The notes under the pieces: generated by a model
Told to the model about the DNA's origin: nothing
What the model saw: the letters and a program-made list of their open reading frames with translations, nothing else
Databases searched by the model: none
Program-made: the position numbers and the translations under genes
Shown here: positions 1-64,000 of the stretch, piece by piece
Numbering within the stretch: position 1 is the first letter of the stretch
How the letters are laid out: the number at the start of each line of letters is the position of its first letter
NCBI RefSeq assembly: GCF_000013405.1
Contig: NC_007759.1
Location: 3,101,001 to 3,165,000 of the forward strand
Direction of reading: 5' to 3'
DNA from: Syntrophus aciditrophicus SB
Lineage (GTDB): Bacteria; Desulfobacterota; Syntrophia; Syntrophales; Syntrophaceae
Length of the DNA stretch: 64,000 nt

Positions 1-96
1 GTTTTCTGATATGATAACGATGCCATATTTTCTTCCCTGACCATCTCCCCTGCTGCAATCGATAAAAACAGCGCACAATAAAAATCCAGAAAGAAA

Positions 97-125
97 TTGA
101 CATCGGTGTTACCTTATTCTAAAAA
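97..125 (+). promoter_or_regulatory. Possible sigma-70 promoter of the FmdE/ABC operon
   Basis: A perfect TTGACA box lies at 97-102 and a weak TAAAAA -10 (4 of 6 matches) at 120-125, with a 17-nt spacer. It sits about 80 bases upstream of the FmdE-like gene. The rest of 1-204 holds no ORF, and no cobalamin-type riboswitch box was recognised. The call rests on consensus matching only. Confidence 0.4.
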
Positions 126-204
126 ATATTATCAAGAATTTTGATGTTGCTCCAAGGACGAATTTTCCCAAATTATTACATCACTGCAGCGTTGAAGGTA
201 CATT

Positions 205-840
205 ATGCAGAAAGATAAAATAAAAACCGATTGGTCTCACGGTGAAAACCCGGAGGATTACAAATGCTGTGTAGCCTTCCACGGCCACGATTGCCCCGGT
301 CTGGCCGTTGGTTACCGGGCTGCACAGGCGGCCCTGGCGGCACTTTGCGGGGAGCGTGCCGAAGATGAGGAACTGGTGGCCATCGTAGAGACAGACGCAT
401 GCGGCGTCGATGCCCTCCAGGTCCTGACTGGCTGTACTTTCGGCAAGGGAAACCTCATCTATCAGGACCATGGCAAACACGTCTTCACTCTTATCGAACG
501 AAAATCAGGACGTGGGGTGCGCGTTGCCCTCAAAGCCGGGGTTATGGAGATGAACGAGCGTCACTTGACGCTCATGGAAAAGGTGCATCAGATGACCGCA
601 ACTCCGCATGAGACCGCTGAATTTTGGAAGATCCACAGTCAAAAGGCTCTTGAGATTCTGCAAAAACCCATTGAAACCCTTTTTAATATTCAACCTATCA
701 ACCGGACGCTCCCTCCCAAGGCTCGGAGGGAGCCCTCCCGTCTCTGCGCCCGTTGCGGCGAACCTGCCATGGGCTCGAAACTGGTCGTTCTCGATGGACG
801 AGAGGTCTGCCGCGACTGCCTCCAACCGGAAGAAAGGTGA
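205..840 (+). CDS. FmdE-family protein with C-terminal zinc ribbon
   Basis: This 211-aa protein matches the pattern of the formylmethanofuran dehydrogenase subunit E (FmdE) family. Residues about 21-40 carry CCVAFHGHDCPGLAVGYRA, and residues about 63-85 carry ETDACGVDALQ followed by TGCTFGKGNL; these His/Cys clusters suggest metal binding. A short treble-clef-like ribbon near the C terminus (CARC then CRDC) fits the common FmdE-zinc finger fusion. No other Fmd subunit is nearby, so a role in methanofuran chemistry is unlikely. The stop lies 7 bases before the permease ATG and the permease ribosome-binding site overlaps this gene's end, so the four genes from here to 3844 look like one operon for import or handling of a metal or metal chelate. 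The exact substrate is unknown. Confidence 0.85.
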   Translation: MQKDKIKTDWSHGENPEDYKCCVAFHGHDCPGLAVGYRAAQAALAALCGERAEDEELVAIVETDACGVDALQVLTGCTFGKGNLIYQDHGKHVFTLIERKSGRGVRVALKAGVMEMNERHLTLMEKVHQMTATPHETAEFWKIHSQKALEILQKPIETLFNIQPINRTLPPKARREPSRLCARCGEPAMGSKLVVLDGREVCRDCLQPEER

Positions 841-847
841 CTTTGCC

Positions 848-1933
848 ATGGCCGTCGCAGTCACCAGTCCGCCAACGCTTGCCTATCGAACGGCAGTCCG
901 GGGGAAAATTCTCATACTCTTCTCTTGCTTTGCTCTGCTCGTTATTCTGATGCTCCTGGCCATAGTTGTGGGTTCCTATAGTCTCTCCATCAGGGATGTC
1001 CTGCTGACCTTAATGGGCCAAGGGGAAGGGGCAATGCGGGCAGTAATATGGGAAATCCGCCTGCCCCGGATCGCCTCGGCGGTCATCGCCGGCAGTGGAC
1101 TGGCCCTTACGGGCACAGTCTTTCAATGCCTTCTGAAAAACCCTCTCGCTTCGGCATCGACACTGGGTATCAGCCACGGGGCGGCCTTCGGGGCGGCCTT
1201 TGCCATTGTTATCCTGGGCGCCGGCGGATTCCAGAGCAGCGCCCTGCGCACCGCTGCCTCCGGCCAGTGGGCCCTGCACGGGGTCTATTCCATCACCCTT
1301 TTAGCCTTTGCTGGCGCTCTGGCGGCTACGCTATCCATTCTGGCCATAGCCCGTCTCAGAGAGATGTCCGCTGAGGCGGTCATCCTCGCCGGGGTAGCCC
1401 TATCGGCACTCTTCACTTCCGGAACGATTCTGCTTCAGTATTTCGCCGCGGATGTAGAGATCGCGGCTGTCGTCTTCTGGACCTTCGGGGATGTAGCGCG
1501 CGCTACTTGGCGGGACATCGGCCTTATGGGAATCGCCACTTCCATAGCCCTGGGTTACTTCATAATGCGCCAGTGGGATCTCAACGCCTTAACCGCCGGC
1601 GAAGAGGTGGCCCGAGGCTTGGGCGTAAACGTAGACCGATTCCGTCGGCGTGGCATGTTTTGGGCCGCCTTCGTGGCTGCCCTAATCACCTGCTTCCAAG
1701 GTGTGATCGCTTTCATCGGCCTGCTGGCACCCCACATTGCCCGCAAGCTTGTGGGTTCGGACCATAGACTGCTGACCCCGCTATCTTGCCTGGTGGGGGC
1801 GCTTCTGCTGCTGGGGTCCGACACGTTAGGCCGGATTTTCGTTGGTTCTGGCTCCCTTCCAGTTGGGGTCATCACCAGCTTCATGGGGGCGCCGCTTTTT
1901 CTCTTTCTGCTCCTGCGGGGGACTTCGCGATGA
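848..1933 (+). CDS. FecCD/BtuC-family ABC transporter permease
   Basis: This 361-aa inner-membrane permease belongs to the FecCD family of metal-chelate (ferric siderophore, heme or cobalamin) importers. Several hydrophobic helices are visible, with family signatures such as IRLPRIASAVIAGSGLALTG near residue 70 and GLLAPHIARKLVGSDHR near residue 300. The reading frame is open further upstream, but the ATG at 848 follows an AAGGTGA Shine-Dalgarno formed by the end of the FmdE gene and gives the usual family length. The next gene's ATG overlaps this stop (ATGA), indicating translational coupling with the ATPase. The transported ligand cannot be read from the sequence. Confidence 0.93.
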   Translation: MAVAVTSPPTLAYRTAVRGKILILFSCFALLVILMLLAIVVGSYSLSIRDVLLTLMGQGEGAMRAVIWEIRLPRIASAVIAGSGLALTGTVFQCLLKNPLASASTLGISHGAAFGAAFAIVILGAGGFQSSALRTAASGQWALHGVYSITLLAFAGALAATLSILAIARLREMSAEAVILAGVALSALFTSGTILLQYFAADVEIAAVVFWTFGDVARATWRDIGLMGIATSIALGYFIMRQWDLNALTAGEEVARGLGVNVDRFRRRGMFWAAFVAALITCFQGVIAFIGLLAPHIARKLVGSDHRLLTPLSCLVGALLLLGSDTLGRIFVGSGSLPVGVITSFMGAPLFLFLLLRGTSR

Positions 1934-2730
1934 TTCTCTCCGTTTCCGGCATCGAGTTCGCCTACAACAGTCGTCCTGTTCTCGACGGTGTGACCTTCGA
2001 GCTCCACAAGGGACAAATCCTGGGCATCCTTGGAAAGAACGGCGCAGGCAAATCTACGCTCCTGAAGTGCCTCAACGGAATCCTTCAGGCCCATAGGGGG
2101 ACGGTGTTTCTCAACAATCAGGATATCCGCCGCCTGCGGGGAGACGAAATCGCCCGAATGGTCGGCTACGTCCCGCAGCGCTATGGAAACGAACCTTTGA
2201 CTGTCTATGACGCGGTCCTTCTGGGACGGAGGCCTCACATCCGGTGGACGGCAACCCGTCGGGATCTTGAGGTGGTGGAGGCGGTCCTGAGTCTGATGCG
2301 CTTAAAGGCTTTCGCCCTGCGCCCGGTAAACGAGCTCAGCGGGGGCGAGGCCCAGAAGGTGATCATCGCCCGCGCCCTTGCTCAGGAGCCGGAATTGCTT
2401 CTACTCGATGAACCCCTGAGCAACCTTGATCTGGGAAACCAGGTTGAAGTAATGCAGCTTATGAAGAGGGCCGTCCGGGAGCGTGACCTGACGGCAATCC
2501 TGTCGCTCCACGACGTCAACACCGCCCTGCGTTTTGCTGACCGTTTTTTGCTTCTCAAAGAAGGGCGAGTCCACGCCTTCGCGACCCGTGAAACCCTTTC
2601 GGCGGCCATCATCGAAGAGGTCTACGGCGTCCGGGTCCTCCTGCAGGAGATTCAGGGTTACCCCGTCATGGTGCCCTGGCCTCGCCCTTTTGAATCACAA
2701 CCCTTGAAGGAGCACATCGATGCGATTTAA
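1930..2730 (+). CDS. ABC transporter ATP-binding protein, FecE/BtuD-like
   Basis: This 266-aa cytoplasmic ATPase energises the FecCD-type importer. Walker A is GKNGAGKST near residue 36, the signature is LSGGEAQKVIIARAL, and Walker B is LLLLDEP followed by the D-loop LSNLD; the switch histidine is in LSLHDVN. The ATG at 1930 overlaps the permease stop and gives the normal length for the family. An upstream in-frame extension lies inside the permease and was rejected. The last bases overlap the start of the binding-protein gene. Function is firm at family level; the substrate is not known. Confidence 0.93.
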   Translation: MILSVSGIEFAYNSRPVLDGVTFELHKGQILGILGKNGAGKSTLLKCLNGILQAHRGTVFLNNQDIRRLRGDEIARMVGYVPQRYGNEPLTVYDAVLLGRRPHIRWTATRRDLEVVEAVLSLMRLKAFALRPVNELSGGEAQKVIIARALAQEPELLLLDEPLSNLDLGNQVEVMQLMKRAVRERDLTAILSLHDVNTALRFADRFLLLKEGRVHAFATRETLSAAIIEEVYGVRVLLQEIQGYPVMVPWPRPFESQPLKEHIDAI

Positions 2731-3844
2731 AATGGACAGTAAATCCCTGGCTGTGATCGTCTTGTTTTTTGCCATCATTCTTTCGGCACCCGCCGCCTCC
2801 CAGGCCAGGACGCTTGTGGTCACTGATGTCGCGGGCCGTGCCGTCGAGCTGCCGGCGCCCCCCAGACGGATCATTGCTGTCAGCAGCGGCGCATTGCGGC
2901 TGCTGTGCTACCTGGAAGCAGCAGACCGCATCGTCGGCGTGGAGAGTTTCGACAAAAAACCCTCGGCAGGACGTTCCTATCAGTTGGCCTATCCCTCCCT
3001 GGCCGGACTTCCCTCCATCGGGCCCGGCGGCCCAGCCCAGATCAATCGGGATCCAGACCTGGAGGCGGTTCTGCGCCTTTCGCCTGATGCGATCTTCATC
3101 ACCCACATGGAACCGGCCAAGGCCGACGCCCTCCAGAAGAGGCTCGGCATCCCTGTGGTGGTCCTGGCCTACTCAAAAACTGGAGTGGGTACCATCGACG
3201 AAAAGCTCTACGAATCACTTCGGCTGGCCGGGAAAATCCTTGGCAAGGAGAAACGGGCTGAGGCGGTGATCGCTTTCACAGAGAAAAACCGCCAGAATCT
3301 CCTCGCCCGGACGAAACGGATGGCCCGGGATCGAAAGCCCACGGTCTATATAGGGGGGATTTCACTGAAGGGCGTTCAGGGCATCGAATCCACCGACGCG
3401 AATTATCCTCCCCTGGCCTGGGTCAACGCCCGCAACCTGGCCCGGGAAGTGTCCACACGCGGCCACCTGTTCATCAACCGCGAGCAGCTCCTTGCCTGGA
3501 ATCCGGATTTCCTTTTTCTCGACGCCGGGGGACTGACCTTGATCGCCCAGGATTACCGGAAAAAACCGGATTTCTACCAACATCTCAAGGTCGTCGGCAA
3601 AAAACGGGTTTATCTTCTCTACCCCTTCAACAACTATGCTACGAACATCGAAACGATGATCGCCGACGCCTATACAGTGGGAAAAATCCTCTACCCTGAG
3701 GGATTCGCCGATCTCAACCTGCAAAAGAAATGCGACGAGATCTATACCTTCTTTTTAGGAAAACCGATTTACGGCGAGATGAAAAAAATCTTTGGTGATC
3801 TCGGCCGGGCCGTAGATCTGAACAAGGCCTTGCAAACCCCTTAG
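2720..3844 (+). CDS. Periplasmic metal-chelate binding protein (FecB/BtuF/FepB-like)
   Basis: This 374-aa exported protein has an N-terminal signal peptide (hydrophobic stretch about residues 8-25, cleavage likely after ASQA) and a periplasmic-binding fold. The family pattern TLVVTDVAGRAVELPAPPRRIIAVSSG appears at the mature N terminus in pieces typical of the BtuF/FepB group. A GGAG ribosome-binding site precedes the ATG at 2720, which overlaps the ATPase gene; an ATG at 2732 is an alternative. It would deliver a metal chelate to the permease at 848-1933. No TonB-dependent receptor is adjacent, so the outer-membrane step must be encoded elsewhere or be porin-based. Confidence 0.9.
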   Translation: MRFKMDSKSLAVIVLFFAIILSAPAASQARTLVVTDVAGRAVELPAPPRRIIAVSSGALRLLCYLEAADRIVGVESFDKKPSAGRSYQLAYPSLAGLPSIGPGGPAQINRDPDLEAVLRLSPDAIFITHMEPAKADALQKRLGIPVVVLAYSKTGVGTIDEKLYESLRLAGKILGKEKRAEAVIAFTEKNRQNLLARTKRMARDRKPTVYIGGISLKGVQGIESTDANYPPLAWVNARNLAREVSTRGHLFINREQLLAWNPDFLFLDAGGLTLIAQDYRKKPDFYQHLKVVGKKRVYLLYPFNNYATNIETMIADAYTVGKILYPEGFADLNLQKKCDEIYTFFLGKPIYGEMKKIFGDLGRAVDLNKALQTP

Positions 3845-4235
3845 AGCAGCTATCGCGTTGCCCTTCTTTGAAACAAAACCAGCGCTGTTGACCATGTGCG
3901 TAAAGTCACCTGATTCGGTTGCCGGACAATCTCATTACTGTGCGGGCCATAATCAGGGTCTCGTTCCGGACGCCCTTGATGGATGTCAGGATATCGACAG
4001 TCGCCGCGCACTTTAGGCTTTTACCCTTGCGACAATGATAGTCAGACAGCTGTGGCGATTCAGAGCGATGTGCCGGGTTTCCGCAACCTTCGCCAGGAGG
4101 TCGCGTTTGTGATGGTCGCACGTCGGCGTGATGTTTCCTGTCAATTGACGGATTTTTTGCTTTGTTACATTCTTATTGACTGCACAGAAACTGAAGAGAT
4201 TGTCCGGACAGGCCAATGAACAGGAAGAGAAAGCG
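3845..4235. other. Intergenic region with no recognised gene
   Basis: About 390 bases separate the end of the binding-protein gene from the terminator beyond bioB. Short ORFs on both strands lack recognisable composition, Shine-Dalgarno signals or domains. No tRNA or riboswitch was recognised. Confidence 0.5.
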
Positions 4236-4273
4236 AAAAGGGGGAAATCGGCATTCCCATTTCCCCCTTTTTT
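4236..4273. terminator. Bidirectional intrinsic terminator at the 3' end of bioB
   Basis: A perfect 13-bp stem (AAAAGGGGGAAAT at 4236-4248 pairing with 4259-4271) has a 10-base loop and a T-run at 4268-4273 on the + strand. Because the stem begins with A residues, the - strand transcript of bioB also ends in T residues. It lies 18 bases beyond the bioB stop and probably ends bioB transcripts; it could also stop read-through from the ABC operon. Confidence 0.85.
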
Positions 4274-4290
4274 ATTCATTCCGGAACCCG

Positions 4291-5268
4291 TCAAAAGAGG
4301 CCTGACTGGATCATGTCCCTGTCCATCCCGATATCCCGTCCCTGGGTGGTGAGGTAGTTGCCCACGATCATGCCGCTGGCGCCCGCCAGGAAAATCCAGG
4401 ACTGAAAATCCCGTAACGTGATTTCCCGCCCGCCGCATATCAGAAGAGGCTTTGCCGGGTGAATAAAACGGTACAGAGCGATGACTTGCAGGGCCTCCAT
4501 GGGCGGCAGAAGCGACCGGTCGGCCATCCGGGTCCCCGGGAGAGGATTGAGAAAGTTGATAGGGATGCTGTCCACGTCCAGTTCCCTCAGCGTAAAGGCC
4601 ATTTCCACCCGCTGCTCCCACGATTCTCCCAAGCCGAAAATGCCCCCGCTGCAGAGGCGTAGCCCTGCTTTCCGGGCAATGAGGAGCGTCTCGATATCTT
4701 CTTCATAGTCGTGGGTGGTGCAGATCTGAGGGAAGAAACTTCGCGCTGTTTCCAGGTTGTGATGATAAACGCTGACCCCGCCGGCCTTGAGGCGCTCCGC
4801 GGAAGAGGCGGTCAACTGCCCCAGGGAGGCGCATACGGTAAGTCGGGTGGACTTCGTAATGGCCGATGCCGCCTGGCCGACCGTTTCGATTTCCGCCGCG
4901 TTCAACCGGCTGCCGCTGGTGACCATGGAAAAACGGGTCGCGCCGGCTGAATCCAGCCGGCGAGCTTCCTCGATCATGGCCTCGGCGGACAGAAGGGGCC
5001 TTTTTACGACGTCTGTCCGGTGGTGGCCTGACTGAGAACAGAAGGCGCAGTTTTCTGCGCAGGCGCCGGATTTGGCGTTGAGGATGGAGCAGAGCACAAC
5101 GTCATCCTTCTGATAATGCTGCCGGATTTTGCAGGCGGCGAGGAATAAATCGGGGATGGACCGGGCCGGCAGTTCGGTCAGGGAGCAGGCTTCCTGAAAG
5201 GAAAGGGCTTGCGGCCCTTCGTCGAGAATTTTCTGTGCCAGCATATTTACAGTGGAATCCAGTATCAT
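4291..5268 (-). CDS. bioB: Biotin synthase
   Basis: Radical-SAM enzyme that inserts sulfur into dethiobiotin in the last step of biotin synthesis. The CxxxCxxC cluster motif is seen as GACAENCAFCSQS, with C70, C74 and C77 counted from the chosen start. Later segments (VYHHNLETA, GGIFGLGE, INFLNPLPGT) are characteristic of BioB. The ATG at 5268 is preferred (325 aa): a GGAG at 5278-5281 lies 9 bases upstream, and the predicted promoter would start transcription near 5297, downstream of the alternative ATG at 5301. No other bio synthesis gene is in the window. It is divergent from birA, with the BirA operator between them. Confidence 0.95.
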   Translation of the reverse strand: MILDSTVNMLAQKILDEGPQALSFQEACSLTELPARSIPDLFLAACKIRQHYQKDDVVLCSILNAKSGACAENCAFCSQSGHHRTDVVKRPLLSAEAMIEEARRLDSAGATRFSMVTSGSRLNAAEIETVGQAASAITKSTRLTVCASLGQLTASSAERLKAGGVSVYHHNLETARSFFPQICTTHDYEEDIETLLIARKAGLRLCSGGIFGLGESWEQRVEMAFTLRELDVDSIPINFLNPLPGTRMADRSLLPPMEALQVIALYRFIHPAKPLLICGGREITLRDFQSWIFLAGASGMIVGNYLTTQGRDIGMDRDMIQSGLF

Positions 5269-5303
5269 CAAAATTTTCTCCTGTCGTGTAATGGAAGACA
5301 TCG

Positions 5304-5332
5304 CCTATCAGAGGACAGGCTCCTTTGTCAAC
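5304..5332 (-). promoter_or_regulatory. Predicted bioB promoter
   Basis: On the - strand a TTGACA -35 (5332 down to 5327) is followed after about 17 bases by a weak GATAGG/TGATAG -10 around 5304-5310. The -35 is inside the left half-site of the BirA operator, so bound BirA would block RNA polymerase. Transcription would begin near 5297, which favours the bioB start at 5268. Confidence 0.45.
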
Positions 5333-5357
5333 CGGCAAATGATAACGGGTTGACAAA
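5324..5357. promoter_or_regulatory. BirA operator between bioB and birA
   Basis: A perfect inverted repeat: TTTGTCAACC at 5324-5333 and GGTTGACAAA at 5348-5357, separated by 14 bases. The known bacterial BirA operator is a TTGTnAACC / GGTTnACAA palindrome with a 14-16-base spacer, so both arms and the spacing fit. It lies exactly between divergent bioB and birA and overlaps predicted -35 boxes on both strands. This implies biotin-dependent repression of bioB, and possibly autoregulation of birA-bioYMN. Confidence 0.9.
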
Positions 5358-5378
5358 AAGAAACCTCGGTGGTATTCA
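5350..5378 (+). promoter_or_regulatory. Predicted birA operon promoter
   Basis: TTGACA at 5350-5355 and TATTCA at 5373-5378 are separated by 17 bases. The -35 lies within the right half of the BirA operator. Predicted initiation is close to 5385, almost at the birA ATG (5387), so the transcript would be leaderless or nearly so unless another promoter is used. Confidence 0.45.
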
Positions 5379-5386
5379 AGGCCGCG

Positions 5387-6370
5387 ATGAACACAAAGGA
5401 ACAGTTGCTGCGATACCTCAAGAAAGAACAGGGACGGTTTGTATCCGGAGAAAAGGTCAGTTCCAGGCTGGCAATTTCCCGCTCCGCGATATGGAAACAG
5501 ATCAGCAGGCTGAAGGAAGAGGGGTACGACATCGAATCTTCCCCCCGAAGGGGGTATGCCCTGCGGAGCATCCCTGATTGTCTCCTGGCCGGCGAGATCC
5601 GGGAAGGCCTGAACACCCGCCTGATCGGACGGGGTCCGATCTTTCATTTCCAGCAAACGGACAACACCAACAATCAGGGCAAGGCGCTGGCTTATGAAGG
5701 CGCTCCGGAGGGCGCCCTGGTCATAGCCGAAGAGCAGTCCCAGGGACGGGGCCGTCGGGGAAGGACCTGGTTTTCCCCTCACAGTCAGGGGATTTACGCA
5801 ACCGTGATCCTGCGCCCTCTCATCCCCCTCAGCGAAACCCCGAAGCTCACCCTCCTTGCTGCCGTGGCGGCAACCGAGGCCCTGGAGACGCAAACCGGTC
5901 TGCCCATCCGGATCAAGTGGCCCAACGATATCCTGGCAAATGGTCGCAAACTGGCCGGAATCCTTACTGAAATCGGAACGGAAATGGATGCCGTGGATTT
6001 TGCGGTCATCGGAATGGGTCTGAACGTAAATGTCCCCCAGGCATCCTTCCCCTCCGATCTTCGATACCCGGCAACTTCCATACTGATCGAAACAGGGCGG
6101 CCTTTTCCGCGAATCCGCCTTCTCCAGAGCTGGCTGGAGGCTCTGGAAAAATATTACAGTCTTTTGCTCCAGGGCGATTTTGATAACATCCTTTCGCGCT
6201 GGAAGTTCCTGACGGATATTGTGGGAAGCCGGATCGCCGTCGAGATGCCGGGACGCCGGTATATCGGCGAAGTGCAGGACGTGGATGGAAACGGGGTTCT
6301 GATCCTGAAGGAATCCGACGGGGCCCTTCAGCGGATTTTTTCCGGAGATGTGACCCTCCTCACGGTCTGA
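5387..6370 (+). CDS. birA: Bifunctional biotin-protein ligase / biotin operon repressor
   Basis: This 327-aa protein has an N-terminal winged-helix domain (about residues 1-60, with LAISRSAIWKQISRLKEEG as the recognition region). A biotinyl-AMP ligase domain follows, with the signature QGRGRRGRTWFSP and then IKWPNDILANGRKLAGILTE, and there is a small SH3-like C-terminal domain. It attaches biotin to carboxylase carrier proteins and, as holo-repressor, should bind the palindrome at 5324-5357. A GTG at 5369 would add six residues; the ATG at 5387 is preferred because an AAGG precedes it and the domain starts at NTKEQLL. bioY begins 26 bases downstream, suggesting one birA-bioYMN transcript. Confidence 0.95.
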   Translation: MNTKEQLLRYLKKEQGRFVSGEKVSSRLAISRSAIWKQISRLKEEGYDIESSPRRGYALRSIPDCLLAGEIREGLNTRLIGRGPIFHFQQTDNTNNQGKALAYEGAPEGALVIAEEQSQGRGRRGRTWFSPHSQGIYATVILRPLIPLSETPKLTLLAAVAATEALETQTGLPIRIKWPNDILANGRKLAGILTEIGTEMDAVDFAVIGMGLNVNVPQASFPSDLRYPATSILIETGRPFPRIRLLQSWLEALEKYYSLLLQGDFDNILSRWKFLTDIVGSRIAVEMPGRRYIGEVQDVDGNGVLILKESDGALQRIFSGDVTLLTV

Positions 6371-6396
6371 CGGCGGGATGTAAGAGGAACAAAATA

Positions 6397-6942
6397 ATGA
6401 ATAAATCAGGACGCACCGCATCCCCTCTGCTCGGGATGATCTATGCCTCTCTTTTCGGAGCCATGACGGCCGTCGGTGCCTTTATCATGATTCCCCTGCC
6501 GCTGGTGCCGATCACCCTGCAGAATTTCTTCCTGGCCCTGGCCGCGGCCCTGCTCGGAGGACCCTTGGGCGCTTTGAGTCAGATCGTTTATGTGGCGCTG
6601 GGATTGATCGGTCTGCCCGTCTTTGCCGGTGGGAAGGCCGGATTGGGGGTTCTGCTGGGACCGACTGGCGGATACCTCTTGGGCTTTATTGCCGGCGCCT
6701 GGATCATCGGCATCCTGGCCGGCATGAAAGAACGACCGGGAATAGTCTGGCTGTCGTTCACCATGATTCTGGGACATCTCGTCATCTATGGCATAGGAAC
6801 CGCTCAGCTCGCCTTTGTGGCGAAACTTTCCCCGGCCCAGGCTCTGGCCGTCGGTGTTTTTCCTTTTATTCCGGGTGATATCGTCAAGATTCTTGCCGCC
6901 TCCCTGATTGTCCTGAAGGTCCGCAATTACATACAGCGATAA
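6397..6942 (+). CDS. bioY: Biotin ECF transporter substrate-binding protein BioY
   Basis: This 181-aa integral membrane protein of about six helices is the biotin-specific S component of an ECF importer. BioY-type segments include PLPLVPITLQNFFLALAAALLG near residue 28, GLIGLPVFAGG, and GPTGGYLLGF near residue 87. A GAGGAAC ribosome-binding site precedes the ATG. It is followed by dedicated ATPase (7104) and T component (7961) genes, so a complete BioMNY transporter is encoded. The 160-base gap to bioM has no obvious gene or strong terminator. Confidence 0.95.
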   Translation: MNKSGRTASPLLGMIYASLFGAMTAVGAFIMIPLPLVPITLQNFFLALAAALLGGPLGALSQIVYVALGLIGLPVFAGGKAGLGVLLGPTGGYLLGFIAGAWIIGILAGMKERPGIVWLSFTMILGHLVIYGIGTAQLAFVAKLSPAQALAVGVFPFIPGDIVKILAASLIVLKVRNYIQR

Positions 6943-7103
6943 CCGGCAGGGGATAGCAGTTCAGATTAAAGATGATTTCAAGACGGGCAGAGGCGGCCCA
7001 GGCACGCAAACGAAGTACGTTGATGAGCCGATGAAGGATCCGGCGGCACGGTATTGTAAGGACGACCCAGAAATGGAGGGTTTTCCCTGCCTTGAGGTAA
7101 GAT

Positions 7104-7946
7104 ATGATTGAAGTCCGAGATCTGCGGTTTCACTATCAGGAAAAGGAACGGGCCGTCCTCGACGGCGTCAGCATGACGCTTAAGGATGGGGAATACGTGG
7201 CCCTCATCGGAGCGAACGGGTGTGGCAAAACGACCCTGGTTCATCATCTCAATGCCCTCATGAGGCCGACGTCGGGCGTAGTCAGCGTGGACGGGCTGGA
7301 CACACTGGACGACCGGCAGGTCTGGGAAATCCGTCGTCGTGTTGGAATGGTCTTTCAGAATCCGGAGAACCAGATCGTGGGAATGACCATCGAGGAGGAC
7401 ATTGCCTTCGGTCCGGGCAATCTGGGACTGCCTCCGGCGGAAATCCGCCGCCGTGTCGCTTCTTCACTGGAGCTCGTCGGTCTGGAGTCCTATGGGCGCC
7501 GTGTTCCTTCGGCCCTTTCCGGCGGTGAAAAAAGGCTGGTCGCCATTGCCGGCATCCTGGCCATGGAGCCCCGGTACATCATTTTCGACGAGCCGACCTC
7601 CTATCTGGATCCCGCCTCCCGGCAGCGTGTACTCGCCCTGATTGCCGGTCTCCACAAGCGCGGACTGGGCATCATCCATATAACCCACAACATGGATGAC
7701 ATCCTGGACGTGGACCGGGTTCTTGTCATGCGGGAGGGGAAAATCGTCCGCGACGATCGACCGGAGATCGTGCTCAGCCAGGGCGACTGGCTGCGGCAGC
7801 AGGGACTGGGCATGCCCGCGGCTACGGCCCTGTTGTGGCGGCTCAAGGAAATGGGGGTATCGGTCCGGACTGATATCCTGGATTTTGAGGACGTCTGCCG
7901 GGAGATTGCCGCCTGGAAGAGTCACCCTGTTGAATCCGTCGCGTAA
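7104..7946 (+). CDS. bioM: ECF transporter ATPase of the biotin uptake system (BioM/EcfA)
   Basis: This 280-aa ABC ATPase has Walker A GANGCGKTT near residue 38, Q-loop VFQNPENQIVGMTIEEDIAFG (the last part is typical of ECF ATPases), signature LSGGEKRLVAIAGIL and Walker B YIIFDEPTSYLDP. Only one ATPase gene is present, as in BioMNY systems, rather than the EcfA1/A2 pair of shared ECF modules. It lies between bioY and the T component and powers biotin uptake. A sequence AGGTAAGAT serves as the weak ribosome-binding site. Confidence 0.9.
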   Translation: MIEVRDLRFHYQEKERAVLDGVSMTLKDGEYVALIGANGCGKTTLVHHLNALMRPTSGVVSVDGLDTLDDRQVWEIRRRVGMVFQNPENQIVGMTIEEDIAFGPGNLGLPPAEIRRRVASSLELVGLESYGRRVPSALSGGEKRLVAIAGILAMEPRYIIFDEPTSYLDPASRQRVLALIAGLHKRGLGIIHITHNMDDILDVDRVLVMREGKIVRDDRPEIVLSQGDWLRQQGLGMPAATALLWRLKEMGVSVRTDILDFEDVCREIAAWKSHPVESVA

Positions 7947-7960
7947 CAACCGGAAAGGCC

Positions 7961-8740
7961 ATGTACATTCTGGGACAATATATTCCGCAATCTTCCGTCA
8001 TTTCCCGGCTGGATCCGCGGGTCAAGATCCTCTCGCTCGTCGTCCTGAGTTTTGCCATTCTGCGGGCGGACGGCTGGACAGTCCTGCTGGTCAGCCTTTT
8101 CTGGAGCCTTGTCCTCTACGGCGCCCACCTCATGCCGACCCGGCTTTTCCAGGCGCTGAAACCCCTGCTGTTCTTTTTTGTTCTGCTTTTCTCGCTGCAT
8201 CTTTTCTTTTCCCAGGGCGCCCCCCTCTTTCCCGGACACCCCTGGCTGGAAGGAATCACCTGGGAAGGACTTTACCGCGGCGCTCTGGTCACCTGGCAGT
8301 TTGCAGCCCTGGTGGTCGGCTCTTCTCTTCTGACCATGACCACTTCCCCCTCGGAACTGATCTGCGGCGTGGAACGCCTGCTGCGCCCCTTGAACCGTAT
8401 CGGGATTCCTTCCCATGATCTGGCCATGATGATCTCCCTTGCCCTGCGGTTTGTTCCCACCGTGCTGGATGAATTCAACCGCGTTAAAAAAGCGCAGATG
8501 GCCCGCGGCATGGATTTCGGCAGAGGGGGACCTGTTCGGCGCATTAGCGGCATCGCCGGCCTGGCAATACCTGTCGTCCTGGGGGCCTTGAGGCGGGCAG
8601 AGGAACTGGCCTGGGCCATGGAAGGACGAGGATACCAGCGGGGGCATCGCACCTATCTTCATGAACTGCGCCTCACCCGTCCGGATTATATCGCGGTTCT
8701 CCTGATTCTCCTCTTCTTAACGGAACTTCATCTTCTATAA
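7961..8740 (+). CDS. bioN: ECF transporter transmembrane component (BioN/EcfT)
   Basis: This 259-aa membrane protein has several hydrophobic helices and the two short coupling motifs that contact the ATPase: KAQMARGMDF near residue 182 and AMEGRGYQRG near residue 222. It starts 14 bases after bioM and completes the biotin ECF importer BioYMN. An 8-bp inverted repeat (8740-8747 with 8786-8793) lies just beyond the stop; it has a long loop and no good T-run, so it is a weak terminator candidate. An AI-2E family gene follows after 214 bases and is probably separate. Confidence 0.92.
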   Translation: MYILGQYIPQSSVISRLDPRVKILSLVVLSFAILRADGWTVLLVSLFWSLVLYGAHLMPTRLFQALKPLLFFFVLLFSLHLFFSQGAPLFPGHPWLEGITWEGLYRGALVTWQFAALVVGSSLLTMTTSPSELICGVERLLRPLNRIGIPSHDLAMMISLALRFVPTVLDEFNRVKKAQMARGMDFGRGGPVRRISGIAGLAIPVVLGALRRAEELAWAMEGRGYQRGHRTYLHELRLTRPDYIAVLLILLFLTELHLL

Positions 8741-8954
8741 CCGGACCGATGCCTGGAAACATTCCTGCTGTAAAGACCAGTGATGTCCGGTTTCCGCAGG
8801 CACGATGGTGTTCACCACTGTCAGAAGAAGTGCCGGTCGTCCCGGAATAATCCATAAAACCATTGATTTTCTTAACAGATTTGATGTAAATTTCCCCTGC
8901 TGAACTCATCGGCTTTCAACCATCAGGGTAAATCCGCTTTCGGGGCTCATTTTT

Positions 8955-10007
8955 ATGGAAATATCAAAGACGCGCCATCTCGCGTTTGTATTGCTGCTGG
9001 GGCTGGTCGGTTTCGGCTTTCTTTATCTGATGAAACCTTTTTTCTATCCCCTCTTCTGGGCCATCATCATTTCCAGCATCGTCCACCCCCTTTATGCCCG
9101 GCTGATCTTGCGCTGGCCAAGCCCAAATCTTCTTTCGGCCGTACTGCTGGTCCTGGTTCTGCTGATTCTCATTTTGCCGACAATTTTCATCGGCAGCCTT
9201 CTCGTATCTCAATCGATGAGCATGTACAATACGCTGAGTTCCGATTCCAGCCACATTGCCCGCAATCTCCAGGAGCTGCTCGGTTGGATCTCCAGCCACC
9301 CTTACATTCAGAAACTCGATATCGATCAAAATTTCTGGATGGAAAAGCTGTCCGAAATGCTCCGCAGTATTGCCAACTACATCTTTACCCGCCTTTCGAG
9401 CCTGACTCAGAACACACTGGCTGCCGTTGCTCAGTTTGCCATAATGCTTTACGCCCTCTTCTTCTTTATCCGGGACGGAGAGAAACTGCTGCAAAGCGCC
9501 ATGCGCCTTCTCCCTCTGGGCAACCAGCGGGAGCGGCTTCTTTTCGATCGCTTCATCAACACAGCCAAATCCACACTTAAGGTCACATTGATCATTGGCG
9601 GATTGCAGGGCACCCTGGGAGCACTGGCCTTCTGGATCGCGGGGATTGAAGGCTCCGTGCTGTGGGGCGTCATCATGATCGTCACGGCCATCATACCGGG
9701 CATAGGCTGTTCCATCGTCTGGGCGCCGGCCGGCATCATTCTGCTGATTAGCGGGCATCTCTGGGAGGGTATAATGATCCTTCTGTTCGGCGGCCTTGTA
9801 ATCAGTCTGGTGGACAATCTGCTGCGCCCCATTCTGCTGGAAAGGGACGTGCAGATGCATCCTCTTCTCATTTTCCTGTCCACCCTCGGCGGGATTGTTC
9901 TTTTCGGCTTTTCCGGTTTCGTCCTGGGACCGATCATCGCTTCGCTTATGCAGTCCATCTGCCAGATGTATGAACAGCTTTACCGGGAGTATGATGTTTC
10001 GGAGTAA
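8955..10007 (+). CDS. AI-2E family transporter (PerM/UPF0118)
   Basis: This 350-aa integral membrane protein has about eight hydrophobic segments: a pair near residues 8-45, one near 55-80, one near 155-175, and a dense C-terminal group. The conserved LVDNLLRPILLERDVQMHPLLIFLSTLGG segment of the AI-2E family appears near residue 278. Characterised members are TqsA-type exporters or Na+/H+ antiporters, so the substrate is open. The gene stands alone between the biotin operon and the convergent pit-DUF47 pair. The 236 bases after it hold no recognisable gene. Confidence 0.88.
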   Translation: MEISKTRHLAFVLLLGLVGFGFLYLMKPFFYPLFWAIIISSIVHPLYARLILRWPSPNLLSAVLLVLVLLILILPTIFIGSLLVSQSMSMYNTLSSDSSHIARNLQELLGWISSHPYIQKLDIDQNFWMEKLSEMLRSIANYIFTRLSSLTQNTLAAVAQFAIMLYALFFFIRDGEKLLQSAMRLLPLGNQRERLLFDRFINTAKSTLKVTLIIGGLQGTLGALAFWIAGIEGSVLWGVIMIVTAIIPGIGCSIVWAPAGIILLISGHLWEGIMILLFGGLVISLVDNLLRPILLERDVQMHPLLIFLSTLGGIVLFGFSGFVLGPIIASLMQSICQMYEQLYREYDVSE

Positions 10008-10243
10008 GCGGCAGAGAGCGGATTCATCCCCGGCGTCAGGTCCGGGTTCCGGCGGCTATCCGGGAAATGAGAAAGATTCAACATGGAGCGGGAAAATAAC
10101 AACACTGCCTGGCAGATCAGGCCAATGTCGGATCAGAAATGAAATCACGGCGGCCTGGCCGAAGGAAACATGGCTCAGGAAAAACGCAGGGCAAAAAGTC
10201 GACGACGATGCCGGAGAAGTAGTCGAAGAATGGACCGTTGGCC

Positions 10244-11244
10244 TTACTGGAGCAACGTTTTCAGGATGAAATAGAGCACGGCGGAGATGAACGCCGAGAC
10301 CGGAATGGTGAAGATCCAGGCCCAGATGATCGTTCCGGCAATGCCCCAGCGGACGGCGGTAACCCGGATGGTGGAGCCGACGCCGACGATCGCCCCCGTA
10401 ATGGTGTGGGTGGTGCTCACAGGAATGCCTGCCAGGGAAGCGCCGATGATGGAGATGGCCGCCGCCGTCTCCGCACAGAAGCCGCCGATGGGACGAAGCC
10501 TGGTGATCCTCGTTCCCATGGTTTTTACGATTCGCCACCCGCCGGAAGCCGTTCCCATAGCGATGACCGTATAGCAGAGAATAACGACCCAGAAAGGGAT
10601 ATGGAAGGTATCTCCCAGCAATCCTTTGCTGTAAAGGGCCATGGCTATGATGCCCATGGTTTTTTGAGCATCGTTCATGCCATGCCCCAGGCTGTAAGTG
10701 GCTGCGGAAAAAAGCTGCATTTTTCGGAAGATGTGGTCCATTTTGGCAGGCTGAGCCCGGCGGAAGAGATGAAGACACCGAGCATCAGTGTGAGCCCGAG
10801 AACCATGCCGATGGCAGGCGAGACAACAATAAAGAGGGTGGCCTTGGTAATGCCCCCCCAAACCAGAATCGATGTACCCCCCTTGACGATGCCGGCGCCG
10901 ATGAGTCCACCGATCAGTGCGTGGGAGGAACTGCTGGGCAGCCCGAAGTACCAGGTGATGAGGTTCCAGATGATGGCTGCACCCAGAGCGGCGAAGATCA
11001 GCAGATTATCAATAATATCCGGATGGATGATACCGGTGCCGATGGTCTTGGCTACGGGAACGCCGATAAAGAAGACGGCGGCAAAGTTGAAAAAGGCCGC
11101 CCAGACCACTGCGTACTTGGGAGGCAGCACATGGGTGGAAACCACGGTGGCTATGGAGTTTGCAGAATCGTGAAAGCCGTTGATGAAGTCAAATACCAGG
11201 GCCACGATGACCAGGAAAATGACAAAGGCAAGCGAATCAGGCAT
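10244..11244 (-). pseudogene. pit: Pit-family low-affinity phosphate transporter, frameshifted
   Basis: Two overlapping reading frames together encode one PiT-family permease. The upstream frame (from ATG 11244) carries the N-terminal signature FDFINGFHDSANSIATVV and runs through about residue 158. The downstream frame carries FRRAQPAKMDHIFRKMQ, the second family signature SLGHGMNDAQKTMG, and the C-terminal helices ending at 10244. The switch lies near 10761-10785, where a net -1 or +2 change is needed; removing two bases would restore GVFLFRRAQ. As written, translation stops after 189 residues. The start overlaps the DUF47 gene by 8 bases. Sequencing error, recent decay or recoding are all possible. 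Confidence 0.85.
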
Positions 11245-11857
11245 TTTTCAGAACAATTCCTTCTGCGATATTGGACACATCCTCGCAGACATCGATGGAT
11301 TCTTCGATCCGCTCAAAAATTTCCTTCCATTTGATCAGTTCCACCACATCCTTCTCATGTTCAAACAACCGGGTGACAGCCGTTCTCAGCACCACGTCGC
11401 CTTCATTCTCAGCAGTGTTGATCTCCACGCAGGCGTCGATAATCGTTCGGGCATTTTTCATATTCCTCAAGGCATGGACGACGTCTTTCACCTTGGATAT
11501 CGCCTTGTTAAGAATACGGACCTGTTCTTTCAGCTCCGGAGCCGGTTCCTTGATCCGGTACAGGGACATTCGAATCGCGCAGGCCTCGATCATATCCAGG
11601 ATGCTGTCCATTTTATTGACGAGGGCGTAGATATCTTCCCGATCCAGCGGAGTGAGAAAGGTTCTGTGCATCTTTTCGTAGGTCCGGTGCGTGATGACAT
11701 CCGCCTCATGTTCGATTTCCTTGAGCCGGACAATTTTAGGTTCGGCCTGTGCATAATTTTCCAGGATCTCCGCAAACAGAAGTCCGCCCTCTTCGATCTT
11801 GACCGCCAGTTCATCAAACAGATCGAAGAATTTTTCCTCCCTGGGAATAAGTCTCAT
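11237..11857 (-). CDS. DUF47/PhoU-like accessory protein of the phosphate transporter
   Basis: This 206-aa helical protein of the DUF47 (PhoU-related, TIGR00153-like) family is intact from MRLIPREEKFFDLFDELAV to the stop. Conserved acidic helices include EIEHEADVITHRTYEKMHRTFLTPLDREDI and NKMDSILDMIE. Members usually pair with Pit transporters as regulators or accessory subunits; here the gene precedes and overlaps pit by 8 bases, so the two are translationally coupled. Since pit is frameshifted, this protein may now act without its partner. An AGGAGGAAGCACAG ribosome-binding site precedes the ATG. Confidence 0.9.
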   Translation of the reverse strand: MRLIPREEKFFDLFDELAVKIEEGGLLFAEILENYAQAEPKIVRLKEIEHEADVITHRTYEKMHRTFLTPLDREDIYALVNKMDSILDMIEACAIRMSLYRIKEPAPELKEQVRILNKAISKVKDVVHALRNMKNARTIIDACVEINTAENEGDVVLRTAVTRLFEHEKDVVELIKWKEIFERIEESIDVCEDVSNIAEGIVLKNA

Positions 11858-12270
11858 CTGTGCTTCCTCCTCGCTTGAGTCCTCAACACAATATTGAATG
11901 CAACTCCAAAACTTGCCGCAAGTGGTCTATAAGATAATGGCCCAAAAAGCAACTTTTTTATCAAAGGGGACCTGTCAGCTTAATAATTTGATATTATGGA
12001 TTATTTTTGCGATCCAGCGGGATTACGGGCGATGAAGTCGGGGAAAAGAAAGACAAACCGGTTCAAGATTCCATCATTGTCAATCCGGGGTGAAGCGTGC
12101 TATATCTTCATGTCTTTCAGATGCTGGCAACTTTGAATGGAATGGCCGGTTTTTACGCGGGTCGCTTCTGCATGCGCGTCGACTTTCTCTGCCGCCCTGC
12201 TGTCACTGTCAAACTCGAAAAGAGTGTGTCAGCGCCCGGATGGACAGACCGGACAAGAAAAGAGGAACAC
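11858..12270. other. Intergenic region between divergent DUF47 and mutM
   Basis: These 413 bases contain the divergent promoters of the pit operon and mutM. The mutM frame is open upstream to 12097, but that extension has no homology-like features and precedes the invariant MPELPE start. No convincing promoter, RNA or small gene was identified. Confidence 0.45.
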
Positions 12271-13056
12271 ATGCCTGAACTCCCCGAAGTAGAAACCCTT
12301 TGCCGTCAACTGCGGCAGAAAGTACCTCATGCAAAGATCAAGGGAACTTTCATCCTTGACAGCAAACTGGGGAAGCTGGACAATCTGAAAGGCCGCGGCA
12401 TCGCTTCCGTGACTCGTCTTGGGAAACGGATCGTCCTTGGGCTGGATGACGGCAGATCGCTGGAAATTCACCTGAGAATGACAGGTCGGCTTCTCTGGCA
12501 GGAAAAACCGGATATCGGAGAAAAGCCGCCGCACAGCCGCTTCATCCTCGATCTGACCCCCGGTCGGATCATTATCGTCGATCCCCGGCGTTTTGCCACG
12601 TTGTCTCTTGTCGCGGATGCGGCAAAGGGGAACGCGGCTGTCGACGCCCTGAAGCCCGGATGCCCAGAGGCACTGAAAGAAAAGGGATGCAACCGAAGTC
12701 GGTCCATTAAATCTTTTCTCATGGACCAGAGCATCATCGGCGGAATTGGTAATATTTATGCCTGCGAAATCCTCTATCGAGCAGGATTGAATCCTCTCCG
12801 CAGGACGGCCGACCTGACTTCAGAGGACTGGCGGCGCGTCGGAAGCGCCATGGTTGAGGTCCTTTCAAAGGCCGTTGTTTGCCGGGGAACGTCCATTTCC
12901 GACTGGCGCGATCTTTTTGGCTGCAAAGGCGAGTATCAGAAGGAACTTCGCGTATATGGGCGCGAGGGGAAAAAGTGCCCGCACTGCGGAGGAATCATTC
13001 AGCGAGTCCGCCTTTTGGGTCGGGGAACGTGGTTCTGTCCGAACTGCCAGGCTTGA
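12271..13056 (+). CDS. mutM: Formamidopyrimidine-DNA glycosylase (Fpg/MutM)
   Basis: This 261-aa base-excision repair enzyme removes 8-oxoguanine and formamidopyrimidines. The start is fixed by the invariant MPELPEVETL: Pro-2 becomes the catalytic N terminus and Glu-3 is also catalytic. Other landmarks are LGKRIVLGL near residue 55, the H2TH region DQSIIGGIGNIYACEILYRA, and a C-terminal four-cysteine zinc finger (CPHC and CPNC) ending at residue 260. An AAGAGGAAC ribosome-binding site precedes the ATG at 12271. It complements mutY at 34125-35246 in the oxidised-guanine (GO) repair system. Confidence 0.96.
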   Translation: MPELPEVETLCRQLRQKVPHAKIKGTFILDSKLGKLDNLKGRGIASVTRLGKRIVLGLDDGRSLEIHLRMTGRLLWQEKPDIGEKPPHSRFILDLTPGRIIIVDPRRFATLSLVADAAKGNAAVDALKPGCPEALKEKGCNRSRSIKSFLMDQSIIGGIGNIYACEILYRAGLNPLRRTADLTSEDWRRVGSAMVEVLSKAVVCRGTSISDWRDLFGCKGEYQKELRVYGREGKKCPHCGGIIQRVRLLGRGTWFCPNCQA

Positions 13057-13151
13057 CTGCCCATCCCCTGGCCTACTTTGTACGAAAATTGAGAAATTTG
13101 ACCTCGAGCGTCATGTGGGAATGCTTTATTGAATCAGAATGAGGACACATT

Positions 13152-13734
13152 ATGGGTAGCAGCAGGTTATTGGTTCTTGTATTTCTTTTCCTATTGGGAC
13201 TTGGACTCCCGTCTTGCCCGGCGGTGGCAGCCGGTGGAAACCCGGATCAAAGAGGCTGTTATTCAGAATTTTCTGGAATGTGTCTTCCCGGTCGCTCTGA
13301 ACCGCGAGGTTGATCTTCTGGGCCTGGCCAGAATACCGGTAACCGTGCGCTTGAGCCGTCCCCGCTCTCTGCTGACGGAACGGGGAACAGAGGAGAAAAT
13401 CCCCTGTCTGCAGGTGACCATGGACTATGAATTAACGAACGGCGGCGAAGGCATCAATTCGGCGAAAGGAGAGATAACTGGAGATCTGCATCTGAGCATA
13501 TCGCCGGATACGGAATATCTTGTCCTGACCCCCTCGGAAACCTTTCTTCCGATCGCGCCGGGACTCAAAATCGGTCTCCACCATATCGTCAAACCAGCCA
13601 GGATTCCCCTGTTTAAAAACAGGCCCATCACAGTCAATGGTCAGCAATTGGAGGCACAGTTTTTCGAAATGGGCATGAAGGTAGCGGATGGCGACCTGCT
13701 TGTTGCCGGCAACGTCCGTTTTGTCAAAAAATAA
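13152..13734 (+). pseudogene. Secreted protein of unknown function with out-of-frame signal peptide
   Basis: The main open frame (13129-13734, from a TTG) encodes about 201 residues with no recognised domain. Its first 35 residues are tryptophan/tyrosine-rich and unlike a natural N terminus. In the +1-related frame an ATG at 13152, preceded by GAGGAC, encodes a textbook signal peptide (MGSSRLLVLVFLFLLGLG then LPSC and AVA) before losing the frame. A single-base gain between about 13228 and 13255 explains both, so the protein is probably secreted with ETRIKEAVIQNFLE near its mature N terminus. The function is unknown. It is either a frameshift mutation or a sequence error. Confidence 0.6.
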
Positions 13735-13751
13735 GGGAAGGGGACGGGGGA

Positions 13752-14519
13752 TCATTTCAATCGGGCTGTCGCCGCCCGCAGGACGGCCAGACCGTTCCGA
13801 ATCTCGAAGACTCCTCTGTAGGTTCGGATATCGGTGGAACTGTATTTGACAACGCAGGTCGGCGTCGAACGGATGTTGAACTGTTTGATGATCCGGTTCA
13901 ATTCTGCATGCACCGGTTTTAAATCATAGACTTTAAAGGTGATATTCCGGCTTTTAAAAAGGCGGACAATCTTTTTTTCATCGGCAGCGGCATCACGTCC
14001 GGCAAGAGCAAATAATTCCTGTCGGGCGAGGAGAATATCTCTTCCGGAATCAGCGGCGCGAGCGGCATAAAGGAAATAGCGGTTGTACAGAGCCGTCTGC
14101 CGGGACAGGGGAAGATCGATAAACATGATTTTAACGGAATTCCGGACCATCAGTTCCCGCAGGGTGATGTCCAGTTCCCGTTCAAGTGCCTGGCAGGGGC
14201 CACAGAAATAATCCGTAAAAACATAGAGCTCGTAAGGACCTGACCCGATGGAAGGCATACGGGGCTTTTCCGCGCCATAAGCCGGCGTCGCCCCTCCTGA
14301 AAAAGAAAAGCTGACGATAACGGATCCGAGAACGGCGATAAGTATCGTTAGAATAGTCCGGCAGGCTGAAGGAGGAAAAACAGCCTGCCTCAACGGAAAA
14401 GGAAATCGATTGCGTCTGTATGAATCGTGAAAATCGGATCGATCGGCACTAAGGGTGAATGCCGAACTGATGGTCGGAACACGCCCAAGAATATGCAGGA
14501 TTCCCATTATGGTTCGCAC
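13752..14519 (-). CDS. Thioredoxin-fold protein with CGPC motif, probably envelope-located
   Basis: This 255-aa protein has a long N-terminal region with a hydrophobic segment about residues 55-80 (ILTILIAVLGSVIVSFSFSGG) that would act as a signal anchor or uncleaved signal. A DsbA/thioredoxin-like domain follows, with YVFTDYFCGPCQALERELD (active-site CGPC) and a cis-proline region RSTPTCVVKY near residue 217. It resembles DsbC/DsbG or Thioredoxin_4 proteins acting in periplasmic thiol chemistry. An internal start nearer the hydrophobic segment is possible, since the first 50 residues look atypical. It converges with the secreted-protein gene ending at 13734. Confidence 0.75.
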   Translation of the reverse strand: MRTIMGILHILGRVPTISSAFTLSADRSDFHDSYRRNRFPFPLRQAVFPPSACRTILTILIAVLGSVIVSFSFSGGATPAYGAEKPRMPSIGSGPYELYVFTDYFCGPCQALERELDITLRELMVRNSVKIMFIDLPLSRQTALYNRYFLYAARAADSGRDILLARQELFALAGRDAAADEKKIVRLFKSRNITFKVYDLKPVHAELNRIIKQFNIRSTPTCVVKYSSTDIRTYRGVFEIRNGLAVLRAATARLK

Positions 14520-14710
14520 GACGGATACTCTCCTTGCCGGACGGGGCCGGGACGATTATTTAATCTTTCAGTATGTTTATAGCCTGATTTCTTATTTTTT
14601 TAAATAGAAAAATAAACCAGATTTTAATGGTTTGAGAAGGTTTGTTCGAGCTGGATATTTTCATTCGAAATTCTCCATGGCAGGTAAGGTAATAAGGCGG
14701 ATGCAAAAAG

Positions 14711-14941
14711 ATGTCAACCGAAGCTCCTGAATACGAGGTAGTGCTGTTCCATTCCGTCAGTTACGCCTTGAAAGCGGAAAAAATCCTGAAAACAAAGGGG
14801 ATATCCTATAAATTGATCCCTGTGCCCCGCCATATCAGCTCCGACTGCGGCTTCTGCGTTCGCTTTCCTTCCCATCTCCACCAGGAGGTCGCCGAGGCCC
14901 TGAAGGACAGCGTGGACTATGTGGTCATTCGTCCCCTCTGA
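14711..14941 (+). CDS. DUF3343 family protein (putative Se/S carrier-like)
   Basis: This 76-aa cytoplasmic protein matches the DUF3343 pattern: a short beta-alpha start (YEVVLFHSVSYALKAEKILK) leading to the cysteine motif SSDCGFCVRF near residue 48. Members occur in anaerobes, often near selenium- or sulfur-transfer genes, and are proposed carriers of activated Se/S. No such gene is adjacent here. The Shine-Dalgarno is weak. The terminator at 15079-15117 could end its transcript as well as belong to the next gene's leader. Confidence 0.75.
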   Translation: MSTEAPEYEVVLFHSVSYALKAEKILKTKGISYKLIPVPRHISSDCGFCVRFPSHLHQEVAEALKDSVDYVVIRPL

Positions 14942-14999
14942 AGGCTGAGGGTGACGAATAAGTTTCAGAAAAAGAATAAAAAAAAAGTAAAAAAATTGT

Positions 15000-15028
15000 T
15001 TGCATTGGAGTTTTCATCATGGTATGAG
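15000..15028 (+). promoter_or_regulatory. Candidate promoter of the cold-shock leader
   Basis: TTGCAT at 15000-15005 and TATGAG at 15023-15028 are separated by exactly 17 bases, just after an A-rich tract that could act as an UP element. Transcription would start near 15035, giving a leader of about 185 bases before the cold-shock ATG, or an RNA of about 80 bases if it ends at the terminator at 15117. Confidence 0.5.
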
Positions 15029-15078
15029 AGCTCATGTTTGTGCAGTACCCGTTTGTGACATAAAAATACAGAATAGAG

Positions 15079-15117
15079 AACCGCACAATCCTCATAAAGA
15101 GGGCGTGCGGTTTTTTT
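15079..15117 (+). terminator. Intrinsic terminator inside the cold-shock leader
   Basis: AACCGCAC at 15079-15086 pairs with GTGCGGTT at 15105-15112. An inner CCTC/GAGG helix is also present, and T residues run from 15111 to 15117. It lies between a candidate promoter and the cold-shock ORF, so it is either an attenuator of that gene, the end of a small RNA of about 80 bases, or the terminator of the upstream DUF3343 gene. Confidence 0.8.
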
Positions 15118-15182
15118 GTTCTGAAAAAGACGGGCTGCCGGTTCGCTTGATTCGTGGATCATCCGGACCTATTAAAGAAATG

Positions 15183-15212
15183 GGTTTCCAGAAAGGAAAC
15201 CTCCAAAAGGAG
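15183..15212 (+). promoter_or_regulatory. Mutually exclusive hairpins at the cold-shock ribosome-binding site
   Basis: Hairpin 1 is GGTTTCC (15183-15189), loop AGAAA, GGAAACC (15195-15201). Hairpin 2 is CTCC (15201-15204), loop AAAA, GGAG (15209-15212), and buries the Shine-Dalgarno AAGGAG. They share base 15201 and abut, so they partly compete. This arrangement could regulate translation with temperature. It is an inference from base pairing only. Confidence 0.45.
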
Positions 15213-15221
15213 TCGTACAAG

Positions 15222-15422
15222 ATGTCAGAAGGAACAGTCAAATGGTTCAACGCGTCCAAGGGATTTGGTTTTATCGCACAGGACAATGGAAATGATGTAT
15301 TCGTTCATTTTTCCGCCATTAAGATGGAGGGGTACAAAGCCCTCGAAGAGGGTGCCAGAGTCCGGTTTGATGTTGTCAAGGGGAACAAAGGACCCGCCGC
15401 GGACAACGTTGAACTGCTGTAA
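15222..15422 (+). CDS. Cold-shock domain protein (CspA family)
   Basis: This 66-aa single cold-shock domain starts [18 protein letters not shown] and carries the RNA-binding motifs KGFGFI (RNP1) and VFVHF (RNP2). It is a nucleic-acid chaperone that melts RNA structure in the cytoplasm. AAGGAG at 15207-15212 lies 9 bases upstream of the ATG. The structured leader and a following DEAD-box RNA helicase gene suggest a joint cold or RNA-structure response, although a terminator separates the two genes. Confidence 0.96.
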
Positions 15423-15449
15423 TACCCGATTGAATTCAAAAGGATAACA

Positions 15450-15487
15450 AGACGGCAAGGAGGCATACACCTTGCCGTCTTTTCTTC
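15450..15487 (+). terminator. Intrinsic terminator after the cold-shock gene
   Basis: A perfect 12-bp stem (AAGACGGCAAGG at 15450-15461 with 15471-15482) has a 9-base loop and is followed by a T-rich tail. It lies 28 bases past the cold-shock stop and separates that gene from the helicase gene. Confidence 0.92.
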
Positions 15488-15598
15488 TGTCGCACAGAGC
15501 AGCAGTTTTCTGCCCTGTCGTCTGAAGTTGGAAAAAACTTATTAAAAAACTGAGGAGCGATCCGGCAACCCGGCTGTAGTCCCCAGAGAAAAGAAGAT

Positions 15599-17317
15599 AT
15601 GAAAACATTTGCCGAATTTGAGATTAACACGGATATTATGAAAGGACTTGACGGACTCGGCTTTTCCGTTATGACTCCCGTACAGGAGAAGATTATTCCT
15701 ATTGTTCTGAACCGTCAGACCGACCTTGTTGGTCTCGCACAAACCGGAACGGGGAAAACGGCGGCATTTGGCATCCCCCTGATCCAATTGACTGATACCC
15801 GGCTGAAGCGGACTCAGGCTCTGGTTCTCTGCCCGACTCGGGAGCTTTGCGTTCAGGTGGCCGGCGATCTCAACCTGATGGGTCGATATGTACAGAAATT
15901 AAAGATTGTGCCGGTTTACGGCGGGGCGAGCATCGTCAGCCAGACAGAGGAACTGCGGAAAGGGGCTCAGGTTGTCGTGGCGACCCCGGGGCGTCTGCAT
16001 GATCTGATCCGTCGGGGAGCGGTCGATCTCTCCGGCGTCTCCTGGGTCGTTCTCGATGAAGCAGACGAAATGCTGCAGATGGGTTTCCAGGACGAACTGA
16101 ACGCCATTCTAGCCGTAACCCCGGATTCCAAAAACACCCTGCTTTTTTCAGCAACCATGCCGCGGGAAGTAGCGGCAATCGCTGCCAACTACATGAAGGA
16201 TCCGCTGGAAATCATCGTTGGGCGACGCAATGCCGGAGCGGAAAACGTTGATCACATCTATTATGTCGTTTCAGCCAGGCACCGCTATCAGGCTTTGAGG
16301 CGAATTGCGGATATGAACCCGGAACTCTATGCCATCATTTTCTGCCGGACCCGTCTGGAAACCAGAGAGATCGTCGATAAGTTGATCGAGGATGGCTACA
16401 GCGCCGACGCCCTTCACGGAGATCTCTCCCAGAGCCAGAGAGACCACGTGATGCATAAATTCCGGAGCAGGAACATCCGGATGCTCGTGGCCACCGATGT
16501 CGCGGCCCGGGGCCTGGATGTCAATGATCTGACCCACGTGATCAATTACAGCCTCCCGGAGGAATCTTCCGGCTACACGCACCGGAGCGGCCGTACGGGG
16601 CGTGCGGGAAAGAAGGGAATTTCCATAGCCTTAATCGAAACTCGAGAAAAGCATAAGATTCGAGCAATCGAACGATGCCTTAAAAAGAATTTTGAAGAAG
16701 GCCGTATTCCTTCAGGCCATGAGATCTGTAAACGGCGCCTGCTCAGCCACATGGAAGCCGTTAAAAAGACGGAGATCGATGCGGAACATATTGATCCGTT
16801 TCTGCCCGCTATCTCGAAAACACTGGAAAGCCTGGATCGGGAAGAGCTGATCAAACGGTTCGTATCGATGGAATTCAATCGGTTCCTGGCGTCTTACCGG
16901 AATGCCCCGGACCTGAACACCTTTGAAAAAACCCCTCCGAAAAAAAAGACGCGGGAAGCTGCTGCCGGAAAGCCTTATCGGCTGGCTTCCCGGAAGAAAT
17001 TTACCCCTTTGTTCATTAATGCCGGGAAAAAGGATGGAATCAGTCCGAAACGTCTGATGCGCGATCTTTCGGACGCCGCAGGCATGCCGGACGTCCGGAT
17101 CGGCAGAATTGAAGTCAACAACACCACCTCGCTTCTGGAAGCGGACAGCCGCTTTGCGCCGAAAATATTGCAGGCATTGAAGTCCCTGACGATCAACGGG
17201 CGATATGTTGCCGTCGAGATCGACCGGAAAACCGCCATCCGAAACCGGCCCGAAAATCGGCGTTATGATTCGAGCACGGCGAAGGATAGAAGAAAAGGTC
17301 AGAGCAGACCAGCCTAA
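15599..17317 (+). CDS. DEAD-box ATP-dependent RNA helicase (DeaD/CsdA/DbpA-like)
   Basis: This 572-aa helicase has a Q motif followed by AQTGTGKT (residues 47-54), DEAD at about 152-155, SAT, and the C-terminal RecA motifs ARGLDV and HRSGRTGRAGKKG. Residues about 478-555 form a DbpA/CsdA-type RNA-binding domain (LFINAGKKDGISPKRLMRDL, then VRIGRIEVNNTTSLLEAD), which in the family targets ribosomal or other structured RNA. It probably acts in ribosome assembly or RNA decay at low temperature, matching the upstream cold-shock gene. The stop codon overlaps the pheA stop on the opposite strand by bases 17315-17316. Confidence 0.95.
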   Translation: MKTFAEFEINTDIMKGLDGLGFSVMTPVQEKIIPIVLNRQTDLVGLAQTGTGKTAAFGIPLIQLTDTRLKRTQALVLCPTRELCVQVAGDLNLMGRYVQKLKIVPVYGGASIVSQTEELRKGAQVVVATPGRLHDLIRRGAVDLSGVSWVVLDEADEMLQMGFQDELNAILAVTPDSKNTLLFSATMPREVAAIAANYMKDPLEIIVGRRNAGAENVDHIYYVVSARHRYQALRRIADMNPELYAIIFCRTRLETREIVDKLIEDGYSADALHGDLSQSQRDHVMHKFRSRNIRMLVATDVAARGLDVNDLTHVINYSLPEESSGYTHRSGRTGRAGKKGISIALIETREKHKIRAIERCLKKNFEEGRIPSGHEICKRRLLSHMEAVKKTEIDAEHIDPFLPAISKTLESLDREELIKRFVSMEFNRFLASYRNAPDLNTFEKTPPKKKTREAAAGKPYRLASRKKFTPLFINAGKKDGISPKRLMRDLSDAAGMPDVRIGRIEVNNTTSLLEADSRFAPKILQALKSLTINGRYVAVEIDRKTAIRNRPENRRYDSSTAKDRRKGQSRPA

Positions 17318-18378
17318 CGAACGGTCGGTGACTCGGGGTAGAAACCCAGTATTCTGAAAAACGGCGTCTTCTCCCTGATTTTCTCCAGCGCCTGCTGTAC
17401 GACAGGATCATCCTCTCTTCCCAGAAAATCCAGAAGAAAAGCGTAGGCGCCGGGATTTCTGCGGATCGGCCGGGATTCGATTCTCGTTAGATTGATTTCA
17501 TTTTCAGCAAAGACATGCAGGACTTCGAAGAGCGCTCCGGCCCGGTGCTCTGTGGAAAAAACCAGGGAACATTTATTCCCTGCTACAGGGCTGGAATTCC
17601 GGGAAATCAGCAGAAACCGGGTAAAATTATCCGTATTGTCTCCGATGTCTTCTTTAACAATATCGAGGCCATACAGCTCAGCGGCGATCGGACTGGCAAT
17701 GACCGCGGTGGAACTCGGCCTTTCCTGAGCCAGCCACCGGGCCGCACCGGCCGTATCATAAAAGGGGCGAGGCTCCAGTTTGTTCCGGGACAGAAAACTG
17801 CGACATTGCGCCAAGGCCTGAGGATGGGAATAAACGACCTTGATATCCCGGTAGTCTCCCCCGGGAAGGACCAGCAGGCACTGACGCACGGGAATCCTGA
17901 TTTCTCCGATAATTTTCAGATCCGTATCCACAAGAATGTCGTTGACTTCCGTCACCGCGCCCTCAAGGGAATTCTCCACGGGGACCATTCCCATGTCCAG
18001 TTCCCGATCCCGCACGCCTTCAAAAACATGGGCAAACTCCACACAGGGAATCGGGATCATATCATCGGCGTAGCTGCGGATCGCCAGCTCCCCCCAGGCG
18101 CCATGCTCACCTTGAAAGCCCACGAGCTTCAGATTCCTTTCCTGCAGGGCCTTGCTTTCCGTCAGAATCGATTCGTACAGCGTCGTGATGAATTCCGGGC
18201 GGATCAGTCCCCTGGCCTGGGCAAGCAGTTGCCTTAACACCTGCTCTTCGCGGGCCTTGTCCAAAATGACCTCTTTCAGCTTGCCGGCTCGCAGGACGTA
18301 TTCCATGCGCTGATTGATGAGCTTTACCAGCTGCATATCCGTTTGATCGATCTTTTCCCGAATTTCACCTAAGTTCAT
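17314..18378 (-). CDS. pheA: Chorismate mutase / prephenate dehydratase (P-protein)
   Basis: This 354-aa bifunctional enzyme makes phenylpyruvate from chorismate. It contains an N-terminal AroQ chorismate mutase (about residues 1-90, [18 protein letters not shown]), a prephenate dehydratase domain starting [13 protein letters not shown] and containing the catalytic NFTRF, and a C-terminal ACT domain with ALFEVLHVF and ESRPIRR. The ACT motifs (GALF-like and ESRP) indicate allosteric inhibition by phenylalanine. Its start overlaps the end of the DAHP synthase gene by 14 bases, so aroF-pheA are co-translated. The stop overlaps that of the convergent helicase gene. Confidence 0.96.
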
Positions 18379-19189
18379 TTTTCATCTCCTTCATATAGCG
18401 TTCCAGAAGTCGAACTTCTTTCGCAATTTCTTCAAACTGGCTGTGGGTCAGAGCCTGATCCTTGTCACTCAACGCTTCGGCCGGATTTCGATGCACTTCC
18501 AAGGTAATGCCGTCGGCGCCGGCAGCAACGGAGGCCAGAGTCATGGGTTTGATCAGGCTGACTTTTCCGGTGCCGTGGGTGGGGTCCGTGATTACCGGCA
18601 GATGGCTGATTTCCTTGACTGCTGGAACGGCGCTCAAATCCAGAGTATTTCGGGTATAGGTTTCGAAGGAGCGGATGCCTCTTTCACAGAGCACGACCTG
18701 GGGATTTCCCTCATTCATGATGTATTCAGCGCAGTTGAGCCATTCCTCCAGTGTTGAGTACATGCCCCGCTTCAGCAGCACCGGTCTCTGGCATTTACCG
18801 ACTTCCTTCAGCAGGGAAAAGTTCTGCATGTTTCTGGCGCCAATCTGCAGCATATGGGCAAATTCGGCAATCCAGGAGACATCCCGTGTATCCAGCACTT
18901 CCGTAATGACCGGCAGTCCGGCTTCTTCCCCCGCTCTGGCGAGATATTTCAGCCCCTGCAGCCCCAACCCCTGAAACGCGTAGGGTGAAGTCCTGGGTTT
19001 GAAGGCGCCGCCGCGGAGGATGTCGGCGCCGGCTTCCTTAACCGCCCAAGCCGTCTCGAGGATCTGATCCTCACTCTCCACACTGCACGGACCGGCGATG
19101 ATTACCAGCCCCTCGCCGAAAATGGCATTTCCCACCTGAATTTTGGTTCGTTCCTTTCCGATTCCGGCTACTAATTTCAAATTATCCAT
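18365..19189 (-). CDS. aroF: 3-deoxy-7-phosphoheptulonate synthase, type I-beta
   Basis: This 274-aa enzyme condenses PEP and erythrose 4-phosphate to DAHP, the first shikimate-pathway step. Motifs of the KDO8P-synthase-like I-beta group are clear: [43 protein letters not shown] and DPTHGTG. It lacks a fused regulatory domain; control may come through the downstream chorismate mutase partner. The ATG at 19189 is preferred because AAGGGG lies just upstream; an ATG at 19204 would place that Shine-Dalgarno inside the gene. It is co-translated with pheA, giving a small phenylalanine-branch operon. Confidence 0.95.
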
Positions 19190-19199
19190 TTTTTTCCCC

Positions 19200-19228
19200 T
19201 TCATTCAGGATCATCAGGCCTGAATGAA
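19200..19228 (-). promoter_or_regulatory. Hairpin immediately upstream of the aroF ribosome-binding site
   Basis: A perfect 10-bp inverted repeat (TTCATTCAGG at 19200-19209 and CCTGAATGAA at 19219-19228) has a 9-base loop. On the - strand it ends directly against the AAGGGG Shine-Dalgarno of aroF. It is followed by no T-run, so it is a poor terminator for the upstream TPR gene. It may be an operator or RNA structure controlling aroF-pheA. Confidence 0.5.
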
Positions 19229-19258
19229 AATAATTTATGAAATGACTCAGGAAAATAC

Positions 19259-19738
19259 TCAGAATTTTCTCTTCTCCCTGATCTTTTGATAAGTGTCAAG
19301 ATATTCCTGCGTTTTTTCAATGGAAAGGGCTTTTTCAATCAGTCTTTCCGATTCTTCGTCTTTCCCCTGCTCATAGAGGAGCAAGGCGAGATTGTTCAGA
19401 ATACGGGCATTGTTTTCATCCCGGGAGAGGGCTTTCCGGAAACAATCTTCGGCTTCCCGGTAATTCCCCTTTTTATAGGAGACGTTCCCCAGATTGAAAT
19501 ACGGAACGGCCCAGTCCTTCTTTTTTTTGATCGCCCTGCGATATTCCCGCTCGGCGGATTCGAGCTTTCCCTTCTGTTCGTAAATGACTCCCAGATCGTT
19601 GTGCTCTTCAGCGGAGAGCGGATCATCGATGATGGCGATGCGGGGCAGCGTGCAGGAAACAATAAAAAGGATAATGGGCAGAATCAGGAGCCGCCGGAAG
19701 GATAGATCAGAAGAAATGTTTTTCCTGCCTTTTTCCAT
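19259..19738 (-). CDS. TPR-repeat lipoprotein
   Basis: This 159-aa protein has an N-terminal lipoprotein signal (RRLLILPIILFIVSC, lipid Cys near residue 29) followed by tetratricopeptide repeats. The repeats include HNDLGVIYEQKGKLESAEREYRRAIKK, PYFNLGNVSYKKGNYREAEDCFRKAL and ILNNLALLLYEQGKDEESERLIEKAL. It should be anchored in the periplasmic leaflet of a membrane and mediate protein contacts. The gene overlaps the end of the C39 peptidase gene by 55 bases in a different frame. In many bacteria the PA2778 family fuses a C39 domain and TPRs in one chain; here they are separate proteins, each with its own export signal. Confidence 0.85.
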   Translation of the reverse strand: MEKGRKNISSDLSFRRLLILPIILFIVSCTLPRIAIIDDPLSAEEHNDLGVIYEQKGKLESAEREYRRAIKKKKDWAVPYFNLGNVSYKKGNYREAEDCFRKALSRDENNARILNNLALLLYEQGKDEESERLIEKALSIEKTQEYLDTYQKIREKRKF

Positions 19739-20199
19739 ATTTTTTCAAATTGCGGATAGGAGTGCGAAGCTGAGGGTTTGTAACCGGTGTGCGCGATAAA
19801 TCCGCTATCCGTATAACCGATGAGAACCAGATAATGAAACCGTGGCAGCCAGAGAACCCCTGCATCGACGAGGACGATGACCGGCCTGCCCTGCTCGAGA
19901 AAGCCCTTCAGTTCATCAGGGGTTCCCGTATTGAGAAGGGTGGCAAAGCCCTTCTCCCGGGCAAAATTCTCCAAGTCGGTAATCAATGCCCCCTGCAGCT
20001 TCTCCGAATAAATGGAACGCCCGATGGTCTGCTGGTTGATGAGTTTACCATGGAAAGTCATGACTGCAGCCAGCGAAGCGGGACCGCAGTATCGGGATTC
20101 CTGTCGGACGAAAGGCACTCCCTGGATTTCAAGAGCATAACCGGAAACGGACGTGCACAGGGCAAGAACGCCGATGAAAATTTTCAGACAGCGGTTCAC
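19684..20199 (-). CDS. C39-like cysteine peptidase, PA2778 family
   Basis: This 171-aa exported protein has a signal peptide (about residues 1-22) and a papain-like C39 fold. The catalytic Cys is in RYCGPASLAAV (C38) and the His in RFHYLVLIGY (H122). It resembles the PA2778-type peptidases, whose substrates are unknown, and lacks the ABC transporter of bacteriocin-processing C39 enzymes. The third catalytic residue is not obvious. Its ATG overlaps the PA2779-like stop (20196-20199), and it overlaps the TPR lipoprotein gene, so the three are one translationally coupled operon. Confidence 0.82.
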   Translation of the reverse strand: MNRCLKIFIGVLALCTSVSGYALEIQGVPFVRQESRYCGPASLAAVMTFHGKLINQQTIGRSIYSEKLQGALITDLENFAREKGFATLLNTGTPDELKGFLEQGRPVIVLVDAGVLWLPRFHYLVLIGYTDSGFIAHTGYKPSASHSYPQFEKIWKKAGKTFLLIYPSGGS

Positions 20200-20603
20200 C
20201 TGATAATGATCTCTTTATTCAAGAGCTTGAGGATCACAATAACCAGCAGAATGATGACGAGGACGCCGATGACCACGCCGATGCCGTCTCCTCCCTTTAG
20301 AACCTGATCCGAGGCCTGAGCAAGCATATGGACCTGACGGTCGGTCATCTGCTGTAATTTCGCCCGGACTTCCTCGGAAGAAAGGCCGTACGCCTGCAGT
20401 TTTTCCTGGACAATTCTGTTTTCAAGGCAGCGCTGAATCTTGTCAATCTCCGCCTGCTGGAAAACGATTGCCGCCGTCTCCTGTGAAGACGCCTGCGAAG
20501 GCATCATGGCTGCCGTTGCCGGAAAGGCGACAAGCCAGGACAGGAGCAAAGCGGTCAGGGTGGCCAGTACGGGGTGCCGGAATCTGTTAATCATGATTTT
20601 CAC
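20196..20603 (-). CDS. PA2779 family small membrane protein
   Basis: This 135-aa protein begins with a signal-like hydrophobic segment (about residues 12-32, ending near PATAAM). A helical middle region follows (IDKIQRCLENRIVQEKLQAYGLSSEEVRAKLQQMTDRQVHMLAQ), and a C-terminal transmembrane helix (GIGVVIGVLVIILLVIVILKLL) ends in a short basic tail. This is the layout of the PA2779 family, almost always encoded next to PA2778-type C39 peptidases. It is plausibly the substrate or membrane partner of the peptidase; both ideas are inference. It is the first gene of the operon. Confidence 0.82.
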   Translation of the reverse strand: MKIMINRFRHPVLATLTALLLSWLVAFPATAAMMPSQASSQETAAIVFQQAEIDKIQRCLENRIVQEKLQAYGLSSEEVRAKLQQMTDRQVHMLAQASDQVLKGGDGIGVVIGVLVIILLVIVILKLLNKEIIIR

Positions 20604-20991
20604 CTCGGTTTTTAAATTTCAAATCGTGACGATAAACCAGATGTCTTTTCGGCATCTGACAAGCGAGGGAAGATATCATGTTTGCTGACTGTCCACAACG
20701 GAAAAATACAATATAATACTGCTGAAATCGAAGGAGGGAAAAGAATCGATACGCGCTTTTTAAACGACAACCCGGAATCTCTATTTCCCAGAATGAATTC
20801 CCCCGAGTCCGCCGGAATAACCTGCCTGTTCCGGCAAACCTCCCACAGCCGACGATGAACAGAAGAAATTCTCGGCAGAGTCCCTTTGTGGGAACGGGCA
20901 GAAAGGGGCGCTAATTACTACTCTTTATGTTCAAAGTGGACCAATTAAATTGACTCAGGAAAATTTCGTTCAGGTTTGCCAATCGCTCCAT
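20604..20991. other. Intergenic region upstream of the PA2779 operon
   Basis: These 388 bases hold no ORF with a plausible start. They should include the promoter of the - strand PA2779 operon and the 3' end of the small secreted protein gene. A 14-base word at 20951-20964 recurs at 19243-19256; this is judged to be chance. Confidence 0.4.
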
Positions 20992-21447
20992 TTATTTGTT
21001 GTGCCCTTTTCCCTTGCCTTTGCCTTTTCCTTTCACTGGGGCGCTGTCTCCCGGTTTCCCCGTCAGGGAAAAATCACCCCTCTTGAGGGCATGGAATTCC
21101 GGTGAACCTGGCTTGATTCCCAGCTCTTTCGCAATGACACCCCATCCTTTCCCCCGGTTTACATGATAGGCCTGCACGGCATCCCGGTAGGGCCTGTGGG
21201 CCATCTTCCCGAGCTGGAAGCACAGAAAGGCATCGGCGGGCGTCTGGACCGTTCCGATGACTGCCTGTACCTGGGACAGCGGGACGCCGAACTGGGCGCT
21301 CACTCTTGCCGAAAAATCGTCCATGTCCGCCCTGGCCTGAACATTCAGATTGTTGATAAACACGTCCAATCCTCCGCCGGCCATCACCGGGGCACTACTG
21401 AAGAGAAGAAGCATCATGACCGCAAGCAGTCGTGTCAGTTTTCTCAT
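20992..21447 (-). CDS. Small secreted protein with Gly-Lys repeat tail
   Basis: This 151-aa protein of unknown function has a clear signal peptide (MRKLTRLLAVMMLLLFSSAPVMA). The ATG at 21447 is chosen over 21525 because the signal begins there and AAGGGCTGCC precedes it. The mature part has a helical segment (FSARVSAQFGVPLSQVQAVIGTVQTPADAFLCFQLGKMAH) and a conserved-looking GKGWGVIAKELGIKPGSPEFHALKRG element. It ends in a basic run of alternating Gly and Lys residues (PVKGKGKGKGKGHNK). The tail could bind polyanions such as nucleic acid or lipopolysaccharide, but this is speculation. It is not in an operon with the ATPase genes. Confidence 0.75.
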   Translation of the reverse strand: MRKLTRLLAVMMLLLFSSAPVMAGGGLDVFINNLNVQARADMDDFSARVSAQFGVPLSQVQAVIGTVQTPADAFLCFQLGKMAHRPYRDAVQAYHVNRGKGWGVIAKELGIKPGSPEFHALKRGDFSLTGKPGDSAPVKGKGKGKGKGHNK

Positions 21448-21651
21448 GGCAGCCCTTTCTTTAAACAACAAGATGCAATTTCGGGAAATATAAAGCAGAA
21501 GATGCTCAGGCGTCAAGGAGCTCATTCAGGGGCCACCCCCCCGACAGGAGAACGCACTTTTCAGGATCATTGTCTGTACTGACATTGTAACGTTTATGAC
21601 AGTTTACCCGTCAGCCAAAAATGGCGCAGAATCTCGTTTCGTTTCCCTTGG

Positions 21652-22558
21652 TCATTCCCTCCTTGAATTCGGCTCTTTCTCTCTCAGGGCTTCAAAACCG
21701 GACAGGATATCGAGAAGTTCTTCGGTGATGGTCGTTTGCCGCTCGCGATGAAACAGGGTGTTCAATTCTTCGAGACGATCCCCGATATTTTTTTCCGCAC
21801 TCTGCATTGCGCCCAGTCGGCCGGCATTTTCACTGGCCGAGGATTCGGCGACGGCCCGGTAAAGAGAAACGAAGAGATACTCTCTCAACAGTGCGGCAAA
21901 CAGGTCATCCCAATCCATCCGGTAGATGGGCAGGGTACGGGATAGCCACGGCCGGCTTTGAATTTCCCGAAGCCACAGGGTGTCTATCGGCAACAGGAGC
22001 TGGGTGGAAGGGCGATAAGAAGAACCGGACAGATATTCAGGATAAAAGAGAAAAACGGTATCGATCGAAAGGTGGAAACGCCACTCTTCCAGGATCATGA
22101 GCATTTCCTGAACCCGTACGGTAATGCCGGCAACGGAACTTGGGGAAGAAAGGTTTTCGAATGTCTTCTGCCCCTCATCTTCCAGATGACCCTGCAGACG
22201 CATTCCGATGGTCAAAACAGTTCGGTTTTCCGGGCTGATCCCTGATTCCTCCATGCGTTTCAGGGCATGAGAAGCCATCAGGCCGTTCAATGGACCGCAC
22301 AATCCCTGATCCGACCCGAAGATGATGGCGCCGAGACGGGTTCAAGGACTTCGGCTTCCGGAACTGCAGGTCGATGTCCCGGTCTTTCAGAACGATCTGC
22401 AGCCCCATCTCCAGAGTTTTTTTATACTCATTCAGCGATTCCAAAGCCCTCTGATACTGCCGGATGCTGACAGCGGCCAGAGATTTCATGGTTCTGACGA
22501 CGGACTGCAGGTCTTCCGTAGTCGATATTTTCCGCTTCAAAGCCTCATGAGTCTGCAT
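21652..22558 (-). pseudogene. atpG: N-ATPase gamma subunit, frameshifted
   Basis: The gamma subunit is the rotor stalk of F-type ATPases. The first 75 residues ([32 protein letters not shown]) are in the frame starting at 22558. The rest (GAIIFGSDQGLCGPLNGLMASHAL through the C-terminal helix ILSGFEALREKEPNSRRE) is in another frame ending at 21652. The break is near 22328-22340 and needs one extra base (or two missing). Only a shortened N-terminal protein with an out-of-frame tail can be made as written. The start overlaps atpA by 14 bases, and it is the last gene of the N-ATPase operon. Confidence 0.87.
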
Positions 22559-24104
22559 TCCGATGCCTCTCCGGCTCTGCGGCCACTGCAGACCTGGCCG
22601 CATCCAGCAGGGTTTTGCGGTCATGAACGGTCAATGGTTCACCCTTTTTAATCCGGTCGCACAGATCGGACAACTGCACGTGAACCGCCTCCTGGATTCG
22701 TTTTTCCGCCGCACCGATGTTTTCCAGAGAAATCCCATCCAGCGCCCCGGACGTCACGGAAAGCAGCGCGGCAATCTGGTCCGCCACACACAGGGGGTTG
22801 TACTGCTTCTGCTTGAGAATTTCCCGGACGCGCCGTCCCCGTTCCAGTTTGCGCCGGGTCTCCTCATCGAGCCGGGTTCCAAAGCGGGAGAAGGTTTCCA
22901 GCTCTTCAAACTGCGAGTAAGACAGCCGGAGATCCCCGGCAACCGTTCGGTAGGCGGGCAGTTGGGTCTTGCCGCCCACTCGGGAAACGGATTTGCCGAC
23001 ATCGATGGCCGGCAGAATTCCCTTTTGAAAGAGTCGGGAGGAAAGGTAAATCTGGCCGTCCGTGATGGAAATGAGATTGGTGGGGATATAAGCGGAAATG
23101 TCCTGCGCCTCGGTTTCGATAATCGGGATCGCGGTCAGTGAACCACCGCCCAGCTCCTCCCTCAGATGCGTGGCGCGTTCCAGCATCCGGGCATGGATGT
23201 AAAAGATATCCCCGGGATAGGCCTCGCGCCCCGGGGGACGGCGCAGCAGCAGGGACAATTCCCGATAAGCCCGGGCATGGCGCGTCAGGTCATCATAAAT
23301 GACGAGGACATCCTTCCCCCGTTTCATGAAATATTCCCCCATCGAAGTCGCCGCGTAAGGGGCGATGTATTGCAATCCCGGCGGATCTTCGCCGGCAGCC
23401 ACCACGATAATGCAGTAGGGCAGAGTCCGAAAACTTTCCAGAACGGAGACCACCCTGGCTGTGTCGGCACTCTGCTTGCCAATCGCGCAGTAAATACAGA
23501 TTACGTTTTTATCGTGCTGGTTGATGATCGTATCCAGGATAATGGCGGTCTTTCCCGTCTGGCGGTCGCCCAGGATCAATTCCCGCTGACCCCGGCCGAT
23601 GGCGATCAGAGAATCGATGACCTTGATTCCGGTCTGCAGGGGAACGGAAACCGGGGCTCGGTCCATGACGGCCGGCGCTTCCCGTTCCAGCGGCAGTCTT
23701 CGGGCGGCGGCAACCTCGCCGCGATTGTCCAGTGGCCTGCCCATGGGATCCAGAACCCGCCCCAGCAGGGCCTCCCCCACAGGGACATCCAGCACCCGCC
23801 CCGTTCGCCGGACCGCAGAGCCAGCGGAAATGTCTTCAGTATGGTCCAGTGTGATAATACCGATTTCGTCCAGGTCAACGTTGAAAACCAGGCCAAGCAG
23901 GTTTCCCGGAAAGACGACGAGTTCCTCCGAACGAACATGGGGAAGGCCCGAGGCCCGGACAATACCCTGGCCGACGAAACTGACCGTGCCGACTTCTTTT
24001 TCCTGCAAACGGGCGTTCTGTCCAGACAGAACGGCATCCAGGGTTGAAAAGGTCTGCTCCAGAAAGGACTTCAATTCACGGCCGGAAGGCATATCCCTGT
24101 TCAT
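22545..24104 (-). CDS. atpA: N-ATPase alpha subunit
   Basis: This 519-aa alpha subunit of the F1 hexamer is intact. Walker A is GDRQTGKT (residues 179-186), preceded by the beta-barrel N domain ([21 protein letters not shown]). The family segments [43 protein letters not shown] and [34 protein letters not shown] are all present. Alpha subunits carry non-catalytic nucleotide sites. It overlaps atpF by 4 bases and atpG by 14. Its position and the absence of a delta gene match the N-ATPase order. Intact alpha beside broken beta and gamma suggests recent inactivation or sequence errors. Confidence 0.96.
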
Positions 24105-24925
24105 GGCCTTTGCTCCTCTGAAGGCATGACGCTTTCTCCTGATGGTTTGGGAAGGGTCTGTCGAACTTCTTCATGCAACACCCGATCAAAATCCTGTTCG
24201 AGATGTTCGAGATAATCGCTGATGCTCCAGGCAATCCTGTGGCCCGAAGCCAGAAATTCGATGCCGCCGATCAGATCGGAACTTTCCTGATACCGAATAA
24301 CCGCATCCGGTTTCCCCAAAAGATCCCTGACCGTGTCGGTAAGGCGTTGCCGGTCTTCCGGGAAAAGGGCAAAAGCGCTCTGGACGATTGCCCCTTCTTC
24401 TGAATCTTCCAGGGCGCTGCATATTTTTTCCCTTTCAGCCGGGTCCAGAGAATGAATTCGATCGATCAGAACATCGACCATTTTTGATTCGATGGCCGTG
24501 TCCGCCAGATCATCGAGAATCTTACGGGCAATAGCAAAAACCTGTTTCCCGGTTCGCTGACGGAGATGCTCCAGAAAGGCGGCCTTTTCCTGGAGAACAG
24601 TTTCAATCCAGCGCCGCCGAATCGCATCGACTTCTTCCCGGGCCGAATCCATCCATTCCTTCTGCCGGTGATTCACCACCTCCCGGGCCTGATTCAGCAT
24701 CTTCTCCTCCTGCCCCTGAAGGAACGAATTTTTTTCCTCATAAACCCTGGCTGCTTCCTCCGCTTCTCTCTTCAGCCGTTCCGCTTCATCAAACCGGGCG
24801 GCAATCTTTGCCTCCCGCTCGTTCATCGCCTGGATAATCCGGGTATAGAGGAACCGTTTGAGCAGATAGATGAGAATCAGAAAGTTCACCAGTTGTGCCA
24901 ACAGGACAAACCAGTCGATATGCAT
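24101..24925 (-). CDS. atpF: N-ATPase b subunit with delta-like C-terminal region
   Basis: This 274-aa peripheral-stalk subunit has one N-terminal membrane helix (about residues 4-24, [21 protein letters not shown]). A long charged coiled coil follows (about 30-130). The C-terminal region of about 120 residues ([20 protein letters not shown] to [27 protein letters not shown]) resembles the end of F1 delta. Normal b subunits are about 156 aa. N-ATPase operons lack a separate delta gene, and the extension probably supplies its function. It overlaps atpA by 4 bases and follows atpE by 3. Confidence 0.93.
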
Positions 24926-24928
24926 GGC

Positions 24929-25207
24929 TTAGCCCCCGGCCCTGGCAATGGCATGACTCCAGAACGGATTGGCGAAGATCAGAATCATGGAAATCACAAA
25001 ACAGTAAATGGCAATGGATTCGATCATGGCAAGCCCTACAAAGAGCGTTCGAGTGATCGAGTTGCGTTCATCGGGCTGCTGGGCGATGGCCGTCAAGGCC
25101 TGCTTCACTGCATTTCCTTCCCCGAGCGCCGGTCCGATGGATCCGACGGCCATGCACAAACCGGCTGTAACAATCGAGACCATGGCGATCAAAGTCATAC
25201 TGTCCAT
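24929..25207 (-). CDS. atpE: N-ATPase c subunit (rotor ring), two-glutamate ion site
   Basis: This 92-aa hairpin proteolipid has two membrane helices (about residues 5-38 and 53-77). The ion-binding carboxylate of helix 2 is E63 in LAMIESIAIY, followed by S64 and Y68. Helix 1 has E30 in GPALGEGNAV where classical Na+ F-ATPases have Gln, giving two glutamates per site. Two-carboxylate sites are reported for N-type rotor rings and bear on H+ versus Na+ specificity. It lies between atpB and atpF. Confidence 0.95.
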   Translation of the reverse strand: MDSMTLIAMVSIVTAGLCMAVGSIGPALGEGNAVKQALTAIAQQPDERNSITRTLFVGLAMIESIAIYCFVISMILIFANPFWSHAIARAGG

Positions 25208-25256
25208 AGTAACCTCGTTCTTCCTTTTTTAAATTTGTTAGAAATCATTTTATTCC

Positions 25257-26012
25257 TCAGGCATTCGGATTGTGTTTTGTATCCTGAGCAACGTCCTCCG
25301 CTTCGGGTTGATCTTTCCTTTCTTTCTTTTCATGAGACTGAGTTGCCGATGCGATGTAAACCATTGCCAGAACGGAAAAAATGTAAGCCTGAACCAGCCC
25401 GATGAGCAATCCCAAGGCATGCATGATCATCGGGAAAAAAAGCGGGGTCACGGCCAGCAGAATGGCCACCACCTTATCGCCGCTCATGATGTTGCCGAAG
25501 AGTCGGACAGCCAGGGCCAGCGTGCGGGAAAATTCGCCCATGACATGGAAAGGAAAAAAGATGAAGGTGGGCTGGAAATACTCCTTAAGATAATTCAAGA
25601 GTCCCTGTCGGGAAATTCCGAAAAGCGGAACGGCGATAAACACGGAAATTGACAGGACGGCCGTCGTCGTCAACGAAGCGGTGGGGGCGACATATCCCGG
25701 GACAATCACCAGGACATTGGAGAGACCGATAAACAGAAAAAGGGTCCCGATAAAGGGCAGATAGCGATCCGGATCTTCCTGACTGACTTCCGCGATCTGG
25801 GAACGCATGGCGGATACCAGGACTTCCAGCAGGCTCTGCCAGCGTGACACCCGGATATCGGAGGACAGACGACGGGTCACAAGCCAGGACGCACCGACCA
25901 GCAGGATCATGACCAGCCAGGTATACAGCAGGGTGATATCAATCACGACAAAATGCCACTGCCAGAGAATCACCTGATCAGGACTGATTTTACTCAGGCC
26001 CAGAATGTCCAT
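25257..26012 (-). CDS. atpB: N-ATPase a subunit
   Basis: This 251-aa membrane stator subunit forms the ion half-channels. The essential arginine lies in GEFSRTLALAVRLFGNIMSGD near residue 170, and helix 5/6 signatures follow (MHALGLLIGLVQAYIFSVLAMVYI). The C-terminal tail is charged and cytoplasmic (KKERKDQPEAEDVAQD). It overlaps atpR by 23 bases. The length is normal and no frameshift is seen. Confidence 0.95.
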   Translation of the reverse strand: MDILGLSKISPDQVILWQWHFVVIDITLLYTWLVMILLVGASWLVTRRLSSDIRVSRWQSLLEVLVSAMRSQIAEVSQEDPDRYLPFIGTLFLFIGLSNVLVIVPGYVAPTASLTTTAVLSISVFIAVPLFGISRQGLLNYLKEYFQPTFIFFPFHVMGEFSRTLALAVRLFGNIMSGDKVVAILLAVTPLFFPMIMHALGLLIGLVQAYIFSVLAMVYIASATQSHEKKERKDQPEAEDVAQDTKHNPNA

Positions 26013-26313
26013 GAACGGCTCCTTTCCGCAGGAAATGCGGTTCCCCCTTTCCCCAGAACCGGATCAGAATTTCCCGTACGACGACAAATCCCCCCAGGGC
26101 GACAACGATTCGTTCCCATCGGCCGGCCATGATCAGATAAAAAGCAGGCAGAACAATACCCACGCGAATCAGCAGACTGGTCATCAGCAGTCTTGCCGGA
26201 GAGGATGCCACGGGAAGACGACGAACCGTCTGCCAGAGTATGGCAAAATAAACAATCCCGAGAACCATTCCGACGGCAAAGACTCCAACAAGAGAAAGGC
26301 CATAGCGGATCAT
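25990..26313 (-). CDS. atpR: N-ATPase accessory membrane protein AtpR
   Basis: This 107-aa protein has three hydrophobic segments (about residues 5-25, 40-62 and 68-82). It matches the AtpR protein specific to N-ATPase operons, in which polar or charged residues in the helices (here R51 in LLIRVGIVLPAFYLIM) are proposed to interact with the c-ring or assist its assembly. Its presence between AtpQ and subunit a is diagnostic of the N-ATPase type. Overlaps with both neighbours indicate coupled translation. Confidence 0.88.
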   Translation of the reverse strand: MIRYGLSLVGVFAVGMVLGIVYFAILWQTVRRLPVASSPARLLMTSLLIRVGIVLPAFYLIMAGRWERIVVALGGFVVVREILIRFWGKGEPHFLRKGAVHGHSGPE

Positions 26314-26628
26314 TGTTCACCTCGCATGCCGATTTTCCTCACCCAGTGCCAGGCATTGATACAGCCGACCATCACGCCGCCGACAAGCAGCATCAGCGTC
26401 CAGGAAAAACGGCTCGGCCAGGTTCTGTCTATCCACAATCCAATCGCCACACCCAGCAGAGTGGGAATGACCACGGACCAGCCAACCACGCCGAATGTTC
26501 CGAGACCAAACCAGAAGGCCTGATTGCTCTGCTCGGCTCCCCGGATTTTCAGATCCTCCCGCCGGGAAATCCTGCCGTGGAAATCACGGGATATGATTTG
26601 CCGCCTTTCCCTGGATGAGCGGAATTTT

Positions 26629-26636
<8 letters not shown>
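26310..26636 (-). CDS. atpQ: N-ATPase accessory protein AtpQ (AtpI-like)
   Basis: This 108-aa protein has a basic cytoplasmic N terminus (about residues 1-38) and two membrane helices (WFGLGTFGVVGWSVVIPTLLGVAIGLWID and FSWTLMLLVGGVMVGCINAWHWV). This is the AtpI/AtpQ pattern: such proteins may help c-ring assembly or Mg2+ handling. It overlaps atpC by 8 bases and atpR by 4. Confidence 0.87.
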
Positions 26637-28819
<2,183 letters not shown>

Positions 28820-28848
28820 CTGACCGGCGTTGATCCTTACCATATAAT
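28820..28848 (+). promoter_or_regulatory. Predicted promoter of the RsbRD-like gene
   Basis: CTGACC at 28820-28825 and a perfect TATAAT at 28843-28848 are separated by 17 bases. The predicted start near 28855 is just upstream of an AGGAGG ribosome-binding site for the ATG at 28875. Confidence 0.6.
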
Positions 28849-28874
28849 ATTATATTTCAGGAGGAATACAGAGC

Positions 28875-29324
28875 ATGAGAGTTTTTGCAGATCGCTTATT
28901 GGGTATAATGGAGAAAAACACAAGAGACATCGCTGTGAATTGGGCAAAAGACGTCATGAAAAATCCTAAAACGCCATCTTTTCACAGTATGACCCAGGAG
29001 CAATGCATCAACTATGCTATTGATTTTTACAAGAATTTTATCAATATTTATTTTGAATCGAGACCCTACCCGAAACAGGAAGCCTATTTTTCTTCATATG
29101 CGGAACGAAGATACCGGGAAGGCATCCCGCTGCATGAAGCGATATACGCCTTAATCATGATGCGCCGCCATCTGTGGCTCTATGCCGAAATGCAGGCAAT
29201 CTTCATGAGCCCCATGGATCAATATCAGGCCGTTGAGACTCTGACGAAGACGATCCGCCTTTTCGATTCGGGGATTTATACGATCACCAAACGTTATCAG
29301 GAGCTTGCTGCACAGGCCGGTTAA
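28875..29324 (+). CDS. RsbRD N-terminal-like helical sensor protein
   Basis: This 149-aa all-helical protein resembles the RsbRD N-terminal (RsbRD_N) domain found in stress-signalling regulators. It has an amphipathic start (FADRLLGIMEKNTRDIAVNWAKDVMKN), a segment RRYREGIPLHEAIYALIMMRRHLWLYAEMQ, and a final helix LTKTIRLFDSGIYTITKRYQELA. No STAS or kinase domain is attached and no RsbS/RsbT partner is nearby, so it is a stand-alone module. It has its own promoter and a strong AGGAGG site. The family assignment is by pattern only. Confidence 0.6.
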   Translation: MRVFADRLLGIMEKNTRDIAVNWAKDVMKNPKTPSFHSMTQEQCINYAIDFYKNFINIYFESRPYPKQEAYFSSYAERRYREGIPLHEAIYALIMMRRHLWLYAEMQAIFMSPMDQYQAVETLTKTIRLFDSGIYTITKRYQELAAQAG

Positions 29325-29360
29325 GTTTAAAACATCTGACAGCATGGAGATGTGTAAAAT

Positions 29361-29402
29361 CCGGATCTCTGAAGCCCGGCAAATTCAGAGGAACGGATCC
29401 GG
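29361..29402. repeat. Imperfect inverted repeat between convergent genes
   Basis: CCGGATC (29361-29367) pairs with GATCCGG (29396-29402), and an inner TCTGAA/TTCAGA helix is present, with a one-sided bulge. It lies between convergent genes ending at 29324 and 29435. There is no T-run; it may serve as a weak transcription barrier or mRNA 3' stabiliser. Confidence 0.4.
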
Positions 29403-29434
29403 AAGAGGCTTGTCCGGGGAGGAGATATTACACT

Positions 29435-30127
29435 TTACTTCTTTGGAAATCTTGCCTTGAAGGCGGTCTCAATGATCGAAACCGCCGCATCGATGCTCAG
29501 GTTTTCGGTATTCACCACAAGATCGTAATTCAGGGGATCGGTTTCATCCCTTTGGAAATACTGCCTGACAAAGGCTCTCCGGGCATCCTGCGTTTTCAGG
29601 ACAAACTCTTCCGCAGCTCGCCGGGTAGTTCGTGTTAGATTTTCAATCCTCATGTCAAGAGGTGCGATAATTCTGACCCGGAAAGTCGTTTCGCGGGGAA
29701 GGATGTACTGAGCGCCGCGGCCCAGCAAGATGGTGTTGCCGTGTTTTCCAATGGTTCCGATCACTTGGGTCATATGTTTTAAAAATTCATCCGGTGACAG
29801 ATGCTCCCTGGCATATAGTGAGTCCAGCCAGGAGTCCAGTTTTGATGTTTCCTTCTCGTCAAGTGTTTTCACGACCGACTCGCTCAACTGGGTACTCTCT
29901 GCAAGTTTCTGAAGAATTTCAGCACCGAGGAGATCCATTCCAAGCCGGGGGGCGAGTCGCTTGGCGACTTCAACGCCTCCACTGCCGGGATCGATGGAGA
30001 TGGTGAGCATAGGTTTAGGCTCTTCTTCTGTGACCGCCTCTTTTTTTGCCGTTTTTTGTGCCTGCCATTTGGATAACTGTTCTTCCACCAGTGAGTTCAA
30101 AGAACGGCGTTCTAATTTCATATGCAT
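29435..30127 (-). CDS. Cytidylate kinase-like family protein
   Basis: This 230-aa protein belongs to the Cytidylate_kin2 family of P-loop NTPases. After a charged N-terminal stretch (about residues 1-38) comes ISIDPGSGGVEVAKRLAPRLGMDLLGAEIL. The P-loop is degenerate: the family's GSGG pattern stands in place of a classical GxxxxGK[ST]. Later features are ILLGRGAQYIL and RIENLTRTTRRAAEEFV. The nucleotide substrate is not established for such proteins; a role in nucleotide metabolism or regulation is plausible. It is a single gene with GGAGG upstream of the ATG. Confidence 0.78.
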   Translation of the reverse strand: MHMKLERRSLNSLVEEQLSKWQAQKTAKKEAVTEEEPKPMLTISIDPGSGGVEVAKRLAPRLGMDLLGAEILQKLAESTQLSESVVKTLDEKETSKLDSWLDSLYAREHLSPDEFLKHMTQVIGTIGKHGNTILLGRGAQYILPRETTFRVRIIAPLDMRIENLTRTTRRAAEEFVLKTQDARRAFVRQYFQRDETDPLNYDLVVNTENLSIDAAVSIIETAFKARFPKK

Positions 30128-30509
30128 TTCCTCCTTTTAATGAAGATCAAGTTTTTTCGTAAGGGTTTCATTTACAGAATGGCTTAAAACAGCTATCAGC
30201 TTCTTAAGGACTTTATAGCAGATGTTTCAAAATGGGGCAAGCATCATCAGGAAAGACACGACGAGCACAAGCATTCGAGAAGGATAAAAAATCAGGACAG
30301 GCCTTGCTATCCCGCTGTCTGGCATTTCACTCGAAACTTGTGGTCCAATGATACACAACAGAACATTCTTCAGGAAAGACAATCCGATCATTCATCCGGG
30401 CAGAACGAATCCCGTTGCTCGATGCGCCGAAATATATTAAATTAATAACATTCGTATCACCACGCCAACCGTTCGGTTTATATAAGCGAACCAGCCGTTT
30501 TCTTCTGGA
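30128..30509. other. Intergenic region between divergent genes
   Basis: These 382 bases are AT-rich and hold the divergent promoters of the cytidylate kinase-like gene and the GGDEF gene. No gene or clear RNA element was recognised. Confidence 0.4.
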
Positions 30510-31898
30510 ATGACAAGCATGAAGCTCACCATCAGCAGAAAATTGATCCTGACTCATTTCGCGATGGCTTTACTTGCTGTGCTGGCAGTCGTCTATGCCC
30601 TGGATCGTTTTCGCACACTCAACGACCTGGCTTTTAAAATCATCCACGAAGATTTTTATCTCATCAACACCAGCAAATCGATGATTGACACCCTTCTGGC
30701 TCAGGAAAATGCTGAAAAAAAATATCTCGTTCTGAGAGATCCATCCTTTGAAAAGATATTCCGGCAACGGGGCAGAGAATTTGAAGGAGCCTTGAAGGCA
30801 CTGCAACGACGCCCATTTGCGGTCAGTAAAGCCAATCCGGAACGCCTGAAAGAACTTCACAATCGTTATCAGTCCCTGTTCCAGCGGGAGCGGCGGCTGA
30901 TTTCCGAGGATCGCATAGAGGAAGCCTTCACCCTGTCAGAAAAGGAAAGTCGGCTGCTTATCGAAAGGATGGCTTCCCAGCTCCGCTCTCTGCAACAGAA
31001 TGCGGAAAAGGAAATGGATTTCCGGATGAATACGATCAACCGTCTGGGAACCACGGCCTCACGGATTACCCTCGTGTTGACGGCTGTTACACTGATCATC
31101 GGCTTGCTCCTTGCAATGGCGACAACGATCAATATTTCCCGACCCCTGAAAAAACTGGAAAAGGCGACGGAACGAATCGGCGAAGGCAATTTTGATTATC
31201 GGCCGGATATCGCCCGGCACGATGAAATCGGCAGCCTGGCTCAGGCCTTTGGTTATATGGCTGAACGACTCAAAGAACTCGAGGCGCTGCATCTCGATGC
31301 GAGTCCCCTGACCGGATTGCCCGGCAATCTGGCTATTGAAAAAGAAATCGGCAGGCGGTTGTCCGAAAAGCACCTGTTTTCCCTCTGTCATGTCGATCTG
31401 GACAATTTCAAGCCTTTTGCAGACCACTATGGCTACGCCTGGGGCAGTGAAGTCATCAAGGAAGTGGGGCTGATGCTCGTTGCAGCCCTGGGTCGACGAC
31501 CTGATCTGGAAAATGATGTATTTCTCGGGCACATCGGGGGCGATGATTTTGTGATTATAGCCGATCCCAGACGGGCTGAGGAAATCAGCGGAGAGATGGT
31601 CCGCGTTTTTGATGAGCAGATTACCCGATTTTACAGTGAAAAAGACAGGAACAAGGGATTTATCATCGCCAGGGACCGCCAGGGCATTTATCGGAAGTAT
31701 CCCCTGATGACGATCACGATTGCCATCGTCACCGACGACGGCCAACGCTTTGCCAATCCTCTGGTCATGGCCAAAAGGGCGGCAACGCTGAAAGAATACG
31801 CAAAGGCCATGCCGGGAAGCAATTACATCAAGGAGGAGGATTTTGAAAAGGAAGCAGGATCAGGTGCTGAGTCAGCTCCTTCCTTTAAATGCAGTTAA
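30510..31898 (+). CDS. Membrane HAMP-GGDEF signalling protein with GGDDF site
   Basis: This 462-aa inner-membrane protein has a transmembrane helix near residues 10-28 and a periplasmic helical sensor of about 155 residues. A second helix follows near 187-207, then a HAMP domain (ISRPLKKLEKATERIGEGNFDYRP, EIGSLAQAFGYMAERLKEL) and a GGDEF-type domain from SPLTGLPGNLAIEKEI. The active-site motif is GGDDF (about residues 342-346) rather than GGDEF. The change may weaken or abolish cyclic di-GMP synthesis, leaving a nucleotide-sensing role. The next gene, a lipoprotein, follows closely. An ATG at 30519 is an alternative start. Confidence 0.85.
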   Translation: MTSMKLTISRKLILTHFAMALLAVLAVVYALDRFRTLNDLAFKIIHEDFYLINTSKSMIDTLLAQENAEKKYLVLRDPSFEKIFRQRGREFEGALKALQRRPFAVSKANPERLKELHNRYQSLFQRERRLISEDRIEEAFTLSEKESRLLIERMASQLRSLQQNAEKEMDFRMNTINRLGTTASRITLVLTAVTLIIGLLLAMATTINISRPLKKLEKATERIGEGNFDYRPDIARHDEIGSLAQAFGYMAERLKELEALHLDASPLTGLPGNLAIEKEIGRRLSEKHLFSLCHVDLDNFKPFADHYGYAWGSEVIKEVGLMLVAALGRRPDLENDVFLGHIGGDDFVIIADPRRAEEISGEMVRVFDEQITRFYSEKDRNKGFIIARDRQGIYRKYPLMTITIAIVTDDGQRFANPLVMAKRAATLKEYAKAMPGSNYIKEEDFEKEAGSGAESAPSFKCS

Positions 31899-31929
31899 AA
31901 ACAGGGGCACGGAAATAAATGCCTCGGGC

Positions 31930-32499
31930 ATGAAAAAAAGCGGACGGAAAAAGGGAACCCTTCTGCTCCGTGTCCTTTTTCTTAACTTTCTTCTCTGTCA
32001 GATGGCGGCCTGTACAACCATGACAGAACTTCCTCCGGAGAGAAAGCCAACCATTACCCTGCAGCAATCTCTGTCTTTTCCGGATTATTCCGCCGACGAC
32101 CGGAAGCTGTTCGAGGAGGGCCTGAACTGCCTGAAGACGATCCCGGAACGACTGCCCGATTACACCAAAGCCAGAAAAATTTTTGAAACACTGGTTCAAA
32201 AGCATCCTGAAAGTAAGTGGCGTATCCAGGCTGAGCTCTGGCTGGGTCATCTTGACGCATTTTCCCGGCTGGAAGAAAAGTTAAACACCTGTCAGCAAAG
32301 GGTGGAAAACAATCAGATCGCACAAGACAGGCTTCAGCGGGAAAACGAGCAACTGAGGAAGGAAATTCGCGAGCTTACGGAAAAAACCCAGGAGGAACTC
32401 AATCGGTTTAACCAGGAGAACGAACAGCTCAAAAGAGACATCCGGCTTCTGAAAAACATGGAAATTCAGAGGGAAAAACGGGAAAGAATGCTGCGCTGA
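31930..32499 (+). CDS. Lipoprotein with coiled coil, QseG-like
   Basis: A lipoprotein of 189 aa from this start. The signal LLLRVLFLNFLLCQMAAC ends in a lipobox, with the lipidated Cys near residue 28. A TPR-like helical pair follows (DYTKARKIFETLVQKHPESKWRIQAELWLGHL), then a C-terminal coiled coil (LQRENEQLRKEIRELTEKTQEEL onward). This resembles QseG/YfhG-type lipoproteins, normally paired with a sensor kinase. Here the partner is the HAMP-GGDEF protein just upstream. An in-frame TTG at 31843, preceded by AGGAGGAGGA and overlapping the GGDEF gene, would add 29 residues; the lipoprotein signal fits better from the ATG at 31930. Confidence 0.75.
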   Translation: MKKSGRKKGTLLLRVLFLNFLLCQMAACTTMTELPPERKPTITLQQSLSFPDYSADDRKLFEEGLNCLKTIPERLPDYTKARKIFETLVQKHPESKWRIQAELWLGHLDAFSRLEEKLNTCQQRVENNQIAQDRLQRENEQLRKEIRELTEKTQEELNRFNQENEQLKRDIRLLKNMEIQREKRERMLR

Positions 32500-32584
32500 C
32501 ACCCGGTTTTCTTGCACTTGATCACCCGGCGGCAGGAAGCACACAACGCTGCTTCAGCGGTATGACACCATGAACCCGACGAAA

Positions 32585-33154
32585 TCAGCCGGAAAAAGGC
32601 GGCGCGTCCGAAGAGCCTTTCAGATACTCCCAGGCCAGGGTAATCCCCAGGGCGGTTTTTGAATCAGCGATCCGGCCGTCTTTCATCATGGCCAAGGCCT
32701 CCTGAAAAGAGATCGGGACCACCTCGATAACTTCATCAAGGTCCGGCGGCAGGAACGCAGCAAAAAGATCCGTCGCCAGGTAGTAATACATGTATTCATT
32801 ACAGTAGCCGGGTACCAGATACCCTTCAAAAAGTTTGACCAGCCGTCGGGCCTGAAACCCGATTTCTTCCGCAAGCTCTCTCTGGACGCATTCCTCAAGA
32901 GTTTCCGGCCCCTTGTCCAGGGCTCCGGCCGGTATTTCGAGGAGCATCTGCTCGACAGCCGCCCGATACTGACGGATCAAAAGCAGCTTCCCTTCAGGAG
33001 AAACGGGCACGGCGGCGATGCAGGGCCTGTGATTGATCCAGCTCTGAGTGGCTGTCCTGCCGTCGGGCAGTTGAATTTTTCCTTCGTAGACCTCAAAAAT
33101 CCGGCATGTATACACTGGTTTTTCTTCCAGTCGCTGTGGCTTGATTTCGGACAT
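32585..33154 (-). CDS. NUDIX hydrolase, ADP-ribose pyrophosphatase-like
   Basis: This 189-aa protein has a NUDIX box ending CVQRELAEEIGF and preceded by LEIPAGALDKGPETLEE, typical of ADP-ribose or nucleoside-diphosphate-sugar pyrophosphatases (NudF group). The N-terminal strands (VYTCRIFEVYEGKIQLPDGR) and the acidic GYCNEYMYYYLATDL segment also fit. It probably hydrolyses ADP-ribose to AMP and ribose 5-phosphate in the cytoplasm. Single gene, transcribed toward the QseG-like gene. Confidence 0.9.
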   Translation of the reverse strand: MSEIKPQRLEEKPVYTCRIFEVYEGKIQLPDGRTATQSWINHRPCIAAVPVSPEGKLLLIRQYRAAVEQMLLEIPAGALDKGPETLEECVQRELAEEIGFQARRLVKLFEGYLVPGYCNEYMYYYLATDLFAAFLPPDLDEVIEVVPISFQEALAMMKDGRIADSKTALGITLAWEYLKGSSDAPPFSG

Positions 33155-33337
33155 TCTTCCTTACACTCTCATTCATCGGTTTGGGTGGTTATTCCTATTC
33201 TCCGTCCAAGGGCCTCCCGCATCGGTTTCACTATGACTCCTCGACCTGCACGGCACACGCCTGCATCGCCTCTGCCCCCACTCCTGCCAGCGGCATGAAT
33301 CCCGAAGAGAAGTGTTATGGGGGCTCTGTATTTCCAA

Positions 33338-33982
33338 TTAATTTGTTTCCATGACGGACAGGAGATGACGTTCGATTTCTTCTTTGGGGAGCAGGCCGAC
33401 GAGGGAATGAACCAGTTTGCCATTCCTGAAAAACAGCATCGTCGGAATGTTCCGGACGCCGAATTGCTGAGCGGTCAAGGGGTTTTCGTCCACATTCAGC
33501 TTGACGATTTTGATCCCCCCCGCGTATTTGAGGGCCAGTTCTTCAAGAATGGAGCTCAGGGCCCGGCAGGGACCGCACCAGGGCGCCCAGCAGTCGACCA
33601 AAACGGAACCGGCGAACGTCAGCACCTCCCGCAGAAACGTACTGTCCATAACATCCATGGGCTGATGCTGGCTGCTGTCGACAATCAGAGGCGCACCGCA
33701 ACGTCCGCACAAGGGAGAATCGTTCAGCCTGTTTTCAGGCATGCGATTTTTCGTGCCGCATCTCAGACACCGGATGATCATATCATCGAGCGGCGCATGA
33801 CAGCGGCCGCACGCGGGATGTTCCTGGAACCTGCCCTTTGGAATACGATTTTTCGTTCCACAGTTAAGGCAGCGAATTATAATGTCGTCATCCTCTTTCA
33901 TGAAAAAGCCCGAAGCCCTGTCCCTTCCTGTCTCCAGCGAATTCTTGATTCTCAAACCCTGTCCGTCTTCCGTTCCGGACAT
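33338..33982 (-). CDS. Thioredoxin with two tandem zinc ribbons (TrxC-like)
   Basis: This 214-aa protein has two near-identical zinc-ribbon modules before a thioredoxin domain. Repeat 1 has CLNCGTKNRIPKGRF then CGRC (about residues 38-60). Repeat 2 has CLRCGTKNRMPENRL then CGRC (about 72-94). The thioredoxin active site is WAPWCGPC, with cis-Pro in NIPTM. Classical TrxC (thioredoxin 2) has one such ribbon, so this is an in-gene duplication. An ATG at 33901 (187 aa) would begin just before repeat 1 and is an equally possible start. Likely role: cytosolic disulfide reduction with redox- or zinc-sensitive control. Confidence 0.9.
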   Translation of the reverse strand: MSGTEDGQGLRIKNSLETGRDRASGFFMKEDDDIIIRCLNCGTKNRIPKGRFQEHPACGRCHAPLDDMIIRCLRCGTKNRMPENRLNDSPLCGRCGAPLIVDSSQHQPMDVMDSTFLREVLTFAGSVLVDCWAPWCGPCRALSSILEELALKYAGGIKIVKLNVDENPLTAQQFGVRNIPTMLFFRNGKLVHSLVGLLPKEEIERHLLSVMETN

Positions 33983-34124
33983 TCCGGACGGTCCTGATGC
34001 GACATCTCACCGGGCATGCTGGAATTACGGCATAAATTACACGAGTCCGCTGGAAAAGTAAAGAATCGAAGCAGGCTGTTCCATAGGCATTCCGGTAACC
34101 TTCACCCTGGAGTTGAGTCGCCCC

Positions 34125-35246
34125 TCAGGAGAATAACGTCTCCAGAATCCGGAGTTCGGCTCGAGAAAAGGGCAGATTCCGGATATCCCCGGGGCTCACC
34201 CAACGCCAGTTGTCCTTTTGCGGGGAGTCGGGTACGCCATCCAGAATCGTTCCGGCAAAAACGTGCAGAGTCAGGTGAAAGTGTGTGTAAGTCTGTTGGA
34301 GCGTCATCAGGGAATCACCTGCAGCGACGGTAATGTTCAGCCCTTCCCGGCAACGCCTTTCCACGGCCTCCGTAACGATTTCCCCGGGGTTGAGCATCCC
34401 CCCGGGAAAGGTCCAGAGGCCCCCAAGAAACCCGGCTGCCGGCCGCCGGATCACAAGAAGACGCTGTTCCGAATCCCGGATGACCGCGGCAACGGCCTCT
34501 CTGTGCGGCCGCTTCGTTCTTTTTCGGGAAACCGGCAAGAAGTGCTGACCACTGCCGGCATAAGCCAGACAGATCGATTGCAGAGGGCAATCGGAACACA
34601 GGGGAGTTTTCGGGCGGCAAAGGACAGCCCCCAGCTCCATCAGGGCCTGATTGAACCGTCCCGGCTGCCGGGCGGGGACGAGCTTTTCCGCCAGGGCTGA
34701 AAGCAGCCGCCTGGTCGAGGTAAGGTCCACAGGACTGTCCACAAAGAAAAGCCGGCTCAAAACCCGTTTCACATTGCCATCAACGGCAGGAACGGATTTC
34801 CCGAAGGCGATGCTGAGGATAGCGCCGGATGTATAGGAACCGATACCGGGAAGCGCCATCAAATCAACCGGGTTTGCAGGAAACCGGCCGCCGTGGGACT
34901 CCAGAATAAGCCGGGCCGTCGCGTGCAGATGACGCGCCCTGCTGTAATATCCCATTTTCTCCCAAACCTTGAGAACCGCTTCCAGCGGAGCCCGGGCCAG
35001 TTCTTCAATCGTCGGGAACTGCTCCAGAAAACGCCGGTAATACGGAATCACAGCCTCCACCTGGGTCTGCTGCAGCATGATTTCTGACAGCCAGATGGCA
35101 TAGGGATCCGAAGTGCTGCGCCAGGGCAGAAGGCGTTTGTTTTTTTCGTACCAGGCCGTCAGCAGGGTGGCAATCCGCTGTGCATTCTGCTCCGCCCTCT
35201 GCAGGGATTCATGCCGGATGTTCATCATTTTCTGTTTGACTGGCAA
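34125..35246 (-). CDS. mutY: A/G-specific adenine DNA glycosylase (MutY)
   Basis: This 373-aa repair enzyme removes adenine opposite 8-oxoguanine. The catalytic Glu is in EIMLQQTQV near residue 55 and the catalytic Asp in PAVDGNVKR. The helix-hairpin-helix is LMALPGIGSYTSGAI and the 4Fe-4S ligands are CRPKTPLCSDCPLQSIC. The C-terminal NUDIX-like domain (REAVAAVIRDSEQRLLVIRRPAAGFLGGLWTFPGG) recognises 8-oxoG. It pairs functionally with mutM at 12271-13056. Several ATG codons near the N terminus leave the start uncertain by up to seven residues. Confidence 0.96.
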   Translation of the reverse strand: MPVKQKMMNIRHESLQRAEQNAQRIATLLTAWYEKNKRLLPWRSTSDPYAIWLSEIMLQQTQVEAVIPYYRRFLEQFPTIEELARAPLEAVLKVWEKMGYYSRARHLHATARLILESHGGRFPANPVDLMALPGIGSYTSGAILSIAFGKSVPAVDGNVKRVLSRLFFVDSPVDLTSTRRLLSALAEKLVPARQPGRFNQALMELGAVLCRPKTPLCSDCPLQSICLAYAGSGQHFLPVSRKRTKRPHREAVAAVIRDSEQRLLVIRRPAAGFLGGLWTFPGGMLNPGEIVTEAVERRCREGLNITVAAGDSLMTLQQTYTHFHLTLHVFAGTILDGVPDSPQKDNWRWVSPGDIRNLPFSRAELRILETLFS

Positions 35247-35470
35247 AAGGATTTTATTGAAAATTCGTCAAATATCCCTTATTTTTAAACCGTTTCGCCG
35301 ACGTGACACTCCATGCCGCCGAAGAAAAGTTTAATACACCCGGGGTGAAGGGGCATCATGGTTTTTGACGAAACCGTCTTCCTGTTCATTCTCACGGATT
35401 TATTTTCACGGACTGCTTCACATTTCAAGAACAAAAAATTTCCATGATTTTTCTATCAGGAGGTTCGACT

Positions 35471-35908
35471 ATGCTGGAGGGAATGAAAAAGCTTTTGAAA
35501 TCCAAGGATACCTGTGTCCTGGCCACCGCTTCCGGAAACGAGCCGCACTGTTCGCTCATGTCTTATGCCGTTAACGATGACTGCCGGGAAATCTACATGA
35601 TGACGTTCCGAAGCACTCGCAAGTACGAAAATCTGCTGAGCAATCCGGTGGTCAGTCTGCTTGTGGACACCCGGGAGGAGGACAACCCCGCGGACCGGAC
35701 TCACACGAAGGCGCTGACAATCAGCGGTCAGTTTGAACGCATTGAAGACGAGGTGGCAAGACTGAGGGCTAAAAACAGTCTGATGGATCGACATCCTCAC
35801 CTTAAGACCTTTGCCGAAAATCCCGATACCGAATTTTTCGTCGTCAAGGTGAAGTCCCTCCAGCTGCTCGATGGAATAACGGACGCTTCATTTCTCACTC
35901 TCGATTGA
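35471..35908 (+). CDS. Pyridoxamine 5'-phosphate oxidase-fold flavoprotein
   Basis: This 145-aa protein has the split-barrel FMN-binding fold: LKSKDTCVLATASGNEPHCSLMSYAV, then IYMMTFRSTRKYENLLSNPVVSLLVD, then KALTISGQFERIEDE. Such small proteins bind FMN, F420 or heme and act in redox protection or unknown reductions. CAGGAGG is well placed for the ATG at 35471, which is preferred over the in-frame start at 35444. Single gene upstream of pckA; no terminator between them was identified. Confidence 0.85.
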   Translation: MLEGMKKLLKSKDTCVLATASGNEPHCSLMSYAVNDDCREIYMMTFRSTRKYENLLSNPVVSLLVDTREEDNPADRTHTKALTISGQFERIEDEVARLRAKNSLMDRHPHLKTFAENPDTEFFVVKVKSLQLLDGITDASFLTLD

Positions 35909-36003
35909 ACAGGCAGCAGAATCCGCAGGCCATAAAAATCTGTGGTCATCCTGCCGGATTCTGAAAAGGAAGTCGTGAAACTCAGCCCAAGGGGAGAAGA
36001 CAG

Positions 36004-37653
36004 ATGAATATATTCAAGGCAGCAGCAAAGCAGCTTTATGAAACCGCCCGACAGGAAGGCCGCCTTATCGAAGGCCGCCCGCTGGAGGAGTTGAAGGAAA
36101 TCGCCCTGCGGCAGGAGGGGGTGATTCAGACCCATATCGGCTCCGTGGCGGCGGATTCCGAGCCCATGTCCCGGTCGGCGCCTCACACCCGCAACAGTGT
36201 GGATCACCCCTTCGGCGATGAGGAAGCTCAACTGGCCGACCAAATGGTGGAGTCGCTGAAAAAAGAGAGGCTGATTTCCCTTGATACCTACATCGGCGAT
36301 GGTCGGGACGGCGTCTCCGCCCGATTTCTTGTCCCGGAACAGTATGCCCAGATCGCCTATGGTCTCAAACTCCTCTTCAATCATCCACCGCTCGTTCTGG
36401 ACAACCCCACCTATACCATCATCTATTACACCGACGAAGCCTTTGAACGCAACCGTGCAAAAAAGCTGGTGGACAAGGACATCTCCATCCGCCTCATGCT
36501 GGGCGACAAGCGTGGAGATCAGGTTAAAATCTGCCGCAATACGATTTATCTCGGAGAAGGGAAAAAAGGAATTTTCCAGTTCGAGGACTGGAGGATCAAG
36601 GCCATCGACAAAACCGGAATTTTTCTCCATGCCGGCGCGCGCCGAGATTCGCTCTGGGTGTATGATCAGGAAACCGCCCGGATGGAACTGACGGATATCG
36701 TGACCGCCGTGGCCGGACTGACCGCGACCGGAAAGACCACGACTCTCTGCCGCAAATTCACGAAAGTTCCGCTTGAGCGTTCGGAGATGATCGGCGACGA
36801 CGGGGGCGCACTGGGACTGGACGCCAGCTACGCGGCCTTCGAGATGGGCGGAGTTTATGTGAAAACGGAAGGACTGGACGCCAGCCAGCCGGAAATCCTC
36901 CGGGCTGCGGAATCCAGGGACGCCTTCCTGGAAAATGTCGCTCTGACCCAGTACCCCTATATGCCTAATTTCGCGGATATTTCCAAGACGGGAAACGGCA
37001 GGGCCGTAGTCTCGCGGGACAACCTGGAAATCGCCTCGAAAAGCCTGCGGGCGGACCGCATCCACTACATCATCATCCTGACCCGGAATCCCCTGGTCAA
37101 TGTGCTCAGCCGCCTGACGCCGGAGCAGGCCACCATGCAGTTCATCTACGGCGAATCCATTGAAAGCAGCGGCGGCAACCCCGAAGAGGCCGGCCGATTC
37201 AAACGGGAATTTTTCCTCGATCCCTTCATGGCGGGCGACCGCCTGGAACATGCCATGATTTTTTACGATATCGTCAAGCGGAACAAAATCCAGTGCTATC
37301 TGGCCAATACGGGAACCATCGGTCTGAAGGAGGAAAAGGTCACCCTGCGCCAGTCCCTCGCGGCCTACAACGATCTGGTCCGCATGCAGCTCCGCTTCAG
37401 CCTCGAGGCCGACCACCTGGGCTATCACTATCCCATCAAGTGCGACCGGGCCAATCTGGACCTCATGACCGCTTACCGGCTTTTTGACGACCCCGTTATC
37501 CTGGAAAAACGGCTGCAGGATTTTTACCGGGGCCGTCGGGAATACCTGGAGGAATTTGAAGGACGATACGGCCGGATCCCCGAACCGATCCGCGAGTCTC
37601 TGCCTTATCACTACAAGGAATTTTCCCCCCGGGAAGCCCTGGACATTGAATAG
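36004..37653 (+). CDS. Phosphoenolpyruvate carboxykinase (ATP), divergent
   Basis: This 549-aa protein has the PEPCK kinase-1 P-loop (AVAGLTATGKTTTLCRKF) and a kinase-2-like Asp motif (SEMIGDDGGALGLDASYAAFEMGG). Classical ATP-PEPCKs have GLSGTGKTT and LIGDDE, so the active site is recognisable but altered. Upstream segments (SVDHPFGDEEAQLADQMV, YIGDGRDGVSARFLVPEQYAQIAYGLKLLF) match the family's general N-terminal layout. It would interconvert oxaloacetate and PEP with ATP, in gluconeogenesis or anaplerosis. A GGGGAG ribosome-binding site precedes the ATG. The family assignment is fairly safe; substrate and nucleotide specificity are less so. Confidence 0.78.
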   Translation: MNIFKAAAKQLYETARQEGRLIEGRPLEELKEIALRQEGVIQTHIGSVAADSEPMSRSAPHTRNSVDHPFGDEEAQLADQMVESLKKERLISLDTYIGDGRDGVSARFLVPEQYAQIAYGLKLLFNHPPLVLDNPTYTIIYYTDEAFERNRAKKLVDKDISIRLMLGDKRGDQVKICRNTIYLGEGKKGIFQFEDWRIKAIDKTGIFLHAGARRDSLWVYDQETARMELTDIVTAVAGLTATGKTTTLCRKFTKVPLERSEMIGDDGGALGLDASYAAFEMGGVYVKTEGLDASQPEILRAAESRDAFLENVALTQYPYMPNFADISKTGNGRAVVSRDNLEIASKSLRADRIHYIIILTRNPLVNVLSRLTPEQATMQFIYGESIESSGGNPEEAGRFKREFFLDPFMAGDRLEHAMIFYDIVKRNKIQCYLANTGTIGLKEEKVTLRQSLAAYNDLVRMQLRFSLEADHLGYHYPIKCDRANLDLMTAYRLFDDPVILEKRLQDFYRGRREYLEEFEGRYGRIPEPIRESLPYHYKEFSPREALDIE

Positions 37654-37672
37654 TCGGAACAAGCCGATCCTG

Positions 37673-39079
37673 TCATGCCCCGTTATTGCGCATCCGGCCC
37701 CGGGCCAGCGAGGCAAAAATTCCCAGAAAACACAGGATGGACAGAATCGAAAAGGCCATTTTCATGCTCTGCAGCAACAGAGGGTAATAAAGCGGCGTAA
37801 TCTGCACCTTGCCGATTATCAGGGCGAAAATCAACAGAGCGATGCCCATGCTGAACATCTGCCCCAGGATACGCATCGTGGCCAGGGCGCCGGACGCCAG
37901 ACTGAGAAATTTCCGGTCCACCGAACTCATAATCGCATTGACATTGGGCGAGGAGAAAAAGGCAAACCCAAGTCCAAGCAGGGAAAGGCCGGCCAGAATG
38001 CAGGCCAGGGAGGACCGGGCGTCGATAAAGATGAGCAGGCACAGGCCGCATACGGTCAGGGCCATTCCCAGGGAGGCGAGAAATCGAGGCTCGATCCGGT
38101 CGGAAAGTCGGCCGATCAGTGGAGAAAAAACGGCCTGAATCACCGGCTGGGCAAGGAGGATTCCCCCCGCAACCTGAGGAGAAAAATCCTTGATGAACTG
38201 CAGATAGAGGCTCATGAGAAAACTGACGGCATAGGTGGCGCTGTAGTGGATCAGGGCGGCCAGGTTAGAAAAGGTGAAGGCCCGGTTCTGAAGAAACAGA
38301 GAAACATCCAGAAGAGGGCTCGGAGTTCTTATTTCCCATTTGATGAAAGCGGCGACGCCGGCAATGCCGATGACAATGAAAAGAAAAGCGACCGTCGACG
38401 GCAGCCGGGAGAAGCCTATCATCAGCAGAAACAGGCTCAGGCTGTAGATGATCGTGCCTGTCAGGTCAAAACGCTCTCCCCGGGCTTCGGCCCATTCATC
38501 TCTCAGCTTCCACAGAGTAAAAAAAAGGACGATCAGGCTCAGGACGGCATTGAAGAGGAAGATGCTCCGCCAGCCGAAGTGCTGGGTCAGCAACCCGCCG
38601 ATTAACGGACCAGCCGACAGGCCGGTATAAACGGCAGCCACGTTGATTCCCAAAACTTTCCCCCGTTCCGTAAAGGGAAACACGGAGATGAGAATGGCCG
38701 TTGCCGTGCCGAAAATCATGGCTCCGCCGATGCCCTGCATAAAGCGGGAAAAAATAAGCATGGCGGCATTGGAAGCCAGGCTGCACGCCAGCGAAGAAAG
38801 GGTGTAAAGAACGATTCCCCAGAGAAAGATCCGCCTCCGACCATAAAGATCGGCGATTCTTCCCAGAGGAACCAGGCTCATCGCCGCGGCCAGCAGAAAA
38901 CTGGTGGCCACCCAGCTCAGGGAAAGGGCATTCATCGAGAGTTCCCTTCCCATGGCGGGAAGTGCCACGTTGGAAGCAGATCCCATGAATGGCGTCAGAA
39001 AGGAGGCCATGGTAGTCACGACCAGGGTCACCATCCGGCTTGTCGACGGATATGGAGAATTCGAAGGTAAGGAAGTCAA
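37673..39079 (-). CDS. MFS multidrug exporter, DHA2 (EmrB/QacA) family
   Basis: This 468-aa inner-membrane protein has about 14 hydrophobic helices. Typical MFS motifs are present: LGRIADLYGRRRIFLWG (motif A) near residue 71, FSRFMQGIGGAMIFGT (motif B-like), and GPLIGGLLTQHFGWRSIFLFNAVL (motif C and following). It probably exports drugs or metabolites by proton antiport. Convergent with the PEPCK gene, with 19 bases between stops and no strong terminator. Confidence 0.92.
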   Translation of the reverse strand: MTSLPSNSPYPSTSRMVTLVVTTMASFLTPFMGSASNVALPAMGRELSMNALSLSWVATSFLLAAAMSLVPLGRIADLYGRRRIFLWGIVLYTLSSLACSLASNAAMLIFSRFMQGIGGAMIFGTATAILISVFPFTERGKVLGINVAAVYTGLSAGPLIGGLLTQHFGWRSIFLFNAVLSLIVLFFTLWKLRDEWAEARGERFDLTGTIIYSLSLFLLMIGFSRLPSTVAFLFIVIGIAGVAAFIKWEIRTPSPLLDVSLFLQNRAFTFSNLAALIHYSATYAVSFLMSLYLQFIKDFSPQVAGGILLAQPVIQAVFSPLIGRLSDRIEPRFLASLGMALTVCGLCLLIFIDARSSLACILAGLSLLGLGFAFFSSPNVNAIMSSVDRKFLSLASGALATMRILGQMFSMGIALLIFALIIGKVQITPLYYPLLLQSMKMAFSILSILCFLGIFASLARGRMRNNGA

Positions 39080-39438
39080 AACTCTGCCTGCCGGAACCGG
39101 GATGACCAGGCGACATCCCGGATAAGGAAATGAGGAACCTGTTACAGCATTTTCACTGACGAATCTGACCTATCAGAGAGTCCGATGTTGTTCAATCTAA
39201 TTTTAACGCCGGCTCAATGCTGATCGTGTTGCACCACATGCGGGATGGCTATGGCTGATGAAAAAGTTTTTTTATTCAGAAAGCTCAAGAGTTGAAAGCG
39301 GAATTCGCAAGGAGAGGCATTCCCGCACAAATGCTTTTTTATTAAATACAACAAGGGGGCGTCCAAAGAAGGAGGAACCGCCGTGCAAAGCCATCTGAAA
39401 TCTATCAGGCCTTCATGAACAAGATAAAAGGAGAAAAA
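39080..39438. other. Intergenic region with a weak terminator-like hairpin
   Basis: These 359 bases hold no gene. GCATT (39317-39321) and AATGC (39330-39334) form a 5-bp stem followed by TTTTTT. The stem is short, so this is at best a weak terminator or attenuator before the small cysteine-rich gene. No riboswitch family was recognised. Confidence 0.35.
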
Positions 39439-39711
39439 ATGAAAAGATGTACCGGCTGCGAACAGGAAGCTGAAAAAACATCGAAAATTAACTTTCTGAT
39501 GCTGGACGGAACGGAAGTCGAGGTCAATATCTGCGCAAAATGCGCAAACAAGATTGATGAAAACCTTTTCTACATTATTGTTTGTCGGAACTGCCAATCA
39601 GCGATCTGGGTTGAGAACATCGAGAAGGAAAAGGTATCCATCAAAGTTCAGGAAGAATGTGCCCGGTGCGCGGCGCCACCCAGGGGCGCACATTTTTTTC
39701 CCATGGTCTGA
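39439..39711 (+). CDS. Small four-cluster cysteine protein, putative zinc binding
   Basis: This 90-aa protein has four CxxC pairs: CTGC (near residue 4), CAKC, CRNC and CARC, suggesting two zinc-ribbon sites. It starts MKRCTGCEQEAEKTS from ATG 39439, with AAAGGAG just upstream; a 39415 start is also open. Function is unknown; it may be a regulator or metal-binding adaptor. Its last 71 bases overlap the 3' end of the convergent PBP gene, so the two mRNAs are complementary there. Confidence 0.65.
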   Translation: MKRCTGCEQEAEKTSKINFLMLDGTEVEVNICAKCANKIDENLFYIIVCRNCQSAIWVENIEKEKVSIKVQEECARCAAPPRGAHFFPMV

Positions 39712-42700
39712 AATCGCTCAATGGAGGCAGCCGCCCCATTTTACGCGCTTGCCTGACCTGACGTACGGAAGCCGGGCTGATCCTTGAAGCGGAAGTTTTT
39801 CCATTTTCAGTTTTCTCGATCATGGGCTTCAGTGCGGGAGCCATTATTTTCAGGATTTTAACAGGCAAAGAACTCGTAAAGCCGTAGCCGGCGGCCTCCG
39901 GCCCGGGTACGTAGGCTGTGATGGTGCCGAAGAAGCGATCTCCTATAAAGAAAACAAACACCGAAGCACGGTTTATGATGCGGGATCCTATCAGCTGTCC
40001 TTTTTGTCCATAGATATTGTGCCGGTTATCGCCTGTTCCCGTTTTGCCACCCACCGCGACAGGGGTTCCGTCGCTCAGGACAAATGCGCCACGGATCTGC
40101 TGCGCCGTGCCTCTTTCCACCACGTCAACCAAGGCGTTTCGCACTGCGGCGGCAATTTCAGGCGACAGTACCCTCCGCCCCGCGAATTCCTTGCGCCCAA
40201 GCAGGGTTTCATAGGGGGTCCCGGCAGCAAACTGAAGCTTGTCGATCTTTACGATGGGATAATGGACGCCGCCGTTCATAATGATCCCGACCAATTCCGC
40301 CAGAGACGCCGGCCGATCTGCCGAGCTTCCGATAGCGGTGGCATAGGAAGGGACAAGAGAATCGAAGGGGTAGCCAAGCCGTTTCCACACCGGGAGAATC
40401 TCCAGAAACGCCTCTACCTCGAGAAGACTGCGAATTCTGATATCCTGAGCGTTTTTCCGGTGGGTCTTGAAGAGCCATCGATAGACCTCCTGGCGCTCTT
40501 TCACACTTGCGCGCATGACCTCGGAGCGTTCCGCGTCGGGGTGATTCCGAAGATAGGCGACCAGCCAGAGCTCTAAAGGGTGAAGGCGGGCAATATAGCC
40601 CCGGTCCTGGAGGTCCCACTGTTGGGGATTGCAGGTTTCGTAAAGCTTTTCGAAATCCGGCTTCGGTACAGACAGCGAAGATGTCCGGGACTGCAGGAAC
40701 TCGGTGAATTCCTCCACGCCGGCCTCCGGTTTTACAAAGCGAAAAACCGCCGCCAGACGTAAGGGATTCGGGTGCACGCTCTGCAACAGAAGCTCAAACT
40801 GTTCCTCGGTTTTTTTCTCCCGATACTTGTTATAAAAGCGATTGAGAAAAACCCTGCCCTCCTGATCGGCAAACCGCACCAGGTACGCCTGCCGTGCCGG
40901 GTCTTGCTTATCCTCGAGGATCCTGGCCGTCGAGCCGGGCATGTTGTACATGTAATACCGGACGACATCGCGCATCAGCCTGATGAAAACCAGGTTGACC
41001 GAGTTCCGCAAGCCGTCGCGAACGGACAGGATTCTCGAGTTGTCCGATTTGTCGAAGTTATGAAATACATGCTGGCCACCGCCTGTAAAGAAGATTTCTC
41101 CGGGGCTCGCGGAGTAGCGACGCTCCATCGCCGCTTCCATCATTGCGGTCAGAGAGGGGTCGTTTTCAGCCGCCAGGTAATCCAGCACCCATTGGGTCAG
41201 TCGATCTCCTCCGTGAACATCGACCTCGCGCAGACTTTCCTTGGGCAATCCGGCATAGCGCTCATGCAGCCCGGCGATGATCTCCAGGTAGGTCACCAGC
41301 GTCCGAAGCTTCGCCGTTGAGCCCAACTCAATCTTGACCCCTTCATTGATATCGAAGGGCTGGTCGAAATTGTCGGTCTGAATGCGCAGGAGGTTCGCAT
41401 TGCCGACATGCTCGTAAAGCGTGAAGCTGTATATGACACGGCTCGGATCGCTGCCCTCCAGGAGACGAAGCCCGCGGAGTCCGACCGTCTCCACATATCC
41501 GGGATCCCTCAACTTGAGCAGAAGCTGGCTCACCTCGTCCTGGGTCGCACCATCCAGGGTGCTCCTCACGGACAGGTCCAGACGGTCCAGTTCATAGAGC
41601 CGCGGCACGCCTAAAACAGCGCTGAGCTGGCGGCGAATGGCATTGGCGGCCTTGCGGCCCACAAATGAAACGGCGGGCAAAGCCGGTGGCCCTTCACGAA
41701 ACATGAGCCTTGAGCGAAGCGCGCTGTCGCGCAATCCGGGGTTGATGACTCCCGCCTTGCAAAGCATGTGCAGATAACGGTTCGTGATTGACTCAAGGGC
41801 ATCCCGATTGGTCATCAAATAGAAAGAAGGACGGCGTTGAGCGATAAAGAGGCTCAAGATCTGCTTGTAGGCCCTGGCCCTTTCCGCATCATCCGATCCG
41901 TCTTCATCACAGAGGAGCCTGTTGACCGCGTTGAGATCGGAGCCGTAGACCGCCCACAATCCATCTCCGATTCCGTTGACCTCGCCATGCCCGGGAAGAG
42001 CGGCCAACGGAACAGAGTTAAGGTAGTCGATGACGAGCCGGCGGCGCACCGCCGTGGTATCCCGGCCGTGAAGATAGGCTCTCAGAGAAGCGGAAGCCAT
42101 TTGCCTCAATTTATCACCGGCACTGGCGGTCCGACCATCTGGTGAATGACGGAATTTTTCAAGCTGCGTAGCCAGGGTGCTTCCTCCCGCAAACCGATGA
42201 TCCGAATCGAAAACATTGATTCCTCTGTCAATCATCGCTTTCGCGAGCCGGTCCCATTCTACCGCCGGATTGCGGTCGGGCTGGCGAGAATCCAGCAGCT
42301 CCTTGTTTTCGATAAAGAGCAGCGTGTTTACAATGAGGGGCGGCACGGACTCGAAGCGGCTGTAGACCCGTTCCGGATACCGGACTTTGAAAATAGAGCG
42401 GCCGTCATGGTCAAAAATGGAGAGACCCGCCTGGCTCTTCTCCTGATAGCTCGGGTAAAGCCCGCATCCGATTATTCCATTGAGGCTGGAGGAAGGACGG
42501 GACTGCGCTTCAACCTGGTATCCCTGAGCACTTAAGTTTTTAAGAAAGTCCGACAGCCGGGTATAACCTAACCGCTTGTCATAAGGGCCGTCAGCAGGAA
42601 AACGAAGGGACGGATTGGGGCCGGATTTTACAGAAAATGTGAGCTTTTGCGCGAACCAGGAGAGTAATCGCGCCTCGAGATAGAATGTTTTGAATTCTAA

Positions 42701-42799
42701 AACCGCCAGCGCGCACAGGACCGCGGATGCAACCAGGATGACCGCGCCGCCGAACAGTCGCCATCGCCACCGAAGAATATGTTTCCAGATCATCATCAA
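39641..42799 (-). CDS. Class A penicillin-binding protein, unusually long
   Basis: This 1052-aa bifunctional peptidoglycan synthase has an N-terminal membrane anchor (about residues 15-34). The GT51 glycosyltransferase shows IENKELL (likely catalytic Glu 164; the usual Asp is Asn) and GGSTLATQLEK (205-215). The transpeptidase has SxxK at S494-K497 (GSTAK), SxN at S600-N602 and KTG at K919. The SxN-KTG distance of about 317 residues exceeds that of ordinary class A PBPs, so roughly 150-200 residues (about 620-800) are an insertion. It acts in the periplasm. No morphogenesis genes are adjacent. Confidence 0.85.
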   Translation of the reverse strand: MMMIWKHILRWRWRLFGGAVILVASAVLCALAVLEFKTFYLEARLLSWFAQKLTFSVKSGPNPSLRFPADGPYDKRLGYTRLSDFLKNLSAQGYQVEAQSRPSSSLNGIIGCGLYPSYQEKSQAGLSIFDHDGRSIFKVRYPERVYSRFESVPPLIVNTLLFIENKELLDSRQPDRNPAVEWDRLAKAMIDRGINVFDSDHRFAGGSTLATQLEKFRHSPDGRTASAGDKLRQMASASLRAYLHGRDTTAVRRRLVIDYLNSVPLAALPGHGEVNGIGDGLWAVYGSDLNAVNRLLCDEDGSDDAERARAYKQILSLFIAQRRPSFYLMTNRDALESITNRYLHMLCKAGVINPGLRDSALRSRLMFREGPPALPAVSFVGRKAANAIRRQLSAVLGVPRLYELDRLDLSVRSTLDGATQDEVSQLLLKLRDPGYVETVGLRGLRLLEGSDPSRVIYSFTLYEHVGNANLLRIQTDNFDQPFDINEGVKIELGSTAKLRTLVTYLEIIAGLHERYAGLPKESLREVDVHGGDRLTQWVLDYLAAENDPSLTAMMEAAMERRYSASPGEIFFTGGGQHVFHNFDKSDNSRILSVRDGLRNSVNLVFIRLMRDVVRYYMYNMPGSTARILEDKQDPARQAYLVRFADQEGRVFLNRFYNKYREKKTEEQFELLLQSVHPNPLRLAAVFRFVKPEAGVEEFTEFLQSRTSSLSVPKPDFEKLYETCNPQQWDLQDRGYIARLHPLELWLVAYLRNHPDAERSEVMRASVKERQEVYRWLFKTHRKNAQDIRIRSLLEVEAFLEILPVWKRLGYPFDSLVPSYATAIGSSADRPASLAELVGIIMNGGVHYPIVKIDKLQFAAGTPYETLLGRKEFAGRRVLSPEIAAAVRNALVDVVERGTAQQIRGAFVLSDGTPVAVGGKTGTGDNRHNIYGQKGQLIGSRIINRASVFVFFIGDRFFGTITAYVPGPEAAGYGFTSSLPVKILKIMAPALKPMIEKTENGKTSASRISPASVRQVRQARKMGRLPPLSDFRPWEKNVRPWVAPRTGHILPEL

Positions 42800-43019
42800 G
42801 CCAAATCACGCTGCGAAGGACGGGGGAATAACTGCCATTTTTTACCATATTTGCCATCCGATGGGATCATAGCTCCTCTCAGGCAACAGCAGGTTCGTGT
42901 AATTTTTATGACATGGAGTCGGCCTTGAAGCCACGGCGACGCCTTGTACCATATAAGCCGCAGCGCGGCAGCGCTATTGATTCCGAGGCCCCGATGGCCG
43001 TCACTTTGGCTGCCGTTGT

Positions 43020-43859
43020 TCAGGGCTGAATTTCCTGACTCCTGATGGACGCCAGAGCCGTGTCCAGAAGCAGTGAATAAGAGGACTCAAAGCGGGGATT
43101 CAACACCACAGGAACGCCCGTTCCCATCAAGGCTCCGGCCGGTGTGCTTCTGCCCAGGAAAATCAGGATCTCCGCAATCGAATAGCAGGCATCGATATTC
43201 GGGAGAAAATATATATCCACCCGCCCCGCGACAGAACTCTCAAGGCCTTTTCTCAGAGCCCTCTCCCGGGATGAAGCACAATCGATATCAAGAGGGCCTT
43301 CAACGATCCCCTTCAATTGCTTCCGCTCAGACATCTTTGCAAGAACTGCTGCGTCCACGGAAGAAGGAACAGAAAAATTGACAAGTTCCATTGTTGACAA
43401 GGCAGCGGTCTTTGGTTTTTCAATGCCCAGAATCCCGGCAAATTCTATGGCGTTTTCCAGAATTCGCACCTTCTGCTTCATGTCCGGGTATGACTGGATC
43501 AGCGTATCGGTGATCATGATCAGCCTGTTCTCCGAAGGCAATTCAAAAAGGGAAAGATAGCTCAGAGAATCACTTTCAGCGATGCCGGCTTCTCTGACGG
43601 TCAGAGCGTCAAGGAAATTCCTCATTCCGGCATCGCCTTGAAAAAGAAGATCCACGTCCCCGTTCCGGGCCATCGCAATAATCCTGGCAAGAACTTCCGG
43701 CTCGTTGCCCCCATTGACAAGGACAGGGGTGATCAGACCAGCTTTTTCCGCTTCAGCGAGAAATTGAGATACCCTGCGGCTTCGAGGCGCCGGTACGGCA
43801 ACCCGCTTTCTGCCTTTCTCCTGAGCCTTCTCCAGAATCTGCCTGAAGTTTCTTATCAT
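43020..43859 (-). CDS. Phosphate acetyl/butyryltransferase-family protein
   Basis: This 279-aa protein belongs to the Pta/Ptb phosphotransacylase fold: VDLLFQGDAGMRNFLDAL, RLIMITDTLIQSYPDMKQKVRILENAIEFA, GIVEGPLDIDCA, and the C-terminal NIDACYSIAEILIFLGRSTPAGALMGTGVPVVLNPR. It would exchange phosphate and CoA on a short acyl group. It lies 15 bases downstream of a second homologue at 43875-44792, the pair forming an operon, but no acyl kinase gene is beside them. It may instead be a paralog with altered activity. Confidence 0.83.
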   Translation of the reverse strand: MIRNFRQILEKAQEKGRKRVAVPAPRSRRVSQFLAEAEKAGLITPVLVNGGNEPEVLARIIAMARNGDVDLLFQGDAGMRNFLDALTVREAGIAESDSLSYLSLFELPSENRLIMITDTLIQSYPDMKQKVRILENAIEFAGILGIEKPKTAALSTMELVNFSVPSSVDAAVLAKMSERKQLKGIVEGPLDIDCASSRERALRKGLESSVAGRVDIYFLPNIDACYSIAEILIFLGRSTPAGALMGTGVPVVLNPRFESSYSLLLDTALASIRSQEIQP

Positions 43860-43874
43860 GAGAATTTTCTTTCC

Positions 43875-44792
43875 TTATGAACTCAATACCCCGAGGGCGA
43901 TATCGGTAATGATTGTCTCATGGGAATCCGAACGGGAGGGTATCACGGCCGGCATGCCTCCTCCGACAATGATCACGTGCCTCCTGATCCCTGAGAAAAA
44001 GTCATTCGCGGCGATGTTGTCGATCTTACAGGCAATATTCCCGTATTCCAGGTTGGGGGCAATAAGAATGTCCGGTATCCGGGAATAGTCGATCTCCTCG
44101 AACCGATCGAGAAAGCCCTCCCCGCCGAGGAGAAAATCCGCAAGAGATAATCCCTCCATCAAGCGACATCCGGGCAGCTCCCCCTTTTCATAGGCTTCTC
44201 GAATCCTGACGGCGTCGGAAACGGAACCCAGATCATCATTCAATCCCCTTCGGGCGGCGATAAGCCCCACCTGCGGGCTTTCGTAGCCGAATCGGGAAAA
44301 AAGATCCACGGCGTCTTCTATAATCTCCATCTTGGCCCTGAAATCGGGGGCCACGGTCAGCCCCGCGTCCGTGACCGCGATGAGCTTTGGCAGAACGGGA
44401 AACTGCATCAGAGCGACGCCACTGACGCATCTTCTGAATCCCCGCTTGGAAGCAGCCCATATGAGGGACCTGTAAAGATAAGGGCCATCGATATAACCAC
44501 GCAGAATAAAATGGGTTTCTCCAGACTCAACAAGCTGGACGCCTTTATCGGCTGATTCCTGGGGATCCCGTACATCAATGACGGCAAACTTTGTAATGTC
44601 AAAGCTGATCTCCTCGGCGAGCTTTCTGATCTTCCGTTCATCCCCGATCAAAACGGGCTCCGCGTAACCTCTCTCATAAGCTTCTTTCAAGGCCAGAAGA
44701 AATTCTCTGTTATCGGCCTTGACGACGGATACCTTCTTAGGACCAACTCTCCCTGCAATTTCGTCTGCCTCTTCAAAACTCCTTATGAGCAT
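43875..44792 (-). CDS. Phosphate butyryltransferase-like protein
   Basis: This 305-aa phosphotransacylase-family protein has LKEAYERGYAEPVLIGDERKI near the N terminus, then GETHFILRGYIDGPYLYRSLI, KLIAVTDAGLTVAPDFRAKMEIIEDAVDLFSRFGY, and ILIAPNLEYGNIACKIDNIAANDFF. The ATG at 44792 is preferred: GAGG lies 9 bases upstream and itself overlaps the alternative start at 44807. It would convert acyl-CoA to acyl phosphate, relevant in anaerobes that ferment organic acids. Its partner at 43020-43859 follows closely; the lack of an adjacent kinase leaves the pathway open. Confidence 0.83.
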   Translation of the reverse strand: MLIRSFEEADEIAGRVGPKKVSVVKADNREFLLALKEAYERGYAEPVLIGDERKIRKLAEEISFDITKFAVIDVRDPQESADKGVQLVESGETHFILRGYIDGPYLYRSLIWAASKRGFRRCVSGVALMQFPVLPKLIAVTDAGLTVAPDFRAKMEIIEDAVDLFSRFGYESPQVGLIAARRGLNDDLGSVSDAVRIREAYEKGELPGCRLMEGLSLADFLLGGEGFLDRFEEIDYSRIPDILIAPNLEYGNIACKIDNIAANDFFSGIRRHVIIVGGGMPAVIPSRSDSHETIITDIALGVLSS

Positions 44793-44905
44793 GATTGCAT
44801 ACCTCATATCAATATGATTCCGCCGCGCTATCCATATTCCTTGAGTTCGTCCCCGCCACCCAATCCTCCAAAGGCATTTGCTCTGTACAGGACAAACTCT
44901 GCGGG

Positions 44906-45211
44906 CTACTCGATGACCGTTCCCTGGCCGGTCTTCCGATACTCGAGCGCTATATGGTTGGCAAACGCCGTTCTGCCCTGGGAATCGGCTTTATGTCCAT
45001 GGGCGTTGCACCAATCGGCAAATGTCTCCAGATCGATGTCCGCGCGAATCGCGATGTCGCCGTTTCCCCTGATCAGTTCACACTGTTTTTCGACAAGAGC
45101 TTTCCAGTCGGCAAAAGTGGCGGGCATGTTTTCGGGATCGGTAAAGATCGCCAGCGCCCTCCGGTAAGTCGGTTCATCTTTGAACCAGGCAACTCCTATG
45201 ACATCGTTCAT
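44906..45211 (-). CDS. Conserved-looking small protein of unknown function
   Basis: This 101-aa acidic cytoplasmic protein begins MNDVIGVAWFKDEPTYRRALAIF and contains FADWKALVEKQCELIRGNGDIAIRADIDLETFADWCNAHG. Residues 83-101 are FANHIALEYRKTGQGTVIE. AGGAGTTTCAGG precedes the ATG. No domain was recognised. It sits between sfsA and the phosphotransacylase pair on the same strand, but gaps of about 110-140 bases make co-transcription uncertain. Confidence 0.7.
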   Translation of the reverse strand: MNDVIGVAWFKDEPTYRRALAIFTDPENMPATFADWKALVEKQCELIRGNGDIAIRADIDLETFADWCNAHGHKADSQGRTAFANHIALEYRKTGQGTVIE

Positions 45212-45351
45212 CCTGAAACTCCTTTCGTTTTTCGAAAACAGTTAACGTTTCATGGTTATAGAAATTCTCACTTCCCGGCCCGACTTATTTTCTTCCAGTA
45301 AAACGCCTGATGAATAACCCTTGATGACAACAGGGGTACTTGTCAAGATTT

Positions 45352-46551
45352 TTATTGGATTTTTTCCAGAGATGGATTCCCGACCGGCGGGCCTGCACTC
45401 GAACCGGCCCCGCGGGCCAGAAACTTTTCCAGACGGTTGATGCGGAAATCCAGAAGAAGCTCCACAAAGGCGCGGCGCTGGAGAGGAGGGCCGGCCATGC
45501 CGAACACAGGGGCAAGCCCGGCATCTCCCCGGGCTTCGAAGCCCGGCACAGACCAGTCGGCAATCCGGGAAAGGGCATCGTTCAGTTCCGCTTCCAGCGG
45601 CTCCGTTGTCCGGATCGGGATCGCCAGGATCTTGTCCGCCGCCGCCTTCAGGTTGTCAGGGACGGTGCTTTTCCGGCTGTTTTCCGACCCCGGTCTCCGC
45701 CGGGAACTTTTTTGAAGATGCCGGGTCAGGCCGGAACGGATGGAAACAACAGTGACATAATATCCCTTCCGCAAAGAAAGGAGAGTTGAACCACCCGGGA
45801 TCACGTTTTCATTCCGGGGAAGATGCAGGACCAGCAGATAGCAGCCGCTGTCCTGAACTTCACGCTCCAGAAGCTCCCAGGGAATGTAAAGCTCCCGAAT
45901 TTCTGCGCCGGGTGTCATATCGGGCTGCCAGTCGACCGCCAGGGCAGAAAACCGGACCGCGTCCCGCACGGCCAGAAAGGTCGAAGCGAAGTCAAAGTCA
46001 GTGTGGTAATCCGGAAGGAAGAAGTCCGCATGAGGCCAGTGCACGAGAAAGAGGACATGGGCGGGTGTCCCCTGTCTGGACAGCTCGGCCAGTTCCAGAA
46101 GATGCCGCCGTCCGCGGAGGGTGACCGCATCGGGAAACATAGCGATGCAACGGCCGAAGAGGGTACAGGACTTGACTTCCAGCAGCCGGGGAGCGCCGTT
46201 CTGCTCCAGCAGGAAATCAAAACGGCTGCGCCCCCGGGCGATCTCCCGCTGAAGGATATTCATGCCTTCGAAGCCGGGCAGACGCTTCTGACGAAGCAGA
46301 TCGGCCACGATATCGTTGCAGGCCAGCGTGTGCAGCATGACGGGCCGACCTTCCCGCTCGACAGCCACAACAACCCCCCGGAGTTTCCGATCTTGCCCTA
46401 CGTCCCGCCGCACGACATACAGCACGCTGTCCGGCAACAGCAATTCCCACAGACGACCCGGATTGGGGAGATAGGCATCGAGAATCTCCGACCCCAGGGC
46501 GCAGCGAACGGTGAAACGGTTCGGTCTTTCAATAAACCGGGCTTCTTCCAT
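45352..46551 (-). CDS. sfsA: SfsA-DUF123 fusion nuclease
   Basis: This 399-aa protein has SfsA in about the first 235 residues: RPNRFTVRC, PNPGRLWELL, GRSRFDFLLEQNGAPRLLEVKSCTL (the DFLL and EVK elements are nuclease-like), and GRRHLLELAELSRQG. A C-terminal DUF123-like domain follows (CYLLVLHLPRNENVIPGG, GYYVTVVSIRSGLTRHLQKSSRRR, WSVPGFEARGDAGLAPVFGM). SfsA proteins are DNA/RNA nucleases; DUF123 is often linked with endonuclease III. The start at 46551 has an AGGAGGGTAAG site; 46608 is less likely. Confidence 0.87.
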   Translation of the reverse strand: MEEARFIERPNRFTVRCALGSEILDAYLPNPGRLWELLLPDSVLYVVRRDVGQDRKLRGVVVAVEREGRPVMLHTLACNDIVADLLRQKRLPGFEGMNILQREIARGRSRFDFLLEQNGAPRLLEVKSCTLFGRCIAMFPDAVTLRGRRHLLELAELSRQGTPAHVLFLVHWPHADFFLPDYHTDFDFASTFLAVRDAVRFSALAVDWQPDMTPGAEIRELYIPWELLEREVQDSGCYLLVLHLPRNENVIPGGSTLLSLRKGYYVTVVSIRSGLTRHLQKSSRRRPGSENSRKSTVPDNLKAAADKILAIPIRTTEPLEAELNDALSRIADWSVPGFEARGDAGLAPVFGMAGPPLQRRAFVELLLDFRINRLEKFLARGAGSSAGPPVGNPSLEKIQ

Positions 46552-46679
46552 CTTACCCTCCTGGAAGAGAATTCCATGTCGGAATGAATTATTTACCATT
46601 TCCATCATGGAGATTCCATACTGTCTTCGCAGGCATCGGATAATTTTTCATGCACGGGCAATCAAAGGGTAAAAAGCCC

Positions 46680-46746
46680 TTGACAAAGCCCCCAAAAGGA
46701 TCATAAGAACTGCCTGTTTCAAAGAATGAACGTTCATTCTTTGAAA
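46680..46746 (+). promoter_or_regulatory. tetR-RND promoter and 30-bp palindromic operator
   Basis: TTGACA at 46680-46685 and CATAAG at 46702-46707 (16-base spacer) form a likely promoter. A perfect 30-bp palindrome at 46717-46746 (half-site TTTCAAAGAATGAAC at 46717-46731, mirrored to 46746) overlaps the expected start and precedes the TetR ATG by 14 bases. TetR-family operators of this type, with a TGAACGTTCA centre, are common, so autorepression is likely. Confidence 0.85.
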
Positions 46747-46760
46747 GAAGAGGTAAGGCC

Positions 46761-47336
46761 ATGAAAAATACCGGCAAAAGGGAGGAGATCGTACAAGCCG
46801 CCCTGGAACTGATCGCGGAAAAGGGATTTCACGGCGCCCCGATGGCTATGATCGCGAAGAAGTCCGATGTAGCGGTGGGCACCATCTACCGCTATTTCGA
46901 GAACAAGGATGTACTTATCGACGCCCTGTATCATGAACTGGAAGATAAGATTCTGGCGGCCCTTCGTGAAGAATACTCTGTAAAGAAACCCTTCCGGGAA
47001 CGGTTTCTCCATCTCGGAACCACGCTGCTCCGATATTTCATCACCTACCCTCTGCATTTCCGTTATCTCGAACAATACCATAACTCTCCCTATGGAACGT
47101 CCCGGCGCAGGGATCGATTTCTGGGAAAAATCAACAATCGTGACATCGTCACGGAACTCTTTGCAAAGGGAATCGCCCAGCAGGTTCTGAAAGATTTCCC
47201 CTGTATTGTGCTGTTTGCTCTCGCTTTCGGTCCCCTGGTTACCCTCGCGCGGGATCATATCCTGGGTTTTGTCGTTCTGGACGAGACCTTGATCACACAA
47301 ACCGTCGAAGCCTGCTGGGACGGCATCAGAAGATGA
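46761..47336 (+). CDS. TetR/AcrR-family transcriptional repressor
   Basis: This 191-aa regulator has an N-terminal helix-turn-helix (GKREEIVQAALELIAEKGFHGAPMAMIAKKSDVAVGTIYRYFENKDVLIDALY, about residues 5-57) and a helical ligand domain. The arrangement with an RND pump 150 bases downstream and the palindrome at 46717-46746 indicates that it represses itself and probably the efflux operon, with release by a pump substrate. The ligand is not known. AGAAGAGGTAAGGCC precedes the ATG. Confidence 0.93.
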   Translation: MKNTGKREEIVQAALELIAEKGFHGAPMAMIAKKSDVAVGTIYRYFENKDVLIDALYHELEDKILAALREEYSVKKPFRERFLHLGTTLLRYFITYPLHFRYLEQYHNSPYGTSRRRDRFLGKINNRDIVTELFAKGIAQQVLKDFPCIVLFALAFGPLVTLARDHILGFVVLDETLITQTVEACWDGIRR

Positions 47337-47483
47337 CAGGAAAAACAGGGCATTAAATAATGAATGGTTATTCAGGATCACAAGGCGTTTTTTTCTTCCG
47401 ACATTGCGGATGAACAGCACAAAAATCTCCTGAACCGCACAGCTGCGGGGCAGGCAATTTCATTCAGGTCGCAGAGGTGGCGT

Positions 47484-48695
47484 ATGCAGATTCACAACGG
47501 CATGAGGTTCATGACTATTCTGGCGGTCCTTGCCGGATTTCTTCTAACGGCAGGCTGCGGACAGAAAGCAGACAACGGCAAAGCAGGTCCGGGCGGACCT
47601 CCCGAAGTCGCCGTAGTGACGGTACAGCCGGAGCGGGTCGTCATCACGACCGCGCTGTCGGGTCGAACCTCACCCTATCTCATCGCCGAGGTACGGCCTC
47701 AGGTCAGCGGCATTCTTCAGAAGCGATTTTTCAAGGAAGGCGCGGATGTCAAGGCCGGAGACGTACTCTATCAGATCGATCCGGCCACCTATTCTGCAGC
47801 TTACGCCAGCGCCAGAGCGCATCTTGCACGAGCGGAAGCGAATGTGACGTCCATCCGCTACAGGGCTGACCGTTACGGGAAACTGGTCGCCATCAAGGCG
47901 GTCAGCCAGCAGGATTACGACGATGCCGCCGCCGCTCTCAAACAGGCCGAGGCGGAAATCCAGGCAGGCAAAGCGGCGGTGGAGGCCGCCCGGATCAATC
48001 TGGCCTATACCCGTATATCCGCGCCCATTTCCGGGCGCATCGGCAGATCCCTGGTGACCGTAGGGGCGCTGGTGACTGCGGGGCAGGGAATCGCACTGAC
48101 CACGATCCAGCAGATCGACCCCATCTACGTCGACGTCACCCAGTCGAGCGCCAGCCTGCTGCGTCTGCAGAAGAGCATGGCCAGCGGCGCGCTCAAAAAA
48201 GACGGATCTTCTTCAGCAAAAGTCAAGCTCCTTCTGGAAGACGGAACCCCCTACCCCCTGGAAGGAACCATGCAATTCCGTGATATTACGGTAGACCCCA
48301 CAAGCGGATCCTTTATCCTGCGCATTGTTTTTCCCAATCCGCAGGAAATTCTGCTGCCGGGTATGTATGTCCGGGCCATAATCGAGGAAGGCGTCAACGA
48401 ACAGGCGCTCCTGGTTCCCCAGCAGGGTGTCAGCCGCGACCCGAAGGGGAATCCTCTGGCTTTGATCGTAGATGCGGAAGGGAAGGTTCAGCAGCGGATG
48501 TTGACCTGCGATCGGACTATCGGAGACAAATGGCTTGTTTCTTCAGGTCTTGCAGCTGGAGATCGGGTGATCGTCGAGGGAATGCAAAAGGTTAAACCGG
48601 GGGCCCCCGCAAAGGCTGTTCCTTTTGATGCCGCCAACATGCAGAAGAGTGCTGCCCCCGGAAGCAGTGCCTCACCGGCTGCCGGAACGAACTGA
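47484..48695 (+). CDS. RND efflux membrane-fusion lipoprotein (AcrA/MexA-like)
   Basis: This 403-aa periplasmic adaptor starts MQIHNGMRFMTILAVLAGF and has a lipobox LLTAGC with the acylated Cys near residue 26. HlyD-family elements follow: the biotinyl-lipoyl-like ALSGRTSPYLIAEVRPQVSGIL, a coiled-coil hairpin (ARAHLARAEANVTSIRYRADRYGKL), and the returning strands LAYTRISAPISGRIG. The reading frame is open to 47364, but the ATG at 47484 has AGAGGTGG upstream and begins the signal. It links the pump (48707) to the outer-membrane factor (51942). Confidence 0.94.
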   Translation: MQIHNGMRFMTILAVLAGFLLTAGCGQKADNGKAGPGGPPEVAVVTVQPERVVITTALSGRTSPYLIAEVRPQVSGILQKRFFKEGADVKAGDVLYQIDPATYSAAYASARAHLARAEANVTSIRYRADRYGKLVAIKAVSQQDYDDAAAALKQAEAEIQAGKAAVEAARINLAYTRISAPISGRIGRSLVTVGALVTAGQGIALTTIQQIDPIYVDVTQSSASLLRLQKSMASGALKKDGSSSAKVKLLLEDGTPYPLEGTMQFRDITVDPTSGSFILRIVFPNPQEILLPGMYVRAIIEEGVNEQALLVPQQGVSRDPKGNPLALIVDAEGKVQQRMLTCDRTIGDKWLVSSGLAAGDRVIVEGMQKVKPGAPAKAVPFDAANMQKSAAPGSSASPAAGTN

Positions 48696-48706
48696 CGGAG
48701 GGCGTG

Positions 48707-51700
48707 ATGTTATCAAGATTCTTCCTGGATCGGCCTGTTTTCGCCTGGGTCATTGCCATTATCATGATGGCGGCCGGCGCGCTGGCGATCTACAACCTGC
48801 CCGTTTCCCAGTACCCCCCCATCGCCCCGCCGTCCATCGCCATCACCGCATTCTATCCGGGAGCGTCGGCGGAAACCGTTGAAAACAGCGTCACCCAGAT
48901 CATCGAGCAGAAAATGACCGGCTTTGACAAGCTGCTGTACCTCTCCACCAGCAGTGATTCGGCGGGCTCTTCCCGCATCGAGTTGACTTTCGCCCCGGGA
49001 ACCGATCCGGACATGGCCTGGTCCCAGGTGCAGAACAAACTCCAGCTGGCCATGGCAAGCCTCCCCGAAGTCGTGCAGAGTTCGGGGGTCAAAGTGGCCA
49101 AATCCACCAGGAACTATCTGATGATCGTGGGCCTCGTCTCGGAAGACGGGAGCATGGATGGAAATGACTTGCGCGACTATGCTCAATCCAGCCTGGAGAA
49201 GGTGCTTTCGCGGGTGCCGGGGGTAGGCGAGGTGGAGATCTTCGGCAGTCAGTATGCCATGCGCGTCTGGCTGAATCCCGACAAGCTGACGGATTACCGG
49301 ATGACGGTTCAGGATGTTGTCACGGCGCTGAAGGCCTACAACGCGGAGGTTTCCGCCGGGCAGTTCGGGGGAGCGCCGGCGGTGCCGGGACAGAGGCTGA
49401 ATGCCGCCATTGTCGTCCAGAGCATGCTCAAGACGCCTGAGGAATTCGCCGCCGTTCCTCTCCGCACCAATCCCGACGGCTCCGTCGTCCGAATCAGGGA
49501 TGTGGGGCGGACGGAACTGGGCACGGAGGTCTACGACATTCAGGCCTATTTTAACGGCAAGCCGTCCGCCGGAATGGCCATCCGTCAGGCCGCCAGCGCT
49601 AATGCTCTGGAAACGGCCGATAATGTGAGGGCAAAGCTGGAAGAGATGAGCCATTACTTCCCCGCCGGAATGAAAATCGTTTATCCCTACGACACCACGC
49701 CCTTTGTCAAGGTGGCCATCAAGGAGGTCGTTAAGACCCTGATCGAAGCGATCGTGCTGGTTTTCCTGGTTATGTATCTGTTCATGGGAAATCTGAGGGC
49801 CACCCTGATCCCGACCATCGCCGTCCCGGTGGTGATCCTGGGAACGTTTGCGGTGCTGGGATTTTTCGGCTTCTCCATCAACATGCTGACCATGTTTGCC
49901 ATGGTGCTGGCCATCGGCCTCCTGGTGGATGATGCCATCGTGGTCGTGGAGAACGTGGAGCGGATCATGACTGAGGAAGGGCTGCTCCCCAAAGGGGCCA
50001 CCCGCAAATCCATGGACCAGATTACCAGCGCCCTGATCGGCATCGGGCTCGTGCTTTCGGCGGTCTTCGGTCCCATGGCCTTTTTCGGCGGGTCCACGGG
50101 AGTCATCTATCGCCAGTTTTCCGTGACGATCATCGCCTCCATGCTTCTCTCGGTCGTCGTGGCCCTGATCCTGACGCCGGTGCTCTGTTCGTCGCTGCTC
50201 AAACCGGTAGCCGCCGGACACAACCCGGCGGACAATGCCGTCTTTTTTCTGCGGCCCTTTTTTATCTGGTTTGATCGGACGTTCCTTCGAATCCGGAACC
50301 TCTATGTCAACCTGATCGGCCATTCTCTTTCCAGAATATCCCGCTATCTTGTTATATTCCTCCTGATCGTGGCGGCCATGGGTTTTCTGTTTCTCCGCAT
50401 GCCCACAGCTTATCTCCCCGATGAAGATCAGGGAGTCCTGATGGTTCAGGCCCTGCTCCCGGCAAACTCGACCCTGGAACAGACCGAAAGGATTATGGAG
50501 AATGTTCAGGCCCATTTCCTGGAGAATGAGAAGGATGCGGTCGAACACGTCATGACGATCTCCGGCATGAACTTCTCCGGCCGGGGACAGAACGCGGGCC
50601 TGGCCTTTGTCAAGTTGAGGGATTGGGAACTCCGGGATCGGCCGGATCTCAAGGTCGACGCTGTTGCGGGCAGGGCCATGGGACAATTTTCTTCAATCCG
50701 CAACGCCATGGTCTTTGCCTTCGCCCCGCCTGCGGTTGTGGAACTGGGGCAGGCCAAAGGGTTTGATTTTCAGTTGCTGGACCGGGGCGGCCTGGGGCAT
50801 GCAGAACTGATGTCCGCCCGCAACCAGATCCTCGGCATGGCGGCAAAGGATCCTGTTCTGAGCAAGGTCCGGCCCAATGCCCTGGACGATGTGCCTGAAT
50901 ACCGGATCGATGTGGACTGGGGAAAGGCCGGCGCGCTGGGAACTCCCCTTGCCTCTATCCAGAATACGATCTCCGCGTCCTTCGGCAGCGCCTATGTCAA
51001 CGACTTCATTCAGGGCGGCCGGGTTAAACGGGTATACGTTCAGGCCGATGCCCCCTACCGTATGCTTCCCGATGATCTGGAGAAGCTCCATGTACGCAAC
51101 ACTGCAGGCAAAATGGTTCCCTTCTCAGCCTTCGCGACGGGGCACTGGACTTCGGGATCTCCAAAACTGCAGCGCTATAACGGTTTCCCTTCCATCAACA
51201 TTCAGGGTGAGTCGGCGCCGGGCAGGAGTTCCGGCGAGGCCATGCGGGCTATGGAAGGATTTATCAAAAAGCTGCCGCAGGGTATCGGTTTTGACTGGAC
51301 GGGGCTTTCCTACCAGGAGCGGATGTCGAGTGCCCAGGCGCCCCTGCTTTACGCTTTTTCCATTTTCGTCATTTTCCTTTGCCTGGCGGCACTCTATGAG
51401 AGCTGGCCTATCCCGATCGCGATTCTGCTCACCCTTCCCCTGGGTATGATCGGCGGCGTCATCGCCTCGAGCCTTCGGGGGCTTCCCAATGACGTCTATT
51501 TCCAGATCGGCCTGCTGACGACCCTGGGGCTCACCACCAAAAATGCCATCCTGATCGTCCAGTTCGCCAAAACCGGACGGGAACAGGGAATGGGATTGAT
51601 CGAGGCCACCCTGGAGGGGGCGAAACTACGTTTTCGTCCGATCGTCATGACCTCTCTGGCCTTCGGCTTCGGTGTTCTGCCCCTGGCCCTGACCACGGGC

Positions 51701-51937
51701 GCCGGCGCGGGAGCTCAGAATGCCATAGGCACGGGCGTATTGGGAGGAATGGTGACCGCGACCGTCCTGGTGGTTATTTTTACCCCGCTTTTTTACGTAC
51801 TGATCGAGCGGTTTCTGGGCAGATACCGGCAACGGCAAGCCGTCAGGAAAGACTCCCGCATCGGCATCGTCGACCAGAACCTGAGCGATGAGCTGAAAAC
51901 CGCCACGACAGAAAAGAAAAGTCCATTAGAGGATTGA
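48707..51937 (+). CDS. RND multidrug efflux pump, HAE1 (AcrB/MexB-like)
   Basis: This 1076-aa inner-membrane transporter has two sets of membrane helices and large periplasmic loops. The proton-relay aspartate pair is in IGLLVDDAIVVVENVER, and the relay lysine region is LTTKNAILIVQFAKTGRE. Other HAE1 landmarks: FFLDRPVFAWVIAIIMM, VSQYPPIAPPSIAI, and GAGAGAQNAIGTGVLGGM. A GTG at 48704 directly before the ATG is an alternative start; GGAGGG precedes both. It expels drugs, bile-salt-like or hydrophobic compounds using the proton gradient. It follows the adaptor gene by 11 bases and precedes the outer-membrane factor by 4. Confidence 0.97.
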   Translation: MLSRFFLDRPVFAWVIAIIMMAAGALAIYNLPVSQYPPIAPPSIAITAFYPGASAETVENSVTQIIEQKMTGFDKLLYLSTSSDSAGSSRIELTFAPGTDPDMAWSQVQNKLQLAMASLPEVVQSSGVKVAKSTRNYLMIVGLVSEDGSMDGNDLRDYAQSSLEKVLSRVPGVGEVEIFGSQYAMRVWLNPDKLTDYRMTVQDVVTALKAYNAEVSAGQFGGAPAVPGQRLNAAIVVQSMLKTPEEFAAVPLRTNPDGSVVRIRDVGRTELGTEVYDIQAYFNGKPSAGMAIRQAASANALETADNVRAKLEEMSHYFPAGMKIVYPYDTTPFVKVAIKEVVKTLIEAIVLVFLVMYLFMGNLRATLIPTIAVPVVILGTFAVLGFFGFSINMLTMFAMVLAIGLLVDDAIVVVENVERIMTEEGLLPKGATRKSMDQITSALIGIGLVLSAVFGPMAFFGGSTGVIYRQFSVTIIASMLLSVVVALILTPVLCSSLLKPVAAGHNPADNAVFFLRPFFIWFDRTFLRIRNLYVNLIGHSLSRISRYLVIFLLIVAAMGFLFLRMPTAYLPDEDQGVLMVQALLPANSTLEQTERIMENVQAHFLENEKDAVEHVMTISGMNFSGRGQNAGLAFVKLRDWELRDRPDLKVDAVAGRAMGQFSSIRNAMVFAFAPPAVVELGQAKGFDFQLLDRGGLGHAELMSARNQILGMAAKDPVLSKVRPNALDDVPEYRIDVDWGKAGALGTPLASIQNTISASFGSAYVNDFIQGGRVKRVYVQADAPYRMLPDDLEKLHVRNTAGKMVPFSAFATGHWTSGSPKLQRYNGFPSINIQGESAPGRSSGEAMRAMEGFIKKLPQGIGFDWTGLSYQERMSSAQAPLLYAFSIFVIFLCLAALYESWPIPIAILLTLPLGMIGGVIASSLRGLPNDVYFQIGLLTTLGLTTKNAILIVQFAKTGREQGMGLIEATLEGAKLRFRPIVMTSLAFGFGVLPLALTTGAGAGAQNAIGTGVLGGMVTATVLVVIFTPLFYVLIERFLGRYRQRQAVRKDSRIGIVDQNLSDELKTATTEKKSPLED

Positions 51938-51941
51938 AAAT

Positions 51942-53378
51942 ATGAAGAGTAATGGATCCCGTATTCTTGTACTGGGCATGATCGCTGTTCTGCTGGGGGG
52001 ATGCACTCTGGCCCCGAAATACCAGCGTCCTGCCTCTCCTGTTCCTTCCGGCTGGCCGACGGGAGCGGCCTACCAGGGGGCAAAGCCTGATGAACCTGCG
52101 CTGACGGCGGTGGCGGAGCTGCCCTGGAGGGAGTTCCTCCCCGAGAAACGCCTTCAGAAGGTGATTGAAACGGCCTTGAACAACAGTCGCGACCTGCGTC
52201 TGACAACCTTGAATGTGGAAAGGGCGCGGGCCCTTTATGGCGTCCAGCGGGCTGAACTGCTGCCTGTGGTCGATGTGATGGGAAGCGGGCTCAAGGAGCG
52301 CGTCCCGGCGGATCTCTCGTCCTCCGGGCATTCAACGACCCGGGAGGTATACAGCGTCGATCTGGGGGTCACAGCCTGGGAAATCGACTTTTTCGGGCGA
52401 ATCCGCAGCCTGAAAGACCGTGCCCTGCAGGAATATCTGGCCACGGATCAGGCCCGCCGCAACGCCCGGATCCTCCTGGTATCCGAGGTGGCCAATGTCT
52501 GGTTTGCCATGGCCGCCGACGCGGAGAATCTGAAACTCTCCCGCTCCACGCTTGAGGCCCAGCAAGCCTCCTATGATCTGATCCGGAAGCGCTACGATGT
52601 CGGGCTGTCATCCGAGCTGGATCTTCGCCGCGCGCAGACTCAAGTGGATACAGCCCGAAGAAACGTTGCCGTCTACACCCAACTGACGGCTCAGGATGAA
52701 AACGCCTTGAATCTTCTGGTCGGAACACCCCTCCCGGGGGAACTCCTGCCAGCAGGGCTGGACGGCGTTCTCCCCCCGAGGGAGATCTCTCCCGGCCTGT
52801 CCTCCGAAGTGCTCCTGAACCGACCGGATGTGCTGGCGGCGGAACACCGGCTCAAAGCGGCCCACGCCAACATCGGCGCCGCCCGCGCTGCTTTTTTCCC
52901 CCGCATCTCCCTGACGACCGCCATCGGAACGGCAAGCGCCGACCTCTCCGGGCTTTTCAAGTCCGGCCAGGATACCTGGATGTTCGCCCCGCAGATCGCC
53001 GTCCCGATTTTCGATGCCCGCACCTGGTCGGCCTATGATGTCACCAAAGTGGAGCGGGATATCTCTGTAACCCAATACGAGCAGACGATCCAGACGGCTT
53101 TCCGGGAAGTGGCCGATGCCCTGGCGCAGAGGGGAACCATTGGGGAACAACTGGCGGCCCAGGAGTCCCTGGTGGAGGCGACCGCCAGGACTTACCGTCT
53201 CGCTGACGCCCGCTACACACGGGGGGTCGACAGTTATCTGAATGTTCTCGACGCGCAGCGCTCCCTCTTCAGCGCTCAGCAGGTGCTGACTGCCCTTCGC
53301 GGCAGCCGGTTCACCAATCAGGTCAATCTATACAAGGTTCTGGGGGGCGGGACGGCAATGGATTCCCGTTACCAGTAG
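51942..53378 (+). CDS. Outer-membrane efflux factor (NodT/OprM family)
   Basis: This 478-aa lipoprotein has signal RILVLGMIAVLLGGC, with the lipidated Cys near residue 21. The typical LAPKYQRPASPVPSGWP then WREFLPEKRLQKVIETALNNSRDLR start follows. The two TolC-like repeats are present (IDFFGRIRSLKDRALQEYLA, and later FREVADALAQRGTIGEQLAAQE). It forms the trimeric outer-membrane channel for the preceding RND pump. The last 10 bases overlap the 3' end of the convergent NUDIX gene. Confidence 0.95.
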   Translation: MKSNGSRILVLGMIAVLLGGCTLAPKYQRPASPVPSGWPTGAAYQGAKPDEPALTAVAELPWREFLPEKRLQKVIETALNNSRDLRLTTLNVERARALYGVQRAELLPVVDVMGSGLKERVPADLSSSGHSTTREVYSVDLGVTAWEIDFFGRIRSLKDRALQEYLATDQARRNARILLVSEVANVWFAMAADAENLKLSRSTLEAQQASYDLIRKRYDVGLSSELDLRRAQTQVDTARRNVAVYTQLTAQDENALNLLVGTPLPGELLPAGLDGVLPPREISPGLSSEVLLNRPDVLAAEHRLKAAHANIGAARAAFFPRISLTTAIGTASADLSGLFKSGQDTWMFAPQIAVPIFDARTWSAYDVTKVERDISVTQYEQTIQTAFREVADALAQRGTIGEQLAAQESLVEATARTYRLADARYTRGVDSYLNVLDAQRSLFSAQQVLTALRGSRFTNQVNLYKVLGGGTAMDSRYQ

Positions 53379-53815
53379 CCCCGTTCCATGCAGTTGCTGA
53401 TGAAGGCAACGGAACGCCGGGGCTCTTCGGAAAAAGAGGCGGACAGCTGTTTGCCCACATCGGGATAAAGGGGTAGGGAGGATAATTTTTCGAGGGGAAC
53501 CCAGGCCACATCCAGAGAATGGGTCGCGTCCGACCGCACCTTGGGAGTGCCGCGGATTTCCCGGGCCTCAAAAACGACGTGCAGGGTCTGCGGATGCCGT
53601 TTTCCAGCGGGAGCTTCTCCAATCAGAATGATGTCGCCGATGTCGACTTTAATCCCCAGTTCCTCCTTCCATTCATTGACGATGGCCTCCTGCAGGGGGA
53701 TATCCTTGTCCACCCCGCCACCGGGCAGGGCGAAAACCTCTTTTCCACCATAGATGTACTTCATGCACAGGATTTCACCGGCCTGTTCAAAAACGGCAGA
53801 CACCCGAACTCTCAT
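53369..53815 (-). CDS. NUDIX hydrolase with altered box
   Basis: This 148-aa protein starts MRVRVSAVFEQAGEILCMKY from an ATG with AGGAGGTTTTTC upstream. Its NUDIX box reads PGGGVDKDIPLQEAIVNEWKEELGI. The glutamates of the metal site (NEWKEELG) are kept, but the early Glu and the Arg of the consensus are replaced by Ile and Asn. It therefore may hydrolyse a nucleotide with changed efficiency. The upstream open frame to 54301 is spurious. It is convergent with the efflux operon. Confidence 0.82.
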   Translation of the reverse strand: MRVRVSAVFEQAGEILCMKYIYGGKEVFALPGGGVDKDIPLQEAIVNEWKEELGIKVDIGDIILIGEAPAGKRHPQTLHVVFEAREIRGTPKVRSDATHSLDVAWVPLEKLSSLPLYPDVGKQLSASFSEEPRRSVAFISNCMERGYW

Positions 53816-54068
53816 GAAAAACCTCCTTGTGAATCGGAATGAATTATTTTTGTACCACATTTCCGGATGGTATTCGAGTTTTTGCTTTCGCGACGGGCGC
53901 TTCTGCCTGCCGGATGGTCCCGGGGCGGCATACTCACATGGCTCGCTGACGGCGCATCCCGGACAGTCGACGAAGAAAGGCGGTTCAGGATGAAAAGACC
54001 TTGCAGATGAAACGAAAATGACGCAGAATTTCGCAGAATCAGGAATACATAAACAGGATTTTTCGTGA

Positions 54069-57000
54069 ATGAATGAGCAACAACAATCCGTGGCCGGGTC
54101 AAGAAAGCGTGAGAAACTGTCAAGCCTGTATGAGGGGTTATCGCCGGGAGAACAGATCCTGGTGCAGTTCTGCTCCCTGTTTATGGAACCGGTGAGCATG
54201 ACGACCGTGATCCGCTGTTTCGATGTGACGGGCATTGCCTTTGCGGGACTCGGAAAAACCAGCTGGCAGAACCTGCAGCCGGCGCTGAAACGCATCGTCA
54301 AGCTGGGACTCGTGGATGACCATTATCAATGTCCGGAAAGCTTCCGGGAAATCGCCACCCGGCGGGCCGTCGCGGAAGGGCATTTTGAAAAGATGGCCCG
54401 GTCGATTCAACGGCTGATGCCCGGCAATCGCTATCTTTCCCGTTATTCTCCCGAATATGACTGGAGACGCGTCCTGCGGGATTTCCGCATCGCCTTCTAC
54501 CGGCAGGATTCAAGAGAGGTAAAAACGCTTTATGATTCGATGCTTCGCTTCTGCCCCATGCCTTACCGCACCCCGGATCCCTTTCTGCGCGTCTGCAACC
54601 AGCCCTTCGACCGGGTCTGGTTCGGCACGCTGCCCCTGGATCTCCGGTCCGCCGCTCTCTCCCGCATCCTGCTCCAGAGCCTGATCTTTCTTGAACCCGA
54701 TGAAGCGCCGCTGAACGAGGCCCTGGATCTGGTCTCCGGAGACAGACTGACAGAGCAAGGCGGCCTCCCACTCCCCGAGGTGCTGGCCCTTCGTCCCCTG
54801 CTTCACATCCTGATCCTTCGACTCCTTCTCGGAGGCCGCCTTGCTGACGCCCGCCAGCTTCTCAGGGAAATTGGCCGGAGAGAGGAAGGATACACCGGCG
54901 GCCTGCAGGGATGCCTTTATTTCCTCGAAGGGAAGAATGAGGAGGCCATTGCGGCAACGGAATCGGATCTCCGCCTGCTGGCCCGGAAAACCGGCGTCCG
55001 GAATAATTTCTTTACCGACCCGGTCGGCCTTTTTTTCCTGCTGGCCCTCCTGAAGGCTTATGCGGCTCAACCGGATGCGGCGGGGGCTGCGAAACTCAAA
55101 AAATACCTGTATCTGACCGTCCATCGCAACAATCCCAGCAATTTCTATGTTACAAGTCTGACCGCCTTGAGAAAAATCGCCGCCGCCCTGATGATGGAGC
55201 CGGAATACCCGGATTACGATTCTCTGCCGGAACGACCGGAAATCGGAACGGTTTTTGCCGCCTTGGCGGAATTCTGGCAGAAGCGCCGTCTCACCTCGAA
55301 AACCATTACGTCGCTGCAGACGTTGTATCAGAGAGCCCGGGGCAACGGAATGGCCTGGGCCATGATGGAATGTGCAGGCCTCCTCACTGCCGCCGGCGTC
55401 AATCCGCCTCTGTACCGACAGCAGGCAGAGGAGATCAGCGCCGGCGCCGGTCTGGTTTCCCTCATCCCGTCGATCCATTTCGAAGAGCCCTGGCGTAAAA
55501 GCCTCCGGGCCCTGACCCAGACGGCGGCGATGGAACGCCCCTCTATCGTTTCCAAGGAAAAAAGGCTGATCTGGCTGTTTCTTTATGGAGAGGAGGGCCT
55601 GTCCCTCAAACCGCTGGAACAGCGGCAGAAGGCCCGGGGCGGCTGGACCTCGGGGCGGCCCGTCGCCCTCAGCCGGCTGCACAAGGGGACCAATCTGGAA
55701 TACCTGAGTCGGCAGGATCACATGATCCGGGCGACCCTGAAAGCGGAAGCCCGGTATTACGGTGGTTACAGCGGCGCCGATTACTATTTCGACTGGGAGA
55801 AAACCCTGCCGCTGCTCGTGGGACATCCCCTTATTTTTTCTGAAGAGAATCCGGAAAAACCCGTGGAATTCCTCCGGGGGGAGGTTGAGCTGATGGTGAC
55901 GGAGTCGACGGAGGGGCTCTGCCTGCGTCTGAGTGTTCCCCTGACGGAATCCCGGGTGGTCCTGATGCCCGAAAATCCCAGCCGGTTCCGGATCTGCGAA
56001 ATTTCGGACGCCCATCATCGGATCGGACAGATCCTGAGCAGCAAGGGGCTGATTGTTCCGGCAGCGGCCAGGAATGAGCTGATGGCGGCCATGGCGGAAC
56101 TCTCCTCCCTGGTGACCATCCATTCCACCATCGGCGGCAGTGCGGAATCCCTCGAAGAAATCGAGGGCGATCCCCGTCCTGTTATCCAGCTGGCGCCGGC
56201 CGGCGATGGTTTTCACCTGGAGCTGCTGGTTCGTCCCTTCGGCAGCGGCGGAACCCGCCTGAAACCTGGAAAAGGCATGGAGCATGTCATGGCGGACATG
56301 GATGGAAAGCATCTCCTGGCCCGGCGCGATCTCGCCCTGGAGATCCGCAATGTCAAGCTCCTGGAAGATCGGTGCCCCACTCTGTTCATGGTCATGAACG
56401 ACCGGGGGCAGGGGTATCTGGAGAATCCGGAAGATTGTCTGGACCTGCTGCTGGAGCTGAACCCCCTGCAGGAAGCGGAGGAAGTGGTGATCGAATGGCC
56501 GGAAGGCGAATCCCTGAAAACTCCTCAGCAGGCCTCTTTCGAGCAGATGCGTCTGAAAGTCCATAAGGTGGGAGACTGGTTCGAGCTGGACGGCCAGCTT
56601 CAGCTCGATGAAGGTCTGGTGATGGATATGAAGACCCTCCTTGAGCTGGTGGAATCTTCCCCCCGTCGTTTTCTCCCCCTCGGGGAGGGCCGGTTTATCG
56701 CTCTCACCGAGGCTCTGCGCCGCCGCCTGGACGAGATGAACGTCTATGCCGACCGGCGTGGGAAAACAGTCCGCTGCCATGCCCTGGCCATTCCGGTTCT
56801 GGACGGAATCTTCGATGACTTTACCCAGGTGAATCGGGACTCCTCGTGGAAAGAGCGGGTAAAAACCTTTCAAAAGGGAATGACCCTGCAGCCCGTCGTC
56901 CCCTCCACCCTGCAGGCGGAATTGAGGGATTATCAGGTGGCCGGTTACGAATGGATGATCCGGTTGTCCTCCTGGGGCGCCGGCGCATGTCTCGCCGATG

Positions 57001-58292
57001 ACATGGGACTGGGCAAGACCCTGCAGGCCCTGGCGGTCATGCTGGAACGCGGTCCCAAAGGCCCCACGCTGGTAATCGCCCCGACTTCCGTCTGCATGAA
57101 CTGGCAGGCCGAGATTAACCGCTTCGCTCCTACCCTCAATCCTGTCCTGTTCGGCGGCCGGAACCGGGAGGAACGCATCGGGAAGCTCAAGGGCATGGAC
57201 GTGCTGATCTGCAGCTACGGGCTTCTTCAGCAGGAATCGGAACTCCTCGCCACAGCGCACTGGCACACCATCGTCCTCGACGAGGCCCAGGCCATCAAGA
57301 ATTTCGAGACCCAGCGAGCCCAGGCCGCCCTGTCTTTGAAGGGTGATTTCCGACTCATCACCACGGGCACCCCCATTGAAAATCATCTGGGGGAATTCTA
57401 TACCCTCTTTGATTTCATCAATCCCGGCCTGCTCGGCTCCCGGCCGCAGTTCAACGAACGCTACGCCATTCCGATCGAAAAAAACGGCGATCGGGAAGCC
57501 CGGAAGCGGCTGAAAAAGCTCATTTCCCCCTTTCTCCTGAGGCGGATCAAATCCCAGGTGCTGGACGAACTTCCTCCCCGGACCGATGTGGTCCTCCAGG
57601 TGGAAATGTCGCCGGAGGAAACGGCCCTCTATGAGGCCATGCGCCGGCAGGCCGTGGAAACCCTGGAACAGAACGACAGCCCCGTCGGACAAAAGCACCT
57701 GAAAATCCTGGCGGAAATCATGCGCCTGCGGCAGGCCTGCTGTCATCCCCGGCTGGTCGTGCCGGACAGCGAACTGACCAGTTCCAAGCTGGCTCTCTTC
57801 GGGGAGGTCGTGGAGGAAATGCTGGAAAATTCCCACAAGGCGCTGGTTTTCAGCCAGTTCGTCAGTCATCTGGCTTTGATCCAGGATTACCTGAAGCAGA
57901 AGGGCATCGAATACCGTTACCTCGACGGCGGCACACCGCCGAAAGAGCGGCGGCGGGAGGTGGAGGCCTTCCAGGCGGGAAAGGGCTCCCTCTTCCTGAT
58001 CAGCCTGCGGGCCGGCGGCGTGGGCCTCAACCTGACCGCCGCGGACTTTGTCATTCACATGGATCCGTGGTGGAATCCGGCAGTGGAGGACCAGGCCTCG
58101 GATCGGGCCCACCGCATCGGTCAGAAGCGGCCCGTGACGGTGTACCGCCTGGTGACAAAGAACACCATTGAAGAAAAAATTCTAAAACTGCATGCAAGCA
58201 AGCGGGATCTGGCCGACAGTCTGCTGGATGGCAGCGATATCAGCGGCCGGATGTCGGCGGACGAGCTGTTTCAGCTGATCCGGGAAGGGTAA
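54069..58292 (+). CDS. SNF2-family DEAD/H helicase, 1407 aa, large N-terminal region
   Basis: The C-terminal 480 residues form a SNF2 ATPase: LRDYQVAGYEWM, Walker A DDMGLGKT near residue 977, VLDEAQ near 1070, TGTPIENHL, RRIKSQV, then the second lobe FSQFVSHL, SLRAGGVGLNLTAADFVIHMDPWWNP and SDRAHRIGQ. The N-terminal part (about residues 1-920) is not recognised by motif; it has helical, TPR-like stretches up to about 480 and a beta-rich middle. SNF2 proteins move along duplex DNA and remodel protein-DNA complexes, often in transcription or DNA repair. mlaE-like starts 18 bases downstream, so transcripts may be joined. Confidence 0.93.
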   Translation: MNEQQQSVAGSRKREKLSSLYEGLSPGEQILVQFCSLFMEPVSMTTVIRCFDVTGIAFAGLGKTSWQNLQPALKRIVKLGLVDDHYQCPESFREIATRRAVAEGHFEKMARSIQRLMPGNRYLSRYSPEYDWRRVLRDFRIAFYRQDSREVKTLYDSMLRFCPMPYRTPDPFLRVCNQPFDRVWFGTLPLDLRSAALSRILLQSLIFLEPDEAPLNEALDLVSGDRLTEQGGLPLPEVLALRPLLHILILRLLLGGRLADARQLLREIGRREEGYTGGLQGCLYFLEGKNEEAIAATESDLRLLARKTGVRNNFFTDPVGLFFLLALLKAYAAQPDAAGAAKLKKYLYLTVHRNNPSNFYVTSLTALRKIAAALMMEPEYPDYDSLPERPEIGTVFAALAEFWQKRRLTSKTITSLQTLYQRARGNGMAWAMMECAGLLTAAGVNPPLYRQQAEEISAGAGLVSLIPSIHFEEPWRKSLRALTQTAAMERPSIVSKEKRLIWLFLYGEEGLSLKPLEQRQKARGGWTSGRPVALSRLHKGTNLEYLSRQDHMIRATLKAEARYYGGYSGADYYFDWEKTLPLLVGHPLIFSEENPEKPVEFLRGEVELMVTESTEGLCLRLSVPLTESRVVLMPENPSRFRICEISDAHHRIGQILSSKGLIVPAAARNELMAAMAELSSLVTIHSTIGGSAESLEEIEGDPRPVIQLAPAGDGFHLELLVRPFGSGGTRLKPGKGMEHVMADMDGKHLLARRDLALEIRNVKLLEDRCPTLFMVMNDRGQGYLENPEDCLDLLLELNPLQEAEEVVIEWPEGESLKTPQQASFEQMRLKVHKVGDWFELDGQLQLDEGLVMDMKTLLELVESSPRRFLPLGEGRFIALTEALRRRLDEMNVYADRRGKTVRCHALAIPVLDGIFDDFTQVNRDSSWKERVKTFQKGMTLQPVVPSTLQAELRDYQVAGYEWMIRLSSWGAGACLADDMGLGKTLQALAVMLERGPKGPTLVIAPTSVCMNWQAEINRFAPTLNPVLFGGRNREERIGKLKGMDVLICSYGLLQQESELLATAHWHTIVLDEAQAIKNFETQRAQAALSLKGDFRLITTGTPIENHLGEFYTLFDFINPGLLGSRPQFNERYAIPIEKNGDREARKRLKKLISPFLLRRIKSQVLDELPPRTDVVLQVEMSPEETALYEAMRRQAVETLEQNDSPVGQKHLKILAEIMRLRQACCHPRLVVPDSELTSSKLALFGEVVEEMLENSHKALVFSQFVSHLALIQDYLKQKGIEYRYLDGGTPPKERRREVEAFQAGKGSLFLISLRAGGVGLNLTAADFVIHMDPWWNPAVEDQASDRAHRIGQKRPVTVYRLVTKNTIEEKILKLHASKRDLADSLLDGSDISGRMSADELFQLIREG

Positions 58293-58310
58293 TTTTTCTG
58301 AGGAACAAAG

Positions 58311-59456
58311 ATGAGTTCATCAACTTATAAGGAAGCCACTTTTTCCTTCATCTCACCATCAACGGACGCGCTGGTACTGAGATTGTCCGGAGACTGGATG
58401 GCGAACGGCCGGCTTCCTGATGCCGAAGAGATCCGGCAGGCCCTTTCACAACAGATTCCGGCGCCTCGGATTATCTTCGACGTGGTCGGACTCGGCGCCT
58501 GGGACAGCGGTCTGCTGATCTTTCTGGCGAAGGTCTTCGACATCTGCCGCGGAAACGGGATTTCCGTCGATTCTTCCGGTCTGCCTCCAGGCGTTTGCAG
58601 ACTGCTGGAGCTGGCCTCACCGGAAAAACAACGTTCGGGAGTAACGCGCGAAAAATCTCCCCCTTCGTTTCTTGTGAGGGTTGCCGATGCCACTCTGGAT
58701 TTCGGCAGGGGCTTCAAGGATATGCTCGCCTTTGTCGGCGATGCCACCCTTTCCGTCCTTCGAATGCTGCGGGGAAAACCCGGCTTCCGGCGGTCCGATC
58801 TGATCCTGATTCTTCAGGAAACCGGCGCCCAGGCACTGCCCATCGTTTCCCTCATCAGTCTCCTTGTGGGAATGATCCTCGCCTTCGTGGCGGCCATTCA
58901 GCTCAGGATGTTCGGCGTTCAGATCTACGTCGCCGACGTGGTGGGAATCGCCATGGTGCGGGTCATGGGGGCGATCATGACGGGCATCATCATGGCCGGC
59001 CGCACGGGTGCGGCTTTTGCCGCCCAGCTCGGCATGATGCAGGTCAACGAAGAGATTGACGCGCTGGAAGTCCTGGGCGTTTCTCCCGTGGACTTCCTCG
59101 TCCTGCCCCGTCTGCTGGCGCTGATGCTGATGATGCCCCTGCTGTGCATCTATTCCGACCTCATGGGGGTTGTGGGGGGGTTGATTGTCGGCGTCGGCAT
59201 GCTTGATCTCGGAGTCATCGAGTACTATCATGAAACCGTGAATGCGGTGAGCCTGACCTATTTCTGGATCGGCCTCTTCCACAGTTTTGTCTTCGGAGTG
59301 CTCGTGGCCCTGGCCGGCTGTCTGCGCGGCCTGCAGTGTGAACGGAACGCATCCGCCGTCGGCTTTGCCGCCACATCGGCGGTGGTCACCGGCATCGTCA
59401 GCATCGTCGTGGCGACCGCCATCATTACTCTGCTCTGCCAGGTGCTTGGGATATGA
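58311..59456 (+). CDS. MlaE-family ABC permease with N-terminal STAS-like domain
   Basis: This 381-aa inner-membrane protein has a STAS-like domain in residues about 10-105 (ALVLRLSGDWMANGRLPDAEEI, IIFDVVGLGAWDSGLLIFLAKVF) preceding the MlaE permease helices. Permease signatures are GAQALPIVSLISLLVGMILAF and AAFAAQLGMMQVNEEIDALEVLGVSPVDFLVLPRLLALM. In many bacteria the STAS protein (MlaB) is separate; here it is fused. It forms an ABC transporter with the ATPase (59453) and the MCE protein (60282) for lipid movement across the envelope. GAGGAACAAAG precedes the ATG. Its stop overlaps the ATPase start. Confidence 0.9.
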   Translation: MSSSTYKEATFSFISPSTDALVLRLSGDWMANGRLPDAEEIRQALSQQIPAPRIIFDVVGLGAWDSGLLIFLAKVFDICRGNGISVDSSGLPPGVCRLLELASPEKQRSGVTREKSPPSFLVRVADATLDFGRGFKDMLAFVGDATLSVLRMLRGKPGFRRSDLILILQETGAQALPIVSLISLLVGMILAFVAAIQLRMFGVQIYVADVVGIAMVRVMGAIMTGIIMAGRTGAAFAAQLGMMQVNEEIDALEVLGVSPVDFLVLPRLLALMLMMPLLCIYSDLMGVVGGLIVGVGMLDLGVIEYYHETVNAVSLTYFWIGLFHSFVFGVLVALAGCLRGLQCERNASAVGFAATSAVVTGIVSIVVATAIITLLCQVLGI

Positions 59457-60247
59457 ACGCGTCGGAAAAACTTCCCGAAAGCGAGCGGGAAACGGTCATC
59501 GAAGTCCACGATCTCGAGATATCCTACGGCACTTTCGTGCTCATGCGCGATCTGAACTTTCACATCCGCCGGGGTGACATCTTCATCATCATGGGGGGGA
59601 GCGGCTGCGGCAAGAGTACGCTTATGAAACAGATGGTGGGCCTCAAGAAACCCGCCCGCGGGCAGGTCCTGTACGGCGACGTCAGTTTCTGGGACGCCGG
59701 AACGGAAGTGCGGGAACAGCTCAAGAGGCGCTTCGGCATTCTCTTTCAGAGCGGCGCCCTCTGGAGCTCCTTGACGCTGGCGGAAAACATCGCCCTTCCG
59801 CTGGAGCAGTATACCGACCTCTCGCCCGCGCAGATCCGGGAACTGGCGTCGTTCAAGCTGGCCCTGGTCGGACTCGGGGGCTTTGAAGACTTTTACCCCT
59901 CGGAACTCAGCGGCGGCATGAAGAAGCGGGCCGGGCTGGCCAGGGCGATGGCCCTCGATCCGGACATCCTCTTTTTCGATGAGCCCTCCGCCGGTCTCGA
60001 CCCCATCAGCGCCCGCCTGCTGGACGACCTGATCATCGAGCTGAGCGAAAGCCTGAGCACAACCGTCATCGTGGTGACCCATGACCTGGCAAGCATTTTC
60101 GCCATCGGCACCAACTCGGTTTTCCTCGATCCCGAAGCGAAAACCATGACGGCCGGCGGCGATCCCAAGCGCATCCTGGCGGAGTCGGAAGACCCGAAAG
60201 TGGTCAGTTTTCTGACCCGGGGAACTGGCCGGCGAACCAAAGAATAG
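59453..60247 (+). CDS. MlaF-like lipid ABC transporter ATPase
   Basis: This 264-aa ATPase has Walker A GGSGCGKST near residue 48, Q-loop ILFQSGALWSSLTLAENIALP (typical of MlaF), signature LSGGMKKRAGLARAMALDP, and Walker B ILFFDEPSAGLDP with the switch His in VTHDL. It overlaps the MlaE stop by 4 bases and energises phospholipid transport with the permease and MCE protein. Confidence 0.93.
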   Translation: MNASEKLPESERETVIEVHDLEISYGTFVLMRDLNFHIRRGDIFIIMGGSGCGKSTLMKQMVGLKKPARGQVLYGDVSFWDAGTEVREQLKRRFGILFQSGALWSSLTLAENIALPLEQYTDLSPAQIRELASFKLALVGLGGFEDFYPSELSGGMKKRAGLARAMALDPDILFFDEPSAGLDPISARLLDDLIIELSESLSTTVIVVTHDLASIFAIGTNSVFLDPEAKTMTAGGDPKRILAESEDPKVVSFLTRGTGRRTKE

Positions 60248-60281
60248 TTGCAGCAATTTTCGCGTGGGAAGGAAGAAATAA

Positions 60282-61268
60282 ATGAGCGGAAAGGAAAACA
60301 AAACCCTGATCGGCGCGTTTGTCGTCGGCGCGATTGCCATCCTGGTCCTGGCGGTGCTGGTCCTCGGTTCCGGAAAGTTTTTAAGCAGGTCTCAGAAATA
60401 CGTCCTGTTTTTCGATGGATCGGTAAAAGGGCTGAACGTCGGGTCGCCGGTGACGTTCCGGGGAGTCAAGATAGGCGAAGTGACCGACATCAGTGTGGTC
60501 ATAGACCAGAAGCAGCGCGCGCTGCGCATTCCCGTGCTCATCCGCCTGGATCCGGAACTGATCGAAGGAGGAAGCCTGCTGAGCACGGATCAAGGGGCGA
60601 TGCGGCATGTCGTCGAAATGGGCCTGAGAGCCCAGCTTCAGCTTCAGAATTTCGTAACCGGCCAGCTTATGGTGGCCCTTGATTTCTTCCCCAACGCGCC
60701 ACCCCGCTACGTGGGGATGAAAAAACAGTACGCCGAGATCCCCACGATTCCCACAGCCCTGCAGGAACTTCAGAGAACCGTCGAACATCTTCCCCTGCGG
60801 GAGATCGTCGTCAGCCTCAACAGCGCCGTCCAGGGAATCGACCGGATCGTGAATTCGGTGGATACGCGCAAGACCACCCAGACCCTGGAAGCCGCCCTCA
60901 AGGATATTCAGACGCTCGTGCGGCATATCGATGAACGGATCGAGCCCCTCGTTGCCGGCCTCTCTCAGACCTCCGGCGCCGCTGAAGAGACCCTGGTGGA
61001 GAGCAAAGAGACGGCCGCATCCGTCCGGAAGGACATGAAAGAACTGGTCGCATCGACGAAGACAACCCTGGAATCGGCCCAGGCCGTCCTGAAGCAGTCA
61101 GAACAGACCCTTCAGGCTTATTCCGGGGATTCTCCGCTCGTCGTGGAAATGAACAAAACTCTGCGGGAACTTGGCGCGACGTCGCGCTCGCTGCGCCACC
61201 TTTCCGATTATCTGGAGCGCCATCCGGAGTCCCTGCTCCGTGGCAAGGCCATCATCAAAGGACAGTGA
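60282..61268 (+). CDS. MlaD-like MCE-domain protein
   Basis: This 328-aa protein has an N-terminal membrane anchor (about residues 10-28, IGAFVVGAIAILVLAVLVLG) and one MCE domain (about 38-115: KYVLFFDGSVKGLNVGSPVTFRGVKIGEVTDI). A long helical C-terminal part (to residue 328) probably forms a periplasmic needle or coiled coil. MCE proteins form hexameric lipid channels with MlaE/MlaF. The larger-than-MlaD C terminus resembles PqiB- or Ttg2-type extensions. Confidence 0.92.
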   Translation: MSGKENKTLIGAFVVGAIAILVLAVLVLGSGKFLSRSQKYVLFFDGSVKGLNVGSPVTFRGVKIGEVTDISVVIDQKQRALRIPVLIRLDPELIEGGSLLSTDQGAMRHVVEMGLRAQLQLQNFVTGQLMVALDFFPNAPPRYVGMKKQYAEIPTIPTALQELQRTVEHLPLREIVVSLNSAVQGIDRIVNSVDTRKTTQTLEAALKDIQTLVRHIDERIEPLVAGLSQTSGAAEETLVESKETAASVRKDMKELVASTKTTLESAQAVLKQSEQTLQAYSGDSPLVVEMNKTLRELGATSRSLRHLSDYLERHPESLLRGKAIIKGQ

Positions 61269-61269
61269 C

Positions 61270-61890
61270 ATGAAAAACCTGCTTTGCATCTCCCGACTGT
61301 TTCTTCCAGCCGTTGCGATTCTGCTTGCCGGTTGCGCCAGCGTGCAGCCGGCCCGGTTTTACACGCTGACGCCGCTTGAACAGCAGGCGGCAAAGCCAAA
61401 CCCGCGTGATGAGGCGCCACCTCCTCCTTCGGTCCTCATCGCTCCGGTTGAAATCCCCGATTACCTCGATCGTCCCCAGATTGTGACCCGGGATGGGAGA
61501 AACGAATTGAACCTTGCCGAATTCGACCGCTGGGCGGGTTCCCTCCGGGAAAACATCGCCGCCGTGATGGCCGAAAACCTTTCAATTCTCCTCAGCTCAG
61601 ACCGGATATTCGTTTATCCCCAGGTGCGTGGTGAAAAAACGGATTACCTGATGGCCCTGCGCATTCTCCGGCTGGATTGCATACCCGGCGACTCGGTGCT
61701 CCTCAAGGCGCAGTGGACGATCTTTGCCGGCCAGGACCGGGGAGGCGTCACTCACATGGCCGCGTTCACCGAACGGCTGGCCGACGGCAGTTACGAAGCG
61801 CTGGCCGCGGCCGTCAGCAGCACCCTGGCACAGGCAAGCCGGGAAATCGCCCGGACGTTATGGACACCCCCGACAGCAGCCCCCCGCTGA
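61270..61890 (+). CDS. ABC-type transport auxiliary lipoprotein (PqiC-like)
   Basis: This 206-aa lipoprotein has signal LFLPAVAILLAGC (acylated Cys near residue 22) and the family start ARFYTLTPLEQQ. A domain of the ABC_trans_aux type follows, with IAPVEIPDYLDRPQIVTRDGRNELNLAEFDRWAGSLRENI. Known PqiC/LetAB-linked members are outer-membrane lipoproteins that complete an inter-membrane lipid route. It follows the MCE gene by a single base and is the last gene of the Mla-like operon. The ATG at 61270 was chosen because the lipoprotein signal begins there. Confidence 0.9.
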   Translation: MKNLLCISRLFLPAVAILLAGCASVQPARFYTLTPLEQQAAKPNPRDEAPPPPSVLIAPVEIPDYLDRPQIVTRDGRNELNLAEFDRWAGSLRENIAAVMAENLSILLSSDRIFVYPQVRGEKTDYLMALRILRLDCIPGDSVLLKAQWTIFAGQDRGGVTHMAAFTERLADGSYEALAAAVSSTLAQASREIARTLWTPPTAAPR

Positions 61891-62104
61891 ACTCATGAAC
61901 AGCAAAGGCCTGCAAAACGGAAAAGATGAATCGGCAATTGATCCTTAATTCTGATCGTGGCCCTGACCGACTACGCGAACACGGCGCGCCGAACCTGCCG
62001 GAGGGGTCAATCTTTATGCCGCACCGGGAGGCGGGGCCGCAGAGTCGCGATGATGACTCAACTCTAACGTCGTCAGCAGTCATGGTTTAAGCAAAGGAGA
62101 ATGA

Positions 62105-63178
62105 ATGATGACATTCCAGCAGAAGAAATGGTTGATTCGAGTGGTCGTCGCTCTGGTCATCGGCCTTGCAGCCATAGGCGCCTGGAAGCGTTACGGGGAT
62201 AGACAGGAAGATGGTCTGGTCAGCGGAAACGGCCGGATCGAGGCTACCGAGATCGACATTGCCGCCAGAACCGCCGGCCGGATCAAGGAAATCCTGATGC
62301 GGGAAGGCGATTTTGTCAAGGCGGGGCAGGTCGTGGCTCATATGGATACCGATGTATTAGAGGCACAGCTTCGGGAAGCCGAGGCCAGGCTGCAGCAGGC
62401 ACAAAGCGATGCGGCTATCGCGCGCAGTCAACTGGTGCAACGGGAAAGCGAAAAGAAGGCGGCTCTGGCGTTCGTCAGACAGCGCGAGGCAGAGCTTGAC
62501 GTAGCCAGAAAACGCCTGGCTCGTTCGGCAGCATTGGCCGCGGAGGGTGCGACATCACGGCAGGAGGCGGATGACGACCGGGCGAGCGTCCAGAGCTGTT
62601 CAGCCGCCGTTGCAGCGACGCAGGCACAGACAGCCGCTGCCGAGGCCGCCGTTGTAACCGCGAGGGAACAGATTGCCGGTAAGGAATCAGCCATCAAGGC
62701 CGCGCAGGCAACGATCGAGCGAATCCAGGCGGATATTCGGGACAGCGCCCTCAAATCTCCCCGCGACGGCCGGGTGCAGTACCGGGTCGCCCAGCCCGGC
62801 GAGGTCGTCGGCGCCGGTGGGCGGGTGCTGAGTCTCGTTGACCTGAACGATGTCTACATGACCTTTTTCCTTCCCACGGCCGCGGTGGGAAGGGTAGCCC
62901 TGGGCACCGAAGTGCGGCTGGTGCTCGATGCCGCACCGGAGTATCCGATTCCCGCCAGGGTGTCATTCATTGCCGATGTAGCCCAGTTCACTCCCAAGAC
63001 CGTGGAGACGACCAGTGAACGGGAGAAACTGATGTTCCGCGTCCGGGCGCAGATCCCCGTGGAGCTGCTGCAGAAGTATATCACCCAGGTCAAGACGGGA
63101 CTGCCCGGCGTGGCCTGGGTGAAGCTGGATCCCAATGCGGACTGGCCGCCCCGCCTCAAGGAAAAGCTCGTACAATGA
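62105..63178 (+). CDS. HlyD-family membrane-fusion protein (YhiI/YbhG-like)
   Basis: This 357-aa adaptor has an N-terminal anchor (about residues 9-25) and a biotinyl-lipoyl motif split by the hairpin ([43 protein letters not shown]). It has a long alanine/glutamine-rich coiled coil (about residues 75-215) and returns through [25 protein letters not shown]. It precedes an RbbA-like ATPase, as in the yhiI-rbbA-yhhJ locus. AAAGGAGAATGA precedes the start. Its TGA overlaps the next ATG. It probably links an ABC-2 exporter to the outer membrane. Confidence 0.92.
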
Positions 63179-64000
63179 ATTCCCCGGATACGACTGCAAA
63201 GGGGTTTCACTCCGCATCATCGCCGGTGGTTCGGCTTCAGGAAGTCAATCTGCGCTACGGCAAAACCATGGCCCTGGACCGGATCACACTGGAGTTGCCT
63301 TCCGGCAGCATGGTCGGCTTCATCGGCCCGGACGGGGTAGGCAAGTCCAGCCTGTTCTCGCTGGTGGCCGGCGCGCGGGCGATCCAGTCCGGCCGCATCG
63401 AGGTCCTGGGCGGCGACATGGGCGCTGCGGAACATCGCCGCAAGGTATGTCCGAAGATCGCCTACATGCCGCAGGGCCTGGGCCGAAACCTGTATCCGAC
63501 GCTGTCGGTTTTCGAAAACGCCGACTTCTTTGGACGGTTATTCGGTCACGGACGCCGGGAACGTGAGCGGCGCATCGGCGAGCTGCTCTCGGCAACGGGC
63601 CTGGCCCCCTTTGCGAACCGGCCTGCCGGCAAGCTCTCCGGCGGCATGAAGCAGAAACTGGGCCTCTGCTGCGCACTGATCCACGATCCCGACTTGCTTA
63701 TCCTGGACGAACCCACCACCGGCGTCGATCCCCTCTCCCGCCGACAGTTCTGGGAACTCATTGACCGCATCCGCGCCGGTCAGCCCGGCATGAGCGTCAT
63801 GGTGGCCACCGCCTATATGGAGGAAGCCGCCCGTTTTGACTGGCTGGTGGCAATGAATGACGGCCGGGTGCTCGCCACGGGGACTCCACGGGAACTCCTG
63901 GCTTCGACCGGCACCACCGCGCTGGAAGAAGCCTTCATCGCCCTGCTTCCTGATTCCGAGCGCGAAGGCTACCGGCCCGTTGTCATCCCGCCCCGCGAGA
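63175..64000 (+). CDS. RbbA-like ABC exporter ATPase, partial at window edge
   Basis: The ATG at 63175 overlaps the HlyD stop. The 275 codons visible encode an ABC domain: Walker [10 protein letters not shown], signature [15 protein letters not shown], and Walker [14 protein letters not shown], followed by [21 protein letters not shown], a segment characteristic of RbbA/YhiH. The frame stays open to base 64000, so the gene is cut by the window end. RbbA-type proteins usually have a second ABC domain and an ABC-2 membrane part. Confidence 0.9.

Follow-up and report, generated by a model that had tools for sequence, protein, structure and literature searches.

A conserved leader RNA with a predicted internal terminator and a long-range helix precedes cold-shock genes of Desulfobacterota

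INTRODUCTION

Why should a cold-shock gene be separated from its own predicted promoter by an intrinsic terminator? The question is raised by a csp gene in the window, the stretch of 64,000 nucleotides of Syntrophus aciditrophicus SB that was analyzed (contig NC_007759.1, positions 3,101,001 to 3,165,000, forward strand), which is part of a single-contig genome of 3,179,300 bases. The end of the preceding gene and the start of csp are separated by 280 bases, which contain a promoter-like pair, a terminator, hairpins, and a Shine-Dalgarno sequence. In classical attenuators and riboswitch leaders, an intrinsic terminator between promoter and gene gives either a short aborted RNA or a read-through mRNA. 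In Escherichia coli, a conserved motif, the cold box, is present in the csp 5' leader.

RESULTS

Layout of the csp leader

The following features were assigned in the window, with the evidence for each given last.

14711-14941, co-directional with csp: Se/S-carrier-like gene (PF11823; DUF3343 in the preliminary description); Pfam
15000-15028, + strand: predicted sigma-70-type promoter, TTGCAT (15000-15005), 17 nt, TATGAG (15023-15028); sequence, TTGC[ATC] conservation
15037-15224, + strand: whole conserved leader RNA, up to the csp start codon; covariance model R2, fold z -6.7
15042-15052, + strand: 5' arm of the long-range helix H0, GCAG .. CCCGT; minimum-energy fold, covariation, swap tests
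15053-15079, + strand: A-rich linker between H0 and the terminator, approximately TTGTAGTTANCAAATTACNGAAAA in relatives; alignment consensus
15080-15117, + strand: intrinsic terminator with stem arms ACCGCAC (15080-15086) and GTGCGGT (15105-15111), an inner CCTC/GAGG stem, and T7 (15111-15117); sequence, -21.3 kcal/mol, covariation alignment
15130-15138, + strand: distal arm of H0, ACGGGCTGC, made solely on read-through; fold, covariation, swap tests
15140-15169, + strand: hairpin H3, after H0, with sequence and length varying by species; fold, covariation
15183-15201, + strand: hairpin H4, GGTTTCC-AGAAA-GGAAACC, directly before the Shine-Dalgarno sequence; sequence, covariation
15207-15212, + strand: Shine-Dalgarno sequence AAGGAG; sequence
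15222-15422, + strand: csp, 66-aa cold-shock domain protein; Pfam CSD PF00313, E 8.5e-29

The leader at about 15035-15221 folded with a z-score of -6.7 relative to shuffles, and its terminated portion alone with -4.9. Transcription is expected to start near 15034-15036. The motif TTGC[ATC] was found at the matching stretch in 53 of 59 leaders, the window included, compared with 7.7% in mononucleotide shuffles; L133, with too short an upstream sequence, was left out of this count. The TTGC motif alone exceeded shuffles, and the automatic best-promoter score was no better than theirs (7.76 versus 7.87). A generic promoter and terminator scan of the window listed neither the TTGCAT/TATGAG promoter nor the terminator at 15080-15117, the latter probably because only loops of 3-8 were allowed.

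The recurring parts of the leader follow one another in the order TTGC[ATC] promoter motif, 5' arm starting with GCAG, linker with an A-rich conserved stretch, terminator, distal arm ending with CTGC, hairpins H3 and H4, and AAAGGAG. The predicted promoter motif, terminator, H0, H3, and H4 travel together with csp across the leaders. The preliminary description placed before csp a leader that has a promoter of its own and a terminator inside it, use of which would release a short RNA, and this is supported by sequence prediction and conservation. The observation holds for the most part and extends further than described; an alternative hairpin burying the Shine-Dalgarno sequence is lacking in the nearest relatives.

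In three csp paralogs (L197, L198, and L229), the TTGC promoter motif lies directly before the last hairpin and the Shine-Dalgarno sequence, with neither H0 nor terminator after it, as a minimal version of the leader; in L197, the promoter overlaps a terminator-like hit at -85. Downstream of the window csp (15440-17317), there is a terminator-like hairpin of its own near 15480 and a gene for a DEAD-box helicase of 572 aa that carries a DbpA RNA-binding domain, and thus two cold-shock-type genes adjoin.

Distribution of the leader family

A DNA search of the genus revealed the same leader before csp paralogs. The covariance model R1, built from 8 seed sequences including the window and restricted to the first 84 nt with no coding sequence, matched 32 places in 23 of the 155 genomes of the order, 8 of them its own seed (the class-level genome set comprises the same 155 genomes). 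Just upstream of csp lie 21 of the 24 non-seed places, the others being L045 (a weak match), L050, and L017 (G002:C13:6583), and in 28 of the 30 places retrieved csp was within about 200 nt of the match start. In the phylum sample, R1 matched 18 of 395 genomes, and csp follows at 19 of the 20 new loci. When named genomes were scanned by pattern, 71 loci were obtained, of which 30 lie upstream of csp, with the labels Syntrophus, Syntrophaceae, Syntrophales, Syntrophobacteraceae, Desulfobulbaceae, Desulfobulbales, Desulfobacterales, Desulfurivibrio, "Deltaproteobacteria", "Proteobacteria", and "bacterium", all Desulfobacterota-type or unspecific. Among the other 41 loci, L084, L119, and L121 look like leaders without csp, and the remaining ones are read as chance terminators.

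The full-leader covariance model R2 (172 positions; 21 seed sequences, the window not among them) aligned over its full length with all 60 csp leaders supplied, 21 of which are its seed; these 60 come from the phylum of the window, with exact repeats removed. The window matched R2 with 91.9 bits (E 2.1e-18, positions 1-172 of 172) and precedes csp, and it therefore belongs to this family, termed class A. In the phylum sample, R2 matched 40 places in 30 of 395 genomes; 18 of the 20 loci checked precede csp, and several weak ones match the 3' part only. L229, L241, and L245 all precede csp. For the tests on 60 leaders described below, 8 of the 68 rows of alignment A5 were dropped, namely L072, L119, L045, L017, L050, and the second hits of L071, L076, and L095.

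Neither the window nor 16 loci of the genus gave a gathering-level match to Rfam 15. The leader alone gave four matches at E up to 10, among which RF01766, the family of the E. coli cspA leader, was absent; the best was suhB on the opposite strand (19.4 bits, cutoff 41, E 0.064). Leader and coding region together scored 53.4 bits against RF01766, below the gathering cutoff of 78, and are not counted as a member. No report of these csp leaders was found in searches of the open-access PMC literature, and by these two checks class A is a new Desulfobacterota csp leader RNA family.

Several class A leaders were observed apart from csp. Behind the leader at about 1501-1760 of L072 (the same leader occurs in L084) come a second terminator-like hairpin and a gene for a DEAD-box RNA helicase resembling the one downstream of the window csp, as though a deletion had taken out a csp gene lying between leader and helicase. 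The leader in L050, without csp, appears rearranged. The class A-like leader of L119 (842-1059) is separated by about 215 nt from a downstream gene that was named by eye as an ABC-F-like ATPase and is not csp. Linker and terminator recur in degenerate form, with no csp following, in L017 (1501-1584); the same genome has four class A leaders that are linked to csp.

Terminators upstream of csp genes

A csp gene is present in 106 of the 108 genomes of the order that are at least 90% complete. Among the matches listed, 37 of 60 sampled csp genes of the order carried a sense terminator at -200 to -20, compared with 14 of 111 other genes with intergenic space, 5 of 60 in antisense, and 29 of 300 shuffles. 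For this sample, alternate entries were taken from the first 120 of the matches listed, which are ranked by similarity to the protein of the window; some of the sampled genes are close relatives. The csp starts were placed by motif and are approximate; those of L155, L163, and L184, at least, look misplaced, so that their terminators may be missed. R2 gave class A matches in 17 of the 60 surveyed genes (E up to 2.1e-8).

These rates bear on the reading that the terminator belongs to the transcript of the upstream gene, with the csp promoter elsewhere and the leader without regulatory role. Terminators after a gene are common, and the co-directional PF11823 gene does end at 14941, upstream of the terminator; the preliminary description held that the terminator could equally end the DUF3343 transcript. 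However, TTGC[ATC] stands just before the leader in the great majority of cases (53/59), the terminator is conserved along with its T-run, its spacing from csp, and the structures on either side, and control genes with intergenic space have a terminator at that place in just 14 of 111 cases. Because promoter motif, terminator, and csp are conserved together in the phylum, the terminator probably does not simply end the upstream gene, and we regard that reading as very improbable.

A long-range helix completed after read-through

A further element, absent from the preliminary description, is the helix H0, in which the 5' end of the leader pairs with a segment downstream of the terminator. In the minimum-energy fold of the window, most of 15042-15052 pairs with 15128-15138, GCAG (15042-15045) with CTGC (15135-15138) and CCCGT (15048-15052) with ACGGG (15130-15134). 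The arms in other leaders are TGTTTGT/ACAAACA, GTTTTTG/CAAAAAC, or CTGATTGT/ACAATTAG. From the position of the arms, H0 is predicted to form only after read-through of the terminator.

In alignment A7, which was fitted to the structure and leans to the model, and whose shuffles ignore relatedness, 25 of 33 pairs showed changes on both sides, compared with 14.2 in shuffles, as did 128 cells compared with 34.5, and 90.4% of cells were paired versus 27-44% for slid versions. The terminator, helix 4 of A7, was paired in 96.7% of cells. With the plain, unrefined MAFFT alignment A3, RNAalifold yielded the terminator and H4 but neither H0 nor H3.

Because A7 leans to the model, H0 arms were exchanged, with no alignment used, between leaders less than 70% identical. 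Own arms paired better than swapped ones in 49 of 60 leaders (mean -13.6 versus -11.1 kcal/mol, p 9e-8), in 31 of 39 leaders outside the H0 definition set (p 7e-5), in 9 of 10 representatives (p 0.03), and in 50 of 60 leaders after removal of the conserved GCAG/CTGC core, compared with 29 of 60 for a linker-distal control pairing. These p values are optimistic, as the sequences are related; the leaders form a single cluster at 60% identity and 10 groups at 70% identity. Own arms were no better than swaps in 11 of the 60, and L024 is without most of the distal arm. The preliminary description had named the lack of a transcript start near 15035 and of conserved pairing in relatives as evidence against the leader; as to the pairing, the compensatory changes and arm swaps across related csp leaders show that it is conserved.

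By equilibrium folding, the terminator itself exceeded a pairing probability of 0.8 in 51 of 60 leaders at 37°C and in 52 of 60 at 10°C, and it is predicted to form alike at 10-50°C. The predicted promoter upstream and the intrinsic terminator between it and the gene are conserved together, as would be expected of an attenuator. A conserved antiterminator competing with the terminator was not found by swap tests of the 60 leaders.

Other pairings of the 5' end were rejected. For an antiterminator formed by GTGCAG and CCGCAC, own pairs with 7-nt arms were better than swaps in 45 of 60 leaders (p 0.005), with a gain of just 0.15 kcal/mol; with the loop included, own pairs were better in 21 of 60, and several leaders with GCGCAG or ATATAG would pair poorly or not at all. 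The resemblance of GTGCAGT to the terminator arm GTGCGGT had made this antiterminator attractive by eye. In a local 5' hairpin GTAC..TTTG/CAAA..GTAC, own pairs were on average worse than swaps (better in 21 of 60), and pairing of the 5' end with the Shine-Dalgarno and start region, suggested by the window fold, was better than swaps in 23 of 60.

With H0 open until read-through, the 5' arm of the terminated RNA has no partner in cis. The released RNA of about 80 nt might then be a functional trans-acting small RNA, its free 5' arm complementary to the distal arms of csp mRNAs and able to regulate csp paralogs, with csp itself expressed from read-through. Several copies per genome occur (five places in G002 and four in G445, one in each without csp), and leaders without csp exist (L072, L119, L050, and L017), as such an RNA would allow. 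Nevertheless, the linkage to csp is tight at the non-seed places of the order (21/24) and at the new loci of the phylum (19/20), L072 looks like a deletion of csp before the helicase, L050 looks rearranged, and the advantage of own cis pairing over swapped arms is explained by a function in cis. A trans-acting role is therefore considered unlikely.

Hairpins before the start codon and temperature

Both downstream hairpins are conserved. H3 is helix 6 of A7, with 6 of 6 pairs changed on both sides and 86.8% of cells paired, and H4 is helix 7, with 6 of 6 pairs changed on both sides and 98.0% of cells paired. The preliminary description had placed two partly exclusive hairpins at 15183-15212, one of them burying the Shine-Dalgarno sequence, and proposed that a read-through leader with these competing hairpins could sense temperature. 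The GGTTTCC/GGAAACC hairpin stands as H4. The CTCC/GGAG hairpin (15201-15212), which would bury the Shine-Dalgarno sequence, is not conserved, its CTCC being absent from the two closest leaders, L006 and L047. In equilibrium folding, the mean accessibility of the Shine-Dalgarno sequence over the 60 leaders was 0.68 at 10°C and 0.79 at 50°C; in the window, it was predicted to be 0.43 to 0.53, about half open and lower than the mean. With the burying hairpin not conserved and folding nearly flat over 10-50°C, temperature sensing by this competition is not upheld; no thermoswitch is predicted over the 60 leaders, and the folding model does not support a self-sufficient one.

An RNA thermosensor that acts on translation like that of E. 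coli cspA, in which temperature-dependent refolding hides or frees the Shine-Dalgarno sequence and the terminator is secondary, would fit a strongly structured leader (z -6.7) before csp, the score of 53.4 bits against RF01766 with the coding region (below the cutoff of 78), and the half-open Shine-Dalgarno sequence predicted in the window. It is set against the loss of any RF01766 match once the coding region is left out, the high and nearly flat mean accessibility from 10 to 50°C in the 60 leaders, and the absence of the burying hairpin in the nearest relatives, and we consider it distinctly unlikely, somewhat more so than the trans-acting RNA.

A second leader family and a third type

The terminators found in the survey of 60 csp genes, among the matches listed, clustered at -91 to -115 (13 genes) and at -58 to -70 (22 genes). 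The cluster at -58 to -70 consists mainly of a second leader family, class B, with the sequence parts AAGTTGGAT..GACA, TTTTGAAGTGCAAAGG, a GCCGCC/GGCGGT terminator, TGTC..ATCCGACTT, and AAAGGAGG. In the genome of the window, two class A leaders and one class B leader precede csp genes. The H0 arms of class B likewise enclose the terminator, with 84.9% of cells paired versus 24.8-44.9% for slid versions. Changes on both sides were present in 21 cells, compared with 8.1 in shuffles, and in 7 pairs, compared with 3.8, a count reached by 12 of 500 shuffles; the count of further pair types was not above shuffles (151/500). Own arms were better than swaps in 21 of 26 class B leaders (p 5e-4).

The class B alignment, A6, omits L192 and L163 and also the leaders L150, L152, L160, L165, L168, L171, and L180, which have no terminator; L166, likewise without terminator, was retained. 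All of these terminator-less leaders, L166 included, keep H0 by eye, and L166 was also in the swap test. Because some class B leaders keep H0 without a terminator, H0 probably has a role of its own.

The class B model matched 18 places in 10 of 297 genomes of the phylum. Of these places, 17 precede csp; at the remaining one, the match is partial and lies before a gene for an RRM protein. The best global identity between class A and class B is 60%, and the class A model weakly matches some class B leaders (best 34.6 bits, E 1.8e-6, L189). By sequence, the two classes are distinct, with shared descent possible and convergence of the common layout not proven.

In L249 (1501-1650), a class B-like linker and terminator stand before an RRM RNA-binding-like gene (MNKKLYVGNLSSE.., by eye) and not before csp. 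A third type of csp leader was noticed in L004, L014, L018, and L021, with a CCACC/GGTGG terminator and a GTTTAACTC / GAGTTGA pair recognized by eye; L173 and L201 have a similar CCACC/GGTGG terminator and perhaps belong to it.

DISCUSSION

The leader is probably a transcription attenuator of csp. Relatives throughout the phylum share the leader-internal terminator, and csp is therefore probably switched by how often this terminator is ignored. RNA polymerase would start near 15035 and make about 80 nt, whereupon the terminator at 15080-15117 would fold; going by the anatomy, most complexes would stop there by default and release a short leader RNA of about 80-85 nt. Where termination fails, the distal segment would be made and would pair with the 5' end as H0. 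The leader closed in this way would be compact, carrying the terminator hairpin at the tip and two more hairpins and leaving the Shine-Dalgarno sequence mostly open, and the read-through csp mRNA would be translatable. With its 3' arm located beyond the terminator, H0 cannot determine whether termination occurs and is more likely to stabilize or mark the read-through mRNA at its 5' end, for example by 5'-end protection.

In terminator placement, short RNA, and read-through mRNA, this anatomy is shared with classical terminator/antiterminator attenuators. It differs from them in having no conserved antiterminator and instead a conserved partner segment downstream, which pairs only after read-through. 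With the E. coli cspA leader, RF01766, it shares a long structured 5' leader of a cold-shock gene; in contrast, the window leader has an internal intrinsic terminator and a long-range helix, is unmatched by that family when taken alone, and has no predicted Shine-Dalgarno switch.

Given that neither a thermoswitch nor a partner opening the terminator is supported, read-through, if regulated at all, must be set by kinetics or by a factor outside the RNA. Our best guess for the gate is that the conserved, unpaired linker is acted on by a Csp protein or some other RNA chaperone, and that cold takes effect through the supply of Csp; the A-rich linker at 15053-15079 is the candidate regulator site. 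Conserved motifs in csp 5' leaders are found also in E. coli, as the cold box, and in B. subtilis, as cold-shock boxes. The linker shares with the E. coli cold box at most the stretch GTACAGA, in a subclade, which was treated as coincidence. In B. subtilis, the cold-shock boxes are reported for cspB and cspC (PMC8307031).

Csp proteins change terminator efficiency in both E. coli (CspD; CspA/C/E) and B. subtilis (CspB/CspD), according to two reports (PMC9765468, PMC8307031). Overproduction of CspD in E. coli is reported to have led to more read-through at terminators (PMC9765468), and loss of CspB/CspD in B. subtilis led to more read-through at some terminators and less in the pyr operon, with the authors concluding that Csp proteins reduce read-through (PMC8307031). 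The terminators affected are not described in the relevant passages as lying within csp leaders, and self-regulation in the present leaders is a proposal. Since the published systems point in opposite directions, the direction of any effect on read-through here is not predictable.

More broadly, and with considerable doubt, the two sequence-distinct families may share one circuit, a terminator inside a helix completed only after polymerase passage, which would act as a one-way read-through latch; Csps would adjust their own level by either melting the terminator or favouring it, and the circuit would be wide in the phylum and occasionally placed before other RNA-handling genes (DEAD-box helicase, ABC-F ATPase, and RRM protein).

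Among terminator-controlled leaders, to which kind these RNAs otherwise belong, the enclosing helix in two leader classes is the unusual feature. The E. coli and B. subtilis reports disagree as to whether Csp proteins promote or block termination (PMC9765468, PMC8307031). A conserved terminator before csp itself would make Csp-dependent termination a testable feedback loop, and the two RNA families, with no gathering-level Rfam 15 match in the loci scanned, may serve as read-outs of Csp-dependent termination.
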